Shown here one piece after another: positions 1-64,000 of a stretch of DNA of 64,000 bases. Where the stretch lies: assembly GCF_000002865.3 (NCBI RefSeq), contig NW_001865039.1, positions 786,791-850,790 of the forward strand. The letters run 5' to 3'. The notes beneath the pieces are model-generated. The model searched no databases and was not told the origin of the DNA. It saw nothing but the letters and a program-made list of their open reading frames with translations. Both the position numbers and the translations under genes were made by a program. Source of the DNA: Monosiga brevicollis MX1 (taxonomy: Eukaryota > Opisthokonta > Choanoflagellata > Craspedida > Salpingoecidae). How positions within the stretch are numbered: position 1 is the first letter of the stretch; each line of letters begins with the position of its first letter.

Positions 1-833
1 AGGGACCAAGCACACGGCGCACCACACAAGGAAAAAGGGCAGGAAAAAAATGACAGCCCAAAGACCATCACCCGGCAATCACAACCCCAGCCCAATCAAC
101 CCCCGCCCCCAGATAAAGCCAAGGGCCCAAGTAGCGCCTTCGAGTCGGTCTCAACCTCAAGGGGTCCTCCAAACAGAGAGAGAGAGCGAGCGAGCGAGAG
201 AAAAATAGCTTTGTTGACGGGGGAGAAGGGTCTTTTGTTGATGCCGTTGAGGATGAAGAGGGTTAGGGAATAATAGGGAGGAGATGGTGAAGAAAATTGA
301 GTGATGTATAAGAAAATAGTTATAAATTGTGATGAGATGTTGTAGGTAAAGTGGCGGTTCGTGCATCTTCTGCGGCTAGAATGATAGTGCACACTAAGTC
401 TTTGTTTCCCCAAGTTACAACACAAAGCCATTGTTGTAAAATAGCTGACAATGACACAGAAGGCGAACTCAGTGAGATGCAATTTCATCACCTCTGTGTT
501 TTTCACAGGTTGTTGTGGTTCAGTTTGAAAGATGTAGTCAGTATTTGAGTTTATGTCGCTGAGGCGGCTTCCCATTACAACGTACTGGTCAGGGTTGTTC
601 AGGTTCTTGTCGATGATGGGTCACCTCTTGCAGAAGTTGAAACACAAAATTTTATTTTTTATTTTTTATTTTCACGGGTTGAGTAGGAAACGCGCGCCCC
701 GACCCGAAGACGACGGACGGCCAGAGCTTACCTCAGCGACGGCGCCAGTCAGCTGCGGGGCGTGGCTCTGCCAAAGGCTTGTCATATTGGCGCGTTTGCT
801 CCCTTGCTGGGGTTGGGGGCCCGATCAGCCGCC
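1..833. other. Upstream region without a supported gene
   Basis: No reading frame here shows a recognisable domain or a plausible exon chain. The longest open frame, on the minus strand, is low in complexity and rich in Ser, Phe and Leu, with no family I recognise. A T-rich stretch at about 647-672 lies just before a GC-rich segment that leads into the coiled-coil gene, so the right end probably holds its promoter and 5' UTR. Confidence 0.4.
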
Positions 834-3149
834 ATGCCGCCCTTGCAAGCCACCATAGATCGACTTCGTGCGTACCCTTGCCCAACTTTCCCCGCTCGTG
901 CACCTTGATTGCGTTGCCACTTGTGAGCTCACTTGGAACGTGTGGACCAGAGGATGAGGTGATTGAAGCCATTGTGGAGCAGTGTATGGTGCATGGCGAT
1001 GCGCTTCATGCCCTCCGCAACAATTGGCATGCCTGGTTTGGGGGTGAAACACCCCCGGCCTTGCTTGATGAGCCTGAGCTCAGTCGAGACGAACTGCGCC
1101 AAATCGTGGCGCGCAGCAGCTGGGTCCGACCTCCGATTCAGCCGGTTGCAAGCACAGCAGGGGCCACAACCTCCACCAACGTCGTGCTTGGCCGCCGCGT
1201 GCGGCCCCCCGAGCCTCACTTGCCAACCCTGATTGTTCATCTCCTTTTTGCCCGAATCAGTGATCTTGAGGTAGCCAATGCGGCTCAGCATGAGGACCTT
1301 GAGTTTCGAAACAAGGAGCTTGAGGTGCTACGTGAAGCCTTGCGACGCGCCGAGACCCTGGCCGATGAGCAGTTGGCGCAAGCTGACCAGCATATCGCTG
1401 ACACCAAGGTCCACCCACCCACGCATGTCCCAAGCTCTTGACTTTCGCACCGACTGAGACGGATATAACCATTTGATGCTCAGACTCAGTCCCCTTCGCA
1501 CCCGCCTACCCCCGCCCATCTGCCCGCATCTCATAGGCAGAGCTGGAGGAAATTAGAGAGCGGCAGCTACGTGAGGTTCAACAAGAACGATTGACTGAAG
1601 TAAAGCAGCTTCGTGGAACCATCGAGATGCTCACGGCCAATACCAAGCGCCTGACAGCCGAAGTTGAGGACCGTGATGCCCAGCTGCGTGCGCTGCGCGA
1701 GGAACATGCCGAGTTGACACGGCTGGCTTACAACCCTGGCCACAGCAGCCCAACTGCGGCTGCGGCTGTTCATTTTGAGCTCGCCACGCAAGCTAGGGCT
1801 CAGGCCCAGGACGAGGCTGCACGCCTGCGCCGAGAGCTCGAGGATGTTCGGGCCTTACTTGAGACCAAGGATCAGACCACGCGCCAACACATTCAGCAAC
1901 TATCGGAAAAAAACGTAGGTCCTCATTCCACCCCTCTCCCCGTATTCAAGCCGGTAGACCCCCGTTAGCCAGGGTGAGAGCTAGCTCGCGACAAGCGGCT
2001 TTCCTGATTGTGCCTCCTCTTTTTTAGACGTTTATCACAGAGCTGCGTGCTCGCGTGGCAGACCTAGAATCGGATGCCTCAATGCGCCAAGTGCAAGACG
2101 ATGCAGCGCCGACACTCGCCGCCGAGCTCCTAGAACATGAGCGGCAGGTCCGCGAGAGCCAGGCTCAAGCCGATAGCGACAGCGATGCTGCTACACGGCG
2201 CTCTCAACGCGCTTCACCCCTTGTGGGGCTGACACCGGCTGTGGATTCAGCAGGACCGCCTGAGTCCCGATCGACGAGTGCGGACAACATGCGCGACAGC
2301 ATTGCTGCCATGCATCTCCAAGCGTTGGAAACGCAGGTCGCGCAGCTCCGGCGTCATCGCCCTTCTTCTGGGGGCGGCGGTTCCGGAGCACGCTCGTCCC
2401 CGGGGCGACAAAATTCCAACTTGGATCCCAATGCCCCCGAATCCCCGGTGCTCTTCCGTCCACGTGCTTCTTCAGTTCGTGAGGCTGAGATGCGTGAGCT
2501 TGTGCGCACGGGCCACCAGGCTGAGCTACGCAATTTACGCTTAGCATCAGAGCAGGCCGACGCTGCTGCACGCCTTGAAACCACTGTTCAAACGCTCGAG
2601 CAGCAGCTGGCAGAGCAAAAGGCCATCAACACTCGTCTGCAGGCTGAGCACGCAACACTGAACGAACGCCTTGCTTTACTTGAAACAGAGCTCACCATAG
2701 AGCAGGCACGTACATCGGCATACCGCGAACAGTGTGACCAAGACATGGCACGCTTCATGCAACGGCATCAGCGCGGGGAGACTCTCACCTGGTCCATGCC
2801 GCGGGCGATGGCGCATCATGCGGTGCGAGGAGCCTCACCACCTAGATCACCGTCACCTCTAACACCACAGGCTGGCGCGAGTCTGCAGACTTTAGGCGAT
2901 GCCAAGGGCTTGGGTTCCGATCAGCACGGGCTCCACGATTGGCCAACCGCTTCGCTCAAAAAAGAGTCAGTCGCCAGTTATCACTCGGGCCACCGGCTAG
3001 AAGACGGCCGTATGACACCTGACAAGCCAGGCGTCCCAGCCCAGGCCTCGTATGTAGGCGCCAAAGCCGGCGCAGCCACCAGCGAGGCACGCTTGGCTGC
3101 ATTGCTTCAGGAATATGGGTTACCAACGGGCGCCCCTGGTTCAGCGTGA
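834..3149 (+). CDS. Coiled-coil protein of unknown function, 4 exons, about 663 aa
   Basis: Exon model 834-867, 951-1408, 1537-1914, 2028-3149; all junctions are GT-AG and phases match. The start is the ATG in a strong Kozak context (cagccgccATG). An N-terminal segment of about 90 residues, rich in Trp, Glu and Leu, is followed by long heptad-like stretches rich in Glu, Gln, Arg, Ala and Leu: about residues 160-290, a second block around 295-340, and another at about 450-560. Between and after them lie Ser/Pro/Gly-rich linkers, and the C-terminus looks disordered. I do not recognise the family. The composition fits a structural or centrosomal/cytoskeletal scaffold, but that is a guess. It is convergent with the LRR gene on its right. 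The internal junctions are well supported; the first, short exon is less certain. Confidence 0.72.
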
Positions 3150-3428
3150 CACCATGTGCTGCACGGGGCGGTTGTACTGACACAATGAATTGATGCGTAT
3201 AGCTTTCAAACAGGGATGTGTGGGAGTGTGCACACGGTCAATTCTATTTTCCAATATCATGGGGCTGGTCAGCAAAAGCGGCCTCAAGCACCTGCCAGTC
3301 TAGCAATCGTTTATGCAATTTTCGCTTCTAACAAGATGACGAACCGACGATTGCCTAACCATCAACCGGCAGCAATCATCGTGCCAACGAAAATCAAACA
3401 CATGTCATGCCAAAGTTGAAAGAGCGGC

Positions 3429-5788
3429 CTACCAGCCGCCAACAGACCAGTCATCAGCCTGCGCGGCTGCCTTCTTAAGCTCGTCCGCTACCGCACCAGG
3501 GGTGGCCTTCTTCTTGCTACTTTTGTGCTCAGTCACGGCAAGAGCCCCGCTGATCACAGGCACGGGCTCTGCGGTGTGCGATCGGGGCACACGTCCACGT
3601 GACTGAGCATCGGATGGCTTGCTTGGTTTGGTCGCATTCGCTGACGTGGATGCATCGCGATGAGTCGACGTCGTAGTGGCCTTGTTAGCGGCGGAGCGAT
3701 TGGGTTTGCCTTTTTCTGTTCTGCTCGAAGGTTTGGCCGCCGCGTCTATGCGAGATGGGGCTGACTTGCCACGCTTAGCCGGCGGGGCTTCGTCAGATGA
3801 AGGTCTCACTTGCTTTGCACCCGTATCCCGAGTTGCTTGGCGAGAAGATGTCCGTGGTTTGCTCAGCGCCTTTGGTTCGGAAGCTGACTGGGTCGATGCC
3901 TTGGCGTGCTCACGTTTGCCCGCAGATCTCTCACCATTGACTTTGTTTGAGCCTTTGCCTCCTGAATCCTTGTGTGCCTTCCTGCTTGCGGGTTTGCCTT
4001 TGACCTTGCCCGGCGCCAGTGCTCGGCGGCCTTTCTTGGGTTTAGCGAGGTCATCGTCATCCGAGTCCATATCCGTGTTCTTGGCCGGGGCATCTAGCCG
4101 CTGGTTGTCCAAGATGCGCAGGCCTTTGCACAAACGAGTGACCTGATCACAGATACCAGCCCATTTGGTGCGTGAGAAGCAAACGGGCGGAACGAGCGGC
4201 AGACCCGGCGCAAAGGGAAAGGAACAGTACACAAACCTGTTCGCGGTATTTGAGTAGTTCGGCGACGGGATTATTCTTGAGGTTGAGGTTTTGCAAGAAC
4301 TTGAGCTTGCTGAGAACATTGACATATCTACCAGAGCACTCAGTGTGAGGCACAGGACTCAAGGAGGCTCGTCAAGCCAAGGGCGAGTGTGGCAGGCCGG
4401 CATCGTACTTGAGCTCCTTGACTTTGTTATGGGCCACGTCCAAGAGGCACAAGCTGATGGTGGCATGGTATGGGCGGAGGCGGCGGGTGTGAGGCAGAAA
4501 ACGGAACAGTCGGCAGGGCATCCGTATTGAAGACACTCACTGCGGGCAGGCAGCAAGAGAGTAGGGCACTTTTTGCATGGCATTGTGATTGATTCGGCAC
4601 TCTTTCAGATGGGTGCACTGTGGGGGGCGTGGTTGCGAGGATTAGGGTTAGAGCGTCATTGTCGACTGAGCGCACGCAACGCGGTCAAGGGAATTCGGCG
4701 CATTGAAGAGCGGAACGGCTTACATGGAGGTGAGGCAGTGCTTCGAGTTGATTGTGAGCGAGACCCAGCTTGCGCAGCTTGACGCAGTGGCGCAACGCAT
4801 CTTCCTCCACGGTAGCCAGTTGGTTATGAGACAAGACTGCGACCAAACAAAATCGAGCCGTGATCAGCTGAGCTTAGATTGCGCGGCGAGGCCAGAAAGG
4901 GCTCTGCCTGGCGCCGGTATAAGCCGTCATACCAAGAGCATCGAGTTCGGCGGCGTTATCCAAGCCCGAGATGTGTTGAATGTTGTTGTTGTTGAGCACC
5001 AATGCTTTGAGGGCGGGAAAGTGAATGATGACATCCATGCTGGTGATGCGGTTGTAGCCCGCGTTGAGAGCTGTTGAGAACCGCGGAAGGAGGGGGTGTG
5101 ATCACGACAAGAAAAAAAAATGAAACGAGCAGAACCAGAAGCAAATGAGTGCCAACATCCATGGGCCCAAGAGGGCATAACACGTCTCCATCTTTTCCGG
5201 CTAGGCGACGCACTAATCAAGTTGTGAAGGGGCTCGAGTGCAGCCAGCGACTCGACGCGATTGTGGGCCAGGTTCAGCCAAGTCAGCGCCGTCAGCTGGC
5301 CTAGGCGTGCGTGGGAATGGGACCGGAAAGCATCCAAGAGAAAAACAACAACACAGCAGTTGATTGAGCACGGGGTTGAGACACGTTGACAGCAAAAGGA
5401 GAGAGCGGGGAAGAAACAGCAGTTGATGCAAGAGGTCGTGTGTGCTGCAGGGCGCGCGCGCGTGTGTGTGTGTGCGTGTGTATGCTTGCGGAATGGGGAT
5501 AACTGGCCAACAAGGTGCCAAGCGCAGTGCCAGCATACCAAGTGCGGTGATATCTTGAAGCTCGTTGTGGGCCAGGTCAAGGCGCCGCAGCATGACGAGA
5601 CGCCTACGAGGCCCCACGACCGAGGTCAGACACACGATAGGAGCCCATGTGGCGGGGGCACACACGACAGCGCCATACCCAAGATTGTTGTTAAGGCTGT
5701 CATAACCACGTCCACTTAGCTGGAGAGCCGCCTTGCTAATGGCCTCCTCCTCTGTCTCGACGCAGTCGGGGACCAGACTCAGCTCCAT
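3429..5788 (-). CDS. Leucine-rich-repeat protein with basic tail, 9 exons, about 479 aa
   Basis: Exons (minus order): 5788-5679, 5603-5539, 5300-5214, 5070-4933, 4836-4724, 4617-4541, 4453-4409, 4327-4237, 4142-3429. All are GT-AG with matching phases, and the joined protein restores an unbroken series of about nine SDS22-type repeats of the LxxLxLxxNxI kind (e.g. LRRLDLAHNELQDITAL, LNLAHNRVESLAAL, LVLNNNNIQHISGL). They end in a cap with ILDNQRL. The last exon encodes about 220 residues of disordered tail, starting with an Asp run and then very rich in Lys, Ser, Ala and Arg. LRR proteins of this type are usually protein-binding adaptors in nucleus, cilium or phosphatase complexes. No partner can be named. 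The basic tail may bind nucleic acid or microtubules (inference). Confidence 0.85.
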
Positions 5789-6294
5789 GGTGTCGGTCCT
5801 TAAAAAGTTGTCTGAAGAAGTGGCTGAGAAAAAAAAAAAAAATTGAATGGTTGTCCAACACGTGTGTGTGTTTGTGTGCAACAGGATTTTGGGAGCTTTT
5901 CGTGTGGTGTGTTTGAGTAAATCTCGTGGATAGAGAATGCAACGCTCTCTTGCGGATTGGAAACGAGTGTCAAGCAAAAAATTCGATTAGGGACTCTTGA
6001 TAAGAATATTGAGCTACATCTTTACATCTTGCTGTTGTGGTACACAAAAAACATAAAACAAGCTTTCTGGTCAAGCAGGAATTGAAGCGCACCAAAGAAA
6101 ACAAAACAAGAAGGAGAGGCTAACGCAAATGGTAAATGAAAGCATCACACACGAAGCAAGCCGGCATCCACTCTATGTGCCGCTGAAGCCATCCTGGTGT
6201 GTGTACACATCACCATCGAAATAGGAGTAATAAACAACAAAAACAGCGATTGCATCGCACTTTGGCAAGCAAGAGATTCGACTACCCAGCCCCA
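5789..6294. other. Intergenic region between two minus-strand genes
   Basis: Holds the 5' flank of the LRR gene, with a poly-A tract at about 5828-5841, and the 3' UTR of the bZIP gene. The sequence is A-rich around 6040-6250. No coding frame is convincing. Confidence 0.4.
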
Positions 6295-7575
6295 TCATTG
6301 AGCGAGGTGGAGGTTGATTTGAATGGGAAGCACAGCCGCGGCGGTCTTGGAACGCTTGGAGGTGGGTTCCCCCAGGTTCAGTGTGTGGGAGCCTTGAATG
6401 GTTTGAAGGAGAGCTGCCAGCTGTGGAGCCGACTGCAGCGCCAAGCGAAGCTGTTGGACTTGTTGCCGCTCAGCGGCCAGTTGTTCCTCTAGGTGGGCCA
6501 GGCGCTGGTCGCGCTCGCCCAGGTCCTCTTCTAGATCAGTCACTTTGCTCTCGAGTTCAGCAATGTACGCCTTTTTCTTTTCGCGGTTGAGCTTGGCCAT
6601 GCGCGCATTGTGGTTGGGATCACGGCTGTTTTCACCATGATCAGGGCTTGAGACTTGCTGCTGCTGTGCGGCTGCGACGGCGCCTGGGCTGCGACGCTTG
6701 GCAGAGGCCCGGGATGAAGCTGGAGCCGTGGAAGAGGACTTGGCACTCGTACGGCGAGCGGCGACGGGCTTGGATGGGGTCGCGTTGGTGTTGCTGGCGG
6801 AGGGCCGCGGCTGCGTGTGAGCGCGAGTGCGGCGTGCAGGGGGTTCACTCGTATCAGAGTGCGCGACAGTGACACTACTCACACTGCTCTGATCCTGATC
6901 CTCGTCATGCCCTGTCAAGCCTGGGATGACTTGATCCGGTAGCGGTGCGGATAGGACGCTGTGTTCAGCCACAAGTGAGCTGAGCGTGAAAGCAAGATCC
7001 TCCTCCTCCGGCAAAGGACACGACACGTGATCGTCTTGCACGCGATGCTCAGACACGGGCATGGCACCAACGGTGCTGCCTTCGAGGCTTACAGCCGGTG
7101 AGGATGCTTTCATGGGGGGCTTGAACAGTTCGTGACCAAAGCTGTCATCCATGTCCATGCTGGAAGGACCCACATACTCGGACGGCACGGCATAGGCGTG
7201 GTGGGAAGCAGCTGCAGTCACTGAGGAAGGCTTCACGTCGCTGAGAAGCGTCGATCGGATGCCATCGTGAGCAAAAGCACGCTGATGGTGAAGCAGGTCA
7301 CCCTCCTCATCCTCCTGCTGCAGAGCCCAATCCGAGGCGTGATTACCGGAGTAGACACCACTGTGGTGGTGTGAGCCGCTGGCGCTGTCGGACACAGCTG
7401 TCAGCCCAAGAGAGGCGTCCAAGGGCTCAAAGCCACTGAGGCGGGCGGTGGCGTCCGACTCCATGTCAACGTAGCTTGACGTCGAAGACGCCGAAGCCAG
7501 AGCCCAATCCTCGTCGAGCGACAGGTCGTCGTCGATATCGAGCTGACGCAGCACACGCGAGGTCAGCACACTCAT
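6295..7575 (-). CDS. bZIP transcription factor, CREBZF (Zhangfei)-like, 426 aa
   Basis: Single open frame from ATG to stop, without an intron. Residues about 1-200 are acidic and Ser-rich, starting with a cluster of Asp and Leu like an activation domain. Residues 230-310 are Ser/Thr/Ala/Pro-rich and basic. The bZIP lies at about 323-385: basic region NARMAKLNREKKKAYIAELE, followed by heptad Leu/Val positions. The Asn-x2-Ala-Arg-x3-Leu-Asn-Arg-x-Lys-Lys arrangement matches CREBZF-type basic regions better than CREB, AP-1 or C/EBP. Known family role: sequence-specific DNA binding as a dimer, or cofactor binding; the target here is unknown. The CREBZF assignment rests on the basic region only. 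Confidence 0.83.
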   Translation of the reverse strand: MSVLTSRVLRQLDIDDDLSLDEDWALASASSTSSYVDMESDATARLSGFEPLDASLGLTAVSDSASGSHHHSGVYSGNHASDWALQQEDEEGDLLHHQRAFAHDGIRSTLLSDVKPSSVTAAASHHAYAVPSEYVGPSSMDMDDSFGHELFKPPMKASSPAVSLEGSTVGAMPVSEHRVQDDHVSCPLPEEEDLAFTLSSLVAEHSVLSAPLPDQVIPGLTGHDEDQDQSSVSSVTVAHSDTSEPPARRTRAHTQPRPSASNTNATPSKPVAARRTSAKSSSTAPASSRASAKRRSPGAVAAAQQQQVSSPDHGENSRDPNHNARMAKLNREKKKAYIAELESKVTDLEEDLGERDQRLAHLEEQLAAERQQVQQLRLALQSAPQLAALLQTIQGSHTLNLGEPTSKRSKTAAAVLPIQINLHLAQ

Positions 7576-8460
7576 GATGAGGTTTCGCAGAAAAAAAAAG
7601 CCAAGAAGCTTCGGTGACGCCTTTCCAAGTCAAGCAGGTGGTGCAGCACCACCGGCCAAAACAAGGGCGCACAAGAACAACAATTTCTGCTCAACCAACT
7701 CAGGAGCTGCCACAGACAGAGACGAAGAAGCCGAAGAAGAAGAAGAAGAGCAAGAAAGGGTTTCTTTCGATCCAGGGGCTCACCAGGGCAAAGAAGAGGT
7801 GACGAGCTTGTCGAGCTGAAGAAAAATGCACATTGGGTATCACATGAATGCTATTTGGGCTTGTCCGTTGCTTGCGTGTGGGGGGCTACCCTTGCATAAC
7901 CGGTTTGCTTTGTACAGCTAGCGACAAACCGGTTTGGCGGGAGCGCACATGTAAGCCCGACTTGAATTGGCATTGGCTGATTTTTCCAGGTAAAGCGATT
8001 GACATTTTGCAAAAATTGTCAGGCAGATTGATCAACGTCAAAAAACGTCACAGCGACACATTTGTACAAACGTCGACCAACGTTCAGGCGGGGGGGGGTT
8101 TGGAAGGAGCGAGATATAGTTTAGATAAGAGGGTCATACGCAGATTCCATAATATAAAATTGATGACAAAAGGGTTTCCTGCTGCCTTTCGACGAACCGA
8201 GTTGTTCACCGGTGCAAGGGGCGATCAGGCCCGACAGTAGCCTGGGTGAACGCTACAGGCTTGTTGTTGCCGCTGGCTTTGCTGCCGTCCGCTCCTGGAC
8301 CCCAAACCTTACATCCAATGGTCATGAAATATCATAAGTGTGCCTTCCCGCGCACACAACTCGATGCTACAGAAAGTGCAGCTTGCGGCTTCAAAAATGC
8401 AAGGGGGGTCCAGCCCGAAATCGGATCGTCGTTCTAGTGTCGCGACGCTCTTTCCACCGC
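7576..8460. other. Intergenic region, bZIP promoter side
   Basis: A block rich in GAA/GAAG at about 7720-7765 lies in the likely 5' UTR or promoter of the bZIP gene. The remainder up to the sulfotransferase stop codon has only short overlapping frames without domains. Confidence 0.35.
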
Positions 8461-9330
8461 CTACTGCCCTTCACAGGCTTGCAGTTGCTGGCGAGAAAGT
8501 TGTCGCCCATACTCATATAATTGAATGTCCAAGTCGTTTAGCTCAAATAATCGGGCCTGCCATTCAGCGTCGATGTCATTGTGCCATGCGAGGTCAGATG
8601 CACCGCGACTGTCGCGAAAGTGTGTTTTAGTCTGCCTTCTCCACCCATAATAGCACTCAAGCAGCTGGTCGCGTTCGGTCGGAGCCTCAAGAATGAACAC
8701 AATAAAGTGATCCAGCACTTGCTTAGCCAGCTCAAGATGTGTGTGGTTGATGTGGCCGAGCGGGAGCCCATACACCTTCGAGCCCAGCAGACTGCGAATG
8801 ATATAGTTGTTGACTGTGGCAGATCCAAACCCAACAGTCTTCATTTGAATGTTGTGAAAAGTTTCCTCTCGGGACTTCTGAATGTTATCGTTTCGAAATT
8901 TGTTGTTGAAGTTGATATGTGAAGCCATTCGTTTCATGGGGTGCCGGAGTTGGATGCCAAGGAGCATGGTATCGTCGCATTTGAGCATGTGCTGGTTGAA
9001 CACGTTTTCAGTCTGAAAGTAAGTCGCAGGTCCAATGTGGGCAAGGCGATCTTGACAGTCGAAATTCTCATTGTAGAGGCCGCCCGGGCCGCCCGTGCCA
9101 GCCGGGTGATCACCCGGAAAGTTGCAGTTATTCATGCGAAATTTAGGCGCAACCGTTTCCTCGTTGAGCGCCGCGTCGTGACAAAACCACGTACCACCGC
9201 ACTTGTGCAGGTGAAAATGGTAAATGACGCGGTTTCTTCGGAAGGAATTCGCACTCGTGGCCGAGCAAGCCAGTCCAATGGTCAATGCAACCAACGTCGC
9301 TACGTTGTGGGCCGAGCGAGGCAAGATCAT
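8461..9330 (-). CDS. Secreted or Golgi sulfotransferase-family protein, 289 aa
   Basis: Intronless frame. An N-terminal hydrophobic segment (residues about 10-27, ending in an Ala/Ser-rich cleavage-like site) suggests a signal peptide or signal anchor. The segment VIYHFHLHKCGGTWFCHDA at about 35-53 matches the 5'-phosphosulfate loop of carbohydrate sulfotransferases (consensus H-x-P-K-T/C-G-G-T). RHPMKRMASHI in the middle matches the 3'-phosphate-binding strand (R-x-P-x-x-R-x-x-S). Several Asn-X-Ser/Thr sites and spaced cysteines fit the secretory pathway. Family role: transfer of sulfate from PAPS to a glycan or tyrosine. The acceptor cannot be read from sequence. At 289 aa it is short but complete for this superfamily. 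Confidence 0.8.
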   Translation of the reverse strand: MILPRSAHNVATLVALTIGLACSATSANSFRRNRVIYHFHLHKCGGTWFCHDAALNEETVAPKFRMNNCNFPGDHPAGTGGPGGLYNENFDCQDRLAHIGPATYFQTENVFNQHMLKCDDTMLLGIQLRHPMKRMASHINFNNKFRNDNIQKSREETFHNIQMKTVGFGSATVNNYIIRSLLGSKVYGLPLGHINHTHLELAKQVLDHFIVFILEAPTERDQLLECYYGWRRQTKTHFRDSRGASDLAWHNDIDAEWQARLFELNDLDIQLYEYGRQLSRQQLQACEGQ

Positions 9331-9841
9331 AGCTGAGAGTCAAGGGCCAGCACGGTGGTAAAGGCTGACACACTTCCAAGACTTGGCACCAATGTGTGGT
9401 TGCTACGCGAGCGATCAGTTGTTCGGGCACCAGTGGATGCAGAGGGCTGCGCTGGTTTGTGCCCCTTTGGTGTGAAAATAAGCGCCACACTTGGTAACGC
9501 TCATAAAAGTTTTGAATGTACATATGTCATATTTTTTTGAAGTGGCTGCTTTGAGTTGCTTCTCAGCGACTGCTCTGGCATACTGAGGACTGAGCAAGAA
9601 TACAAGGTCTGAAGCCGCGAATCACTCACAACGTATGGCTGCTTGACACCAGCGACTTTGAACAAAGGCGCCTTGCTCCTCATATCCACCCGAGACACTG
9701 ACAGAAACAGAAAGTCTATGGCTCATTTGGGAAGAAAGACCTGATGTTACGGAAACCAGATGAGAAAGTCGAGAGTCAGTTCTAGTCAATTTCTGAGTGG
9801 GTTGCTTCCTTAACGATGACTTTTGCCCATCTCGCTCGATA
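9331..9841. other. Intergenic region
   Basis: Lies between the start of the sulfotransferase gene and the 3' end of the SCO1 gene, both on the minus strand. No exon-like frame was seen. Confidence 0.3.
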
Positions 9842-11313
9842 TCAATGAGCGGCGTTGTACTCGCGAATGTGATCTTGGACACTCTCAAGCATCTGCTCCG
9901 CTGTCATGTTTTGGCCGTAGTAGGCTACAAAGTGGCCTTCTGGATCCATCAGATACTGGATGATGGAGTGATCAACCAAATAATCTTCATCACCATCTAC
10001 CTGGGGCCGTGAGTAGTAGACACGAAACTTCTTGCAGATGTGCTTAATTTGCTCGTGCGTTCCCGTCAAACCCAGCAACCGCGGATGAAACTCTGCACCC
10101 CATGATCATCGGCAAAAGCGAATAAGATCTTCAATGTAGAAAAAGAAAAAGACCAAATCAACACCACAGAGACAGAGACGGAGACAGAGACGGAGACAAA
10201 GATACGCACACAACAAAAATAAAAGAAGCAACAACCAACAACAGGGATGAAGGTCACATCAGCTCTTTGTCAAGCCGAAGAAGGGGCAGCAGACAACGTA
10301 CGTTCAACATAGGCTTGAATTTTGGGAAGCGTGTCGCGGTCTGGGTCCACTGACACGAACAGTGGCTGGATCTTGGGCAGTTTGCTTTGGGCGTCTGCCA
10401 GCGCAACATCACACAACAGCAAGTTCAGCCGGTCGGGTCTGCGAACTGCAGCCAGCTGTTTCAAATTAAAACAACAAAACAAAGCGCGCGCAGCCGTACC
10501 AAGGTGGTTGATGACCTCAGCCATCTTGTCCAATTCTTCCGGGCACACATCGGGGCAAAAGGTGAAGCCAAAGTAGAGGAGGTGCCACTGGCCCAAAAAG
10601 TCGGTGTTGTGCCGCTTCTCCCCTAAAAAAGCGGCAATCAAACCCCACCAGTCAGTTGAGCCAGCGCGAAGCATCTTTGCCAGGCGGCTCGGCAGGCACT
10701 TACCATGCATATCTGTCAAGGTCCAATCACCCCCGAGCGCCGACTGCCCTACTGAAGACGTACGTTGCTTGGCGCGCACTGCCACGCCATTTGCCTGTGA
10801 GCGAGCGCTGCGTTCCTGCCTCTACTGCTCATAAGCCCACTAGACTCGGTGCAAGCCAATGTCCACGGCCCGACAGCCACCCCACCCCCCACCATTCCAT
10901 CTCGTACCTTTCTCCACGCGCTGGCGTTCATGATCAAAATAGTAGACAGCGGCGCCTCCAAGACCCAGCATGACGGCCAAGGTCGTCCAGCTAATGGGCT
11001 GCGCAATGACGTCGTTGTCAGCTCTACTGGCTACTAACACCACTCGATTACGATAGCAAGGTGCCCCGGCAGAACATACCCCACCGCGGCCAACATTGCC
11101 GCGAAGATTTGGCGTAGGTGGTTGTTGTGAGGGCTTGGGCGCGGTTGAATAGGCCGCGCTGGGACGAATCCGCAGGCGGGGTACCCAAAGGGATGGGCGT
11201 GGCAGCGTTTGGGCCAGAGCCCTCGCGGCGGAGGACGTGCCTAAGGCACGCGATAAAGCTGCTGTTGCAACAGGTTGAAGCCGCATGAACCTGCAGCGCA
11301 CACTTTCACGCAT
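9842..11313 (-). CDS. SCO1: SCO1/SCO2 mitochondrial copper chaperone, 6 exons, about 279 aa
   Basis: Exons (minus order): 11313-11080, 10998-10908, 10751-10704, 10622-10500, 10394-10302, 10092-9842; all GT-AG, phases consistent. The N-terminus is Arg/Ala/Ser-rich without acidic residues, as in a mitochondrial presequence; an in-frame Met nine codons downstream is an alternative start. A single membrane span (about ISWTTLAVMLGLGGAAVYYF) follows. The thioredoxin-fold domain carries the copper-binding CPDVC motif in FGFTFCPDVCPEELDKM, then PLFVSVDPDRD. The conserved His lies in DEDYLVDHS near the C-terminus. Family role: delivers copper to the CuA site of cytochrome c oxidase subunit II in the intermembrane space. 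Length matches animal SCO1. It is head-to-head with the AK9-like gene. Confidence 0.95.
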
Positions 11314-12018
11314 GTTTTGAGGATGGGGGCTTGGCCATTGGGCTCACCTTGCAGCATGCTTGTGGTGACCAAAGTAGGCTGCAAACACAAAAGGCAGCGC
11401 GGGTCGTACACAGGGTCGAGTCGAGTCGAGTCAGCAAGTTCGAAAAAAAAAAACAAAAAACGGGAACAGGATGAGATGCGTCACACAGTGACCCCCAAAA
11501 ATTCAAACCACACAAGTATCACCAACAAGAAGAAGAAGAAGAAGAAGCGTAAATGCACACACAGGTAGCAAAGGCCCAGCCCCTCCCTTCAAGCGGTCGC
11601 GGGTCGCCGCCGGAGCCTCACTCGTCACCTCGTCTCGCCGAACGACACACGTTTGTCTTTGAAGCTTTCATCACCTTGCACTCCTTATAAGTCAAAGGGA
11701 CACGGACAGACAGACAGACCAATTAAATCTGACATTTGGACCAATGGGGGTCGGTGTGTGCCTAGTGGCTAATTTCTGACCCCATTTGGTTAGCAACGTC
11801 GGGCTCTGCTCCTGCTCGAGACCTGACACCGCGAACGGTGTTCAGCTCACAGCACCGCCACCGCAATTTGTGGCTTCGCTGGATTTTCTGCAAGCCCAGC
11901 GTGCTAGATCTGACCGGTTGACTCTGTGCTGGACGTCAGTGGACGCCGCCAATTTGTGCGGGAACCACACGCAGCACCTCGTGCTTGCCGGCAAGAGCAT
12001 CTCGAAATCAACAGCACC
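11314..12018. promoter_or_regulatory. Probable bidirectional promoter region, SCO1 / AK9-like
   Basis: About 700 bp separate the two divergent start codons. Contains A-rich (about 11442-11460) and GAA-repeat (11528-11548) tracts. No specific element such as a TATA box could be assigned. Confidence 0.35.
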
Positions 12019-15000
12019 ATGACCGAGCCAGAGCCAGAGCCAGCCGTCCCTTCATCTGCGGACACTGCGCCGGTGTCGCAGCCCGCGGCGTCCGCATTCA
12101 ATGATGAGGTTCCGAGCGGGTCCCCGAATTTTGATAGCATGGCCTACCGCTGCGCCGATCGGATCAAGGCCGTCGCAACCCATCCCGTTGCGCGTGTTCT
12201 CATCGTGGGCCCTGAAGTACGCACTTTGCACCAGCTTTGGACGATCCGTCCATGCGCGGCGGCACTCACCTCTCCTACCCGGGACTGACACTCGTTACCG
12301 CTACACCATTACTCACACCTTGCCCGTCATCTCCTCGGTTTTGTCTCTAGGCCGTACAACTGGAGCGCGTGACCCGCGCGCTGGCGGCATACTACAAGGC
12401 TGAGTGTCTAGCACCGCGCACACTGCTGCAAGCAGCCGTCCGTGGTCAGTCCTTCATGCCTACGCTCAACCGTTGCTTCACTTGTCAACTTCCTCGGCCA
12501 ACTCCGCCACGCATTTGCCGCTCGCTCATTCGACTGCGCTGCTAAACAATCATCCAACACGAATGTCTTTCTTGCCATGGGGGATACGACACTGCAGATG
12601 CCCGCAGCGCGGTACGGCGTCAGCTACGCGAGGCACGACGGGCCAAGAAAAAGGCCGCTCAAAATGAAGAGGCCAACGGAGAGACTGAAGGCAATGACGA
12701 GTCCAAGGAGGCAGATTCTGGTGCTGAAAACCAGGCGGCTGACGATGACGATGAGGATGATGAAGAGAATGACGACGAGGAGCAGCAGGACGGCGGTGGT
12801 GTCAACGAAGATGACGACGATGATGTTGACGATGAGCATCCTGACGCACATTACTACAAGTTTCGCATGCGTCCCGTCGAAACGGCATCACCCACGGTGC
12901 TGGAAGCTTGGCGCAGCCTTTCTCTCGGCCAGTCGGTGGCCCCTGTACTCATGGATACGCTCTTGAGCGAGCGTTTGACTTCGGATCGTGTCGACTTTCG
13001 TGGTTTTGTTCTCTCATGCACCTATCATGAGGTTGGACACCACCTGCGCCTTTTGCAGGAGGCCAAGCAAACCCTCACCACCGTGGTCGTGCTCCGTGCC
13101 ATCGGCGAGCACTTTGACGTCCTCTTCAACGGCGCGTGTATGGATCCTCTCGCTGGCAAGTACTATGGCCTTCTTGATCTAGGGCGTTCCAATTCAGCGC
13201 AGAGCTCTGAAGCCGCAGATGCCGAGGAGAGTGCCGACGAGGACGAGGACGAGGATCCTGACAATGATGGGCAGCCCGAAGAGCTAGTGACGCCCAGCTT
13301 CCGCTCTATGCCTGCGCTCGTCAGTCCTTCAAAGGAAGAGCAGCGTGGTTTTGTCGCAGCCTACCACAACCACAAGCCTGCTCCTACGCTCACAGAGCTC
13401 CAGCAACTCGTTGATCAGCTCGCAGCCCTTGTTCAGGCTCCTCATCTTCTCCAACTTCACGCTGACTTGGATACGGTGACAGCCGTCAATGCCATCGAGG
13501 TGCGTTTGAAGCCCCCGAGCAGCTTTGAAATTCATCACTAGGCCACACAGCCAATCGGCCTGGCTTGCTGCGTTTTCTCCTGGCTCGCGCTCACCAGCCT
13601 GTTGGCGGTCCATGTATACATATGCAGCGCTTTTTGCGCCACCAGCAGCTCCGCCCCGTCATCGAGGCCATCCACATTCCCAACGATGACACTGAATGTG
13701 CGCTTTGTTTTGCCCGCGTTGTTTGCTTCAGATGAGGGCCTCCGTACCGAGTGCTCTTCCAGCGTGTGGTTGTGCGCTCTTTCCTCATCATGGCCACAAC
13801 AATGTGCTTGGTCTCTTACCCGTCTTTCCTCGACTTGGGTTGGGCCTGCAGTCTCTAGCAACGCCGAGATGATGGCCACTCTAAGCACCTTGATGCCACC
13901 TCCGGAGGACAGTGAGAACGAAGAGCTGATGGAGCTGGCAGAGACGCTCACCCTTGCGCCAGGTCTTTTGCCCCCGTCGACTTTATTGATCCCCTGCATG
14001 TCCCCAACTTTTATTGCTGTCGACTCACCAAAGCGCCGCGACGGGGGTATTTTCTCGGGCTTTAGGACCTTTTGGCTGTCTGTGTCCCGTGTCGTGGCAC
14101 CGGAGTCACACCATGGTCAATGGTGAACCCATCTTTGCTGCGGCCTATCTTGGCCACATCTTTCTCATGGCTGACCGCACAAAGCTGCATGCTTTCTTGA
14201 CCAACCCTAAACGTTATCTCTGCCAGGAGCTTCGCGTCTCCCTGCGCGTACGTGCATTTGCATTTCCTTGGATCCCGGAATGCCGACAAACTGGTGTGAC
14301 CATGCCCCAGTGACGCTGCGTGGTTGGACATAGGCTTGCATTGTTGCTGACACCGTGGAGGTGGCCGAGGATCTTATCAAGGCGCTGGCTGAACACACTT
14401 CTCTGGACGATTGGAGCAACATGCCTCAGTTGCGCTTCATCGAGGCCCCCACAGAAAAGGACGGCACGATCCCCACCCTTCTCAGTAGCATGCAAGAGCA
14501 TGAGGTGCGCGTTGACATCTTGGGCAAAGCTCGGCCGTTTTGCTCGGACGTCTGCGTCATCATTCGCCTCACAACCGTCCTCCATGGTCGCTGCGGCCTG
14601 CACTTGCAGAGCTATGTCCTGATCGCTACACATGAGGTGCACCAGCAATTGCGCCCGCTCTTTGGAGGCGCTCGGGCTCCCAACTGCGTGCTTTGCCCGC
14701 AGCTGGCTGCACTCCCTCAACTCACAGTTCATGAGAGTGCGTTTTTCGCACTGATCCCCTTGCAGCAACCGAAGTTGATCGATCCTTGCTGATTTGGTTG
14801 CCATTTTGATTTGTGGGATTTTCCATCACAGATGAGGATGAGTCGGCCGCTCTCTTGCAGCAAAACAATGCAGATCCACGCCAGACCTCTTATAATGCCA
14901 TGTTGGAGCAGCTGCGCGATCGTGGAGTGCCCGTTCTGGTATGCGAGCGCGAGTTGGACGTCAAACAGGCTGGCTTGCTCGCTGTGCGCGCCCGCCATGC

Positions 15001-17270
15001 CGCCCAGCAAGAGCTCGTCATTCGGCCCAAGGAGGTGGAGCACGCGTTGGACTTTGAAAATCTCAACGAAGCTCAATTGGGTGATACCTTTCGGTGTGTT
15101 CTGTCTCACCTCACATCTCAGACTACCCTCGGTGTTTCACTCGCGCGTCCATTCCTAGACATGTACCCTCGTGCTGGTGTCGACACGTGCTTTGGCGATG
15201 GAAAAATGCTCATTTGGCTCCTTGTCTCCTCCCCATAGCTACTGCCCGGTTAGCTTAGTGCAGCATGGGGCCCTGGTGCCTGGATTACCCGATTTTGCCG
15301 CCCTTTATGATGGTCGCTACTATCACTTTTCCTCGGAAGATAACCGAACACAATTCCTACTGGCCCCACAGGATTATGTGGCTCTGCATGTTCCCGTGAC
15401 ACCCCCTCCTCCCCGCCTATGCTTCATCGGTCCGCCCGGCGCCTACCAACAAACGGCAGCGCGCAAGCTTGCCACCAAACACGATGTGGTTCACGTTGAC
15501 TTTGCCGAGTATGTTGAACAACTTTGTCGCGACCCCAGCCATGAGCTACACGAGCACGTCTTGGACAAAGTGGATGATCCAGACGTCGACATTGATGCGG
15601 AAAAGGCCATGGCCATTTACACCTACCTGTGGCATCATCTTGCCAATGGGTTTGTCATGGTCAATTTTCCCCGCACCGAGGATGATCTGCGTGCCATGGT
15701 CGAGGCTGGCATGCCGCCCGACGTGTTGGTGTGCTTCAATCTATCGCTCGAGGTTGCATTGCAACGTGTCGTTTCCCATCGCCTTCGCCTGTATCAGCGG
15801 CACCGAAGTCGGGTAAGCGCGCGGCCTTGCCTCGCATTCGTTTAATGAGGCCACATTGAGTCTGATCCTTCCATCACGGCTCCGTTTGGTTCATGGGCTT
15901 TTGCAGGTAACGAGGGAGCGCGAAAAAAAGAAGCAGGCGCGCGAAACTGCACTCCGCCTCCACCGCGAGGCCTGGGAGCGCGCGCAATATGAAAAGGTTC
16001 GGATCGTCGCAGTTTGCGCGGACCGGGCAGTCTGGGTGTAATGCACTGCCCAACAGCTGGCGCTCATGTTGTTTGCTTTGGGATGTCTGTGTGCCCAGCG
16101 CCGTGAGTGGGAAGCAGAGCGGGAAGCAGAGCGCGCCGCACGCCGCGAAGCTGGCGAGGAAGAAGAGGAGGAGGATGAGCCTGAATACGAAGGCGAAGAG
16201 TACGAACCTTTGGAGGAGGAAGACGAGGAGGATGCGGATGTTGAAGAACTTGAGGGCGGTGAGTGCTTGGGGGACTGACAGGGAGGGGAGGGGGTATTAT
16301 TGGGCGTCGAGGTTTACACGCTCTCGACACGGTTATTCTCACGTGTTGCTGCGATGGACTCTGACATGTGCCTCTTTGCTCCTCGACCGTCCCATGGCCA
16401 CATCTCATCTAGACGACCAAGCGCGTGTTCGGCTGCAAAACGAGGTCACATCGCGTCACGAAGGCGAAGTGGATACCATGGCCAGCCTGATGGCTGCAGC
16501 TGTGCAGACATACTTCCTTGATATGGTTGAAGTTCGTGGAGATTTGAGCGAGAGCCGCGTCGTGCAACAGGTCATGTCGCGCATGCGCAAATATCTCGAC
16601 AATCGAGCTGACCTCTTGGAGGCTTGTCAACAACAGCCGCTAGCCATTTGCCAGGCGCTGCTGGATCAAGGCCATTTGCATGCCTCAATCTATGGCACGT
16701 GGTGCCCGGCACGCTGTCGAAGCGGCACGGCAACAGCGCCTCAAGAACTCGTTCGCTACCCAGCCATTTTTCGGGGCATGGCCTTATTTTTCTCATCCTT
16801 CAAGGAGCGACAAAGCTTCGTTGAGGCACCTTGGTCCTTTCTCACAGCGCAACGGGACTTGATCCCCACTTACAGTCCTTTGCGTCTGGTGATCACGGGT
16901 CCCCCACAAGCTGGCAAAACTACGGCAGCCATGGGCGTGGCCGAGCACTTTGCTTTGGAACGCATCACGGAAACCAGCGCTGTGGCCCACTTCTTGGCGT
17001 CGTCCAATCCTCTGGCACTCGAGGTGCGACGGGAGCTGACCATGAGTGGCTCGGGTTGCTTGTCTGCAGCCACGTTGGGACAAGCCCTTCTCCACGCCAC
17101 ATGCCGACCTCGGGCCGCCATTGAGGGCTACGTCATGGATCTGCAGAGCTTTCCTCTGGAGTTGGTACGTTTGATACACCAGGCCAATCGCGAGGCTTGC
17201 TGCCCCCGCCTCAATCGATTGATTCGTGCCGGACCACGGAACTGCGTCTCCTCTCATTTCCAACATTCAT

Positions 17271-17313
<43 letters not shown>

Positions 17314-19250
17314 CGGTTGCTGCTGCGGTTGCTGCTGCGGTTGCTGCTGCGTCGTATGAACCGCTCAAACCATGTATAGTGGCAAGCACTGTCTCGTCAT
17401 GAATTGCTCCTACCAACGTCCATCTACGAGCTTGAAGCAGACATGGCGGTCGTTGCCAAGCGTTGCCAGGAGGCCCGCGAACAGCCCATGCCCGATCCAC
17501 CGGTAGGCTTTTTTTGCATGATGTTTGCTTTTATCACCTCGAGATGTAAGCGGGTGGACACCGTGTTGCGGCGGAGGCTGATGAGATGAATGTGCTTCCT
17601 TGCTGGGCGAGCAGATTTGCATGGCCGTTGAGCTATGTGAAGGCCTCTATCAGGCCTATAAAACACAGGTTGCACCGTTTCGCGAGCACTTTGTGACCCA
17701 GCACCGCAACTGGCACAGCATCCCAGCCACTGGATCCAAGTGGGCGGTGAAGAGAGCCATACAGCTGAGTCTTGAGACAGCGACTGCCGCTCAGGCGCAG
17801 TTTTGGAGCAACCGTGCCGCGAATCAGCCCGCTCGTTTGGTTCATCTTGCCACGGCGCGCACCACATTGGAGAACCAACTTGGGCCCTTTGGGCTGCTGG
17901 ATGTCGTGCGGTCAGTGGCTACGCGCACCGAGCTTTGCGTTCCTGACCCGAGCACAACTGTTGTTCGTTTTCTCTTGGAAGGGTTATGTCCTGATCTCTC
18001 CTCTTTGTTGTGCACTGGGTTATCTTGCAGCTGGCGCGATCATCAAGAGCTGGTGACGGCATCATGGGATTCACTTTCGGCCGGCATTTTGTATAACGAC
18101 CAAGTTTATTTTGTTCATGAACCGGCAGACCTGGCGCGCTTTCACACTGACCCGGATGTGCGTGTGCCCTGATTCCTCGACGCGCAAAGTGCCGGCTGTG
18201 CTGCTGTACCGCTGTACTACTTGCGTTGGTGATGATCCGTGTTGGCTGACTGGCTTGCAATCTATGGTGTGCATTGGCAGGCTTATGCGCAATGTGCGCC
18301 ACCGGCTCAGCGGCCCACCGTCGTGGCTGATGCCTCACTTATATCGACAAACAAGGTGGGTCCCTACGCATTTTGTCTGGGGTTGTAACCGTCCGTGCTC
18401 GACAATGTTCACTCATTCGCAAGCATGCTTTCTTGGCCTTTGCTCTGCCTGTTGCTGCTACATGTTTTGTGCATAGCTGGAGTTTGGTGCCTTTTGCCCC
18501 GTGACGTATGTCCAAGGCTACAAGCGCTTTGAGAGTTTGGTGGAGGGTTCTCGAGAACACATTGTGCAATTCGACAGCAAGTTTTACGCTTGCCAGGGAG
18601 CCAAGGAGGCGGCTGAGTTTTGTCGTTGCCCATCAGCGTTTACAGGCCTGCAGCTTCCCGCGCGCCTTCCTGTTCGACGACTCAAACAGCTGGTAAGTCC
18701 ACTATTATTAGGCCAAGAAACGTGAGCACATGATGTCTTACCTTGCCTCCTCGGCGGGCTTTACAGGACGTACAAGCGCTGCCAATGCTGGGGTATTTGG
18801 AGCAAACCGTGTCGGTTCTCATCACCAAAAGCATCACCAGCGTGGGGCTGAAACGACCCAAGTATCCTTTCTTGACGTCGCAACAATCAGCCCTGATCTA
18901 CATTGCCCACTTTCTCAAGGCATCGAATCCAAAGTACGGCTGTCCTGCCTTGGGAGCTAGGGGTGCAGAGTTTTATGTAATAAATGGCTAGCGACCCCTT
19001 TGTTTCTCACTCCGGATGGCTTTGTCCCACTGCGTCTCTGCACCACAGAGCATCTGTATTTGCCCGTAGCACCTGGGCCAGAAAGATGCAAAAATTCGAG
19101 CGACATTGCGCCTTGATCAGCGAGCTTGCCCAGCGGATGCCAGCAGACGTGGCCAGTCTCGATGACAGTGAAGAGCGCATTTTAAGTAACATGCTTGATG
19201 ATTTTTACAACTTGCAAAAGACCTCTGCACCGGCTGCCTCATCTTCGTAG
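12019..19250 (+). CDS. AK9: AK9-like multi-domain adenylate kinase, many exons
   Basis: Clear exons include 12019-12216, 12351-12444, 12598-13499, 13628-13697, 13852-13962 and 14066-14247; later exons were recognised but not all boundaries fixed. Three nucleotide-kinase modules are visible. Module 1 (VARVLIVGPEAVQLERV) has lost the P-loop. Module 2 (LCFIGPPGAYQQTAARKLA) keeps the glycines but lacks the Lys-Thr. Module 3 (LRLVITGPPQAGKTTAAM, about 16881) has an intact P-loop. Acidic linkers (12720-12840, 16140-16260) separate them. Repeated units of the type CPVSL...FAALYDGRYYHFSSEDNRTQFL...PQDYV follow the modules, as in animal AK9. The C-terminal RPKYPFLT...ALIYIAHFLKASNPK segment (about 18860-18935) and the last exon also match AK9. 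Family role: nucleoside mono/diphosphate kinase, associated with cilia in animals. The ATG at 12019 is chosen; a TTG-led extension upstream is unlikely. Confidence 0.85.
17274..17350. repeat. (GT)n followed by a 9-bp CTGCGGTTG repeat
   Basis: About 18 GT units (17274-17310) run directly into about three and a half copies of a 9-bp unit rich in CTG. It lies in an intron of the AK9-like gene. Confidence 0.9.
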
Positions 19251-19434
19251 CGAGTCGATTGTTCTTGGCGTGCACCTACATGCGCCATAATTCATGTTTC
19301 TCTAATCGCCATGCTCAAAAGCACAACTAAATCTCTTTTGTCTTTTCTTTCGTATCTCCCCCACGTTGTGCTTTAAAGTCTAGATCACGTCACACTTTAC
19401 CATTTCCCTTGTCGCACACACACACACCGAACAC

Positions 19435-22400
19435 ATGTTGCGACGACAGCTGAAGCGTGGTGCGGCGGCGGCGACCACGGCGAGTGCCGCCCCTGCTCCA
19501 ACAACGGGCTCTACGCGGCGGCGCGCCAAACGCAGCAAAGCATTGGATCAATCAAACACTGAGTTGGAACAAGAGTTGGAGACTGCAGTTTTTGGACGAG
19601 GCGACCAAGCTTTGGATGCCATTTTGGGCGAGGTGAGTTACCACGTGGTCTGGCGTTTCCTCCGCGCTGATTGTCCCGAGGCCTGAGGCTTAAAAGGGCG
19701 CGCGTGTTCTTCGGGGCGCCTTCTCATCTTCCTTTTCCTCTTTTCCTTCCTGTTCTGGTACCCAGGCCTCAGATGGCAGTGATGATGAGCGTGAGGTGAA
19801 TGCTGCTAGCGATGACGAGAGCAATGATGAGGCCAAGAGTGAGGAGGGAGGCCAAGGAGCGGCGTGGGAGGACGAAGATGATCAGCAATTGGCTGTGGAC
19901 ATTGCAGAGCAAAAGGGACTGCGCAAGTTGCGCACCGACGAAGAGGACAAGGTTTGTGCGTTGACGTAGTCCATCTTCGAGAATTTGGGGTCATCAAGTT
20001 AAGTTGGCCTGTCTCTTCTCTTGTCTGTAGGTGATAGATGGTGGTGAGTATGAGCAGCGGCTGCGTGCGCAATTTCAAAAGATCCATGGTCGCCCTCAGT
20101 GGGCAGCACAGGAGGGCAAAGAGGCCGAAGAGGATGAAGAAAGCCTTTTGCGCACTTCCGCCCGGCTCATTTCCCGTCGGTCTGCGGCCATTCCGGCTCA
20201 CCGTCTCAAATTCTCGACCGTCCGCGACGGCAACCACGCGGCACCCAGCAAGGTCTGTCTTCTGTCTTTTTTTCTTTTTTTTTTTTTTTTTTTTATGTGT
20301 TGCTGTGGCGCGGTGGTGATGGGCACAATGATGAACAAACTTTATTCAGTCTTCAATCTGAAGCTTCTTGTGGATAAACCTTTCTCATTATCTGAGCGCC
20401 CCCATACCACCATATCGCCGCATCCATTTGCAATACGGACATTGCCGTCGTCGTGCGTGTTGCTTGCTCCTCACCGTTTGTCAACTTGCTCTCTACCATG
20501 TGCTTGTCAACCTGTGAAGGCCGTCCTGCAAGTCCTCGGCTTTCACCCGTCGGCGCCGGCACTCTTTACTGCCGGCATGGATCGAACCCTGCGCCTCTTT
20601 CAGGTACAAACCTCTGACCTCCTCACATCCGCCGGGCTGAAATCCTCTTTCTGGGTGCGAGATGCTTTATTTCATTCCGAGCTCACATTGCTGATCAAAC
20701 TTTTCAGGTCGATGGCAAGAAGAACGCCTTGCTGCAGTCGACGTTCTTGAAAGATATGCCCATCATGAGTGCTGGCTTCACCCCCCAAGGCAACAAAGTC
20801 AGTCGATGGCCTTAATCCTACCGCATGCCGACGTGGACTGACCCTTCCTTTTCACTCAATTGTTGTCTCTGACTGCGATTAGATTTTCTTGTCCGGCCGT
20901 CGCCCATTTTTCTATTCGTTTGATCTCGAACGGACTGCAGTCGAACGCATTCCTCGTCTTCAAGGTGCGCAAGCAAGCCACAATGCTTGATTGTCTTGAT
21001 CATCTGAGTTGTAGCTGAGGCCCGCCCTTTTCAGCTCTTGTCAATTGTGCATTGGTCGTGGCTTGACCTTGTGTGTCTTGCAATCTCGGGGTGTTGGCAG
21101 GCCGCGCCGAGCGTAGCTTGGAGCGCATGTGGGTGTCGCCCGACGACAAGCACTTGGTTTTCACTGGCAAGGATGGCGCGCTTCTCCTCGTGTCACAGCA
21201 GGTAGGCTGCACGCAACACTGTGAATGGCATTGGAGTGCATGCTAGGATGCTTCAACTTGGAAGAGTTATCGTCGCTCATAAATATCGCCTCGTACCATC
21301 TGCCTGGCATTGTCGGCATCAGTCACGCCACTGGATCTGTGATCTGCACATGAACGGACCGGCTCGCCACGTGGCCTTTAACAGCGACGGCAGCGTCATG
21401 TACTCGTCTGGTGGTATGTGTCTAGGCTTGTCTGGCCAGTTCAAGTGAATATGTCTTGTTCTACTTAGGAACACGGTGTCTCGATGCATCCTTACACGCA
21501 TGTCTTCTTGTCTGCAAACCACGTGACAGAGGATGGCAAGATTTATGTCTGGGATATGAACACGCGTGATTGTACCCATGTCTTCGTCGATGAGGGCTGC
21601 TTGCGCTCAACCAGTCTGGCTGTGAGCCCCGATGATGAGCACGTGGCCACTGGGTGCGTCCATGGATCCGTTTTTTTTTTTTTCCCAATCGGGGTCAGAC
21701 GGTTTGAGCCGACGTTTGGCCAAACACTCACGTGTTGGCTGGGTATTGCCTGCTTGTGCCGATCCCCCCTGTTTGGATAACATAGGTCTGACAGTGGTAT
21801 TGTCAACATTTACAACTCCAGTTGTCTGCGTTCCACGGATCCCACCCCTGTGAAGGTCATCAAGAATTTGGTGACCCAGATTGACAATCTCAGTTTCAAT
21901 CATGACGGCCAACTTTTAGCCATGGGCAGCCGCATGACCAAACAAGCGTTGCGACTGGTATGTGTCGTAGCAACCACGCCATCGTGATGTGGGATGTGTG
22001 CAATGCTGCGCTGTGCATTGGTGCACTGTGGACTGACCTTTTCCACGTGCACTTGGTCCAACCACCTTGTTTTAATCACCAGGTGCACGTCAACTCGACG
22101 ACCGTCTACAACAACTTTCCGACCACCAGTGCGTAAATTTGACTCGCATGATCTTGAAGGCTGTGGTCCCCACAGCGTGCTTGTCGTGGGTGGTCAGACC
22201 CTTCAGCATCAACGTTGATGTTTTTTTTTCTGCTTGTGGTGGTGCTGACCCTGGGCCTGCGCGTGCAGAAACTCCATTGCACTATGTGCATTCATTGGGC
22301 TTTTCACCCAATGGTGGCTACTTCGCCGTGGTTCGTACTACCTGTCCTGTGCGCAGGAGGGCCATTGTCATGTATGAGTTTTAATCAGCTCACCACGCCT

Positions 22401-22496
22401 GTGCATGCGTTCATGCTTTCACAAACTCTCTAACCGTAGGGCAACGACAAAGGACGCGTCCCCTTGTTTCGCCTCAATCACTACAGCAATGTCTAG
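19435..22496 (+). CDS. UTP18: UTP18 (WDR50), U3 snoRNP WD40 protein, 13 exons, 504 aa
   Basis: Exons 19435-19632, 19766-19951, 20031-20252, 20520-20603, 20708-20797, 20883-20964, 21101-21201, 21323-21413, 21530-21653, 21786-21957, 22083-22128, 22269-22330, 22440-22496; every junction is GT-AG and in phase. The N-terminal about 130 residues are charged with acidic clusters. WD40 repeats follow from AVLQVLGFHPSAPALFTAG onward (TLRLFQVDGK, MSAGFTPQGNKIFLSGRR, GEDGKIYVWDMNTRDC, GSDSGIVNIYN). The C-terminal signature SLGFSPNGGYFAVGNDKGR plus LFRLNHYSNV is typical of UTP18. Family role: subunit of the UTP-B complex of the small-subunit processome in the nucleolus, for 18S pre-rRNA processing. Length is close to the human protein (about 556 aa). 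Confidence 0.95.
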
Positions 22497-23723
22497 GTTA
22501 TTGTGGTGCACTGCGTCCCACCTGTGGGCGCCGCGTTTTGTGCCGATCAATGTTGTTCAATGTTGCTTGTTGCATATTGCATTGCTTGTCTCTCTTTCGC
22601 CGCTTGCTGCTGTGCTGCGTGCGGCGTTGCCGTTGTCGCTCTTTACATTAACCGATTCTCGACACTGAGCTCCCGCGGCTAAAGGTTGGGCGTGTATGCT
22701 TCGTTCTGGGCTTGTCGTTATTGTTTGATATGGTCGTGACCATACATTCAATTTTCGTTTAGTCTTGTGATTGATCTGAAGGCGATCCGCGTCTTGGCGT
22801 CTTCTTTGGGTGTTGTTTGTTGCCCCTTATGCCCACCCTGACCCCGGCCTCCCGAGCTTCATAATTGATTTGGATTTGGATTTGGATTTGGATTTGGATT
22901 TGGATTTACACGAAGATTTTTGATTGGTTTCGTATGAAAGATCTGAACCAAACTGCAAACAATCTTGCAAGATCTTGCATTTGCCCCAGCGGTTGACGTG
23001 CTTGCTTTGCTCGCCACCGCGCGGCGACCACGACCAACAACGACCACGCACGAATTGGCGTGTGTGAGTCGGGTTTGATGGAGGGTGCCAAATCTTGGGA
23101 TTTGGTTTGGCGTTGTCTATCACACTTGCCTCGTGCCTTTGTGACCAAGCACGAACAGCAAAAAGCAGCAAAGTACGTATGCTGACATGACTCTTTCTTC
23201 ACACATTTTTTCCAAGAGATCGTAGTCGTGTATGCACGAGCGCCATTCAACGCGAGGTGTGTGTGTGTGTGTGTGCGATGGGTCACTGACAGGTGGGGTT
23301 AACATGTCAATCAAATCAGTGGCTTTTGATGGAGTGCTGACGAACTGGCGGTGCGCGCGCGGTGTCTGAAAGGGGGTTAGGGAGGGGACGCTCAACGCGA
23401 TTGTGAGGGACTTGGTCACATCGGGGGTTGGGTTTGCGGCCCGCTTATGTGTGTGTGTGTGTGTGTTGAGCAGGCATCGGAGTTGTTGCTGCAGGACAGT
23501 ATTGATGCGTGCCCTTTGATCCACTTTTGCAGTGCTCCTGGCCTGGTGCCCAACAGCGATTCATCATGCAAGCCGCGCCGCTTCTGCCTCGCCTATCATC
23601 GCTGCTGCCACTGCTGTTGCACCCTTAAAGCTGTTGCTTGTTTGCGCCGACTAGCCGTGATCGATCTCGCCTTTTCATGTACAACACGCGGTTCACATCT
23701 CGATCTTGCGGACCGCGGTCACC
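22497..23723. other. Intergenic region between UTP18 and ankyrin gene
   Basis: About 1.2 kb. Holds the UTP18 3' end, a TTTGGA hexamer repeat (22865-22908), and GT tracts at about 23260-23276 and 23445-23466. No coding frame looks real, but a non-coding 5' exon of the ankyrin gene could lie here. Confidence 0.35.
22865..22908. repeat. Hexanucleotide (GGATTT)n tandem repeat
   Basis: About seven perfect copies of the six-base unit GGATTT in tandem. In the same phase it reads TTTGGA; it is not the telomeric TTAGGG unit. Confidence 0.95.
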
Positions 23724-24839
23724 ATGGCCACCAACGTTTGTCGATGGCGCACATTGAATTTGGACACCTGTGATGAGGAGACCTTTGTACGACTGGCTCA
23801 GGAGCAAGGCACCCTTATGTTTGACCCTCTAGGCCCTTTTCTCCTGACAGCCCTCCATGTAGCGGCAAGGCGGGGATTTCTGTCGGCCATTCGAGCCCTC
23901 TTGAGCGTGGACTACACTCAACTACCTGCTTACGACGTTGGGTTCCTCGTCTTTGAGGACCGGGGCCGTATTTGTCCCGACCTGTGGCAACTTCCGCGTA
24001 TTTTTACACCTTTTCACAGCGCGGTCGAGCACGGACAGGCACAGGCGGCCGAGTTGTTACGAGCAGCCGGTGCCAACATTAACCAAGTGACCCCACAGCG
24101 ACGATCGGCTCTACACCTTGCCGTCATTGGTCGGAACATGCCGCTACTGAATGCTCTTCTGCGCTACATGGATGCAGGGCTGATCAACGCGGTGGACGCC
24201 GACAGTCTAGCGCCCTTGGACTATGCAGATAACATCGAGCAGGTTTTTTTGCTCATACAGCGAGGGGCCCGCCTCGATACCAATGGTCTCACACTCAAGC
24301 ATCTTCTTTTTGGTCAAGCCTCCATGAGTGCGCTGGCTGCCATCATTCTTGCTGGATGTAATCTCGGGTTGAGAGCCACCGAAAAACATGACCAAGAAGA
24401 GCAAACTAGCTCACTTCTTTCGTATATCATTCGAAAGGATCATGTGAGCGCCTTGGCCCAGGAGCTGGCTCGGCATAAATTCGCCTGGGCCACGTCGAAT
24501 CGGCATGCATTCCTAAAGGCTTTAGTCGCCGATGAGAATTTTGGTGAGCGACACCTGTTGCAGTGTGCCCAAGTCGACAACCTGCTGCCACCTGTCTTTT
24601 CAGATGGCAGCACACTGCTGCATCACTTGGCGGGTAATCCCAACATGAATCGCTCCTGCTGCGAGATCTTGGAAGAGATGGCAGGCTGTGCCGTCAATGC
24701 CCGCAACGCAGATGGCCACACCATGTTAGACATTTTGCAAGCCAAGGGGCGCACCCTTCTGGTCGAAGAACTTCAGACGTCTCGAAACGCCATGACGGGG
24801 GCTGAAATTGCTGCAGCCGAACAGAAGGAACGCCAATAG
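23724..24839 (+). CDS. Ankyrin-repeat protein, single exon, 371 aa
   Basis: The ATG at 23724 sits in a strong context (gtcaccATGG) and the frame runs intronless to TAG. Ankyrin-like repeats are visible at about LTALHVAARRGFLSAIRALL, FTPFHSAVEHGQAQAAELLRAAGANIN, RSALHLAVIGRNMPLLNALL and DSLAPLDYADNIEQVFLLIQRGARLD. A more degenerate pair sits near the end (GSTLLHHLAGNPN... and NARNADGHTMLDIL). No other catalytic or membrane segment is seen. The role is most likely protein binding, partner unknown. The shape (scattered ankyrins, about 370 aa) resembles cytosolic ankyrin adaptors rather than a named orthologue group. Confidence 0.85.
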   Translation: MATNVCRWRTLNLDTCDEETFVRLAQEQGTLMFDPLGPFLLTALHVAARRGFLSAIRALLSVDYTQLPAYDVGFLVFEDRGRICPDLWQLPRIFTPFHSAVEHGQAQAAELLRAAGANINQVTPQRRSALHLAVIGRNMPLLNALLRYMDAGLINAVDADSLAPLDYADNIEQVFLLIQRGARLDTNGLTLKHLLFGQASMSALAAIILAGCNLGLRATEKHDQEEQTSSLLSYIIRKDHVSALAQELARHKFAWATSNRHAFLKALVADENFGERHLLQCAQVDNLLPPVFSDGSTLLHHLAGNPNMNRSCCEILEEMAGCAVNARNADGHTMLDILQAKGRTLLVEELQTSRNAMTGAEIAAAEQKERQ

Positions 24840-24987
24840 TCAACAACCATGATCTTTTCATCAAAACGCAGATCACCGCACGGCCAGCCTGATGTGTACA
24901 GTCAGCACCTCAAAGCAGACCAAAGCCAGTTGCCACTTGTGTTTTCTTGGCTTCCCACAGATTGCCTTCTGCTTCTGCATGGTCCCG

Positions 24988-25085
<98 letters not shown>

Positions 25086-25664
25086 TTTTCTTGAGTTATG
25101 GTTTCACATGGGAGCGCTCTCATCAAGTGACTATGCGCAAAGTTGACCAGAGTCTTCTTTCTCGTATCTCACGACCCTTATAATCGATTGCTTTTTTTCC
25201 TCACCATGTTTTTTTCTTTTACGTCTCATTGACAATCGCTTGTGCTCTTGATGGCTTGGAGTATGGGGCGCTGATTCTCAAGCTGTGCGCGCCCAGATGT
25301 CTCCCCGTATGCCCCAAGCATGCATGTGGGTGCGTGCGGACTAAGCAACTCTGTCCTCTCCCTCTTGGACGGGCAAGGCCCAAACGGCCAATGGCCAAGT
25401 GCTGTTCAAGCGCCTCAAATTTGAAAAACAAACCACCTCTCCAATTTTAAACCGTGTAACGGCGGAAAAGTTTCAATTTTTTGTTCTTGAAATTTGTCGC
25501 GCCGCAGATCGAAAGCTGGCCATCGTCCAATTGTTCTGGGCAACGCCGCTATTTGACGGGCTGCTGGCGGTCGGGGGTGTGCTTGGGCACGCCCAAAAGT
25601 GTGGATATTGTATGGGCTGTCTGCCTGAGGGATTTGGGTTCTGTAAGAAAACGGCCCGAGCATC
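24840..25664. other. Intergenic region with long GT microsatellite
   Basis: Between two plus-strand genes. The only outstanding feature is the GT tract (24991-25081). T-rich stretches around 25190-25220 could be promoter-proximal. No supported coding exon. Confidence 0.35.
24991..25081. repeat. (GT)45 microsatellite
   Basis: About 90 bp of uninterrupted GT dinucleotides, the longest perfect dinucleotide tract in the window. Confidence 0.98.
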
Positions 25665-28600
25665 ATGGCAACCAATTCGCCCGTGATGCGAGGCCTGCCT
25701 TTTGCAAACATTCCTCGCCATGCAGACGTGACCCAGACTCCCTCCATCTACACCTATCCATTTCCCGAGAGTCAGACTAGTGGTAGGTCTCTTTGCTGTG
25801 AGCCCGAACTGTCTGGTTGGTTGTCTCATTCTTTGAGCCATCTTGTCTTCTTACTGGTCACCGGGCATGGTACGATAGAGGTGGTCCGAGCGCTGCGTCA
25901 GCTACAGCACCAGTACGACGTGCTGAAGCAAGAGCGTGATGCTGCTCAGGGTTGGTGCACCTGGCATGGCTATGATCTGCCAAGCTCAATCTGCGATTGG
26001 CTATTCTCTATCATCGATCATTCAATTCAATTGCCTTTTATCCTTTAGCGAGCTACGATCGACTTCAGCGTGAGGCTGGTGGATATCAGACCCAGTACAC
26101 GGCAACCCACCGTGCCGCGGAAGCTGCCGAACTGGCCATGATCGAGCGACTGCAGGCTAGCCTCACTGCCGCTGTACGTGGATTTGGGCCGTGTGAACTT
26201 ATTTATTGTGTTGGTATCGCATCGGCTCAATAATCCGATTGTGCTGTCGGTGCATGGTTGTCGATGGAACCCATAGGAGGACAAGTCCCAGCGCCTGAAG
26301 GCTGAACTTCAGGTCAGCATACCTCATACGCCGGCGAGACACTGACTCCGCCCCTCTCTTCCTCGCTTAAAAAGGAGTGCGAAATACTTCATCTCACTTT
26401 CTCCTCGATGGCTCTTTGCTCCATCAAATTCAATTGGCAGGACATCCGGCGAGACATGCGCTCACAAGCACCGCCGCCAGCACCTGCAGCGCCACCACCA
26501 TCTGACCCACAATCCGCGACCCAAGCCGCTGACTCCAGCCTTGCTCAGTTGGATGCTTATTTGCATCAGCATTTTGGCACTCAGCACAGCGCCGATCTGC
26601 ACCAGGCAGCGACGGCACCGAAATCTCAGAGCCACCAAGACGCCACTAGGCGCGGCGCTCCCGGTGGGCAACCGTCTCACTTCGCTGCGGCGTCGCGAAC
26701 GAGTGATGGCGTGCCACGCGTGGTATGGAATGGGTCACACTTTGTGCTGGAAGAGCATGGGCATTCCGTGGTGAATCCCATCTCATCTCACGTGCCCCAA
26801 GCCCCCACCACGGCCGCTAGCCACGTGCGCATGGCCCACTCCAACTCGACCTATACCTCGGATTCAGTCGCCGACTCGAATCCCCTTGTCACCTGGTCTG
26901 ACCAGGGAGAGCTGCAAGTGAATGCGCTCGAGCCGGATGTAGCAGCTGTTGATGAATCTATATCCCCATCGACTGCGCCGGCAACGGCTTCGCACAAGCA
27001 GCCGCCTCGCCCTCGTGTCGCGCCCAAAGGGCGGCCAGCCAGTTTTTGCGACATGGCTACTTCCCCTGTTGCTGCGCCCATCTCTGGCACAACTGTGCTT
27101 CCCGCAGCAACCCAGTCCACTGCCTTCATCTCTGCTGAGACCACTTCCTCCTCGAGTGCTCATGCAGGCTCGGAATCGATGCAAGGCGAGGCCGCTCCTA
27201 CCAGCAACAACCCGGGCCCGACAGGGCCCCGCCCATTAGCTCGGCAATCATTGCCTTCGGCAGAGGCGTCGCTCGACGTGCCTGAAGCATCGGCTCGTCT
27301 TCATTCCCATGCCACGGGCACACAAACAGCGGTGACTGGGACCACTGGACTAGATGCTCGCGCGAAGGTGCGGGACAATGATGCCTTATCGATGGACAGC
27401 CTCATGGGGGCGAGCGAAGCACCTGCAGATCTTGAGGACCCTGCATCGAGGTCACAGCCACTAAGATCGAGCGATGCCAAGCCCAAGGCACCGGCGAAAC
27501 AGGGGCCTGCAGGCGCGACCAGCTCCAACCCATCGGACTTACGCGTGTCCGTGCAGGAGTTGCAAGCTCTCGCGGTATGTACTCACGGCATCTGGATGGG
27601 GCAAAGACACCGTTGCCCTTGCAAGCCAGCGCATTCAAAAGGCAATGGCCAGAGCAAACCAGCCTTTTTGACTACTAGTCCTGATTTGGAACGATGATCT
27701 AGTTACGAGAAGGGTAGCTCATTCTACAAAACCTTTGCATCACAGGAACGTATTTCTACGCTGGAGAGTTTTACCAAGTCGATTGATACGCAACACAATT
27801 TGACGCAGGTCTGTAAACACAGCATTGGCCAGTCCGGCCTTACTGGACGCACTAAGGGCTTGTTCAGTCGAGGCACCCTTCCTTCCGGTTGCAGGTGCTC
27901 CCCGACAATTCTTTTTTTTCCTTGATTGTCCCTGTGCTTGTTTTGAACTCCCATTAGGCCGACGTTAGAGCGCTTCAAGGGGAGCTTCGGAGGCTGCATG
28001 AGCGCTATGAATCACTGTCTGTGACCGTTGCTGACCAACAAGCTCAGACAGCCGCACTGGCTCGCGCCCAGGACCAAGCGGCCCGTTTTCAGTCAAGTCG
28101 TCGTGCCTCGGCCGATGCTTCGGGGCGACACGCTGATCGGAATGCCAAGTCCACCGTCATGTCTCATGTCGGTAGCAATACATCGGCGCCTCGCCACGCC
28201 TGCTGTTCTCGAGGCACCGACACAGCTGACGCAATGTCTGTAGACCAGGAGACGTTGGCGGCAGGCCAAGAGGAGCACCATCCCTCGCCCTCACCCATCG
28301 CCCCACCCAAAGCCGTGTCCATGTCAGAGACATCCCAGCATCCTCGACCCAACCGAAGCACTCCCAATCGGAACCGTGTTGCTTTTAAGGAGCAGAGACA
28401 GGGACAGCGGATTGGGCGAGGTCCGGTGCCTCAACCTCGGACCACTGAGAGGAAGGTCAAGGGTGCTCGAGGCTTATCCAACGGTGCTGGTTCTGCCATG
28501 CCCCAGCCTCGGTACTTAGCTCCAACCAAGGCTTGGACATCACACGTGTTGGCTGGGCGCGCAGATCGGGCCTCGCGTGGGTTGGCCACGGATGGCTTGG

Positions 28601-28960
28601 CCCATGTTCAAGTTGACCTGCCTTTCAACGGCGTTCCCTTTGTTGCGGGCACATCAACAGCGCCGTCTCAAAGTCTTGGCGGCAATCTACAGCAGGTTTT
28701 TGCCCTGCTCAAGCGACAAGGCCATCCTGTGCAGCTGCGGTAAGTTTTACCTCACGCCCTTTCTTTTTGTCGGGGGCCCGCTTGATGCTGATAGCTGCTT
28801 TTGATTGATCATGCGTAGAGCTGAGACTGAGGCGCATGGCGAACCACTGTCAGAACAAGCCCACCGCGAGCTGATCTACAAGAATCGCCGGCTTTTGCAA
28901 GAGGCTCGTGAGGCTCAGATGCAAATGCGAACAACCGAGTTGTCGTGGGATGTTGTCTGA
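25665..28960 (+). CDS. Coiled-coil/low-complexity protein of unknown function, 8 exons, about 823 aa
   Basis: Exons 25665-25782, 25879-25950, 26049-26173, 26277-26312, 26441-27574, 27746-27808, 27958-28739, 28819-28960; all GT-AG with consistent phase. The N-terminal about 40 residues are followed by a coiled coil encoded over four short exons (VVRALRQLQHQYDVLKQERD, then RLQREAGGYQTQY..., ERLQASLTAAEDKSQRLKAELQ). A disordered Ser/Ala/Pro/Thr-rich region spans about 130-500. A second coiled coil follows (about 505-580), then a basic Arg/Gln/Pro-rich region, and a final Glu/Arg helix (LSEQAHRELIYKNRRLLQEAREAQM). No family recognised. The arrangement recalls centrosome or basal-body scaffold proteins (inference only). 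Tail-to-tail with SKA3, about 200 bp apart. Confidence 0.78.
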
Positions 28961-29169
28961 GATTGTCCAGCTGGATTGTAGGAGAGTTGTGTTGTTAACT
29001 TAATTTGCGGCCCCTGGTCGTCAGAGGGAGGGGCTTGGAGTCACGAATAACATGTATACAGGGCATTATCTGTCTCAATTGAGGTCTGGCGTGTCAAGAC
29101 GTGCGCAAATGTTCACAAAGGGGCCAAACGGTGTTGACCACACTTGGCCGGGCACATGGGTCTTGAGGC

Positions 29170-31261
29170 CTAGCCAAGAGCCAACTTCAAATCAGCCCAA
29201 TTAAGCATAGTGAAAAGAGCCGCGAGGAGAGAACGTGTACATGATGTCTTCGGGGCGGGGCGTGGGTTGTGTGGGGTCGCGGATGGCATCTTCACTCTCG
29301 GCCTACAGGTAGCCAACAGGCAAGAAGAACCAGTGGCGGCAAGTCGTCGTGGTGAGTATATTTTGCGACTTCGCGCATGAGTCCCCCTTCCCCCTCTCCC
29401 GTGACAATAATAAATACTCAAGAATACAAGGAAAAAAATAAAAAACGAGCGAGAGCAGACAGTATCGAGAAGCTGTTCGACAGACTGACATTGATGTGGA
29501 GACGGCCGAGCTTGTGGAGTGCCAGCAGGAGCGGGGCAGCCTTGCGTCCGATTGAGGTCTCGTGTCTAGATGAAGGAGATGGATCGGGCAAATGTTGATA
29601 CTGACGACTTCAGAACGCAAATGACAACTTTTTTTAGCTTGGGGGAAGCTGTTAGGCACATTACTTACCCTAAAGATTTGATAGTAAAGAAAGGCTCTTC
29701 CATGTCCGCCAGTGCTGTCTGGTAGATGAGATACAACTTGCGAAGCTGGGTGTTGAGCGTGTCCAAATCGATGCAGTCCCGAGTCGATGGGGCCAAGGTC
29801 TGATACTCGGCCACGGAAATGTTCATGCCATTGCTGTGCGAGACTGTCGTGCTTGCTGCCGGACGGGGCTCCCTTACCATGGGCTCCGCCACTGGTTCCA
29901 GATGTTTGCCCCCGAAAGAAACTCCTCGAGGCAGACTGGCCCCCAGCTCTCGAACCTCCTCGCTTTGGAATCTACGCGGGTGGTTCACAGCAATTATACT
30001 TTGCATCAATGGGCCATCCTGGCAGTAGTTCTCCCGGGCGGAAGAGAAGCGGCAGCGATACCCTTACTGGAAACGAGAAAGGTCAAGGTCAAGGTCAAGA
30101 TCTTCATCGTTTGTACCCAATGCTGGCACAGAGGGTGCGGACAAGCTCGGGTCCAGACCTGGTACCGAGATTGAGGGGAGCTCTGGTTCTAGTAGAGGAA
30201 AGTCCAGGTCAGGAGTTTCAAAAGGCAAAAAGTTATTTGAGTTCCTAGTTTCCGATGCTCATGTTAAAAATCATAAAAAAATCTCACAACTCACAACTCA
30301 CCTTCGGCATCAAAAGCAGGGCGCAGCAAGCTAGTGCCGGTGCCATGGTGTTTGAGGACATCGAGTGTCACTGACGACAAGCCCATGTCTTCAAGGCACG
30401 GTGTGCGGGGGGAAGCCACGGCCGGCTTTTCTGCTGCCATGAAGCGCCGTGCTGGCGTGATAGGCGCAGAGCACAAAGCGCCAGTGCTCGTCCCCGCCCC
30501 ACTAGGAGTGCGTGGGGCAACGGGCGATGCGGGAGTTGGCAGAGCGGACTCTCCAGCTTCATCGTCATCATGCGTAAAGGTGGAGTTCAACCCGCTTTCG
30601 TCTGCCGCTGGGGCCTCGTGGGCGCGCTCGGAAGAAGTGTCCTCGACAAGATCTAAGCAAACACGCCCAGGTGTGTGGGAAACATGGTTTGAGGTAAAAG
30701 GGGCATCGTGCTAAGCGCTTGTCAGCACATGGGCGCTGGATAGGACACCACTCTTACCGCACTCTGCCGGGCGAACGTAGCCATATTGCTCCAATTCGTC
30801 CTCAACAGCGCCCAGGCGCGAGGCGGTAGCCTAAATGCATTTAAGTGCCGCAAAGCAGAGTGTGAGCCCCGGAAAAGAAGAGCTTATGCCGCAGGAGTAT
30901 CATCGCACCTCATGGATCTGCGAGCACAGGGCAACAAGGTCTGCCATGGTGTAATCATAGCAGGGCTCCTGCTGCAGCTCGTGTAGGGCATGGTGAACGT
31001 TCTCAATGTCTTCTTGCATCTCAACGAGCATGGCTTTGGCATCGGTATAATGCTTTGCGTCGTCTAGATGGTGGCGCACGTCCGGAGGGGAACATGAGCC
31101 TTGTTATTCAGCCGCGAGGGCGCGGGCAGCGATACAAGACAGATATATTGACGATAGATTGACCAACCTGGCGGCGCTTGGGCCCGTTGGCGCAGAGTAC
31201 AGCTGTCTCGTTCGAGTTCGATGGCAAACTCGCGAAACGAGGAGAAGAAGGCAGAAATCAT
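29170..31261 (-). CDS. SKA3: SKA3-like kinetochore protein, 7 exons, about 409 aa
   Basis: Exons (minus order): 31261-31168, 31063-30909, 30830-30758, 30652-30302, 30188-30068, 29971-29669, 29302-29170; GT-AG, phases agree. The N-terminus (MISAFFSSFREFAIELERDS..., then a helical region ending in ELEQYGYVRP) matches the SKA3 coiled coil that pairs with SKA1 and SKA2. The middle is disordered and rich in Thr-Pro/Ser-Pro sites, with TPCLEDMGLSSVTLDVL matching the conserved SKA3 motif (human TPKLEHFGISEYTM). The C-terminal SVAEYQTLAPSTRDCID...LYLIYQTA...FTIKSL matches the last conserved block. Family role: SKA complex, coupling kinetochores to microtubules. Predicted length nearly equals the human protein (412 aa). 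The last exon is phase-consistent but its frame is unsure; another frame of the same exon also looks protein-like. Confidence 0.78.
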
Positions 31262-31608
31262 CGTTGCTGTTTATCCGAATACCCAGCTGCCGATTCAAAA
31301 AAAGGAGAAAAAAAAGGGAAATGACACAAACCGAAGAATGCATCAACTCGACTTTTTAAAAAAAGGCGGGAAAACAATGCTGACAAATCAGCCAAGTCTC
31401 GATTTAAACACGGCGTTGTGACAATGGTGTACAACAGCTTTGGGATGCACATCGCATGAGACAACAGGGTGGCGACGCTATAGGTTCAAAGACAGCAAAG
31501 ACGGTAAAATTTTATGCAAACAAAGAAGAAGGAAAGAAATCACAAAATTATCAAAATTCAGAGCCGGATCCTATTCTGCTACGGCATCTCCGGAGGACAT
31601 CGGCATGC
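31262..31608. other. Short intergenic region, SKA3 5' side
   Basis: Contains the SKA3 upstream region and the 3' UTR of the kinase-dehydrogenase fusion gene. A-rich; no further gene. Confidence 0.35.
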
Positions 31609-33830
31609 TCAATTGGCACTGTTGGGAATGTCGCCATTTACGAGCTGCTCGGGGGTGGTAATACCAAATCGCTGCGGGCAACCACTCTGAGCAATATCCT
31701 TGCCCTGGATCTTGCCATCAACCAGGTACTCCTTCTCAATCTTGGGCTGGGCCCACAGCAGGACCTTGTCCATCATGGGTGTCTCGACCCCGCAAATCTC
31801 GGCAACACCGCGGAGTACGGCGAGACCGTGAGGCAAGTCTTCGGTGAGGTAGCGGGTGCGAAAGTTGGGCACAAACTTGCCGCCTTCCACCTCCGTGACC
31901 GGGGCCTTGAGCCCACGGAAGGCGTCATTGGTGGCGAAGATCTGTGCTGTGCTGCTGTGGTCAGAGATGACATCACCGTAAACATCGAGGAGATACACAT
32001 CAATGGGCTGCCAGCCAGCGAGGTCGGCACCGGCTTTCTTGAGGACCTCTACGGCTTGACCAATCTCGTTGGAGAGGCCATCGAGCACCGAACCCGTAAA
32101 GTCGTTGCAGTTTTGGTAAAACAATGGGGCTTCGGCCACCGGTTCGCCGTCCCAGTCATGCCAGATGCCGTAGGAGATACCCGTGTGGATGATGCAATTG
32201 GTTGGCCAAAGAGCCGAGGTGAGCATGTTGCCCTTGCACTGAAAGTCCGTCAGGTCGTGCAGCCGCGACATCTTGTCGCCAAGGAGAGCGTTGCGTTCGG
32301 GCTCGTTGGGGCGCGCGTTGATGTCAACGCGTTTCTTCTCACCAAGGAGCGAGGCTTTGCAACCATACTCGTCAAAGCGACAAGCCCACGGTAGGGAGGT
32401 GCCAGCAAACAAGGTAATGTCCCGCTCTTTGATGAGGTCGCCCAGTACATTGATGGCAATGAGATCAAAGGCGCCGGGGCCTGGAATGGCACCCACAAAG
32501 GCCCCCTTCTTCAGAAAAGGAGCAATCTGCTTGAGAATCGGCTCATGAGCAAAGGCCGGGACGATAAGAAGGATGAGATCGGCTCCTTCAATGGCCGTCT
32601 TGGGGTCTGCCGTAATGACCTTGGGTTGGCCCGTGTAGGAGGTGGTCTTTGTCGTTACGGTGACGCCACCAGCCTTATCACAGGCCTCCTTGAAGCGCTT
32701 GGCCTCGTCCTCGAAGGAGAAAAAGAGGTTGACGTTGGCGCCATTCTTGGCAAACATGCCGGCAGCAATGTGAGCCGCGTTGCCACCACCACAAACGGTG
32801 ATGGTGATGCCTTCGGCAGGTTTGGCGTCGGTCATCTTGCCCGTCGATGCGTCCGCTGCTCCTTCTACTGCTGGGGCGGAGGAGACCTCGGTCGGGGTTG
32901 GGGACTTAAAAATGGCTTGTACGTCCTTCCAGACGTCGGCAATGTCTTGACCGGCGTTGACGGTCTTGAGCTTGTCGGCAGCGCGGAAGTGCTCAACGAC
33001 GGGGCGGGACTTGGAGTGGTAGGTTTCGATGCGACCCTTGAGGGATTCCTCGTTGTCGTCGCTGCGGCCCGACGTCTTACCGCGTTCCAAACAACGGGCG
33101 ACCAGCGTCTGATCGTCGGCCTCAAAGTACAAGGCAAAGTCGCAACCGCGACCAAACTGTTAAGCACAGCGAGCGGGGGGTAGGTGGCGGGGAGTGAGAC
33201 AATGGGCCGAACAAGAACGGGAAATACGGCCAGCCACGCCATGATGAGGCGGCAGTGGGGCAACAAGGCAGAATTGATGCGAGGCAGCATGCCTTTTTCT
33301 GAAAGGCGTGAACTTGATCAAGCTCACGAGGAAAGCCGTCGAGCAGAAGCTTGACGGGACCACCGGTAGCGAGCGTGGATTGAACGGCGTCGGCAAGGAT
33401 TTCCAAGGTAATGTCGATAGGGATCAGCTTGCCCTCGGACATGAGCCGTTGCACTTCCTTGGCTCGATCCGAGTCTTGCTTGACCTCGTTGCGGAAAAGA
33501 TCCCCCGTGGAGAGGGAGGTGTAGCCAAAGTTTTCGCAAATGCGGGCACACTGTGTGCCTTTGCCGCTGCCCGGACCGCCTACCAAGGAGCGCACACAGG
33601 GTTGATGAGGCTGACACAGAGGTTGTAGCAGAGGTTGTAGCAGAGGTTGTAGCAGGGGTTGTCGCAACAACTCGCGACCGAGGGCTGTTGGGCATGTTTG
33701 GTTGTCAAGGCAGCTGGCAGTGGGTAGCGGGCGAGGGCGCACCAAGCACGAAGATGATGCTCTCCACTTGAGAAGCTTGCAGGCCACTGCCCACCTTGAC
33801 ATTGGCCGAACTGCTGCAGGTGCCACCCAT
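31609..33830 (-). CDS. Adenylate kinase - octopine dehydrogenase fusion, 3 exons, 640 aa
   Basis: Exons (minus order): 33830-33743, 33579-33293, 33156-31609; phases join exactly. The N-terminus MGGTCSSS fits an N-myristoylation signal (Gly2, Ser6) with Cys5 available for acylation. Residues about 24-208 form an AK1/UMP-CMP-type kinase: P-loop GGPGSGKGTQ at 30-39, then YTSLSTGDLFRNEV, LLLDGFPRELDQ, and lid RGKTSGRSDDNEE. A roughly 33-residue Ala/Ser/Pro/Glu linker follows. Residues about 242-640 (399 aa, the usual length) are an opine dehydrogenase with NAD loop TVCGGGNAAH, PKVITADP, VPAFAHEPI, LPWACRFDEYG, RYLTEDLPHG, and the terminal WAQPKIEKEYLVDGKIQGKD block. These correspond block by block to scallop octopine dehydrogenase. 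The His in the CIIHTG segment and the Asp in DVISDHS match its catalytic positions. Intron 2 appears to use a GC donor. The dehydrogenase part is one exon, so the fusion is not a mis-joining of neighbours within that exon. Confidence 0.9.
33621..33662. repeat. 12-bp tandem repeat in intron 1 of the fusion gene
   Basis: Three and a half copies of GGTTGTAGCAGA with one change in the last full copy. It lies inside the first intron, so it is not translated. Confidence 0.9.
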
Positions 33831-34058
33831 GATGGACTGTGAGAATGAAGTGCGATGAGTGCCTTGCAACTCGAAACCAAGGCTCCAAAGGAGCTCGCCA
33901 CAAAACTGCACAGACAGACAAACAAACACAGACAGACAAACAAGCCCTGATGCAACAACACAGAGAGCTAACAGCACAAGAGAACAAAACAAAAGAGAAC
34001 AAGAGAGAGACAGAAACAGAGCAAACAAAGAGAGAGAGAGAAAGAACAGAGCAAGAAG

Positions 34059-34080
34059 CACACACACACACACACACACA

Positions 34081-34119
<39 letters not shown>
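34059..34119. repeat. (CA)12(CT)18 compound microsatellite
   Basis: CA dinucleotides run without a break into CT dinucleotides, followed by a short A-rich segment. It lies in the divergent intergenic region. Confidence 0.95.
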
Positions 34120-34122
<3 letters not shown>

Positions 34123-34371
34123 ACCAGAAAGAAAAAAGAGAATTTGAACAGCTCGGAGTGACTGTGGCGAATCAGGCAGAAAGGCAAGTGATCAAAATCA
34201 GCGGCTTGATGTCACGGCATGTGCATGTGCATGGCATGAATCTGCACACACCTGACCCAGACGAGTAGCTCGCCTTTGCGCACTCAGCCGTTCCCTCACT
34301 TCAACGCGCGCAATTTACGCTGTGCCAGAAGACGACAACACGAGAGATCGCTACACAGTCACTGGCGGCGG

Positions 34372-34372
34372 A

Positions 34373-34462
<90 letters not shown>
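34372..34462. repeat. (AG)n microsatellite
   Basis: About 90 bp of AG/GA with one interrupting A run near the right end (about 34453). Same purine/pyrimidine class as the CT tract 250 bp upstream, in opposite orientation. Confidence 0.97.
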
Positions 34463-34983
34463 TGGCGGGGAAACAGCAGACCCAGCACATTGAATGCAAA
34501 TCACAAGCAGTCGCCAGCCATGATGGACAGCAGAAAGCAGCTTAGGGCACCGGTCATTTTAATGCATACCTGGAGGAAGGGATCGCGAACGAAAAACTGC
34601 AGCAAGTGGCGCGCGGACGCGAGGGAAAACAGCCACCCAGTGACGTGTGTGCTCTAGGGGGCCAAGGCGAGTGCAGCACACAAGAAGGGGGCACGTTGTG
34701 CAGGTGGTGCAGATCAAAGAGCCAAGTCAGGCAGCAAGCCCGTAAGCTGCAACACAACATCCAGCAAAACATCAACAAAAGAGAACACAACAACAAGACA
34801 GCACTTTCTCTGACATTGCTTTCCACACATTATGTGCTATAAGCTCCTACAAAGTGACCCCCCTTTTTTGAAACGGCTGACATCAACGACGGGGTTGACA
34901 ACATCTGTTTTAAAGTATAGTTGTGTCGTACACGCTCGACCGTCTTTTTTTTTTTTTTTTTCTTTTCATTTCAACAGAACAAG

Positions 34984-35340
34984 ATGGCGTCGGTCGCAGT
35001 CAAGGCCGCAGCGGCGGCGCCGCATAAGCTGCATCTCGTGCGGCTCGTGCGCAGCCCAATTCGCAATCCCGAATCCATCCGCAACACCCTGAAGGCTCTT
35101 GGTCTACATCGCCGCAACCAGACGGTCATCCACAAGAATACCTCAGCCGTCAATGGCCAGCTCGCCAAGGTGCTGCACCTTGTCGACGTGCGTCCCGTTG
35201 TCTTTGACGCCGCGGCCTCGCGAATCCCAGGTGCTCCGCTTGTCGGTGATGACGGCGTTGTGCGCGGCTTCACCGAAGAACAGCTCATGCAATCGGCCGA
35301 GCGTATCATCTCCCAAACCACACCTACCCAGCAACAGTAG
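34984..35340 (+). CDS. MRPL30: Mitochondrial ribosomal protein uL30m (MRPL30), 118 aa
   Basis: Complete small frame from ATG to TAG in one exon. The core LHLVRLVRSPIRNPESIR followed by KALGLHRRNQTVIHKNTSAVNGQL and VLHLVDV is the uL30 fold: two strands, the LGL turn, and the helix-strand ending in V-x-x-L-V-x-V. The preceding about 15 residues are Ala/Val/Lys-rich and free of acid, fitting a short mitochondrial import signal. A C-terminal extension of about 45 residues is typical of mitochondrial forms. Family role: large subunit of the mitoribosome. An acceptor-like sequence ends six bases before the ATG. Confidence 0.9.
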   Translation: MASVAVKAAAAAPHKLHLVRLVRSPIRNPESIRNTLKALGLHRRNQTVIHKNTSAVNGQLAKVLHLVDVRPVVFDAAASRIPGAPLVGDDGVVRGFTEEQLMQSAERIISQTTPTQQQ

Positions 35341-35888
35341 TGGTGTGAGTTGTGAGGCGAGATGCCAGGCCTTGAAAGGCCAGGTCAAGCGATAGCCGTA
35401 CCGCCGACATCATGGTCTTTGCCATGGCTCGGGCTTGCGCTCGCACTTATAGCTAACCCTAGCACCAACGATTTCCTCTTTCATCCTCCTTGTTGGGCGC
35501 GAACAGCGTTCACCCTCGTTTCCTCAAACGCTTGCTGAGACATGTGAAGAAAAAGCACCGTTGTGCATGCTCCCTGACCCTTCCCCAAACTAATGTGGCT
35601 TCTATTGCCACCAATCCCGGCATTGCTCCTCGCTCCATGCACCCGCAGTGTTTGACTGGGTGAGGTGAACCATGCTTCGAGTGCGCTTCACGAATTGCCG
35701 TGCAATCGATGCAAGACATTCGTTTGACCGTGCCTCTCTCTGATTGACCAGCCCAATTTTTTTTTGCTGTCTATCCATTGTACATGGCCCCACATGTCAA
35801 TTCGTCAAAGGGGTTTAACTATCCAACTTGGCGCTCAGCGCCGGGTGCCATCAAACCTGACTTGAACATCTCACCATACAATCCCGCC

Positions 35889-37653
35889 TCAGTTGCGACT
35901 CGCGCCTTTGGCTGAGCTCGTGGCCGAGGTTTCCACCGCCTCATTCTGCAAAAAACGATACAGCTGGTCACCCAATGTCGGTCCACCGCAGAGGTCTCGG
36001 ATCCGGTCCTGCGATGCCGTGGCCAGCTCCCGTAGACTACCAATCCCAGACATGATGCGATAGACGTTAGCTGGGGTAACCCCAGGCATGGATCGCAGCA
36101 CAGCTTCGGGCTCAGAGGCGTAGCGGCTATCGCTGAGATGGCCATCCTCCATGTCCACGCCAATGGCCGCTGCCTGCTCTCCATCCGGCTCTGCTCCGCG
36201 CCGCTTCATCTCGTAAAACAGCTGAGCAGTACTGTGGGGGCTGTTGCACCAGAAAATGCGCAGCTTGGGGAAATGTAGCGTCAGCAAAACTAGCCGTGCC
36301 AACGTGGTTTTAAACTCCAGGTCCGAGCCCAAGCTCTCATTGGCCGCCACCAGACTATAGGGCTTGCTCTCGTCTATCTCGACCAGCAAGATCGGTTTGG
36401 GATAGTGCTGCGACATTTGCAGCGCCTGGTTGTACAAACGTCCAGACTTCAGCGAGCCGATCAGGTCGGGCAGTGACTTGCGCTCGACACAAATCTCGGG
36501 ACTCAGCACGTAATCGCCCACGAGCAGGGTAACCGGCTCCACGTCAATTCCAAACTCGTGCAGGATTGACGGCAGTGACGATCGGAACTCGCGCATGTCC
36601 ACAATCACCTGCATACATGGCATCATGAGCGTCGGTGTGATACATACGCTGTTTCAGTCATGTATTGTCCCATGGCATGCCCAAACAACGTTGACAGTGC
36701 TTTCAGATGCGCACGGGTAAACAGGGCACTAACGCCACGCATACCTTGGGTCGCGTCCCAGCCGTCGCACGACGGCCACCCGCTTGCCGCGTCGAGACAT
36801 TCTGATCCTCAGGCCGCAGGGCCAGCTGTCGTTCATCCTTTTGGCGCAGGCCAAGCCGACCATCCTATTTGCATCCACCCGGCCGTCATAATAGTCAGTC
36901 CATGATGCAGGCAGGGACAGACAAGCGACAGTCGAACAGACAACCATGTCAAGGGCGACTAGGTGGACGCTTTGTCCAAATTAACTGATGCACACACCTG
37001 ATCCACAGGAAAAGCCATGCTCCGTTTTGCGCTGATCACATATGTAAAGGCTTCTTTCTCCTGTCGCAGCGAAGACAAGTATTGTTGCTCCTACTCAGAG
37101 GCAGAGGCCAAGTGCCAGTTCCAACAAGTTGTGAGTCAAAGGCCCGTGCGTGCCATGGCTCTGACAGTTGCACCAACCTGAAATGAAGTGTCCAGAGTCA
37201 GCAGGGCCACCTCGATGGGATGCGAGGCCACGTGCGCGTGCAGCTCCAGCTACACACGGGTACCATCGAAGGACAAGACCCGAACAAAAACCACGGTGTT
37301 AGACGGTGCCATCAGCCTGAAAAGAGCTCCAGAGTACTCATCGAGCACGCTTGGAAAAGACAAAGTGCAGCTGCGTGCATACCTCGCGCACAACGACAAT
37401 GTTGAGATCATAGATCAGAACGTTGTTCGGCTGCAGGTCCAACAAGAGCCGGGCCAACCGTGATCCCTGCACGCCTCCTTCTCTGTGGTAAGCATGGATA
37501 ATAACGTGGAACCCGGTTTCGCCAAACTCGCCAAAGTTGGCAGCCAGGTCTTCGTCCGGGGGCAAAGCGTAGTCTGCCCGGATTTCATCCTCCAATTCGC
37601 CTTGTGAGTCATCGTCAGCCTCTGCTTTATGGCAAAAGGAAGGTCGTGAGACG

Positions 37654-37686
<33 letters not shown>

Positions 37687-40582
37687 TCCTGTAGGGCCGG
37701 TCCCGAGTCTTGTGGCAGAGGTCACACGCACCATAAAGGTCGCCATCAGCCTCGATCGCTGCCGCCTGCAATGCGATCCAGCCCAGAACCCCCGTGATGC
37801 AATCATTCAAAAGAAGAACCACATTGACAAGTCAGAAGAATGAACAGGGTTCCGGCAGGAAATCCAAGGAACCTCTATGCACTGTTACGATGAACTGACC
37901 TCGAGCTTCTTCCTTTTTCGCAACTGTCGCATGGAGGCGGGTCCGGCCTCTGCGGAACAAGTAGCCAATCAATCATTGGACAAGGATGAGATGCGCATGG
38001 CCCAGTGCAAAACCGCTCGAGACCCCACGCGGCGACACACCTGAGGCTTGAGTGCTGTTGCGCTTAAGAACGCCATTGGCACTAAACACCCTCACACGAA
38101 GCGAGGGAAAGCCAAACCATGATGTGTAAAGGAGATCAGCCTGTCGCAGATGAACCCACATTGCCTTTGGTCTCATGCGGCAACATACCTCAGACGCGAA
38201 GTGCGCACGCGCCAAGCACGATAGCGACGAAGCTGCATGTTCAACACGTACTCCTGACCTCGATGCATGACTGCACGCAATTGCCTTGCCGTGCGCTCAT
38301 CACGGACCAAGACAAGCGTCCGGCAACACGGCTGATCTTGGTTCGCCTAATGCAGGATTCGAGGTCAGGCGTCAAGACTTTCAATCTCAAACCTCGCGCT
38401 TCCATATGATGAGGGATACTGGCACTTGGCCGCCACAACGGTGGGCTAACCTCTGCGGCACGTTGCCAGATGTCAATCTGCTCTTGGTAGGCACTCCACT
38501 TGGGGTTGCGCTCAATGCGATCAACGGCTGGGTCAATGCCGCTTGCCGCACGCCGTGCTCCCTCCGCCAGAAGGGCGTGTGCCGAGCGCGATGGCAAGGC
38601 GGCCGGTGTGTCAGAAGGTGCCTCTGAAGCTACGGGTGGGTGGGACTGAGGCGGACCCCGACCCGTGGCGTCAGTCTTTTCCGTTTCCGATCCGGGAGCT
38701 GCATCGGCATCCCGGGGAAAGACACGACATTTGGCAAACTCGAAGAGATCGTCAGTGGCATCCAGAAGAACCCAGTATGATGTGTGCGTAAAAGCATACT
38801 CGCTGGCACGTAAAGTCTAATGGTCATGGGCAAAACCATCAGGTAACACCTCCTTCCAGTTTTGTAGCGCACAAGCAGCCCGCGCTGTGTTGTCGACTTT
38901 TGCTGCACCATACCTGCAGGTAATGGTAAAAGGTCACGGCGTCGTATTGGTCGAGAAAAACGGCCAAGTCGCGGAGCGTGCTCAGATCCTTGATGAGTTG
39001 GCGTGTTTGCTTGCCGATGGTGTGCCACACGCCATCCAGCTGGCGTCGCAATATCTTTTCAAGGACATTGTGATGAGGCACACGGCGGCGAGCGCTACGC
39101 AGAGCGCAGGCCTGAGCGGGTCGGTGTGCGCTCGCAACACTCACGCACCGTGGAAAAGTTTTGAAAAAGGCCAGACTCGGCCGTCAAGTGAGTCATATCT
39201 AGACTGGGCCGCAGTTTCTTGAGCTATGGCAAGTTTGGAAGTGACAGATCAACGGTGAGTCGGCAGATGGGCCAAACAGCCCAGTGTGGTTTTCCCATTT
39301 TCCTTTGGATATATGTGCGTGTGCTGCGGCACGCCCACCTGAGTCAAACTCGAGCTCATCAAGCGAACGAGAGCTTGCTGCACGCGGGCCATGTTCTTGG
39401 TCAAAGGCACCTGTCGGCGGTCGTGTCACCGTGGGCCACGTGATGGGTGTGAACCTTGGGGACGACGGTTGAGCATGCTGAATGTAGAATAGAAGCCATC
39501 GTACCTTGACTTCAAACACAGCCAGGCGATTCTCATGGACTTGAAGATCTTTGATGACGTCTCGCTGGAAGCGAGGCCAGATGTGCAGCTTGGTCACCCA
39601 CAGACACCGCAGCACCTAACACTCAGACGTGGGTAGCCAACGGGGACGATGAAACAGGACATAAGATTGGTCCCAATGGAGGGGGAGCGCGAGGAACATG
39701 GCGTTTTGTGCCGGCCATCTCACCCGTTCGACAGTGTTGAAGCCAGATACAAAGGCGTATGGGTTGTCCGTGACGGCCTTGATGAAGCCAACGCGGTTGG
39801 CATGGCGATAGAGGCGCAAGATAAAGGCTTCAGAGGTGGTCGGAGTCACCTGTCGGGCCCAAAGTGGTGAGGCTTTCAGACTTCTGGTGCGACAGGCCTG
39901 GGCGCTGTGTCTGACACATGACACGGGCGTACCAAGTGCGCGTTGGCGACGACAAGACCCGCCACCTTGTCCATCGGCAGACGATTGGTCAGCATGTCGA
40001 CAACAAGAATGCGAGACGTGACAAAAACAACGCCTGGGTGTGGGGAAGGGGGTTGGCACATTGGCGTCAAAGCCAAGTAAGCAGAGACATTGGTGTGGGT
40101 GAAATCGGGGGGCCGAGAACTTGGGCTGGGACAGTGAGATTCATCAGCACAGGCGTACCTCCACGAAGGTAGAGCGTCTCTCGCTCAAGGGAGGTTTGCT
40201 CATTGGTCATGCTCATGGGCGGATGCTGAGGCATGATTCCGGTCAAATCCTCCATCAGCAGCTCCTGCTCTGTTTGATTCACGTTGATAACGAGCACGAG
40301 CAGGCGAGGGTCGCAGTAGAGGGCAAGCACAGACAGGAGAACTCGCTCCAGGCCCATGCCCCGACCTGCCCTCGAACAGGAGCAAAAGATGAGCTGGCGG
40401 AGGCGATGTTGCACGGGGCTTGTTTAAGCCTTTCAGCCGGGACGCATAGGCCTACCAGTCACAAGCAAGCCGTCTGGGCATTCAGCGGCGAGGTCACGGA
40501 ACATCTTGCGCTGAAAGCGAAGCATGCCCATACCGTTTGGCAACTCGAGGCCCGGCCCGGCCTCTGCATCAGCAGCAGCCAT
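35889..40582 (-). CDS. ERCC4: XPF/ERCC4 structure-specific DNA repair endonuclease, many exons
   Basis: Start ATG at 40582 (MAAADAEAGPGLELPNG). The helicase-like N-terminal half lies on short exons: MLRFQRKMFRDLAAECPDGLL, VLVINVNQTEQELL, VVFVTSRILVVDMLTNRLP, EAFILRLYRHANRVGFIKAVTDN and LWVTKLHIWPRFQRDV all match human XPF in order. NVLEKILRRQLDGVWHTIGK and YDAVTFYHYLQV continue the match. The middle (about 37390-37610) matches the HPLL...VVLYD region. The last exon (36608-35889, 239 residues) is the nuclease plus tandem helix-hairpin-helix: VIVDMREFRSSLP, then GDYVLSPEICVERKSLPDLIGSLKSGRLYNQ with the catalytic E-R-K-x3-D, and HhH at MPGVTPANVYRIMSGIGSL. Family role: 5' incision in nucleotide-excision repair, with ERCC1. 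The nuclease motif is intact. Not all internal exon boundaries were fixed. Confidence 0.93.
37654..37684. repeat. Poly-A tract of about 31 bases
   Basis: Uninterrupted A run inside an XPF intron; it reads as T on the coding strand, near an acceptor site. Confidence 0.95.
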
Positions 40583-42229
40583 CTCTTGCTGAACTAGTGG
40601 GCAGGTCTGCCCCCTCCCCGCCACCCAGCAACCACCTGATCCTTGTATCCTTTTCAAACGCTGCACCGAACACCCTCAAATCCGCCGCTGCCGCCGCCGC
40701 CGTCGCCGCGCATCGGCATACACCACTGCCACTGCCTCTGACCGAGGTCTGCCGCCTCTGCTGACAAAACGGCTCCTGACCGTCATTGTCAGACGAATGC
40801 ACACTCGCGACAACTTTTGTCGGATCAATTTTTTTATCTTTTTCTGACAAATGCTTGCCAAACATTCTCGCGCACGCTCGCGCAACACGCTCAGGCAGAC
40901 GTGCACGAAAGCGCCCAACGCGACGTGAGTTGGGCATGGAGGCGCCGCTCCATCGATGCATCCATGCTTGGCCACGTTATGGATTGTGATGGTCTCTCTG
41001 CCCGAGTGCTCAATGTACAAGACGGGATGTCCCAGGTTGCGCGGCCCGTTTGAAGCACCAGGGGCTGGCTACCAACAGGGACGAAACAGAAGGAAGCGGG
41101 CGAACGCGCGAGAAGAGCCACAAGTGTCCAAAGGCACCAAAATTCGATTTCGATTCGATGGTGATTCCATCTACCTACAGGTTAACGAATTCGCACAATG
41201 TGATTTGGAAAGCAACGCCAACGGCATGTAGGTCCAAGTCCATTTCGAGCCCCAGCAACCCCCGATTCTGTTGAAAGCACACAACAAACCAGTCATGCTC
41301 GCTCACATGTCAGTCATCACCTCCAAGTCCACAAAACCACACGAGAAACCAAAGCCACCGCAAGCGGGCAAGGCCACGCTACCACGATCACAATACGATG
41401 TGGTTAGATTGTCCGATTCACTGATCAATTTTTACAAACATGCACAGAACGTGTGCATTAAGCCATCCAAGATTCTGCCCCATACGACAGCTACCTATGA
41501 GACCCAGGCCCATTGTGGGTTTGCCACAAGCATCCACCCCCAAACGCTCCAACACGAGACTTACTCAGCGCGATCGTGTCCCGTGCCTCGGTCAGTGTGT
41601 TGTGTTACCGTGCCGAAGCAGTCTCCCCCTTTCTTGTATCGTGACTTGCTCGGCTCGATCAAGCCTGGTTGGGAGACTTTGCAATGCTGAACACGCTCAT
41701 CCAACAGCAACCACCACCACCATCACAAGAACACACTCAGGCGAAGGCGACGTCGCCTCGTAGGTATGCCTATAAGCGTACAGTGTCACTTGACCCCCAC
41801 AACGCCACCCTAGGCTCTACCGACCCACAACCCAGCCAGGCCCTTGGCCAGCCCCATCGCATTGTTGTCCCACATGTTAACACGTAAATTCAATGTTGAC
41901 AGCCCAAAAGCCGGCTCGAGCCCTAACCGCTTGCCCAAACCTACCACCCCACCTTCATCTACACAAGCCCATATGGTAGGGGAGACAGAGCAAATTCTCC
42001 CTTTTGCCATGTACATCTGATCTCGATGGGTTTGTTTGGCTTTGCTTTGCTCGTGAGGCACAGGCGGATGTGGCCATCGCCGCGAGATGGGTTGCGGAGC
42101 TGCTACCACGCACCCCCCCCACCCCCCCGGCTTTGGCACTATGCCCGCACAAGAGTAGCAATGGTGATATTTTCCTCTTCGTACACTGAGCGCTGATTTG
42201 ATCCACCCTGCCGTTCGCCAACGCATACC
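40583..42229. promoter_or_regulatory. Divergent intergenic region, XPF / methyltransferase
   Basis: About 1.65 kb. A GCC-rich stretch (40681-40712) lies just upstream of XPF. The rest has only overlapping low-quality frames and a C run at about 42112-42128. A small unrecognised gene cannot be excluded, but none is supported. Confidence 0.35.
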
Positions 42230-43096
42230 ATGGCTGTCGTCCTCAACGCCGCTGCCAACCTGGCTTCCCTAAAGCCCCGCAATCATGAAGCAGCCAACCA
42301 AGTGGCCATCGAACAGTACAGCGATGCCTCCGCCAAAGGCTACAAAAAGTCCAAGCTCGCAGCCTGGCGTCTCTACGGCGAGCGCCACTTGGCACAAAAC
42401 ATGCTTGGCAACCTTGTTGGCTGCCGTGTCCTTGATCTGGCCTGTGGCGAAGGCTTTTACACCCGCTTCCTCAAAAGTAACATGGGCGTGGCCTCAGTCA
42501 TTGGTGTCGATCTCGCCCCCGATATGATCAAGCTGGCCCGCCAGGAGGAACAAGAGCGGCCTCTGGACATTGAATACATCTGCGCTGACGCCGCCGACTT
42601 GAACCTCGACCAGCTTGGCCACATTGACATGTGCTTTGCCGCCTACCTCCTGAACTATGCCCCTGACTACGACACCCTGTTGACCATGTGCAAGATGATC
42701 TTTCGCCTCCTGCCTCCTGGTGGACGCTTTGCCACCATCAACAACAACCCCAACGACGTCCAAGCTCATCATCCAGAGATGCGCAAGTACTGCTTCACCA
42801 AGACTTGTGCTGATCGCGTCCGAGTCGGAGGCACCGCCCCGCTGGCGCCCGGTGCCGTCATCAAGTACCGCTTCTTTGCCACTTCTGCCACTTGTGAGGC
42901 AATGTGCGAGATCGACAACTACTTCCTCCCGACCACCCTCTACCAACAGGCGCTGGCTGAGGCCGGCTTTGAGAACATCCAGTTCCATCCTTACGTTGTG
43001 AGTTCAGAAGGCCAAAAGCGCATGCCCGCGGGCTACTGGGACGATATCCTCGCAACCCAGCCTGTCATTGGTCTCTCCGCCAACCGACCCAAGTAA
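42230..43096 (+). CDS. Class I SAM-dependent methyltransferase, 288 aa
   Basis: Single-exon frame; the ATG is in good context (taccATGG). Motif I VLDLACGEGFYTRFL (about 66-80) with the following acidic residue in VIGVDLAPDMIKLARQ defines a Rossmann methyltransferase. DAADL gives motif II, and FRLLPPGGRFATINNNPN is motif III. The C-terminal part carries a YRFFATSATCEAMCEIDNYFLPTTLY segment and an AGFENIQFHPYVVS strand, as in small-molecule methyltransferases of the ToxA/UbiE-like type. The substrate is unknown. The first about 50 residues (Asn/Ala-rich, then Tyr/Lys-rich) form the cap typical of that group. No signal peptide. Confidence 0.85.
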   Translation: MAVVLNAAANLASLKPRNHEAANQVAIEQYSDASAKGYKKSKLAAWRLYGERHLAQNMLGNLVGCRVLDLACGEGFYTRFLKSNMGVASVIGVDLAPDMIKLARQEEQERPLDIEYICADAADLNLDQLGHIDMCFAAYLLNYAPDYDTLLTMCKMIFRLLPPGGRFATINNNPNDVQAHHPEMRKYCFTKTCADRVRVGGTAPLAPGAVIKYRFFATSATCEAMCEIDNYFLPTTLYQQALAEAGFENIQFHPYVVSSEGQKRMPAGYWDDILATQPVIGLSANRPK

Positions 43097-43921
43097 AGAA
43101 GACGGCAGTGCAGCAAGCTCTGCTATCAAGCCTGTTCGTAGCATCAACGGCTCGAAGGACTCCGAGTTGGTCCTTGATCCTTGTTTTCCATTCGTCCTTT
43201 TCCTCTCTGTCGACTGTCATTCTGTTTATGACACACCAAACTGTACATTGCCCCTGCGTGCGAGCGCTGCCATCCCCAGCCCTGAGTATCTTCATTATAA
43301 TTGCATGTTTTTGCTTTTATGAAATGCTGTATGCAAGGCCTCCGACGCTGACCGAAGCAAAACACAAAGCAGATGCATACCGTGCCACACGCACGCGCGC
43401 ACACAAGATAGAGACAGAGATGGTCAATTTCACCACAATAAATCAGGCTTGACATCTTTGATGCCAACTGCACGCATATGCAGTGCAGAGATCTGACCCC
43501 ATCATCATCACAAAAGCGGGCAACTTTCATTCGCTCACTCACAAACACCGACACACACTTCACTCCAGCAAGGGTATGGGATTGCGCGCACTCAAACTCA
43601 GCCCGATAAATGGCTGAGCATCTGGGCAGCGTCCATCCCACACTCGATAGCTCAATACAAATGAACAAAAAACAACAACAACACCGTGTATAATCAGTTT
43701 GCTGGTCCCCGGCGTTGGCCACGCGTCATGTTACTCGTCACTATGGAAAAAGAAAGTGCCGACAAGCCCAAGAAGAACAGGGAATGAGGCGTCATGATTC
43801 AGTTCGAGCGCGCCGCTGCTTGACACTTGCATTAATGTGCTCTGCGCTTGGTCTAGCTTATCCCATTGCTTCTCTAATTGTGATGGTATTGATCTCTCTG
43901 CACACGCGCTTCCACGTGCCC
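43097..43921. other. Convergent 3' region, methyltransferase / secreted dehydrogenase
   Basis: Two genes end toward each other here. Holds 3' UTRs and A/T-rich stretches; no coding evidence. Confidence 0.35.
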
Positions 43922-46900
43922 TCAGATATCCCCACGCTCAGTCACAGGCTGTTCGATCTTACCGGCATATGCGTGGCGTTCGGCCATGGACACTGCGCTG
44001 ATGGAGCGCCGACGCGAGGTTGACGAGCACCACGTGTCATAATCGTAGCAGCAATCACCATAGCTGGAGCATGCTGCATCGCACTGGCAGGCATCCGACT
44101 CGACATAAATGTTGCACGTGTTCATGCAGCTCTTCCCGCTGGTGCAGGATTCGCCAGCTGCATACAAAGCAGTGTAGGTGATGTCGTTGTCAGGTACCAC
44201 AATGTTACGCTCGGCCGTATTCACGCCATCTGCCCAGCCTTGGAAGGTATACATGACATCGTTCAAGCACCGAGCCGGCTCGGCCAGCAACGTGTGCTTG
44301 AACAGCTTGACCTGATCAAACGTGTAGGGCGTCGACTTGGGCCCGCCATCCAGTGCAACAACCATGCCAGGAGGACTGGTTGCTAGCGTAATGTCCACCT
44401 CGTCTGGGTAGATATTGAGCGTGTTGGTGGCCACCAAGCCGTTGTCGTTGACAGAGCAGGTCGCACGATAGTACACCTCGGTACTAAAGCCATGCCCAGT
44501 TTCGGGAATAAAAATCTTTACTTTGCGATCGTCATCCGTGGCTGCTGGGTGCGTGTGGTCACCATGGACCATGACCACTTCCCAACTGTGCTTCTTGCTG
44601 CCAATCTTCTCACCGCCCTTCTTGCCACGGCACACAAACTTAATCTTCTCGCCGGCCTTGAAGAGATAACCGTCATCAGGCTTGCGCAGCTTGACCTTGG
44701 GCAATTTGCCGACACGAATGTCAATAAACTCAGATGTGGTGGATGCGTCGCCATCTGAGACCTGTCAAAGTGTGGGCGCAGCAGTCAGCATGAATATGAA
44801 TGGATCAATGGGGGCAGGGGAAGGGGGGAGGAGTTCGCCTGAAAGTCCCNNNNNNNNNNNNNNNNNNNNNNNNNNNNNNNNNNNNNNNNNNNNNNNNNNC
44901 CCCCCCCCCCCCCCCCCCCTCCCAAGAAGGAAATAAAAGAAGAAACAAACAAACAAAGAGGTCCATATCACTGACCACCACGAACGCCCGAAATTGGCCT
45001 GTCTCCGAATAAAGCTTGCTCGGATTCTGCTCGCTTGAAGTTGTACCATCGCCAAAATACCAGGTGTAGGCCAGGGCATCGCCATCAGCGTCTGAAGCGT
45101 CTACGCTGAATTGCACCTCCAGTGGCTCGTGCTTGCTGGTGGGATCAGTCGAGCTGACCGAGTGCACCACGGGGGCGTGATTGCCCAACTCGTAGAACAC
45201 GTGGCGGATATCATTCAGGGTTGCGTAGTAGAACGAGCCATCTGGAGCTTGCTCAATGTCAATGACGGTTCCTGTATCTGAATTGAAGAGCACCACCTCC
45301 TTGACGTTGGTGCTCGTGGGCGGGTCAAAGGTCAAGTATTTCATCCATCCTTGCGCATAGTCGGCAAAAAAATAGGCACCCTGGTATCTAAGAGCAAGCA
45401 ACAGACCAGCCGCAAGCTCGACAATGAGAGTTGCTCTGCCCCGAACGGCCCTTTTCACGCACGAGGCCCTGACAAAAAAAAAAAAGCAGCGCCCACCCCC
45501 AATAAAAAAAAAAAAAAAAAAGGCGCCTCTTCTACTTACTCTTGGGGGAACTGATTAGCCCAGTTAACAAAGCCTCCAATAATGCAAGCCTCGTCGCCAT
45601 AGTGAGCATAGCTATAAATGGCGCTCTCGTGCAAAGAGCAGTCGCACGACTGGGCAAAGTCTAGCAATATCGACCAGAAAAAGAAGAATAGGAAGAAAGA
45701 GATGGCAAAGATGAGCGCGTCGTAGGCCCTTTGTCTGCCGATGCATCTGCAATCCTCCGCCGATCCCTGCTGGCTGTTTCAGGCATCCACCCGCGCACGC
45801 CCGCACCAGGGTTGTCGCATGCGCCCTCGCACATCGGCCAGCCATAGTTTTTGTTGGCTTGAATGATGTGCACATCCTCCATCGCCACATTCTGAAGCGC
45901 AGCGACGCGCAAAATCCGAATTGAGAACATGATGAGGGCAAGAAGAGAGGTCTGCACGACACATTTTCCCGCTTGCCTGCATGAGACACGGGCAAGACAT
46001 CCCAGGCGTCAGGCATGGGACTTACCCAATCGTTGCTGCCAACCTCCGATACGAAAAACCGCTCCGTGGGTGAATCGAAAAAGGCACGGTAGCCATTGCG
46101 AATGCCGACAGCATACACGCCTATTGGGGTAACCCGCCAGAGTTGCCAAACTCATGAAAAAACCCCGAGCGACCTCATGGCAGAGTACGCTCAAGAAGCC
46201 CGTCTTTCTTTGTGATCAAAGGAGCTTCACCAATAGGCGCCACAACATACCGTCATACATGCCCGCTGTTTGTACACCCATGTTGGAGGATGGGAAAGAT
46301 CCATCCTTATTGATGCGAATGACCTTGCCAGCCGCAGTGTGGGGCTGTTGAACAAGATATTCGTTGTACTTGTCACCCAGAGTAAGGTAGATGTATCCGT
46401 CATTATCAAAGACCACCTCGCCGCTGCGACAACGCGCCAAAAGGTGGACAGAATCTTTGTGAGACTGGCAGGTGAAACAGGGAGGCAGTCACGCATGCAA
46501 CTCCCATATGAAGGGCACCAAGCATGAGAAAACTCGGTAGGGTTACTGACCCGTAATGAAAAGGTGCAGGCCAATCGAGATCGCCGTTGGCATTGTATGC
46601 AATGTCAGGATCCTCCCACAAAATCACTGTGCACAGGCAGAAAAGGAGGTAGCCCTGGTGAGCAGTGTTTGCTATACATGGGAATCTTGGCACTAGAGGG
46701 CGAGTACGCCATTGGAACAAAAAGTGCCACGCCGACGCATGGCTGTACCTTCTGAGGCAGTTGAGCCCCGGGCATCAAGGCCGCCATTCTCTTCATGGGT
46801 AAAGCGGGAGAGGCGGTAGCGCTTGTCCTGGGCGTGTGAATAGAGAATGTAGAGGTAGGGCTGATTTGGAAAGTCGGGGTCTAACGCAAACGAAAGCAGA

Positions 46901-47451
46901 CCCTAAAATTCGCCAACAGTGGGGTGAGGCTGACAATGACGGGTGACTGATGGATCGCGGCGGCACCTGACATTGATCCCACATACACGCTCATAGCCCG
47001 AATCCACGTTGGGTATGGACATGTAGGTCGCTCGGGGCATTGGTGTTTGGCTGACGTCGCCAATGACAAGCGTGCCCACACGCTGGCCTGTTCGATTTGT
47101 CGCGCACGTGTGCAAATGAGTGCGGGCATAAGCATTGGGGCCAGGCGGTGATGGGGGACACCCATAACGCCGCCGACGCCGACGGCAACGGCAACGACAG
47201 CAGCCAATGTACCGAAAATGATGCGATTGCTGTCGAGGAACTTCATGGCGGTGACCTCGTGAACCGAGGCTGTATACTCGTCGACAAAGCCCTGCGAGCA
47301 AAAGAGGGTCAACAGCTGGATCCTGCTATCGCACTAGGGGCGGTTGGCAGTGCAGACGTGCCGAGCTGTTGAACAGGGCCTTTACCTGGGGCGGGGCTGC
47401 AGTGGCAAGGGCCAGCATTAGAGCTAGCAGACTCCAGCTACACGACACCAT
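43922..47451 (-). CDS. Secreted glucose/sorbosone-dehydrogenase-like, PKD and somatomedin-B protein
   Basis: The start exon 47451-47386 encodes a signal peptide (MVSCSWSLLALMLALATAAPPQ). Following exons give a beta-propeller of the GSDH/HHIP-like family: VGTLVIGDVSQTPM, LDPDFPNQPYLYILYSHAQD, GEVVFDNDGYIYLTLGDKYN, GKVIRINKDGSFPS, VYAVGIRNGYRAFFD, SNDWVNVAMEDVHIIQANKNYGWPMCEG and GAYFFADYAQGWMKYL. Next comes a PKD domain (HEPLEVQFSVDASDADGDALAYTWYFGDGTTSS..., about 45000-45130). Then a roughly 150-residue beta-rich region follows, and finally a somatomedin-B-like module with CNIYVESDACQCDAACSSY then GDCCYDYDTWC (44030-44130). The role is probably extracellular sugar or glycan oxidation or binding; the family uses PQQ or has lost catalysis. 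No transmembrane segment is seen after the SMB module. Exon boundaries are only partly fixed, and one intron contains an assembly gap. Confidence 0.85.
44850..44919. other. Assembly gap (50 N) beside a poly-C run
   Basis: Fifty N at 44850-44899 are followed by about 20 C. Round-number N runs are placeholders, so the true length is unknown. It lies in an intron of the secreted dehydrogenase gene. Confidence 0.97.
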
Positions 47452-49022
47452 GTTGCTGGATGGATGGGACAATGGCCATCAACTGCTCAAGTCCAAATGG
47501 CTGGGAAGGGGACTGAGCTGGGAAATCGAACCCTTTGGGACTCGCTCGGCGCGCTCGGGGCGCCGGGACAAGGCAAGCAAGCGTGCTCGTGCACTGAGAC
47601 GAGAGGGCAAGGACTAGGTGAAAAATGCTCGTCATGCATAGTCGGGCGCGAGTGTGACCGGCTCGGAAATCAAACCTGAGTGGTCGTCGCTGGAGTTGTC
47701 ACGGTGTTTCAAGGGTGCAGGGGCAAGCCACGAGAGGTGCGGCAGCGGCCCTGTAAATGCTGGAGGGTATGTGGGAGCAGGGTGACTGGGGCAGCACCTG
47801 GCCGGGTGCAGGTGTCGGCAAAGCGATGCAACGGCAAGCGTCATGAAGCAAGGCACAGGCCTCGACCTGCCTCTTGGGGCTGTGAATCACGATGATTGTT
47901 TCCGAGTGACCAAGCGTGGCTTGAGCGTCTGCACGGCCAGCCATGCTTGCGTAGGTGGGGTGGGTGTATCACAGTCGCAAGAGCTGCATCATTGTGGGCC
48001 ATTGCAGGTTTTGAAACGGCGAGTGGGCAAACGTGCAAGCCGAGTCGTTGGTGTTGTTGCTTGCACGGATGCAACAAGTGCATGCACGCTTACTCTCAAA
48101 GAAGCAGCTGTCGATGTGGCTGTGATGCGCCTGCAGGCACAGCGAGCCGACCATTGCTCTGTAAGCGAAACGGGAGCCCTGGCTACGCCACAGCGCTGAT
48201 GGGTGCAGTCGCAAGGGCCGTTGTCGGGGCGAATCGTCTCTTTCTTCGACAATCAATAGGATGAGAGCCACAAGAAGCGCCGAGTCTGAGCGGGACAATC
48301 AAGAGTCGCTCAGCGGACATGGGCTCACTGCACGACTGCTTTGATAGTCGCCTCTTCCGAAAACCATGAGCTCGGCTGAGCTGTGACCAAGCTGAAACCC
48401 AAACCCCCCCCTGCCCTTGCTACCGTGTCGCCCCGACGTCTTGCTCGTTTCTGCACCCACTATCCCAGCACCAAGGGGTCAAAGAATGGTTTGGGGATGA
48501 TGGTACCAATGAGACGGTAAAATTTAATGTTGATGCTTACTTGTCCTGGAGGTGACACACCCTCGGACGCCAACAGTTTACGGCAAGCAGAGCATGCTTG
48601 ACGTATCGCTGAGGGATGATAAGATGAGCGTCGTCAGTATCCTTATTATTGTATGGGCTTTGAGTCTGATAGACCCAATGCCACATACATGTCCAAGGCA
48701 GCTGCACGATTCGTATCTCTGAACGTGCCGGGTTGCCGTGAGACGGCGACCAAGGGTGTGTTGATAGGACATCGGGAATGGAAATTGTGGCCCTTGACCA
48801 CTACCGATTCGATTGACACGATCAATCATATCATCACCACCAGAAATGCGGCTGTGAGGTTGGAGCGGCACAGCCTGAGCCTCCATACGTCGACCGAAAC
48901 CCCCAAAAAGCTGCTACACATGCCTGCCAATTACTTGCCATACGACAGCAAAGCAGTGGTCCAAAAGGCTGGATGCCGATCAAAACCAAACACTGGGAAT
49001 CAAAGATGCACGAAGTAGCCGC
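47452..49022. other. Intergenic region of 1.57 kb
   Basis: Between the 5' end of the secreted dehydrogenase gene and the 3' end of METTL5, both minus strand. Several overlapping frames of 80-120 codons exist on both strands (e.g. 47843-48199 plus, 47969-48298 minus), but none has a domain or exon-like borders. I see nothing else supported. Confidence 0.3.
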
Positions 49023-50118
49023 CTAGGTACAGTGGCGTTGCGAACAGTCGAAACGCAGAAAGTCCACTTCAATGTCCACCTAACCGTTGGCATAGGAGGA
49101 GCACACGGTGCCAACTTGTGAGCGGTTTTTTTTTTCTTTCCCCTTCTCTTTTCTTTTTCTTTGGTTGTGTGGGCACACTCGCTTCGCCCCTTTTCGTTGA
49201 GGCCGAGATTCAGCCCAGCTAGCCAGCACCATTCGAACAGGTGCAGAGGGTATCTTGCAGAACGTACGCTTTGCTTGTTGTGAAACTTGTAGGTCTTGGG
49301 CAGCTCGTAGCGGAGCTCGGCAACCACCTCCATCTCTGCCCCAAGCTCTTTCGCTTTGCGCTGCAGAAAGGCCCGTGTTGATGTCTTGTGCAGTGAATAG
49401 ACGGCACCATCCGCAATCTATGGGGCACAACATGGCACGCAACAATATTGGTGAGGCTTGGCATGTGTCACAGCCTCAACTGGTGCATCCACCGCACCTC
49501 GATGGCGCGACGCAAGAAGAGGACATCCAAACCCGCGTTGTGCTTGGTACCAAAGGGAGGGTTCATAACCACCGTGTCGACCTGTCTTGCGCCCGGGCCC
49601 AGCGCCAGAGGCCATGGCTCAAAGACGGCGTCCTTGACACTTTGGCTCATATCCTCGCGCCGAGCAGCGCCACTGCCATGTCCCCGACCCCGACCCCGAC
49701 CCCGACCTCCATGTTTGTCGCGTCCGCCCCGGCTTCGGCCACCACGAGGCGCTGAAGCAGCTGATTCCTCCCCAGCAGGTGCTTCATGAGCCACTGCGTC
49801 CGCCAGCACAAAGTCAATGTCGTCCTCCAGCTCAAGCCGGGCCGCATTGTCCAACGCAATGTCCAGAGCTGCTGAGTCGATATCGACGGCCAGCACGTGA
49901 TCTGCACCCTGCAACGCACATGCGATGCTCAGCATGCCACAACCGCAGCCCAAATCCACAACCGTCTTGCCCAAAAGATCACCAAAAGCGTTCTCCATGG
50001 TAAAGGCCATGTGGGCGGCAATGTGTGCTGACGTCGGATACTGCTCCAGCTCAATCCGTGGCTCTGCAAATGGCTCGACCTCCTGAAGTGCAGCCTCAAG
50101 CTCCCGTAGCTTCAACAT
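49023..50118 (-). CDS. METTL5: METTL5 rRNA m6A methyltransferase with RG-rich insert, 3 exons, 275 aa
   Basis: Exons (minus order): 50118-49498, 49417-49268, 49079-49023; GT-AG, in phase. The N-terminus (LKLRELEAALQEVEPFAEPRIELEQYPTSAHIAAHMAFT) and motif I (VVDLGCGCGMLSIACALQGA), then VDIDSAALDIALDN, match METTL5. The catalytic NPPF box is in VVMNPPFGTKHNAGLDVLFL. The C-terminus (VYSLHKTSTRAFL, AELRYELPKTYKFHNKQ, VDIEVDFLRF) is nearly collinear with the human 209-aa protein. The extra length comes mainly from an insert of about 45 residues rich in Arg-Gly (about 128-165) between the VLADAV strand and the NPPF strand. Family role: with TRMT112, methylates one adenosine of 18S rRNA. Confidence 0.94.
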
Positions 50119-50381
50119 GGTACAGATCTCAAGCGAGCACTCAACACAAATACAACTCCTCCCCCGCCTACTCCAACAGGCGTCTGCCGTCTCCTCCTGC
50201 CACCCGTGTCGAACTCAAAAATAATAGCAGAAAGCCAGCGCCTGTGAACATGCGAGGAGACGTGCAGATGCGGAAGAGTAAATCTCGTCACACTTCCGCA
50301 TATGAGCCCTTTTCCTTTTTTTTTTCTCTCCTCTCTCTCTCTCTCTCTCTGTCTCTCTCCAAACCAATTCAAACCAATTCA

Positions 50382-50416
<35 letters not shown>

Positions 50417-50574
50417 GTCTCTCTCTCTCTCTCTCGCTCTCTCTCACTCGCTCTCTCAACGGCAGCGCGGGCAGGGTTGTTTGGGTCCGGTGCAGAGGCA
50501 ACGTTGAGCGTGGGTGAGCAGCGTGTCTCATTTGATAGAGTTTTTTGTTTGGCCACGCCAGGTTCGCTGTGGGT
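50119..50574. promoter_or_regulatory. Bidirectional promoter region, METTL5 / MMTAG2-like
   Basis: Only 456 bp separate the divergent start codons. A CT-rich tract with a short TTCAAACC duplication (about 50320-50456) fills a third of it. Confidence 0.55.
50326..50456. repeat. Imperfect (CT)n tract
   Basis: About 130 bp of CT/TC dinucleotides interrupted by GT and by a duplicated CCAAACCAATTCAAACCAATTCA segment around 50359-50382. Confidence 0.9.
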
Positions 50575-52362
50575 ATGGCGGGTATCCGCCACCACTCCCG
50601 CGAGGGCAATCGTGGAGGTACGTTGGCCCCTGCGCGGTTTTTGCAAGCTTAATGAACGTCCGCCTGAACCCTGGTCCGCATCCGACCTTTGGAATGCGTT
50701 TTATTCATGTGCGTGGTCGGTCGCAATAGGGCAAGGCCTGTTCAAGTGGGATGATATCAAGACCGAGCGCTATGCCGATTACGAACAGTATCTGGGCCAC
50801 TCGGTCATGGCCCCCATCGGCCGCTGGCAACAAAATCGTGACTTGACTTGGTTTAACAAGAACAAGAAAGGGGCCAGTGAACAAGAGATCAGTGCTTCTG
50901 AGCGACAGGCCCGTGAGCGCCGCCGCATCGAGCGTGAACTCGTTAAGCAACAGGAACAAGACCTTTTAGCCGAAGCCCTGTACGTCGACTGCTCAACAAA
51001 GCACCAACATCACTTTTTACCGTGTCGTGGATGCTTGTCAAACGTTGCTGTGTTTCCTATTGATGGTGCATTTCGCTTGGTTCACACGCTTGCCCTCGAT
51101 GACCACCGGCAGTGGACTGGGGCCCGCTGTGCGGCGAACACCTGGCACCTCAAGTGTCACCAAACAGGACTTGGCCGAAGTCTTGGGCACGACCAAGAAA
51201 GAGGGCGAAAGCGAGAGTGCCTTTTCTTCTGCCGACCGCGTCGCTGGCTTGGGTTACTCGGGGTATGTTTGGCGACCTCTTGTTTTTTGTTTTTTGTTTT
51301 TTGGTTTTTTTTTTGGTTTTTTTGGTTTTTAACCCACATCTCCTGCACACCGATGTCTCCCACACGCTCCACCTTCATCACTTTTTCGAAGCTCTCTCAC
51401 TTCTTGCTGGTATCGTTGTGCCACTTGTGCACTGCAGTGAGGCACTGTTGTCAGCGAGTGATAAGCGTGAACGCGCTTTAGGCATGCGCAGTTTTGAGGT
51501 GCGTGGCTTATGCTTGTGAATTTTGCTCGCGCTCGCTTGACTCAATGCCCCAATTCGCTTGTACCCACCTGGACACTTGCAGGGCCCACGCGGAGCCTCA
51601 TTGGAGGATCGTGGAGCACGCGGTGGCAGTCGAGGCCCAGCTCCAGGTGAACCTGTTTCCAACGCCAATCTTGTAAGTGACGCGCGCATGTTTCGGCAAC
51701 TTGATGGGAATGCCTTGACCACCTGTTCAGCCGGGAGTGGGCGCGCCGGATTCACACTCTTATCCCATTGCTTGTCCAGGAGCCCATTGGTCAGCGTGAC
51801 TTTGGTCGACCCGAGTCACAAGATGCACATCGCCACAGCAAAAAACACAAGAAGGAGAAGAAGCACAAAAAGGAGAAGAAAAAGCACAAGGATCACCGTC
51901 GAGGTGCGCTGTACGCACGCTGCATCGTAACACGCATTTCTCTCCTCACACATGTTCCCCTGGATTGTAGATGCGTCTCCAAGTGCTTCACGCCACCGGG
52001 TGCATGACTACGACCGTGATGAACGACGTGATGAACGACGTGCTGAACGACGTGATGGACGACGTGCTGAACGACGTGATGATCGTCACAATGAGAGTAG
52101 CTCAGAACGGAAAAGCTATGGTCGCGATTCGGAAAGGAGAAGCTATGGCCGTGATTCGAACCGCAATGGGGGTCGTGATGCTGATCGCGACCAAAGCCGA
52201 GGTCGCTCCCGAGAAGCTACCGATAGTGGGCATGAACATCATCATCGCCGCCGCCATGACAGTCGCAGCCCAAGCCCCGCTCCGCGGACCGCAGCATCCC
52301 CGCCCCGCCGCTCGAAAACACGCCACGATAGTCGCAGCCCCAGTCCCAAGCCACGATCATGA
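50575..52362 (+). CDS. MMTAG2: MMTAG2 (C1orf35)-like basic protein, 7 exons, 369 aa
   Basis: Exons 50575-50617, 50730-50979, 51113-51262, 51438-51498, 51583-51672, 51780-51903, 51971-52362, all GT-AG and in phase. The N-terminal block (GNRGGQGLFKWDDIKTERY, then YLGHSVMAPIGRWQQNRDLTWF) is the hallmark of the MMTAG2 family. A Glu/Arg/Gln helix (RERRRIERELVKQQEQDLLAEAL), then VTKQDLAEVLG and RVAGLGYSG, also align with the human protein. The second half has a Lys/His block (HSKKHKKEKKHKKEKKKHKD) and an Arg/Asp/Glu- and Arg/Ser-rich tail with SRSPSP motifs, like splicing-linked proteins. The function of the family is poorly known; nuclear and splicing-related is likely from the tail. Confidence 0.88.
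52011..52085. repeat. Coding minisatellite, 12-bp unit
   Basis: About six tandem copies of a GAACGACGTGAT-like unit in the last exon of the MMTAG2-like gene, translated as repeated D/A-E-R-R. Confidence 0.88.
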
Positions 52363-52544
52363 ATCAGGAGTGGGTCTTGTTATTTCCACTTGCTCTGACT
52401 CTGGGGCATGACACCATTACCCAGCTCGCTCACAAGATACACTTCACAGTTTGAATTGAAAATGACCAACGCATCAGCCTGGCTGTCTGCCTGAACAAAG
52501 GAAAGAAAGAGGCTGCATCACGCGCAAGAAACTCTTTGCAAACT

Positions 52545-54204
52545 CTACATCATGCCTACGACGTTGAGCATTTGATTGAACTTGTCCGGATCTATCAAGT
52601 CCTCGAAAAATTCCTACACCAGAAACCAGCCCAAAGCCCAAATGTGTGAGCTGGCTGGTTTTGTTGCTGAGGCTGCGATAAATGGACATGGAACAAGAAT
52701 ACCTTGCGCATCACGAAGAAAACGGAGCCAATGAGAATGGCTGTTGAGCCACTCGATGACGGCGGGCCGATGCGGCTCACCTACAAACAGCCATGGCACC
52801 CACACCAGAGTACATCATTTGAGGTGAGCTGGAGTTTGAGCGATGACTGGAGGAGGCAAGAGGTGCGGTCAGCTCATGGCCCCAAGTTTGGTCCTAAGGC
52901 TGGAGGCAACACATACCGAAAGACTGGCAGCCACGTCCTCCAGAGAGCCGGCGAGTGTTTTGCAGGACTTCATGAGATATCTCAGGTCATAGAGGACTGG
53001 GAAGAAGATGGCGAGCAACTCATAGAAATCTTGCTCCCGGCGCGGCAAAAGATCGCCCAGCAAGATCTTCATCAAAAAGGCATAGTCGTCTCCACTGTGC
53101 ACAGCCCCAAGGTCAAAAAATGCCCGACACGGTGAGGCCTCACAGAAAAAACAAGCAACATCTTTTGGCAGCCACCGACAGGGCGATGCGCTCGGCCCAG
53201 ATTGTGTTTGTCTTTCCTGACTAAAGCCTTTTGTTGTTGGGTTTTTCGACGCTTCAGGCAAAAGCAGAACAAGGCGTAGCTCTGACACATACATGGAAGA
53301 TGACAGCCAGGTCGTGTCTGGGTTCATTACCAAGCCACTGGTGGTCAAGACCTCGGCAAAGTGGTTGAAGGCGATGCCATCCTATCGTCAGCAGCCGTGG
53401 GTCGAGGTGAATAAACTGTGACTCGAGTCAGAATGGTATACATGGCGCCGCGAGGCTTGGTTGGAAATGGCAGGGCGGTTGCCTTCGCACCGTCTCGATC
53501 CGACTCAGGAGGGACATGGGCCGCAGTGGGTAGTTGGGCAGTGAGAAATCAGTTTTGGTACTGTGATGAAAGTTGAAGATCCAACAGCAGGTGCCCGGAG
53601 GACGATTGCCGTTGTGATCAAAAAAAGCCAAGCTGATGGTGAGCGGCTCCAACCTGATCATACATCAAAGCCGCGGCGTAAAAAAAAAATCAAGAGGGTC
53701 AGCAAATTGAATGCACGAGCAGCGGCAGTGCTGGCAGGTGGGGAGGAAGGCTTGCAACGGGAACAGGGCGAGGGGCTCAAAGCCAAAAGCAAACTTGCAT
53801 GTTGATGTTCGCCACCAAAGTTTGGAAGATGTGATCAGCCGCATTCTTAAAGGTTCCCAGGGGCTTGGCAATCACACCGGGGTATTCCACGCTCTGTGCT
53901 CCGCAAATGCCGAGTTCAAGGTGAGCCAGGCTTGCGAGCGCGACCGACAGGCGTGCGTGCAGCAAAAGTACAGAAGGGCAAGGCGCACCACAGCAATGTA
54001 GGGATAGCTGGAAACAAGGGATTGGAGAGTGCGGATTTCATCCTCGAGGTTATTTTGCCACACATCCTTCACGGAAGATTCCCGGACATTGTGCTGGTGG
54101 TGATCGGAAGGGCAAAAGCGCCGTGTCCAAGGTGAGCAGTGGGCAAGGACAGACTCTATGCCTTGGGGGATCGAGTAGGGTAGGCTTACTCGGCGTCGGG
54201 CCAT
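52545..54204 (-). CDS. CAF1/CNOT7-family protein, probably inactive deadenylase, 7 exons, about 294 aa
   Basis: Exons (minus order): 54204-53989, 53893-53795, 53646-53491, 53381-53293, 53094-52917, 52780-52703, 52613-52545; GT-AG, phases agree. The joined protein aligns along all of human CNOT7: VWQNNLEDEIRTLQSLVSSY, YPGVIAKPLGTF, NRPPGTCCWIFNF, FAEVLTTSGLVM, DDYAFLMKILLG, FFPVLYDLRYLMKSCKTLAGSLEDVA, RIGPPSSSGSTAILIGSVFF, FFEDLIDPDKFN. Of the DEDDh catalytic set, Glu75 and Asp190 are kept, but the first Asp is Ser73, the His is Ser254, and the last Asp is Thr259. CAF1 normally removes mRNA poly(A) tails inside CCR4-NOT; this copy may only be structural. The start at 54204 is the first in-frame ATG and is the least certain point. 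Confidence 0.85.
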
Positions 54205-55037
54205 AATGCTGTGCCCAAACTGATCGGTGTCAACGAGAGTGCCGTGGCAGCGCGGTGCCCAGGCTTGAGCGCGAGTCACAAACGGCGGCTCCAAGCACTG
54301 CCAGGGGCGGTGAGGAGCTTAACAGGTCCCTAGCGTCAAAAATGTCGAACCAGCCACCAGCTGCAAGAGGACGCTGGTCCTACAGCAGCGGCCAAGCCTT
54401 GGACAAGGCTAGCAGACAAGCACAAAGAAAATTTGAATACCAATACCAATTCCTTTATACGCGACGTCAAGGTCTGGTCTGTTCAACCGCTCCGACCCGA
54501 GCGCTGCCGTTTGCCAAAACTGCAGTGCTGAGCACAAGAAGAAAAAAAAAAACAGCAACGCCTTTGTTCTACTAGCAGCCGACAGCAAAACACAACAGTG
54601 ATAAACAACAGGTCAACCCCGGCCTTACATCTGGTAACCCAGTCCTCGAAACCAGTGAGTGGGTGACGACACGGAGAGAGAGAGAGAGAGAGATGAATTT
54701 GTTTCGGTGTGACACAAAGGAAAAGCACAACTACAGTACCACATGTGAGAGAAGAAGAATGAAGTCAAAAGAACACACACACACACACACACACAAAGAG
54801 GAGCTGTTCTCACTGTTGTTGTTGTTGTTGTTGATGTCAGTGGTTTTTTTTTCGTGCTTTTGTGTGTGTGTGTATCTGCTTTCAAGCTCTTCTGCCTGGA
54901 GCTTGAGCTGAGGGCGGTGTGGTGTCAACCAGGTTGTGAGGGGGTGCGAATACCTGCTGATCACGACTGGCCCTCAGGACTGCTGACGGCGTATCTTTTC
55001 CTCGTTCTTTTTGGCTCTCCTCGTATCATACGGAAGG
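54205..55037. promoter_or_regulatory. Divergent intergenic region, CAF1-like / EI24
   Basis: About 830 bp with AG (54674-54693), CA (54774-54795), GTT (54815-54833) and GT (54860-54874) short repeats. No exon with support. Confidence 0.45.
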
Positions 55038-56814
55038 ATGAGCGAGGTGACGCGGCGACCTGCGCCGAGTCAGGGCGATGAGAGGTCGAAACCGCCCGCA
55101 CCGTCGGTCGAGGCTGCTGTGGAGCCCCGGCCCATGTCCTCTCCGTTCCTGTGCATGATTCAAGGCATCCTTCATTCTCTCAACTTTGCCATCGTCCTGC
55201 GCGTCCTGATTGGGTGAGACTTGCACACCGGCTTGACTTGTCCATGCGCTCTTGCAATGTTCTCCCATGCACTCGGTCGGTCACTTGGGATTTCCCGACT
55301 GTGCCTCCTTTCAAACCGTCCACCAGGAGCCCAGCCTGCCGTGCCAATGTCTGGAACTGCATCTTGTTAAATGGTTGTCTCTTCCTGGTACGTTCTTGGT
55401 TTCCCCGAACAGCTCCAAGACATTGTACCCGAAAACCCGAAAACGTTGCGCTGTGTCCCGCCCTGTTTCTGTTCCTGTTCCTGTGCCCGTCTAACCCTTG
55501 TCTTCCGTTTGCCTCCTCTGATTGGATTCGCTCAACCCTTCAATAGGGCTCTCTGGGTCTCTACCATTTCTGTACCTGGCCACTGATTCAATACATTCTT
55601 TATCCAGTACCTTCAGATGACTTGGATGCGAGCGAGGAACAGCCCATCCCCCCATGGTGTGTGCTCCTACCGTGCCGCGCGGGGTCCCAGCCCTTTGACT
55701 CATTCCAACCTTGATGCGGTTTGTATATGGATCGAGCAGGCCAGCTGCCGAGTTTTTCCTCTTTGGCATGTTTCAAATTTTATGGGTAGTGCCCATGTTC
55801 ATCTTGACCAAAGTGCTCAACGCCATTTATTGCCAGGTACGCCAACGTTACGATAGCTTGAAGAACAAGGTCCTGATCGACCTTTACGCCAGGTTCGAAG
55901 CCCAGCGCAAGCCTCACAGAGACCCCTTTTGGGCCTCTAACCGCTTGCCCCCATCAAACTGCAGTTGGTCGCGCGCGAAGCATTTGTTTTTCTGCGTGGT
56001 CAGGAAAATACTGCGTACCAACATGTCAAGGACCGCGAGTACGCACTTCATACAGTGACCCCCCGCGCCCCTTTCTTTCGCCTTTCTTGTTTGTTTGTTT
56101 GTTTTTTCCCTTCCTGACACGCTCGCTGATCCCCTCACATCCAAAACACCCGCCCGCTTGTGCCTCACGCTCTATTCCTTTACCCAAAATGGTGAAAAAC
56201 AATACCTTGACCCGATTTGATAGCGTGCTCAATTGGATGGGCATGGTGCTGGCTGATCTGACGTTTAGCACAACCATGCAACTGCTTATGCTGCTTCAAG
56301 TATGATGCCGTTGCCTACCTGCATAAGTCTGTCACTGACTGGCCTCATTCTTCGTTGCTCATGCCGGCTGCCTCGGCTCGGTTGGCCTGGACAGGCCTCA
56401 GCCATGGCCTTTATTCCAACCATAGGACCCGTTCTATGTTTTATATACACGTGTTGGATCACGAGTCTGTATTGCTTTGAGTACTCCTGGATCAGCGCCG
56501 GCTGGTCGCTGCAGAAGCGTGTCACCTACTTTGAAGAGCACTGGGCTTACTTTCTCGGCTTTGGGCTGGCCTACACGACCGCGACCTATTTCCTAAGCTT
56601 TCTCGTGTCCACAGGCACCTTCGCTTTGCTGTTTCCCTTCCTCCTCATCATTGCCACCAGTGCAGAGCCGACCGCCCACGACGACACAACCACCATTGCC
56701 ATCCTACTTCCAGGCCGGATCGCCATTTGCTGGCCTACGCGACCCCTGACCCACCGAGTCTTGCTGCGCCTCATTCCCTCCAAACGGATCAAGCAACAAA
56801 TGGCCCACATTTAA
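55038..56814 (+). CDS. EI24: EI24/CysZ-family ER membrane protein, 7 exons, 324 aa
   Basis: Exons 55038-55213, 55327-55387, 55547-55656, 55740-55836, 56004-56038, 56224-56299, 56395-56814; GT-AG, phases consistent. A Ser/Pro/Glu-rich cytosolic N-terminus of about 35 residues is followed by several hydrophobic spans: about FLCMIQGILHSLNFAIVLRVLIG, VWNCILLNGCLFL..., FFLFGMFQILWVVPMFILTKVLNAIYCQ, WMGMVLADLTF...LLMLLQ. The signature SLYCFEYSWISAGWSLQKRVTYFEEHWAYFLGFGL is the strongest match to animal and plant EI24 (human SLYCFEYRWFNKG...RNWPYYFGFGLP). Family role: ER membrane protein linked to autophagy and apoptosis in animals. The exon of 35 bases and the late acceptor of exon 6 are supported by phase. 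Confidence 0.92.
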
Positions 56815-57265
56815 GCATCCCACATTCAGTCCGATCATGCCCACCCCCCCTCACAACCAATTTTCAAGCCATCCTTGGCAACTAATCGACTCTTAACAGG
56901 TTCATGAGACAAGACGCATCCCGATTGCTATTCATCGCATGAGCCATGACTGACTGGACAAAAATCATCCCAGCCCGAAAATTCGATTCAAAATTAGCCA
57001 CATTCATTGCCTGGCGGAGCGAAGGAGGATGGCTTTGATTGACACAAGTTTCAAGGCACGGCGAGACGAGGCGAGACAAAGCTAAGCAAATCAAGCTGAT
57101 GCAGACCAAGACCGGCCCGAGAGAGAGGACGGAACAAGGAGCGAAACAAAATCACCCGGCGGATAAAGCATCAATCTGAGGTGCGCAAAATGCACACTTG
57201 AAGAGCTGCCATTCTTGTCCGGTTGCGTCGACACAGACGCCTCAAGCATTGACTCGCAAAATTGC
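56815..57265. other. Convergent 3' region, EI24 / esterase
   Basis: Tail-to-tail spacer of about 450 bp; no gene seen. Confidence 0.4.
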
Positions 57266-60081
57266 TTAGTTGGAGCCGCAAGTTGGGTTGCATCGGTAAG
57301 GGAGCTTGTCATTGTAGGTGCATGGCGTGTAGGTGTGGGCGCTGGCCGGGTCGGTGACCGGAGCGTTCCACCTGGGAAACAGGGAACAGTCAAAGTGAGC
57401 AAGAGGATCGACAGCGCCGGATGAGACAGTATCATTCCCTCCGGCAAGCCCTCACCAGCTAGAGACGGCCTGCTCCATGGTAACATTGTTGATCTATTGT
57501 CAAAGTCCACCATATGAGGTGAGCCAATGCCCTGTATTTGCTCGGCACGAGGAGAAGTACGCACAGCAAACTGGGTATAATACGAGTTGCTGGAGGCAGC
57601 GCAGTGCGTGTGGCAGCTGTACACAAAGCCACCATTGCCTGGGATTGCAGAAGAACCATCAATCACATCACCACGGTGAGAACAAGAGCGCTGCGAGGCG
57701 CCTGGGAACCAGGTGGTGGGGGATACAAGCATGACGCCGTACCAGCCGCTTGGGAAGTGGGCACATCAAAGGCCTTGACAAAGTCGTTCTCGTACTGTGT
57801 GCATTTAGACCGAATAAGAAAAAAAAATAGAAGCAGGGTGGCACAGGACAAACCCGTAAAGGATGGGCATCACGAGACGCACGGACCACATGGCGACCAC
57901 AAAAAGATTACCTGAATCATGGCAGGGATCTGGTCCGTGGTGCAATCTTCAGGATTGCCCGAGCACGAGCCCCAACCAGGGGCCGCAGCACAGGCACCGT
58001 TTTGCGTGCTGTTGGCAGCCACGTACTCCGAGGTATAGATGCAACCCGTTTGCCACGAGTCGAGGGCTGAAATGCGGCCCAAAACACGCTCGTTATGACA
58101 TTACATAGGCACCGAAAGATAGGCTCATGCAGTGCGTTCATACCCGAATTAAGCACAAAGATGGGAGCCTTGATATACTTGTAGGTCTCCGGGCCAAAGA
58201 TGCATTGCCACTTGTCCTCATCAGACTTGCTGTAAAAATTTATCAGAGACGTCAGGCGGTCTGAACATTGTAAAAGACTTGGACCGCGCAAACACGTACT
58301 CGGCAATACAGTCCGAGTTGACGCCATTGGTTGCGTTGGACATGGAGAAGACGTATTTCATCTCGTCGGGGTAGACGGGCTTGTCTGAGACAGAAGGCAA
58401 ATAACCCGTGAGAGGCCACTCCTTGAACGCTTGGGACAAAGGGATTCCACATGAGAAGACAAGACGTACTCTCAGTGGTGTTGTGCATGAGGAAAAAGCC
58501 CGACACAGAGGCGGCCTTGAATCGCTGCAGATTGGGCAGCTTCTTTTGCAAATATTCGTGCACATAGTCTGTGTGGGTGTAGCATTTGCATTCGGGCGTG
58601 CACAATCAATGATGGGTGAGGACGGCAAGCGGGAAACATTTGAGACAATCGTGGCAGCAGCTCCAAGGCTGAAGTCGGATTCCAGCCGTAGGATCCAGCG
58701 CAGATCGATAAAGTTCGCACCAGTATGAAGATAAGTGGCCAAACCACCAGCTGAGCAACCACTGAGGAGGACATCGGTGGCGTTGACCAGGCCCATGTCC
58801 ATAAGGGTTCTAGTGAAGATGGGCGCAGACAATGGCAGACACACAAGGTCATGGTCACATGACTCAGGTACTGGTACAGGACCAATCAAGGGAGAAGAAG
58901 AGAGCAAGGACCGAAGACACGTCGACACTCAAGACTGACTCGAGAGTAGCATCCAAGATGCGGTGACCACGAGACCAAAGCTATCAGGCAAATTCAAGCC
59001 GTGAGAATGGCTCGCAAGGGCGGGACTCAAATGCCGTCAAGTACAAAGAGAAGGCAAGAACAGAAACACCATCATGACACCACGGCTGACCTTGGTACCG
59101 TTGACAATAATGGGATCCGTGCGATCACCACTGAACGAAGCGCCGTCACAGCTGTTGAAACATGGTTGCCAAAATCGTGAGAGAAGGAAAAAAAGGGTTG
59201 AAGAGCAATTGAGGCTAGCCCAGACGCGACGTACTAGGAGAGCTGGACGCGGTTGTAGTTGCAAAACTGGGGGTTGACGCTGCAATCGTCACTCATAATG
59301 CCACCGCCGCCGGCGGTCGGGCCCAAGCTACAAGCGAGTGGTGGTGCAAGATTGGCGGTTGATTGTTGGCCACAGACAATCGTCAAGGATGTAATGTCGC
59401 ACAGGCAAACGGCAACTCAAATCTTATCCAAGCGAGTGAGCAACGTACTGAGTTGAGCTACCAAGGTTACCCTTGGAGCGACCGAGGCAATCCCACTACG
59501 AGCACGCACTTGGTGTGAGGCGGGCGGGGACAAGGTGCCCGGGCAACGGATATAAGACGAGATGACGGTATTCACCTCCTGATAGCACCAGCCACCGCCC
59601 TGGAAGAAGATGATCCACTTGTTGGTGTCGTCGCTGCTGGCAGCGGGAGAATGATAAAAGGCTGCAAGGCAAAACGCGAATCACTGAGCGGTTGTCGGGT
59701 GCAAAATTTCGACACGAAATAAAAATGGCAGCCGCAGTAGACAAACGGCCCTCACACCAAAACACTAAAAGCAGAAAGAGTCAACAAAACCAACGAATGC
59801 AGCACGACGCCAAGAGCCGGATCCCGATATGGGCGCACAAATCGAGGCGGCAACGATGGGGCTTTGGGCGAACAGTGAATCGCGCTAGTCAAATCAGTGT
59901 ACATGCGATCGCGATCCGATCGATCGCTCTAAGACTCGTACGCACCGCCAGGGGAGCCGTCGAGGCACAAGGCGCCCTCATCAGCTTTGTCCGTCATGAC
60001 ATGCAAGTTCATATCAATAGCGGAAACACAGGCCGAGGCGGCCAGCGCCGCCATCAGGCAAGCCACGGTCGTTGCACGCAT
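57266..60081 (-). CDS. Secreted pectin-acetylesterase/NOTUM-family esterase, many exons
   Basis: The ATG at 60081 starts a clear signal peptide (MRATTVACLMAALAASACVSA). Later exons carry the family's ordered landmarks: CLDGSPG; the oxyanion segment WIIFFQGGGWCYQE; WDCLGRSKGNLGSS; the nucleophile loop DVLLSGCSAGGLATYLHTG; KAASVSGFFLMHN; YIKAPIFVLNSGMNALDSWQ with the likely catalytic Asp; and GNGGFVYSCHTHCAAS with the likely catalytic His. The last exon (57371-57266) encodes a Cys-containing tail ending in PTCGSN. The GCSAGG loop and KAASVSGFF are closer to plant pectin acetylesterases than to animal NOTUM. Family role: removes acetyl groups from polysaccharides (PAE) or palmitoleate from Wnt (NOTUM). 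Many cysteines and sequons fit secretion. Internal boundaries are only partly fixed. Confidence 0.88.
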
Positions 60082-60227
60082 GGTGACGGTCAGTCGTCGC
60101 AATCTCAAAATGCCAAAACACACACATAAATGAAACATCAACAACAGTGAAAAGACGAAACCCCCTTTACAAACTACAACGAACAAACCAAACGCCTCAC
60201 GTGTAAACTTAGTGTGTGTGTGTGTGT

Positions 60228-60264
<37 letters not shown>

Positions 60265-60266
60265 TG

Positions 60267-60297
<31 letters not shown>

Positions 60298-60655
60298 ACA
60301 TCCATGTATACATGTACATGTATCTGTCTGTCTCTCTGTCTCTCTGTCTCTCTGTCTCTCTCTTGTCTCTCTCTGTCTCTCTGTCTCTCTGTCTGTGTCT
60401 GTGTCTGTGTCTGTGAAACAAGATAGGAAGATAGCATCGAGATAGAAACAAGGCCGCTTGGGAATGAAACGAAAACTTCTCAACAATTAGGAACATGCCC
60501 TGCTACTCAAATGTCAAGGCTTCAACTTTTGCCCGCTGATAAAGGTGGCAACCCAAGCATATGGCGGTGAATTAAGGAAAGATAATAATCACATCTGAAT
60601 GTATCATGAACCTTGCCATCAATTTCGTTGCCAGGCGGCCTGACAAGTCAGGACC
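60082..60655. other. Intergenic region with GT/CT microsatellites
   Basis: Promoter side of the esterase gene and 3' side of the AMSH gene. Contains the tracts described separately; nothing coding. Confidence 0.4.
60211..60418. repeat. Compound GT / GTCT / CT repeat
   Basis: GT dinucleotides (60211-60272) pass into GTCT tetramers (60273-60297), then an ACATGTA stretch, then CT/GTCTCT units to 60384, and end in GTCTGT units. Confidence 0.93.
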
Positions 60656-63134
60656 CTAGCTCGAGCTGGTGCGGAGGTCAATCACCTGAACCAAATCGGG
60701 CATCTGACGCTGTATTGTGTGGCCGCTATCCACAAAGAGGCCTTGTGCCGAATGCGGGTGGTGGCCTATTCGCATACCCACGAAGCACATTCAAAAGTCA
60801 GCACGTGGTGAGCCGGCACCTGCTGGTATTATGGCGGAATCACGCACCACGTTGTTGACATTCCAAGACCTCTGTCACGCCCTGTGCAGTCAGACGGAAG
60901 AGGCGAATGTCGTTGTATTTGATAGAACACACGACTGCCAAAGCCTCGGGTAGCATCAGCTGATATGACAGCGTGGTGTGCAGGTCCTAGCGTCATCCAA
61001 GCCCAGCAGAGGGTGAGCACAAGCAGGCATTCTGGTGCCAGTTTGGATGCTCAACCTTTGACTCCACTCACCACGCTGGACAGAAAGGCCGTCTGTGAGG
61101 GATGCGTGTGTATCCATCCTAGCGTCAACAGCTCGTGTTCATCCTGCATGCACGCATCTTTCGAGTGAGGCCTAGGACGTGGCTGCTCAGATGGGTGCGT
61201 CCTTTGAGAGCCGCAAGCGGTAACAACTGCAGGGATGCGACGGGCCTTACCTGATACCCAAAGAGGGCTTCGTCGCCTGCCTCTGTCGGCTGGCATCCAT
61301 TGGCATCCCCACTCTGGGCTGGTATCAAAACGTGTGAGAGCAGAAAGCTTCCGTCTGCTTGTAAGCGGCCAGCAAGGATGCCACAAGTCTCCTGATCGCG
61401 TTCACTGTTACCGCGAGCGTGCGTGAGAAACTGGTCGAAAAGAATGGGATCGTAAGCTATGCGTGCAAGCTTGGGATCATCCTCCACGACGCGCGGCACA
61501 ACGGGCCCCGTGCTATTGCCGTGTGGACAGCCTAAAACGCTTGCCTGCGTGCCTGTCTGGACGAGGCCTGGGCGCGCATCGCGAGGAGACAAACTCGCGG
61601 GAGTCATGGCCGAAGAAGGCAGCGGGAAGTTGGTAGGGGCGCTCATGTTGTAATAACCCAATGCAGGCGTGGAAGATGATGGGCCATAAGATGATGGGCC
61701 ATAAGATGATGGGCCATAAGAAGCGTAAGAAGGCATGTGTGTTGATGACCTTGGCCAGTAGCATTGTGGTGAGTGATCCGGGGCCATGTGCATTGTGGCA
61801 GCCGTTGCTGGGTACACGGGATACGCGGCTGTGTTGTTTGTTGCTGTCGAAGCCTGATAAGGAGAATCGACTGACGAGGGAATCTGGTGCTGATGCGTCA
61901 AGTGGCCGTCAATCGCGGGGCTGGCTTCCTCGCCTTCACGCAGCCTTTGCAGGGCTTGTTCCTGCATGATCTGCCGCTGTGTGGGCTGGCGGATAGCGTC
62001 GTGGTACTGCTCCAAAGGGTTGGATTTCAGCCTCAGATCGCCCATACTCGCGTACAATTCATCCAACGTCCTTTTGGGCACCGCTGAGGCTGGGAAAGAA
62101 GTGGGAGCGGGCGCTGGGGTCTCACTGCTGGTGGGTGGTATGCGCGTGCTGAGAAGATCGCCAGCGTGATTCCCACCGTGACCGACGTGCGTGGTTTGAG
62201 TTGGAGGGCTCGATGCTCGCAACGGTTCTTCAATGTTGGAGAATTTGCTACTGCTCGATCTTTCGGGTTGAAGTGCTAATAAGCGCTGCTGCAACGACAA
62301 GTCATTCTCAGCTGTCGCCGTGGGTACACTTGCGGGTGGGGTCTTGGCTATTGAATCGGTGTTGCCTTTGACGGCGGCCAAAGGATCGCCGGGCCCGAGG
62401 GGCAGTGGTGGGGCTATGGGGAAGACGCGACTTGGCTGCAATTTGCCGTGGCTGGCCGCCCGCGCCGCGGTTTGCTGCATCGCCTGAAACTCGCGTTCGT
62501 AGCGAGAGAGAAGATCAGTCCGCATCGCCTCGGCTTTGGCCAAAACCTCTTGCAGCTAGCACAAACCGGACAAATTAGTGGTACATGTCAGTCACTCGCA
62601 ACATGACTCGTGGCAAGCCAAGGCGAAGAACATGGTGCACTCAAGCAATTGTTCCAACCTGAGGCACTAGGCGCTGGTATTGCTCGACTTCCTCGGGCTT
62701 GACAGCTTTCACCTTGGCGTTGGCGCCAACGAAGAACGCAGCCATAAGCAGCCCCTTGTACGAGCGCTCCACCTATGCCACCAGCAATGATTGGAATGAT
62801 CGGGGATGGGACAGGACCCAAGCCACTTGAGCACCTACGGGCCTCACCATATATGTTGGACTGTGCACAGACAGGGTGTCATTGCTCAGGGATTTGCGAA
62901 GCAGATCATGACTGAGGCGCAAAATACTTGGCCAAGTCTTGTAAACGTTATAGAAAGCCAACTCTGTGCGCACACGTATGCCAGACGAGAAGCTCGGGTA
63001 AGGTGTGCGAGAGACACCGTCGGTATCAGGTCATAATGGGCCCCGTGGCTCCAAAGGAGCAACATACCGCGATCAACGTCAATGCGGAGCTGTCGCAGCC
63101 GCATCTTGGCGTGCTTTAGACCATGATCGGTCAT
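60656..63134 (-). CDS. STAMBP: AMSH/STAMBP-like K63 deubiquitinase (JAMM metalloprotease)
   Basis: The start MTDHG at 63134 matches the human MSDHG start. The N-terminal helical part lies on short exons ([41 protein letters not shown]... [15 protein letters not shown]). A large exon holds a helix ([22 protein letters not shown]), a long disordered Pro/Ser/Thr region, and the start of the JAMM domain ([31 protein letters not shown]). Further exons give [20 protein letters not shown] with the HxHx10D zinc site, [25 protein letters not shown], and [15 protein letters not shown] with the second zinc site (Cys, His, His) seen in AMSH. It ends in VIDLRTSSS. The catalytic set appears intact. Family role: cuts Lys63-linked ubiquitin chains on endosomes with ESCRT-0. 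Exon ends are partly inferred. Confidence 0.92.
61674..61720. repeat. 15-bp coding tandem repeat in AMSH-like gene
   Basis: Three copies of GGGCCATAAGATGAT, reading on the minus strand as repeated YGPSS. It lies in the disordered linker before the JAMM domain. Confidence 0.93.
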
Positions 63135-63731
63135 GCTGGCAGTTGTGTGAGCCAGCCCGGCTCACCATCGAGCTGCGCAGCTGCTTGTGTTGATGATCAA
63201 CGTTCACTGCTGCTCCCAGGATTCAAGTCTCCGCCAACCAGAATATACTCCACTCCTTGTATCACCCAATGAGATGCAATGTCGCGGCGGCCACGACCCC
63301 GCCCGACCACCTAGATGCGCTCGCTGCGCCGCCGGATAATTAAAAAAAAATGAAAAAAATACACAAAAAGAGAAAACAAGAATTATTTAAACCAACACAC
63401 GTAACATGTGGAAAACTACAAAGGTGTTGCGCATCAGATTCGATTTTCGAACAAATGTAAGACGTTTAAATTTTGTGATGTTGTCAAAGGAAGAGAGAGT
63501 GTGTTTCATTGAGTTTTGAGTTTTGAATTTTGAGCTTTGAGTTTTGAATTTTGAGTTTTGAATTTTGAGTTTTGTTACCAACACTCGAAGTGGCGGCGCA
63601 TCAGACGAGAGGCAGCGGGTCATGACGTGAGCTAGTTGTGCGCCCGCTTCGTTTGTCCGAGCTTCGGATGCAGAGGAATCTTCGAAGGATAGCTTTTAGC
63701 AGCTGGTGGGCGTGGCACTTCGCACAACACC
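63135..63731. promoter_or_regulatory. Divergent promoter region, AMSH-like / CEP104-like
   Basis: About 600 bp between start codons. Its middle is strongly A/T-rich (63340-63580) with a TTTTGAG/TTTTGAA tandem repeat. Confidence 0.5.
63506..63577. repeat. 7-bp TTTTGAG/TTTTGAA tandem repeat
   Basis: About nine imperfect copies of a seven-base unit in which the last base alternates between G and A, giving a 14-bp higher-order period. Confidence 0.92.
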
Positions 63732-64000
63732 ATGCCGAGCAAAGTCCCCTTTCGTATCGTTTACTGCTCGGGTATGAACGGGCCGTTGCATACTGAACTG
63801 CCGTGTGCTTGGACGTCAAGATCTTGACCCTTTTACGCGTTCGTACGCCTGCTCGTTGATTTGCTTTGTGCATGCTGGCAGGAGCTGAAGATGGCCACTC
63901 GGCAGTGGAGCTCGAGGTGCGTGAACCCCGGCTCGGCGTGGCTGCACTCGACACATGCCAGACTAGACCTCGCGACCTCCTGCGCTCCATCCATACCCCA
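63732..64000 (+). CDS. CEP104: 5' end of CEP104-like gene (runs off the window)
   Basis: The ATG at 63732 in context acaccATGC begins MPSKVPFRIVYCSG; after a GT-AG intron (63772-63881) the frame continues AEDGHSAVELEV. This matches the start of CEP104 (human MPHKIGFVVVSSSGHEDGFSAREL) in both spacing and the SSG-x-EDG-x-SA-x-EL core. A possible donor follows at 63917; whether the exon continues is unclear. Family role: binds the tips of ciliary microtubules. Only about 26 residues are visible, so the call rests on a short match. Confidence 0.6.

What the first reader, a model, noticed from the sequence alone, without database searches (positions are those of the whole stretch)
31609..33830. 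Adenylate kinase fused to octopine dehydrogenase, with a myristoylation-type N-terminus
One gene encodes a complete AK1-type kinase (about 24-208), a short linker and a complete octopine dehydrogenase (about 242-640). Both catalytic sets look intact. Octopine dehydrogenase regenerates NAD+ in anaerobic glycolysis and works beside arginine phosphate in molluscs; adenylate kinase buffers ATP/ADP/AMP. Joining them would place energy buffering and redox balance in one enzyme. MGGTCSSS would tether it to a membrane, perhaps the flagellum, where AK isoforms are known. I know of no described protein with this order, but could not search.
Basis: partly seen in the sequence, partly recalled or inferred. 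Interest (0 to 1): 0.8.

Follow-up and report, generated by a model that had tools for sequence, protein, structure and literature searches.

The report
Kinase fused to an opine-making enzyme
In a choanoflagellate (a single-celled cousin of animals), one gene joins an energy-balancing kinase with a membrane-anchor-type start to an enzyme that recycles NADH by making opines; the pairing recurs in a second, related sequence and is new as a combination, though both enzymes are familiar.

Summary
Three minus-strand exons (33830-33743, 33579-33293, 33156-31609) encode 640 aa: a complete AK1-like kinase (about 24-209), a 31-residue linker, and a complete PF02317 opine dehydrogenase (242-633). The AK half has no stop codon of its own. 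The species is Monosiga brevicollis: record MONBRDRAFT_19069 ('partial') equals residues 1-216 and ends inside the linker. A second protein (P0001, 613 aa, unnamed contig) has the same order at 74-77% identity, which argues against a gene-model or assembly artefact. It was the only other fusion in the 120 best rows listed by each of two protein searches. In Salpingoeca rosetta the nearest two genes lie on different contigs.

Lactate dehydrogenase is also present. The MG..S start also occurs in stand-alone AKs. AK1 versus UMP-CMP kinase is close by score; the tree and key residues favour AK1.

Best reading: the AK half gives the opine dehydrogenase a membrane address and local ATP buffering; no shared substrate, so no channelling. 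RNA continuity, acylation and activity are untested. New domain pairing of known enzymes.

The parts
33743..33830 (-). Exon 1 (88 nt): start Met, MGGTCSSS N-terminus, up to the first part of the P-loop
   Evidence: same start and sequence in P0121
33807..33830 (-). MGGTCSSS, N-myristoylation-type start with a nearby Cys (possible palmitoylation, inferred)
   Evidence: pattern (recalled) matched by window protein and by P0001 MGNCSSSN
33580..33742 (-). Intron 1, GT-AG, 163 nt
   Evidence: junction agrees with P0121
33293..33579 (-). Exon 2 (287 nt): P-loop GGPGSGKGTQ, STGDL, DGFPRELDQ
   Evidence: PF00406
33157..33292 (-). Intron 2, GC-AG, 136 nt
   Evidence: junction agrees with P0121
31609..33156 (-). 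Exon 3: end of the AK domain, linker and whole opine dehydrogenase, with stop; no intron
   Evidence: 516-residue open frame
32812..32904 (-). Linker, residues 210-240, Ala/Ser/Pro-rich, in frame; 24 residues shorter in P0001
   Evidence: weak frame preference
32833..32835 (-). Met233 in the linker; lines up with the start region of stand-alone opine dehydrogenases; P0002 (408 aa) begins here
31633..32808 (-). Opine dehydrogenase domain, residues 242-633, homologous to scallop octopine dehydrogenase 3c7a
32185..32187 (-). His449, equivalent of catalytic His212 of the scallop enzyme
31852..31854 (-). Arg560, equivalent of the NADH sensor Arg324
   Evidence: role from PMC2924402

Best explanation
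One Monosiga brevicollis gene makes a single two-enzyme protein: an AK1-like nucleoside monophosphate kinase with an acylation-type N-terminus, a flexible linker, and an NADH-dependent opine dehydrogenase (pyruvate plus an amino acid whose identity is unknown, giving an opine and NAD+). It arose when an intron-free opine dehydrogenase reading frame, with its own start codon still visible as Met233, became joined to the last exon of a stand-alone AK gene. The chief effect is likely to be targeting: the AK's lipid anchor carries the dehydrogenase to a membrane (plasma or flagellar), so that NADH oxidation and ATP/ADP/AMP equilibration sit at the same ATP-consuming site. Shown: gene structure, order, open frame, conservation in a second sequence, kept catalytic residues. 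Inferred: single translated product, acylation, location, physiological role.
For: Continuous frame and no AK stop codon. P0001 with the same order, MG..S start and KMT(D/E) junction at 74-77% identity. Catalytic His449, Asp565, Arg560 and Cys384 kept, 17 of 17 rows. AK P-loop, DGFPR and SGR.DDN residues invariant in 31 AK-family rows. AK half modelled alone at pLDDT 88.0, pTM 0.83, matching AK1 and UMP-CMP kinase structures; the dehydrogenase half of P0001 modelled with most blocks over 90, best match scallop octopine dehydrogenase. Myristoylation pattern in both fused proteins, in S. rosetta P0146 and in Mytilus P0173. The AK halves group with three stand-alone AKs including S. rosetta P0146 (100/98) and the dehydrogenase halves with P0008 (100/98). 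The paralogous dehydrogenase on C54 has at least six interruptions where the fused one has none.
Against: Public data contain the AK half as a separate 'partial' record ending in the linker (P0121) and a 408-aa protein starting at Met233 (P0002), so separate products are not excluded. Met233 has A at -3. P0001 rests on one sequence from one 1,863-base contig of unnamed source. The codon signal in the linker is weak (0.035 in frame against -0.78 and -0.27, trained on the same gene). No RNA, protein or localisation data were available. S. rosetta P0146 keeps MG..S but P0145 fails the pattern at His3 and P0139 fits only at an internal Met.
Confidence: 0.62

Rival explanations
1. Two products from one locus: the full-length fusion plus a free opine dehydrogenase made from Met233 by an internal promoter or leaky scanning, so that anchored and soluble pools coexist.
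For: Met233 is kept in P0001 (KMTE against KMTD) and lines up with the start region of stand-alone enzymes such as P0013 MSARPAEG. Only two other ATGs precede it in the spliced message, one out of frame at codon 10 and one in frame at codon 76.
Against: The conserved Met may be only the fossil of the old start. The main start also has A at -3 and G at +4. No RNA evidence for a second start.
Confidence: 0.25
2. Two separate genes wrongly read as one: a stop codon lost by sequencing or assembly error, or a missed intron, at the linker.
For: P0121 (AK, partial) and P0002 (dehydrogenase) exist as separate entries.
Against: P0001, from another source, has the same fusion in one frame. No stop or frame break lies anywhere in the linker in either sequence.
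Confidence: 0.05
3. The kinase half is a UMP-CMP kinase rather than an adenylate kinase.
For: Best PDB matches and top two Foldseek hits are human UMP-CMP kinase. TIGR01359 (UMP-CMP) 193.3 bits against TIGR01360 (AK1) 190.4 for P0121.
Against: Both scores fall below their cut-offs (207.6 and 284.1), and for P0001 the order reverses (190.5 for AK1 against 180.7). The tree places it on the AK1 side (93/88, midpoint root). STGDL Thr and PRELDQ Gln match AK1; UMP-CMP kinase P0183 has SAGDL and PRNEDN (role of these residues recalled). AK1 structures fit with TM 0.85-0.91 against 0.84-0.86 by target length.
Confidence: 0.15

Closest known systems
Octopine dehydrogenase of Pecten maximus (PDB 3c7a, 3iqd; PF02317)
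   Same: Whole-length homology over residues 242-633, 150 of 387 aligned positions identical; catalytic His, Asp, Arg sensor and Cys148 kept.
   Different: Stand-alone enzyme; guanidinium-holding Glu142 and Trp278 are Thr378 and Tyr513 here, so arginine is not an expected substrate.
Adenylate kinase 1, and acylated AK1-type isoforms (mammalian AK1 beta recalled; Mytilus P0173 MGCIASK, S. rosetta P0146 MGCNGSK held here)
   Same: Short-lid AK fold, P-loop, STGDL, PRE..Q, MG..S start.
   Different: No fused second enzyme in those proteins.
Other AK fusions: multi-AK proteins of the AK5 kind in the lists; AK7, AK8, AK9 and flagellar AKs (recalled)
   Same: An AK domain joined to another domain, often in cilia (cilia recalled).
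   Different: In the 120 rows listed in each the partner is more AK-type domains, never PF02317, except in P0001.
Opine dehydrogenase of Diplonema papillatum (PMC8611851, passages read)
   Same: A protist opine dehydrogenase of the mollusc/annelid type; the paper reports alanopine, tauropine and saccharopine and proposes NAD+ regeneration.
   Different: The paper describes a glycosome-targeting signal; the passages seen mention no AK fusion.

Membership tests
Opine dehydrogenase (PF02317) | Pfam score above cut-off and homology to a solved opine dehydrogenase over the whole length | tested here: met
   111.5 bits against 30; 3c7a, E 4.6e-79, residues 242-633
Opine dehydrogenase (PF02317) | Catalytic His-Asp pair and Arg NADH sensor | tested here: met
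   H449, D565, R560. His212 and Arg324 named in PMC2924402; Asp329 number recalled
Octopine (arginine) specificity | Glu142 and Trp278 side chains that hold the guanidinium group | tested here: not met
   T378 and Y513; Glu at position 142 in 0 of 17 rows, Trp at 278 in 3 of 17 (roles)
Adenylate kinase, AK1 type | P-loop, catalytic Arg and Asp residues, short lid | tested here: met
   G30 G31 P32 G35 K36 G37 T38, D110, R114, R156, D158, D159, R167 invariant in 31 rows; fold. His51, nearly invariant, is Ser in the window protein
Adenylate kinase, AK1 type | AMP-type residues (Thr in STGDL, Gln in PRE..Q) | tested here: met
   meaning of the residues recalled
Adenylate kinase, AK1 type | NCBIfam TIGR01360 curated cut-off | tested here: not met
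   190.4 bits (P0121) and 190.5 (P0001) against 284.1, so not filed as a strict isozyme-1 equivalog; called AK1-like
UMP-CMP kinase | NCBIfam TIGR01359 cut-off and Asn in place of Gln | tested here: not met
   193.3 against 207.6; PRELDQ
N-myristoylated protein | MG-(not EDRKHPFYW)-x-x-(STAGCN)-(not P) at the true N-terminus | tested here: met
   pattern recalled; no in-frame ATG in the 270 nt upstream, but no in-frame stop there either
N-myristoylated protein | Acyl group on Gly2 | not testable with these tools
   needs mass spectrometry or metabolic labelling

The most novel reading that the evidence does not exclude
The AK half is not only an address but an adenylate sensor: AMP/ADP binding and lid closure gate the dehydrogenase half, so that pyruvate reduction to an opine switches on at a membrane site (for example the flagellum) when local energy charge falls. 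That would be a nucleotide-gated redox enzyme in a close relative of animals.
Probability: 0.1. Interest if true: 0.78.

Novelty: new variant of a known kind. Interest (0 to 1): 0.43.

Why it matters
Gene fusions often mark proteins that work in one place. This one ties an adenylate kinase to an opine dehydrogenase in the sister group of animals, where fermentation by opines is better known from molluscs. It predicts that opine production is membrane-localised, gives a one-gene handle to test it, and shows that a gene which public data hold in two pieces should be re-annotated as one. It also makes the origin of the fusion (an intron-free dehydrogenase joined to an AK's last exon) testable across choanoflagellates.

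Tried and rejected
Opine dehydrogenase as the only pyruvate-reducing exit: considered after the first search for the LDH/MDH N-terminal family gave three loci whose motifs I read as malate dehydrogenase (motifs recalled). Rejected when the C-terminal family search added a locus on C48 with LDH motifs, matched best by L-lactate dehydrogenase B (1t2f, E 1.1e-25).

Arginine phosphate link: phosphagen kinases are present (7 matches at 5 loci) and the introduction of PMC3679164 (passage) names a phosphoarginine system in M. brevicollis. My own typing by PDB match is not clean: L024 fits two-domain arginine kinase 4rf6 best (764 bits summed over two stretches), but among one-domain chains creatine kinase (358) is ahead of arginine kinase (345); L025 favours arginine kinase (189.7 against 171.8). 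The dehydrogenase pocket argues against arginine anyway.

Retroposition: the fused dehydrogenase has no intron while its C54 paralog has at least six, but no poly(A) trace was evident below the stop (sequence printed, read by eye), so it remains an inference; plain intron loss would look the same.

The first fold of P0001 gave a low-confidence AK half (blocks 34-74) because stand-alone AKs were poorly aligned, so the AK was folded alone. pTM 0.71 does not establish a fixed arrangement of the two halves.

Full report
What is there. On the minus strand, three exons (33830-33743, 33579-33293, 33156-31609) give a 640-residue protein. Intron 1 is GT-AG, 163 nt; intron 2 is GC-AG, 136 nt. Pfam finds ADK at 28-185, NAD_Gly3P_dh_N at 244-345 (just over its cut-off) and Octopine_DH at 434-595. 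The best solved relatives are scallop octopine dehydrogenase (3c7a, residues 242-633, E 4.6e-79) and, for the kinase half, UMP-CMP kinase and AK1 with close scores (168.6 and 162.6 bits).

Which organism. The protein search returned MONBRDRAFT_19069 of Monosiga brevicollis MX1 (P0121), identical to residues 1-216 of the spliced protein and marked partial. A second M. brevicollis record, MONBRDRAFT_1409 (P0041), maps to exons on contig C54 of the same 39.5 Mb genome at 85-99% identity by segment, the lower values where matches run past exon edges (clean segments are 93-100%). The window is therefore M. brevicollis or extremely close to it. P0121 confirms both splice junctions, the GC-AG one included.

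One gene or two. Exon 3 is a single frame that carries the last part of the AK, the linker and the whole dehydrogenase; the AK has no stop of its own. Public data hold the locus in two pieces, P0121 ending in the linker and P0002 starting at Met233, both on a contig of 3,607,471 bases; whether P0002 is an annotated gene model cannot be seen, because the tool hides the source of proteins that the window itself encodes. The decisive comparison is P0001: 613 residues on an 1,863-base contig, covering 99% of the query at 74% identity by BLAST (77% in the global alignment). It has the same order, an MGNCSSS start and KMTEQAQPAKG at the place of KMTDAKPAEG; its linker is 24 residues shorter. Its frame nearly fills the contig, so it is either a spliced transcript or an intron-poor gene; the listing does not say which. 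P0001 is one sequence with one member, which is a weakness, but a chimera that reproduces this order and junction by accident is unlikely.

How rare. Among the 120 rows listed of 493 matches, and the 120 listed of 1032, only P0001 carries both PF00406 and PF02317. One search lists down to 314 bits, where a more distant fusion should still appear; one search stops at 492 bits because multi-AK proteins crowd the list. Both calls scored only the candidates sharing most words. In S. rosetta the nearest AK (P0146) and dehydrogenase (P0009) sit on contigs of different length (2.08 and 2.36 Mb), so they are separate genes. EukProt proteins P0010, P0013, P0019 and P0027, marked complete and 404-419 residues long, are dehydrogenases alone; their species are not shown.

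Trees. In a 26-row tree the dehydrogenase halves of the window and P0001 group with P0008 (100/98), inside a group with S. rosetta P0009, P0010, P0011 and P0013 (100/100). In a 21-row AK tree the two AK halves group with P0139, P0145 and S. rosetta P0146 (100/98). P0183 and other UMP-CMP kinases fall on the other side of the drawing root (supports 90/82 and 93/88), which together with the STGDL and PRE..Q residues favours AK1. NCBIfam is undecided: 193.3 bits for UMP-CMP and 190.4 for AK1, both below cut-off, with the reverse order in P0001.

Active sites. AK-family residues of the P-loop and the catalytic Arg and Asp set are invariant in 31 aligned rows; one nearly invariant His (51) is Ser here. 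The AK half folds alone with mean pLDDT 88.0 and matches AK1 and UMP-CMP kinase structures. In the dehydrogenase, His449, Asp565, Arg560 and Cys384 stand for scallop His212, Asp329, Arg324 and Cys148 (329 is recalled, the others are named in PMC2924402). That paper gives Glu142 and Trp278 as the side chains that hold the guanidinium group; here they are Thr378 and Tyr513. Glu is absent at that position in all 17 rows compared, and Trp is present in 3. So 'opine dehydrogenase' is safe and 'octopine' is not.

Surroundings. The genome search with PF02317 found two loci, this one and C54; a third, weak relative lies on C22 (35-37% over about 90 residues). PF00406 found seven further matches at four other loci, so this is not the only NMP kinase; with P0121 as query only the window gene was found. 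Phosphagen kinases are present, and PMC3679164 (introduction, passage) names a phosphoarginine system in M. brevicollis. A lactate dehydrogenase gene is present on C48. The upstream neighbour on the same strand is an ERCC4-domain (XPF-like) frame at 35889-36626. Nothing in the neighbourhood points to the function of the fusion.

Mechanism. The two reactions (2 ADP = ATP + AMP; pyruvate + amino acid + NADH = opine + NAD+) share no substrate, so channelling is not expected. The AK brings an acylation-type N-terminus, a feature also seen in stand-alone AKs: 15 of the 119 AK hits that were held match the pattern, the window's own record among them. The simplest consequence of the fusion is that the dehydrogenase gains that address. 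Near an ATP consumer, AK would regenerate ATP from ADP while the dehydrogenase keeps glycolytic NAD+ available. Steps shown: architecture, conservation, catalytic residues. Steps inferred: acylation, location, physiology. In Diplonema, opines made by an opine dehydrogenase have been detected and linked to NAD+ regeneration under low oxygen (PMC8611851, passages), which makes the role plausible for a protist.

Literature. Searches for octopine dehydrogenase with adenylate kinase and fusion, opine dehydrogenase with choanoflagellate, and opine or octopine dehydrogenase with Monosiga returned no paper. One search (any two of three terms) listed 15 of 492, none on this fusion. One search returned 5 papers, none on it by title and abstract start. 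Only open-licence PMC papers are held, so subscription work may exist.

Verdict. A real, conserved and apparently undescribed domain combination of two familiar enzymes. It is interesting for choanoflagellate energy metabolism and testable with one gene.

Noticed in passing
P0008 (383 aa, unnamed 1,567-base contig): The C-terminal part of an opine dehydrogenase (MDKVLL...LVKGEI) runs in frame straight into the N-terminal part of another (AKPAKGLTVTVCGGG...): a tandem dehydrogenase or a permuted assembly. Its domain groups with the two fused ones.
   Followed up: partly
P0011 (439 aa, contig of 3,644 bases): Opine dehydrogenase with a 40-residue Ala/Pro/Lys-rich N-terminal extension that could be the tail of another fusion linker; the contig could not be fetched.
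   Followed up: no
P0031 (800 aa): Opine dehydrogenase followed by a PTB (IRS-type) domain in a EukProt prediction: another possible fusion of this enzyme, or a merged gene model.
   Followed up: no
L026 and L027 (G000:C56:116839-118659): Two near-identical phosphagen kinase domains in one long open frame, with close one-domain copies elsewhere (L025, L028).
   Followed up: partly
G000:C54:1602786-1604565: Paralogous opine dehydrogenase gene (MONBRDRAFT_1409) with at least six interruptions, in contrast to the intron-free fused copy.
   Followed up: partly
window 33617-33666: A 12-base tandem repeat (4.2 copies, CAGAGGTTGTAG) inside intron 1.
   Followed up: no
window 34059-34119 and 34377-34462: Long CA/CT and GA runs upstream of the gene.
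   Followed up: no
window 35889-36626: ERCC4-domain (XPF-like) reading frame on the minus strand.
   Followed up: no
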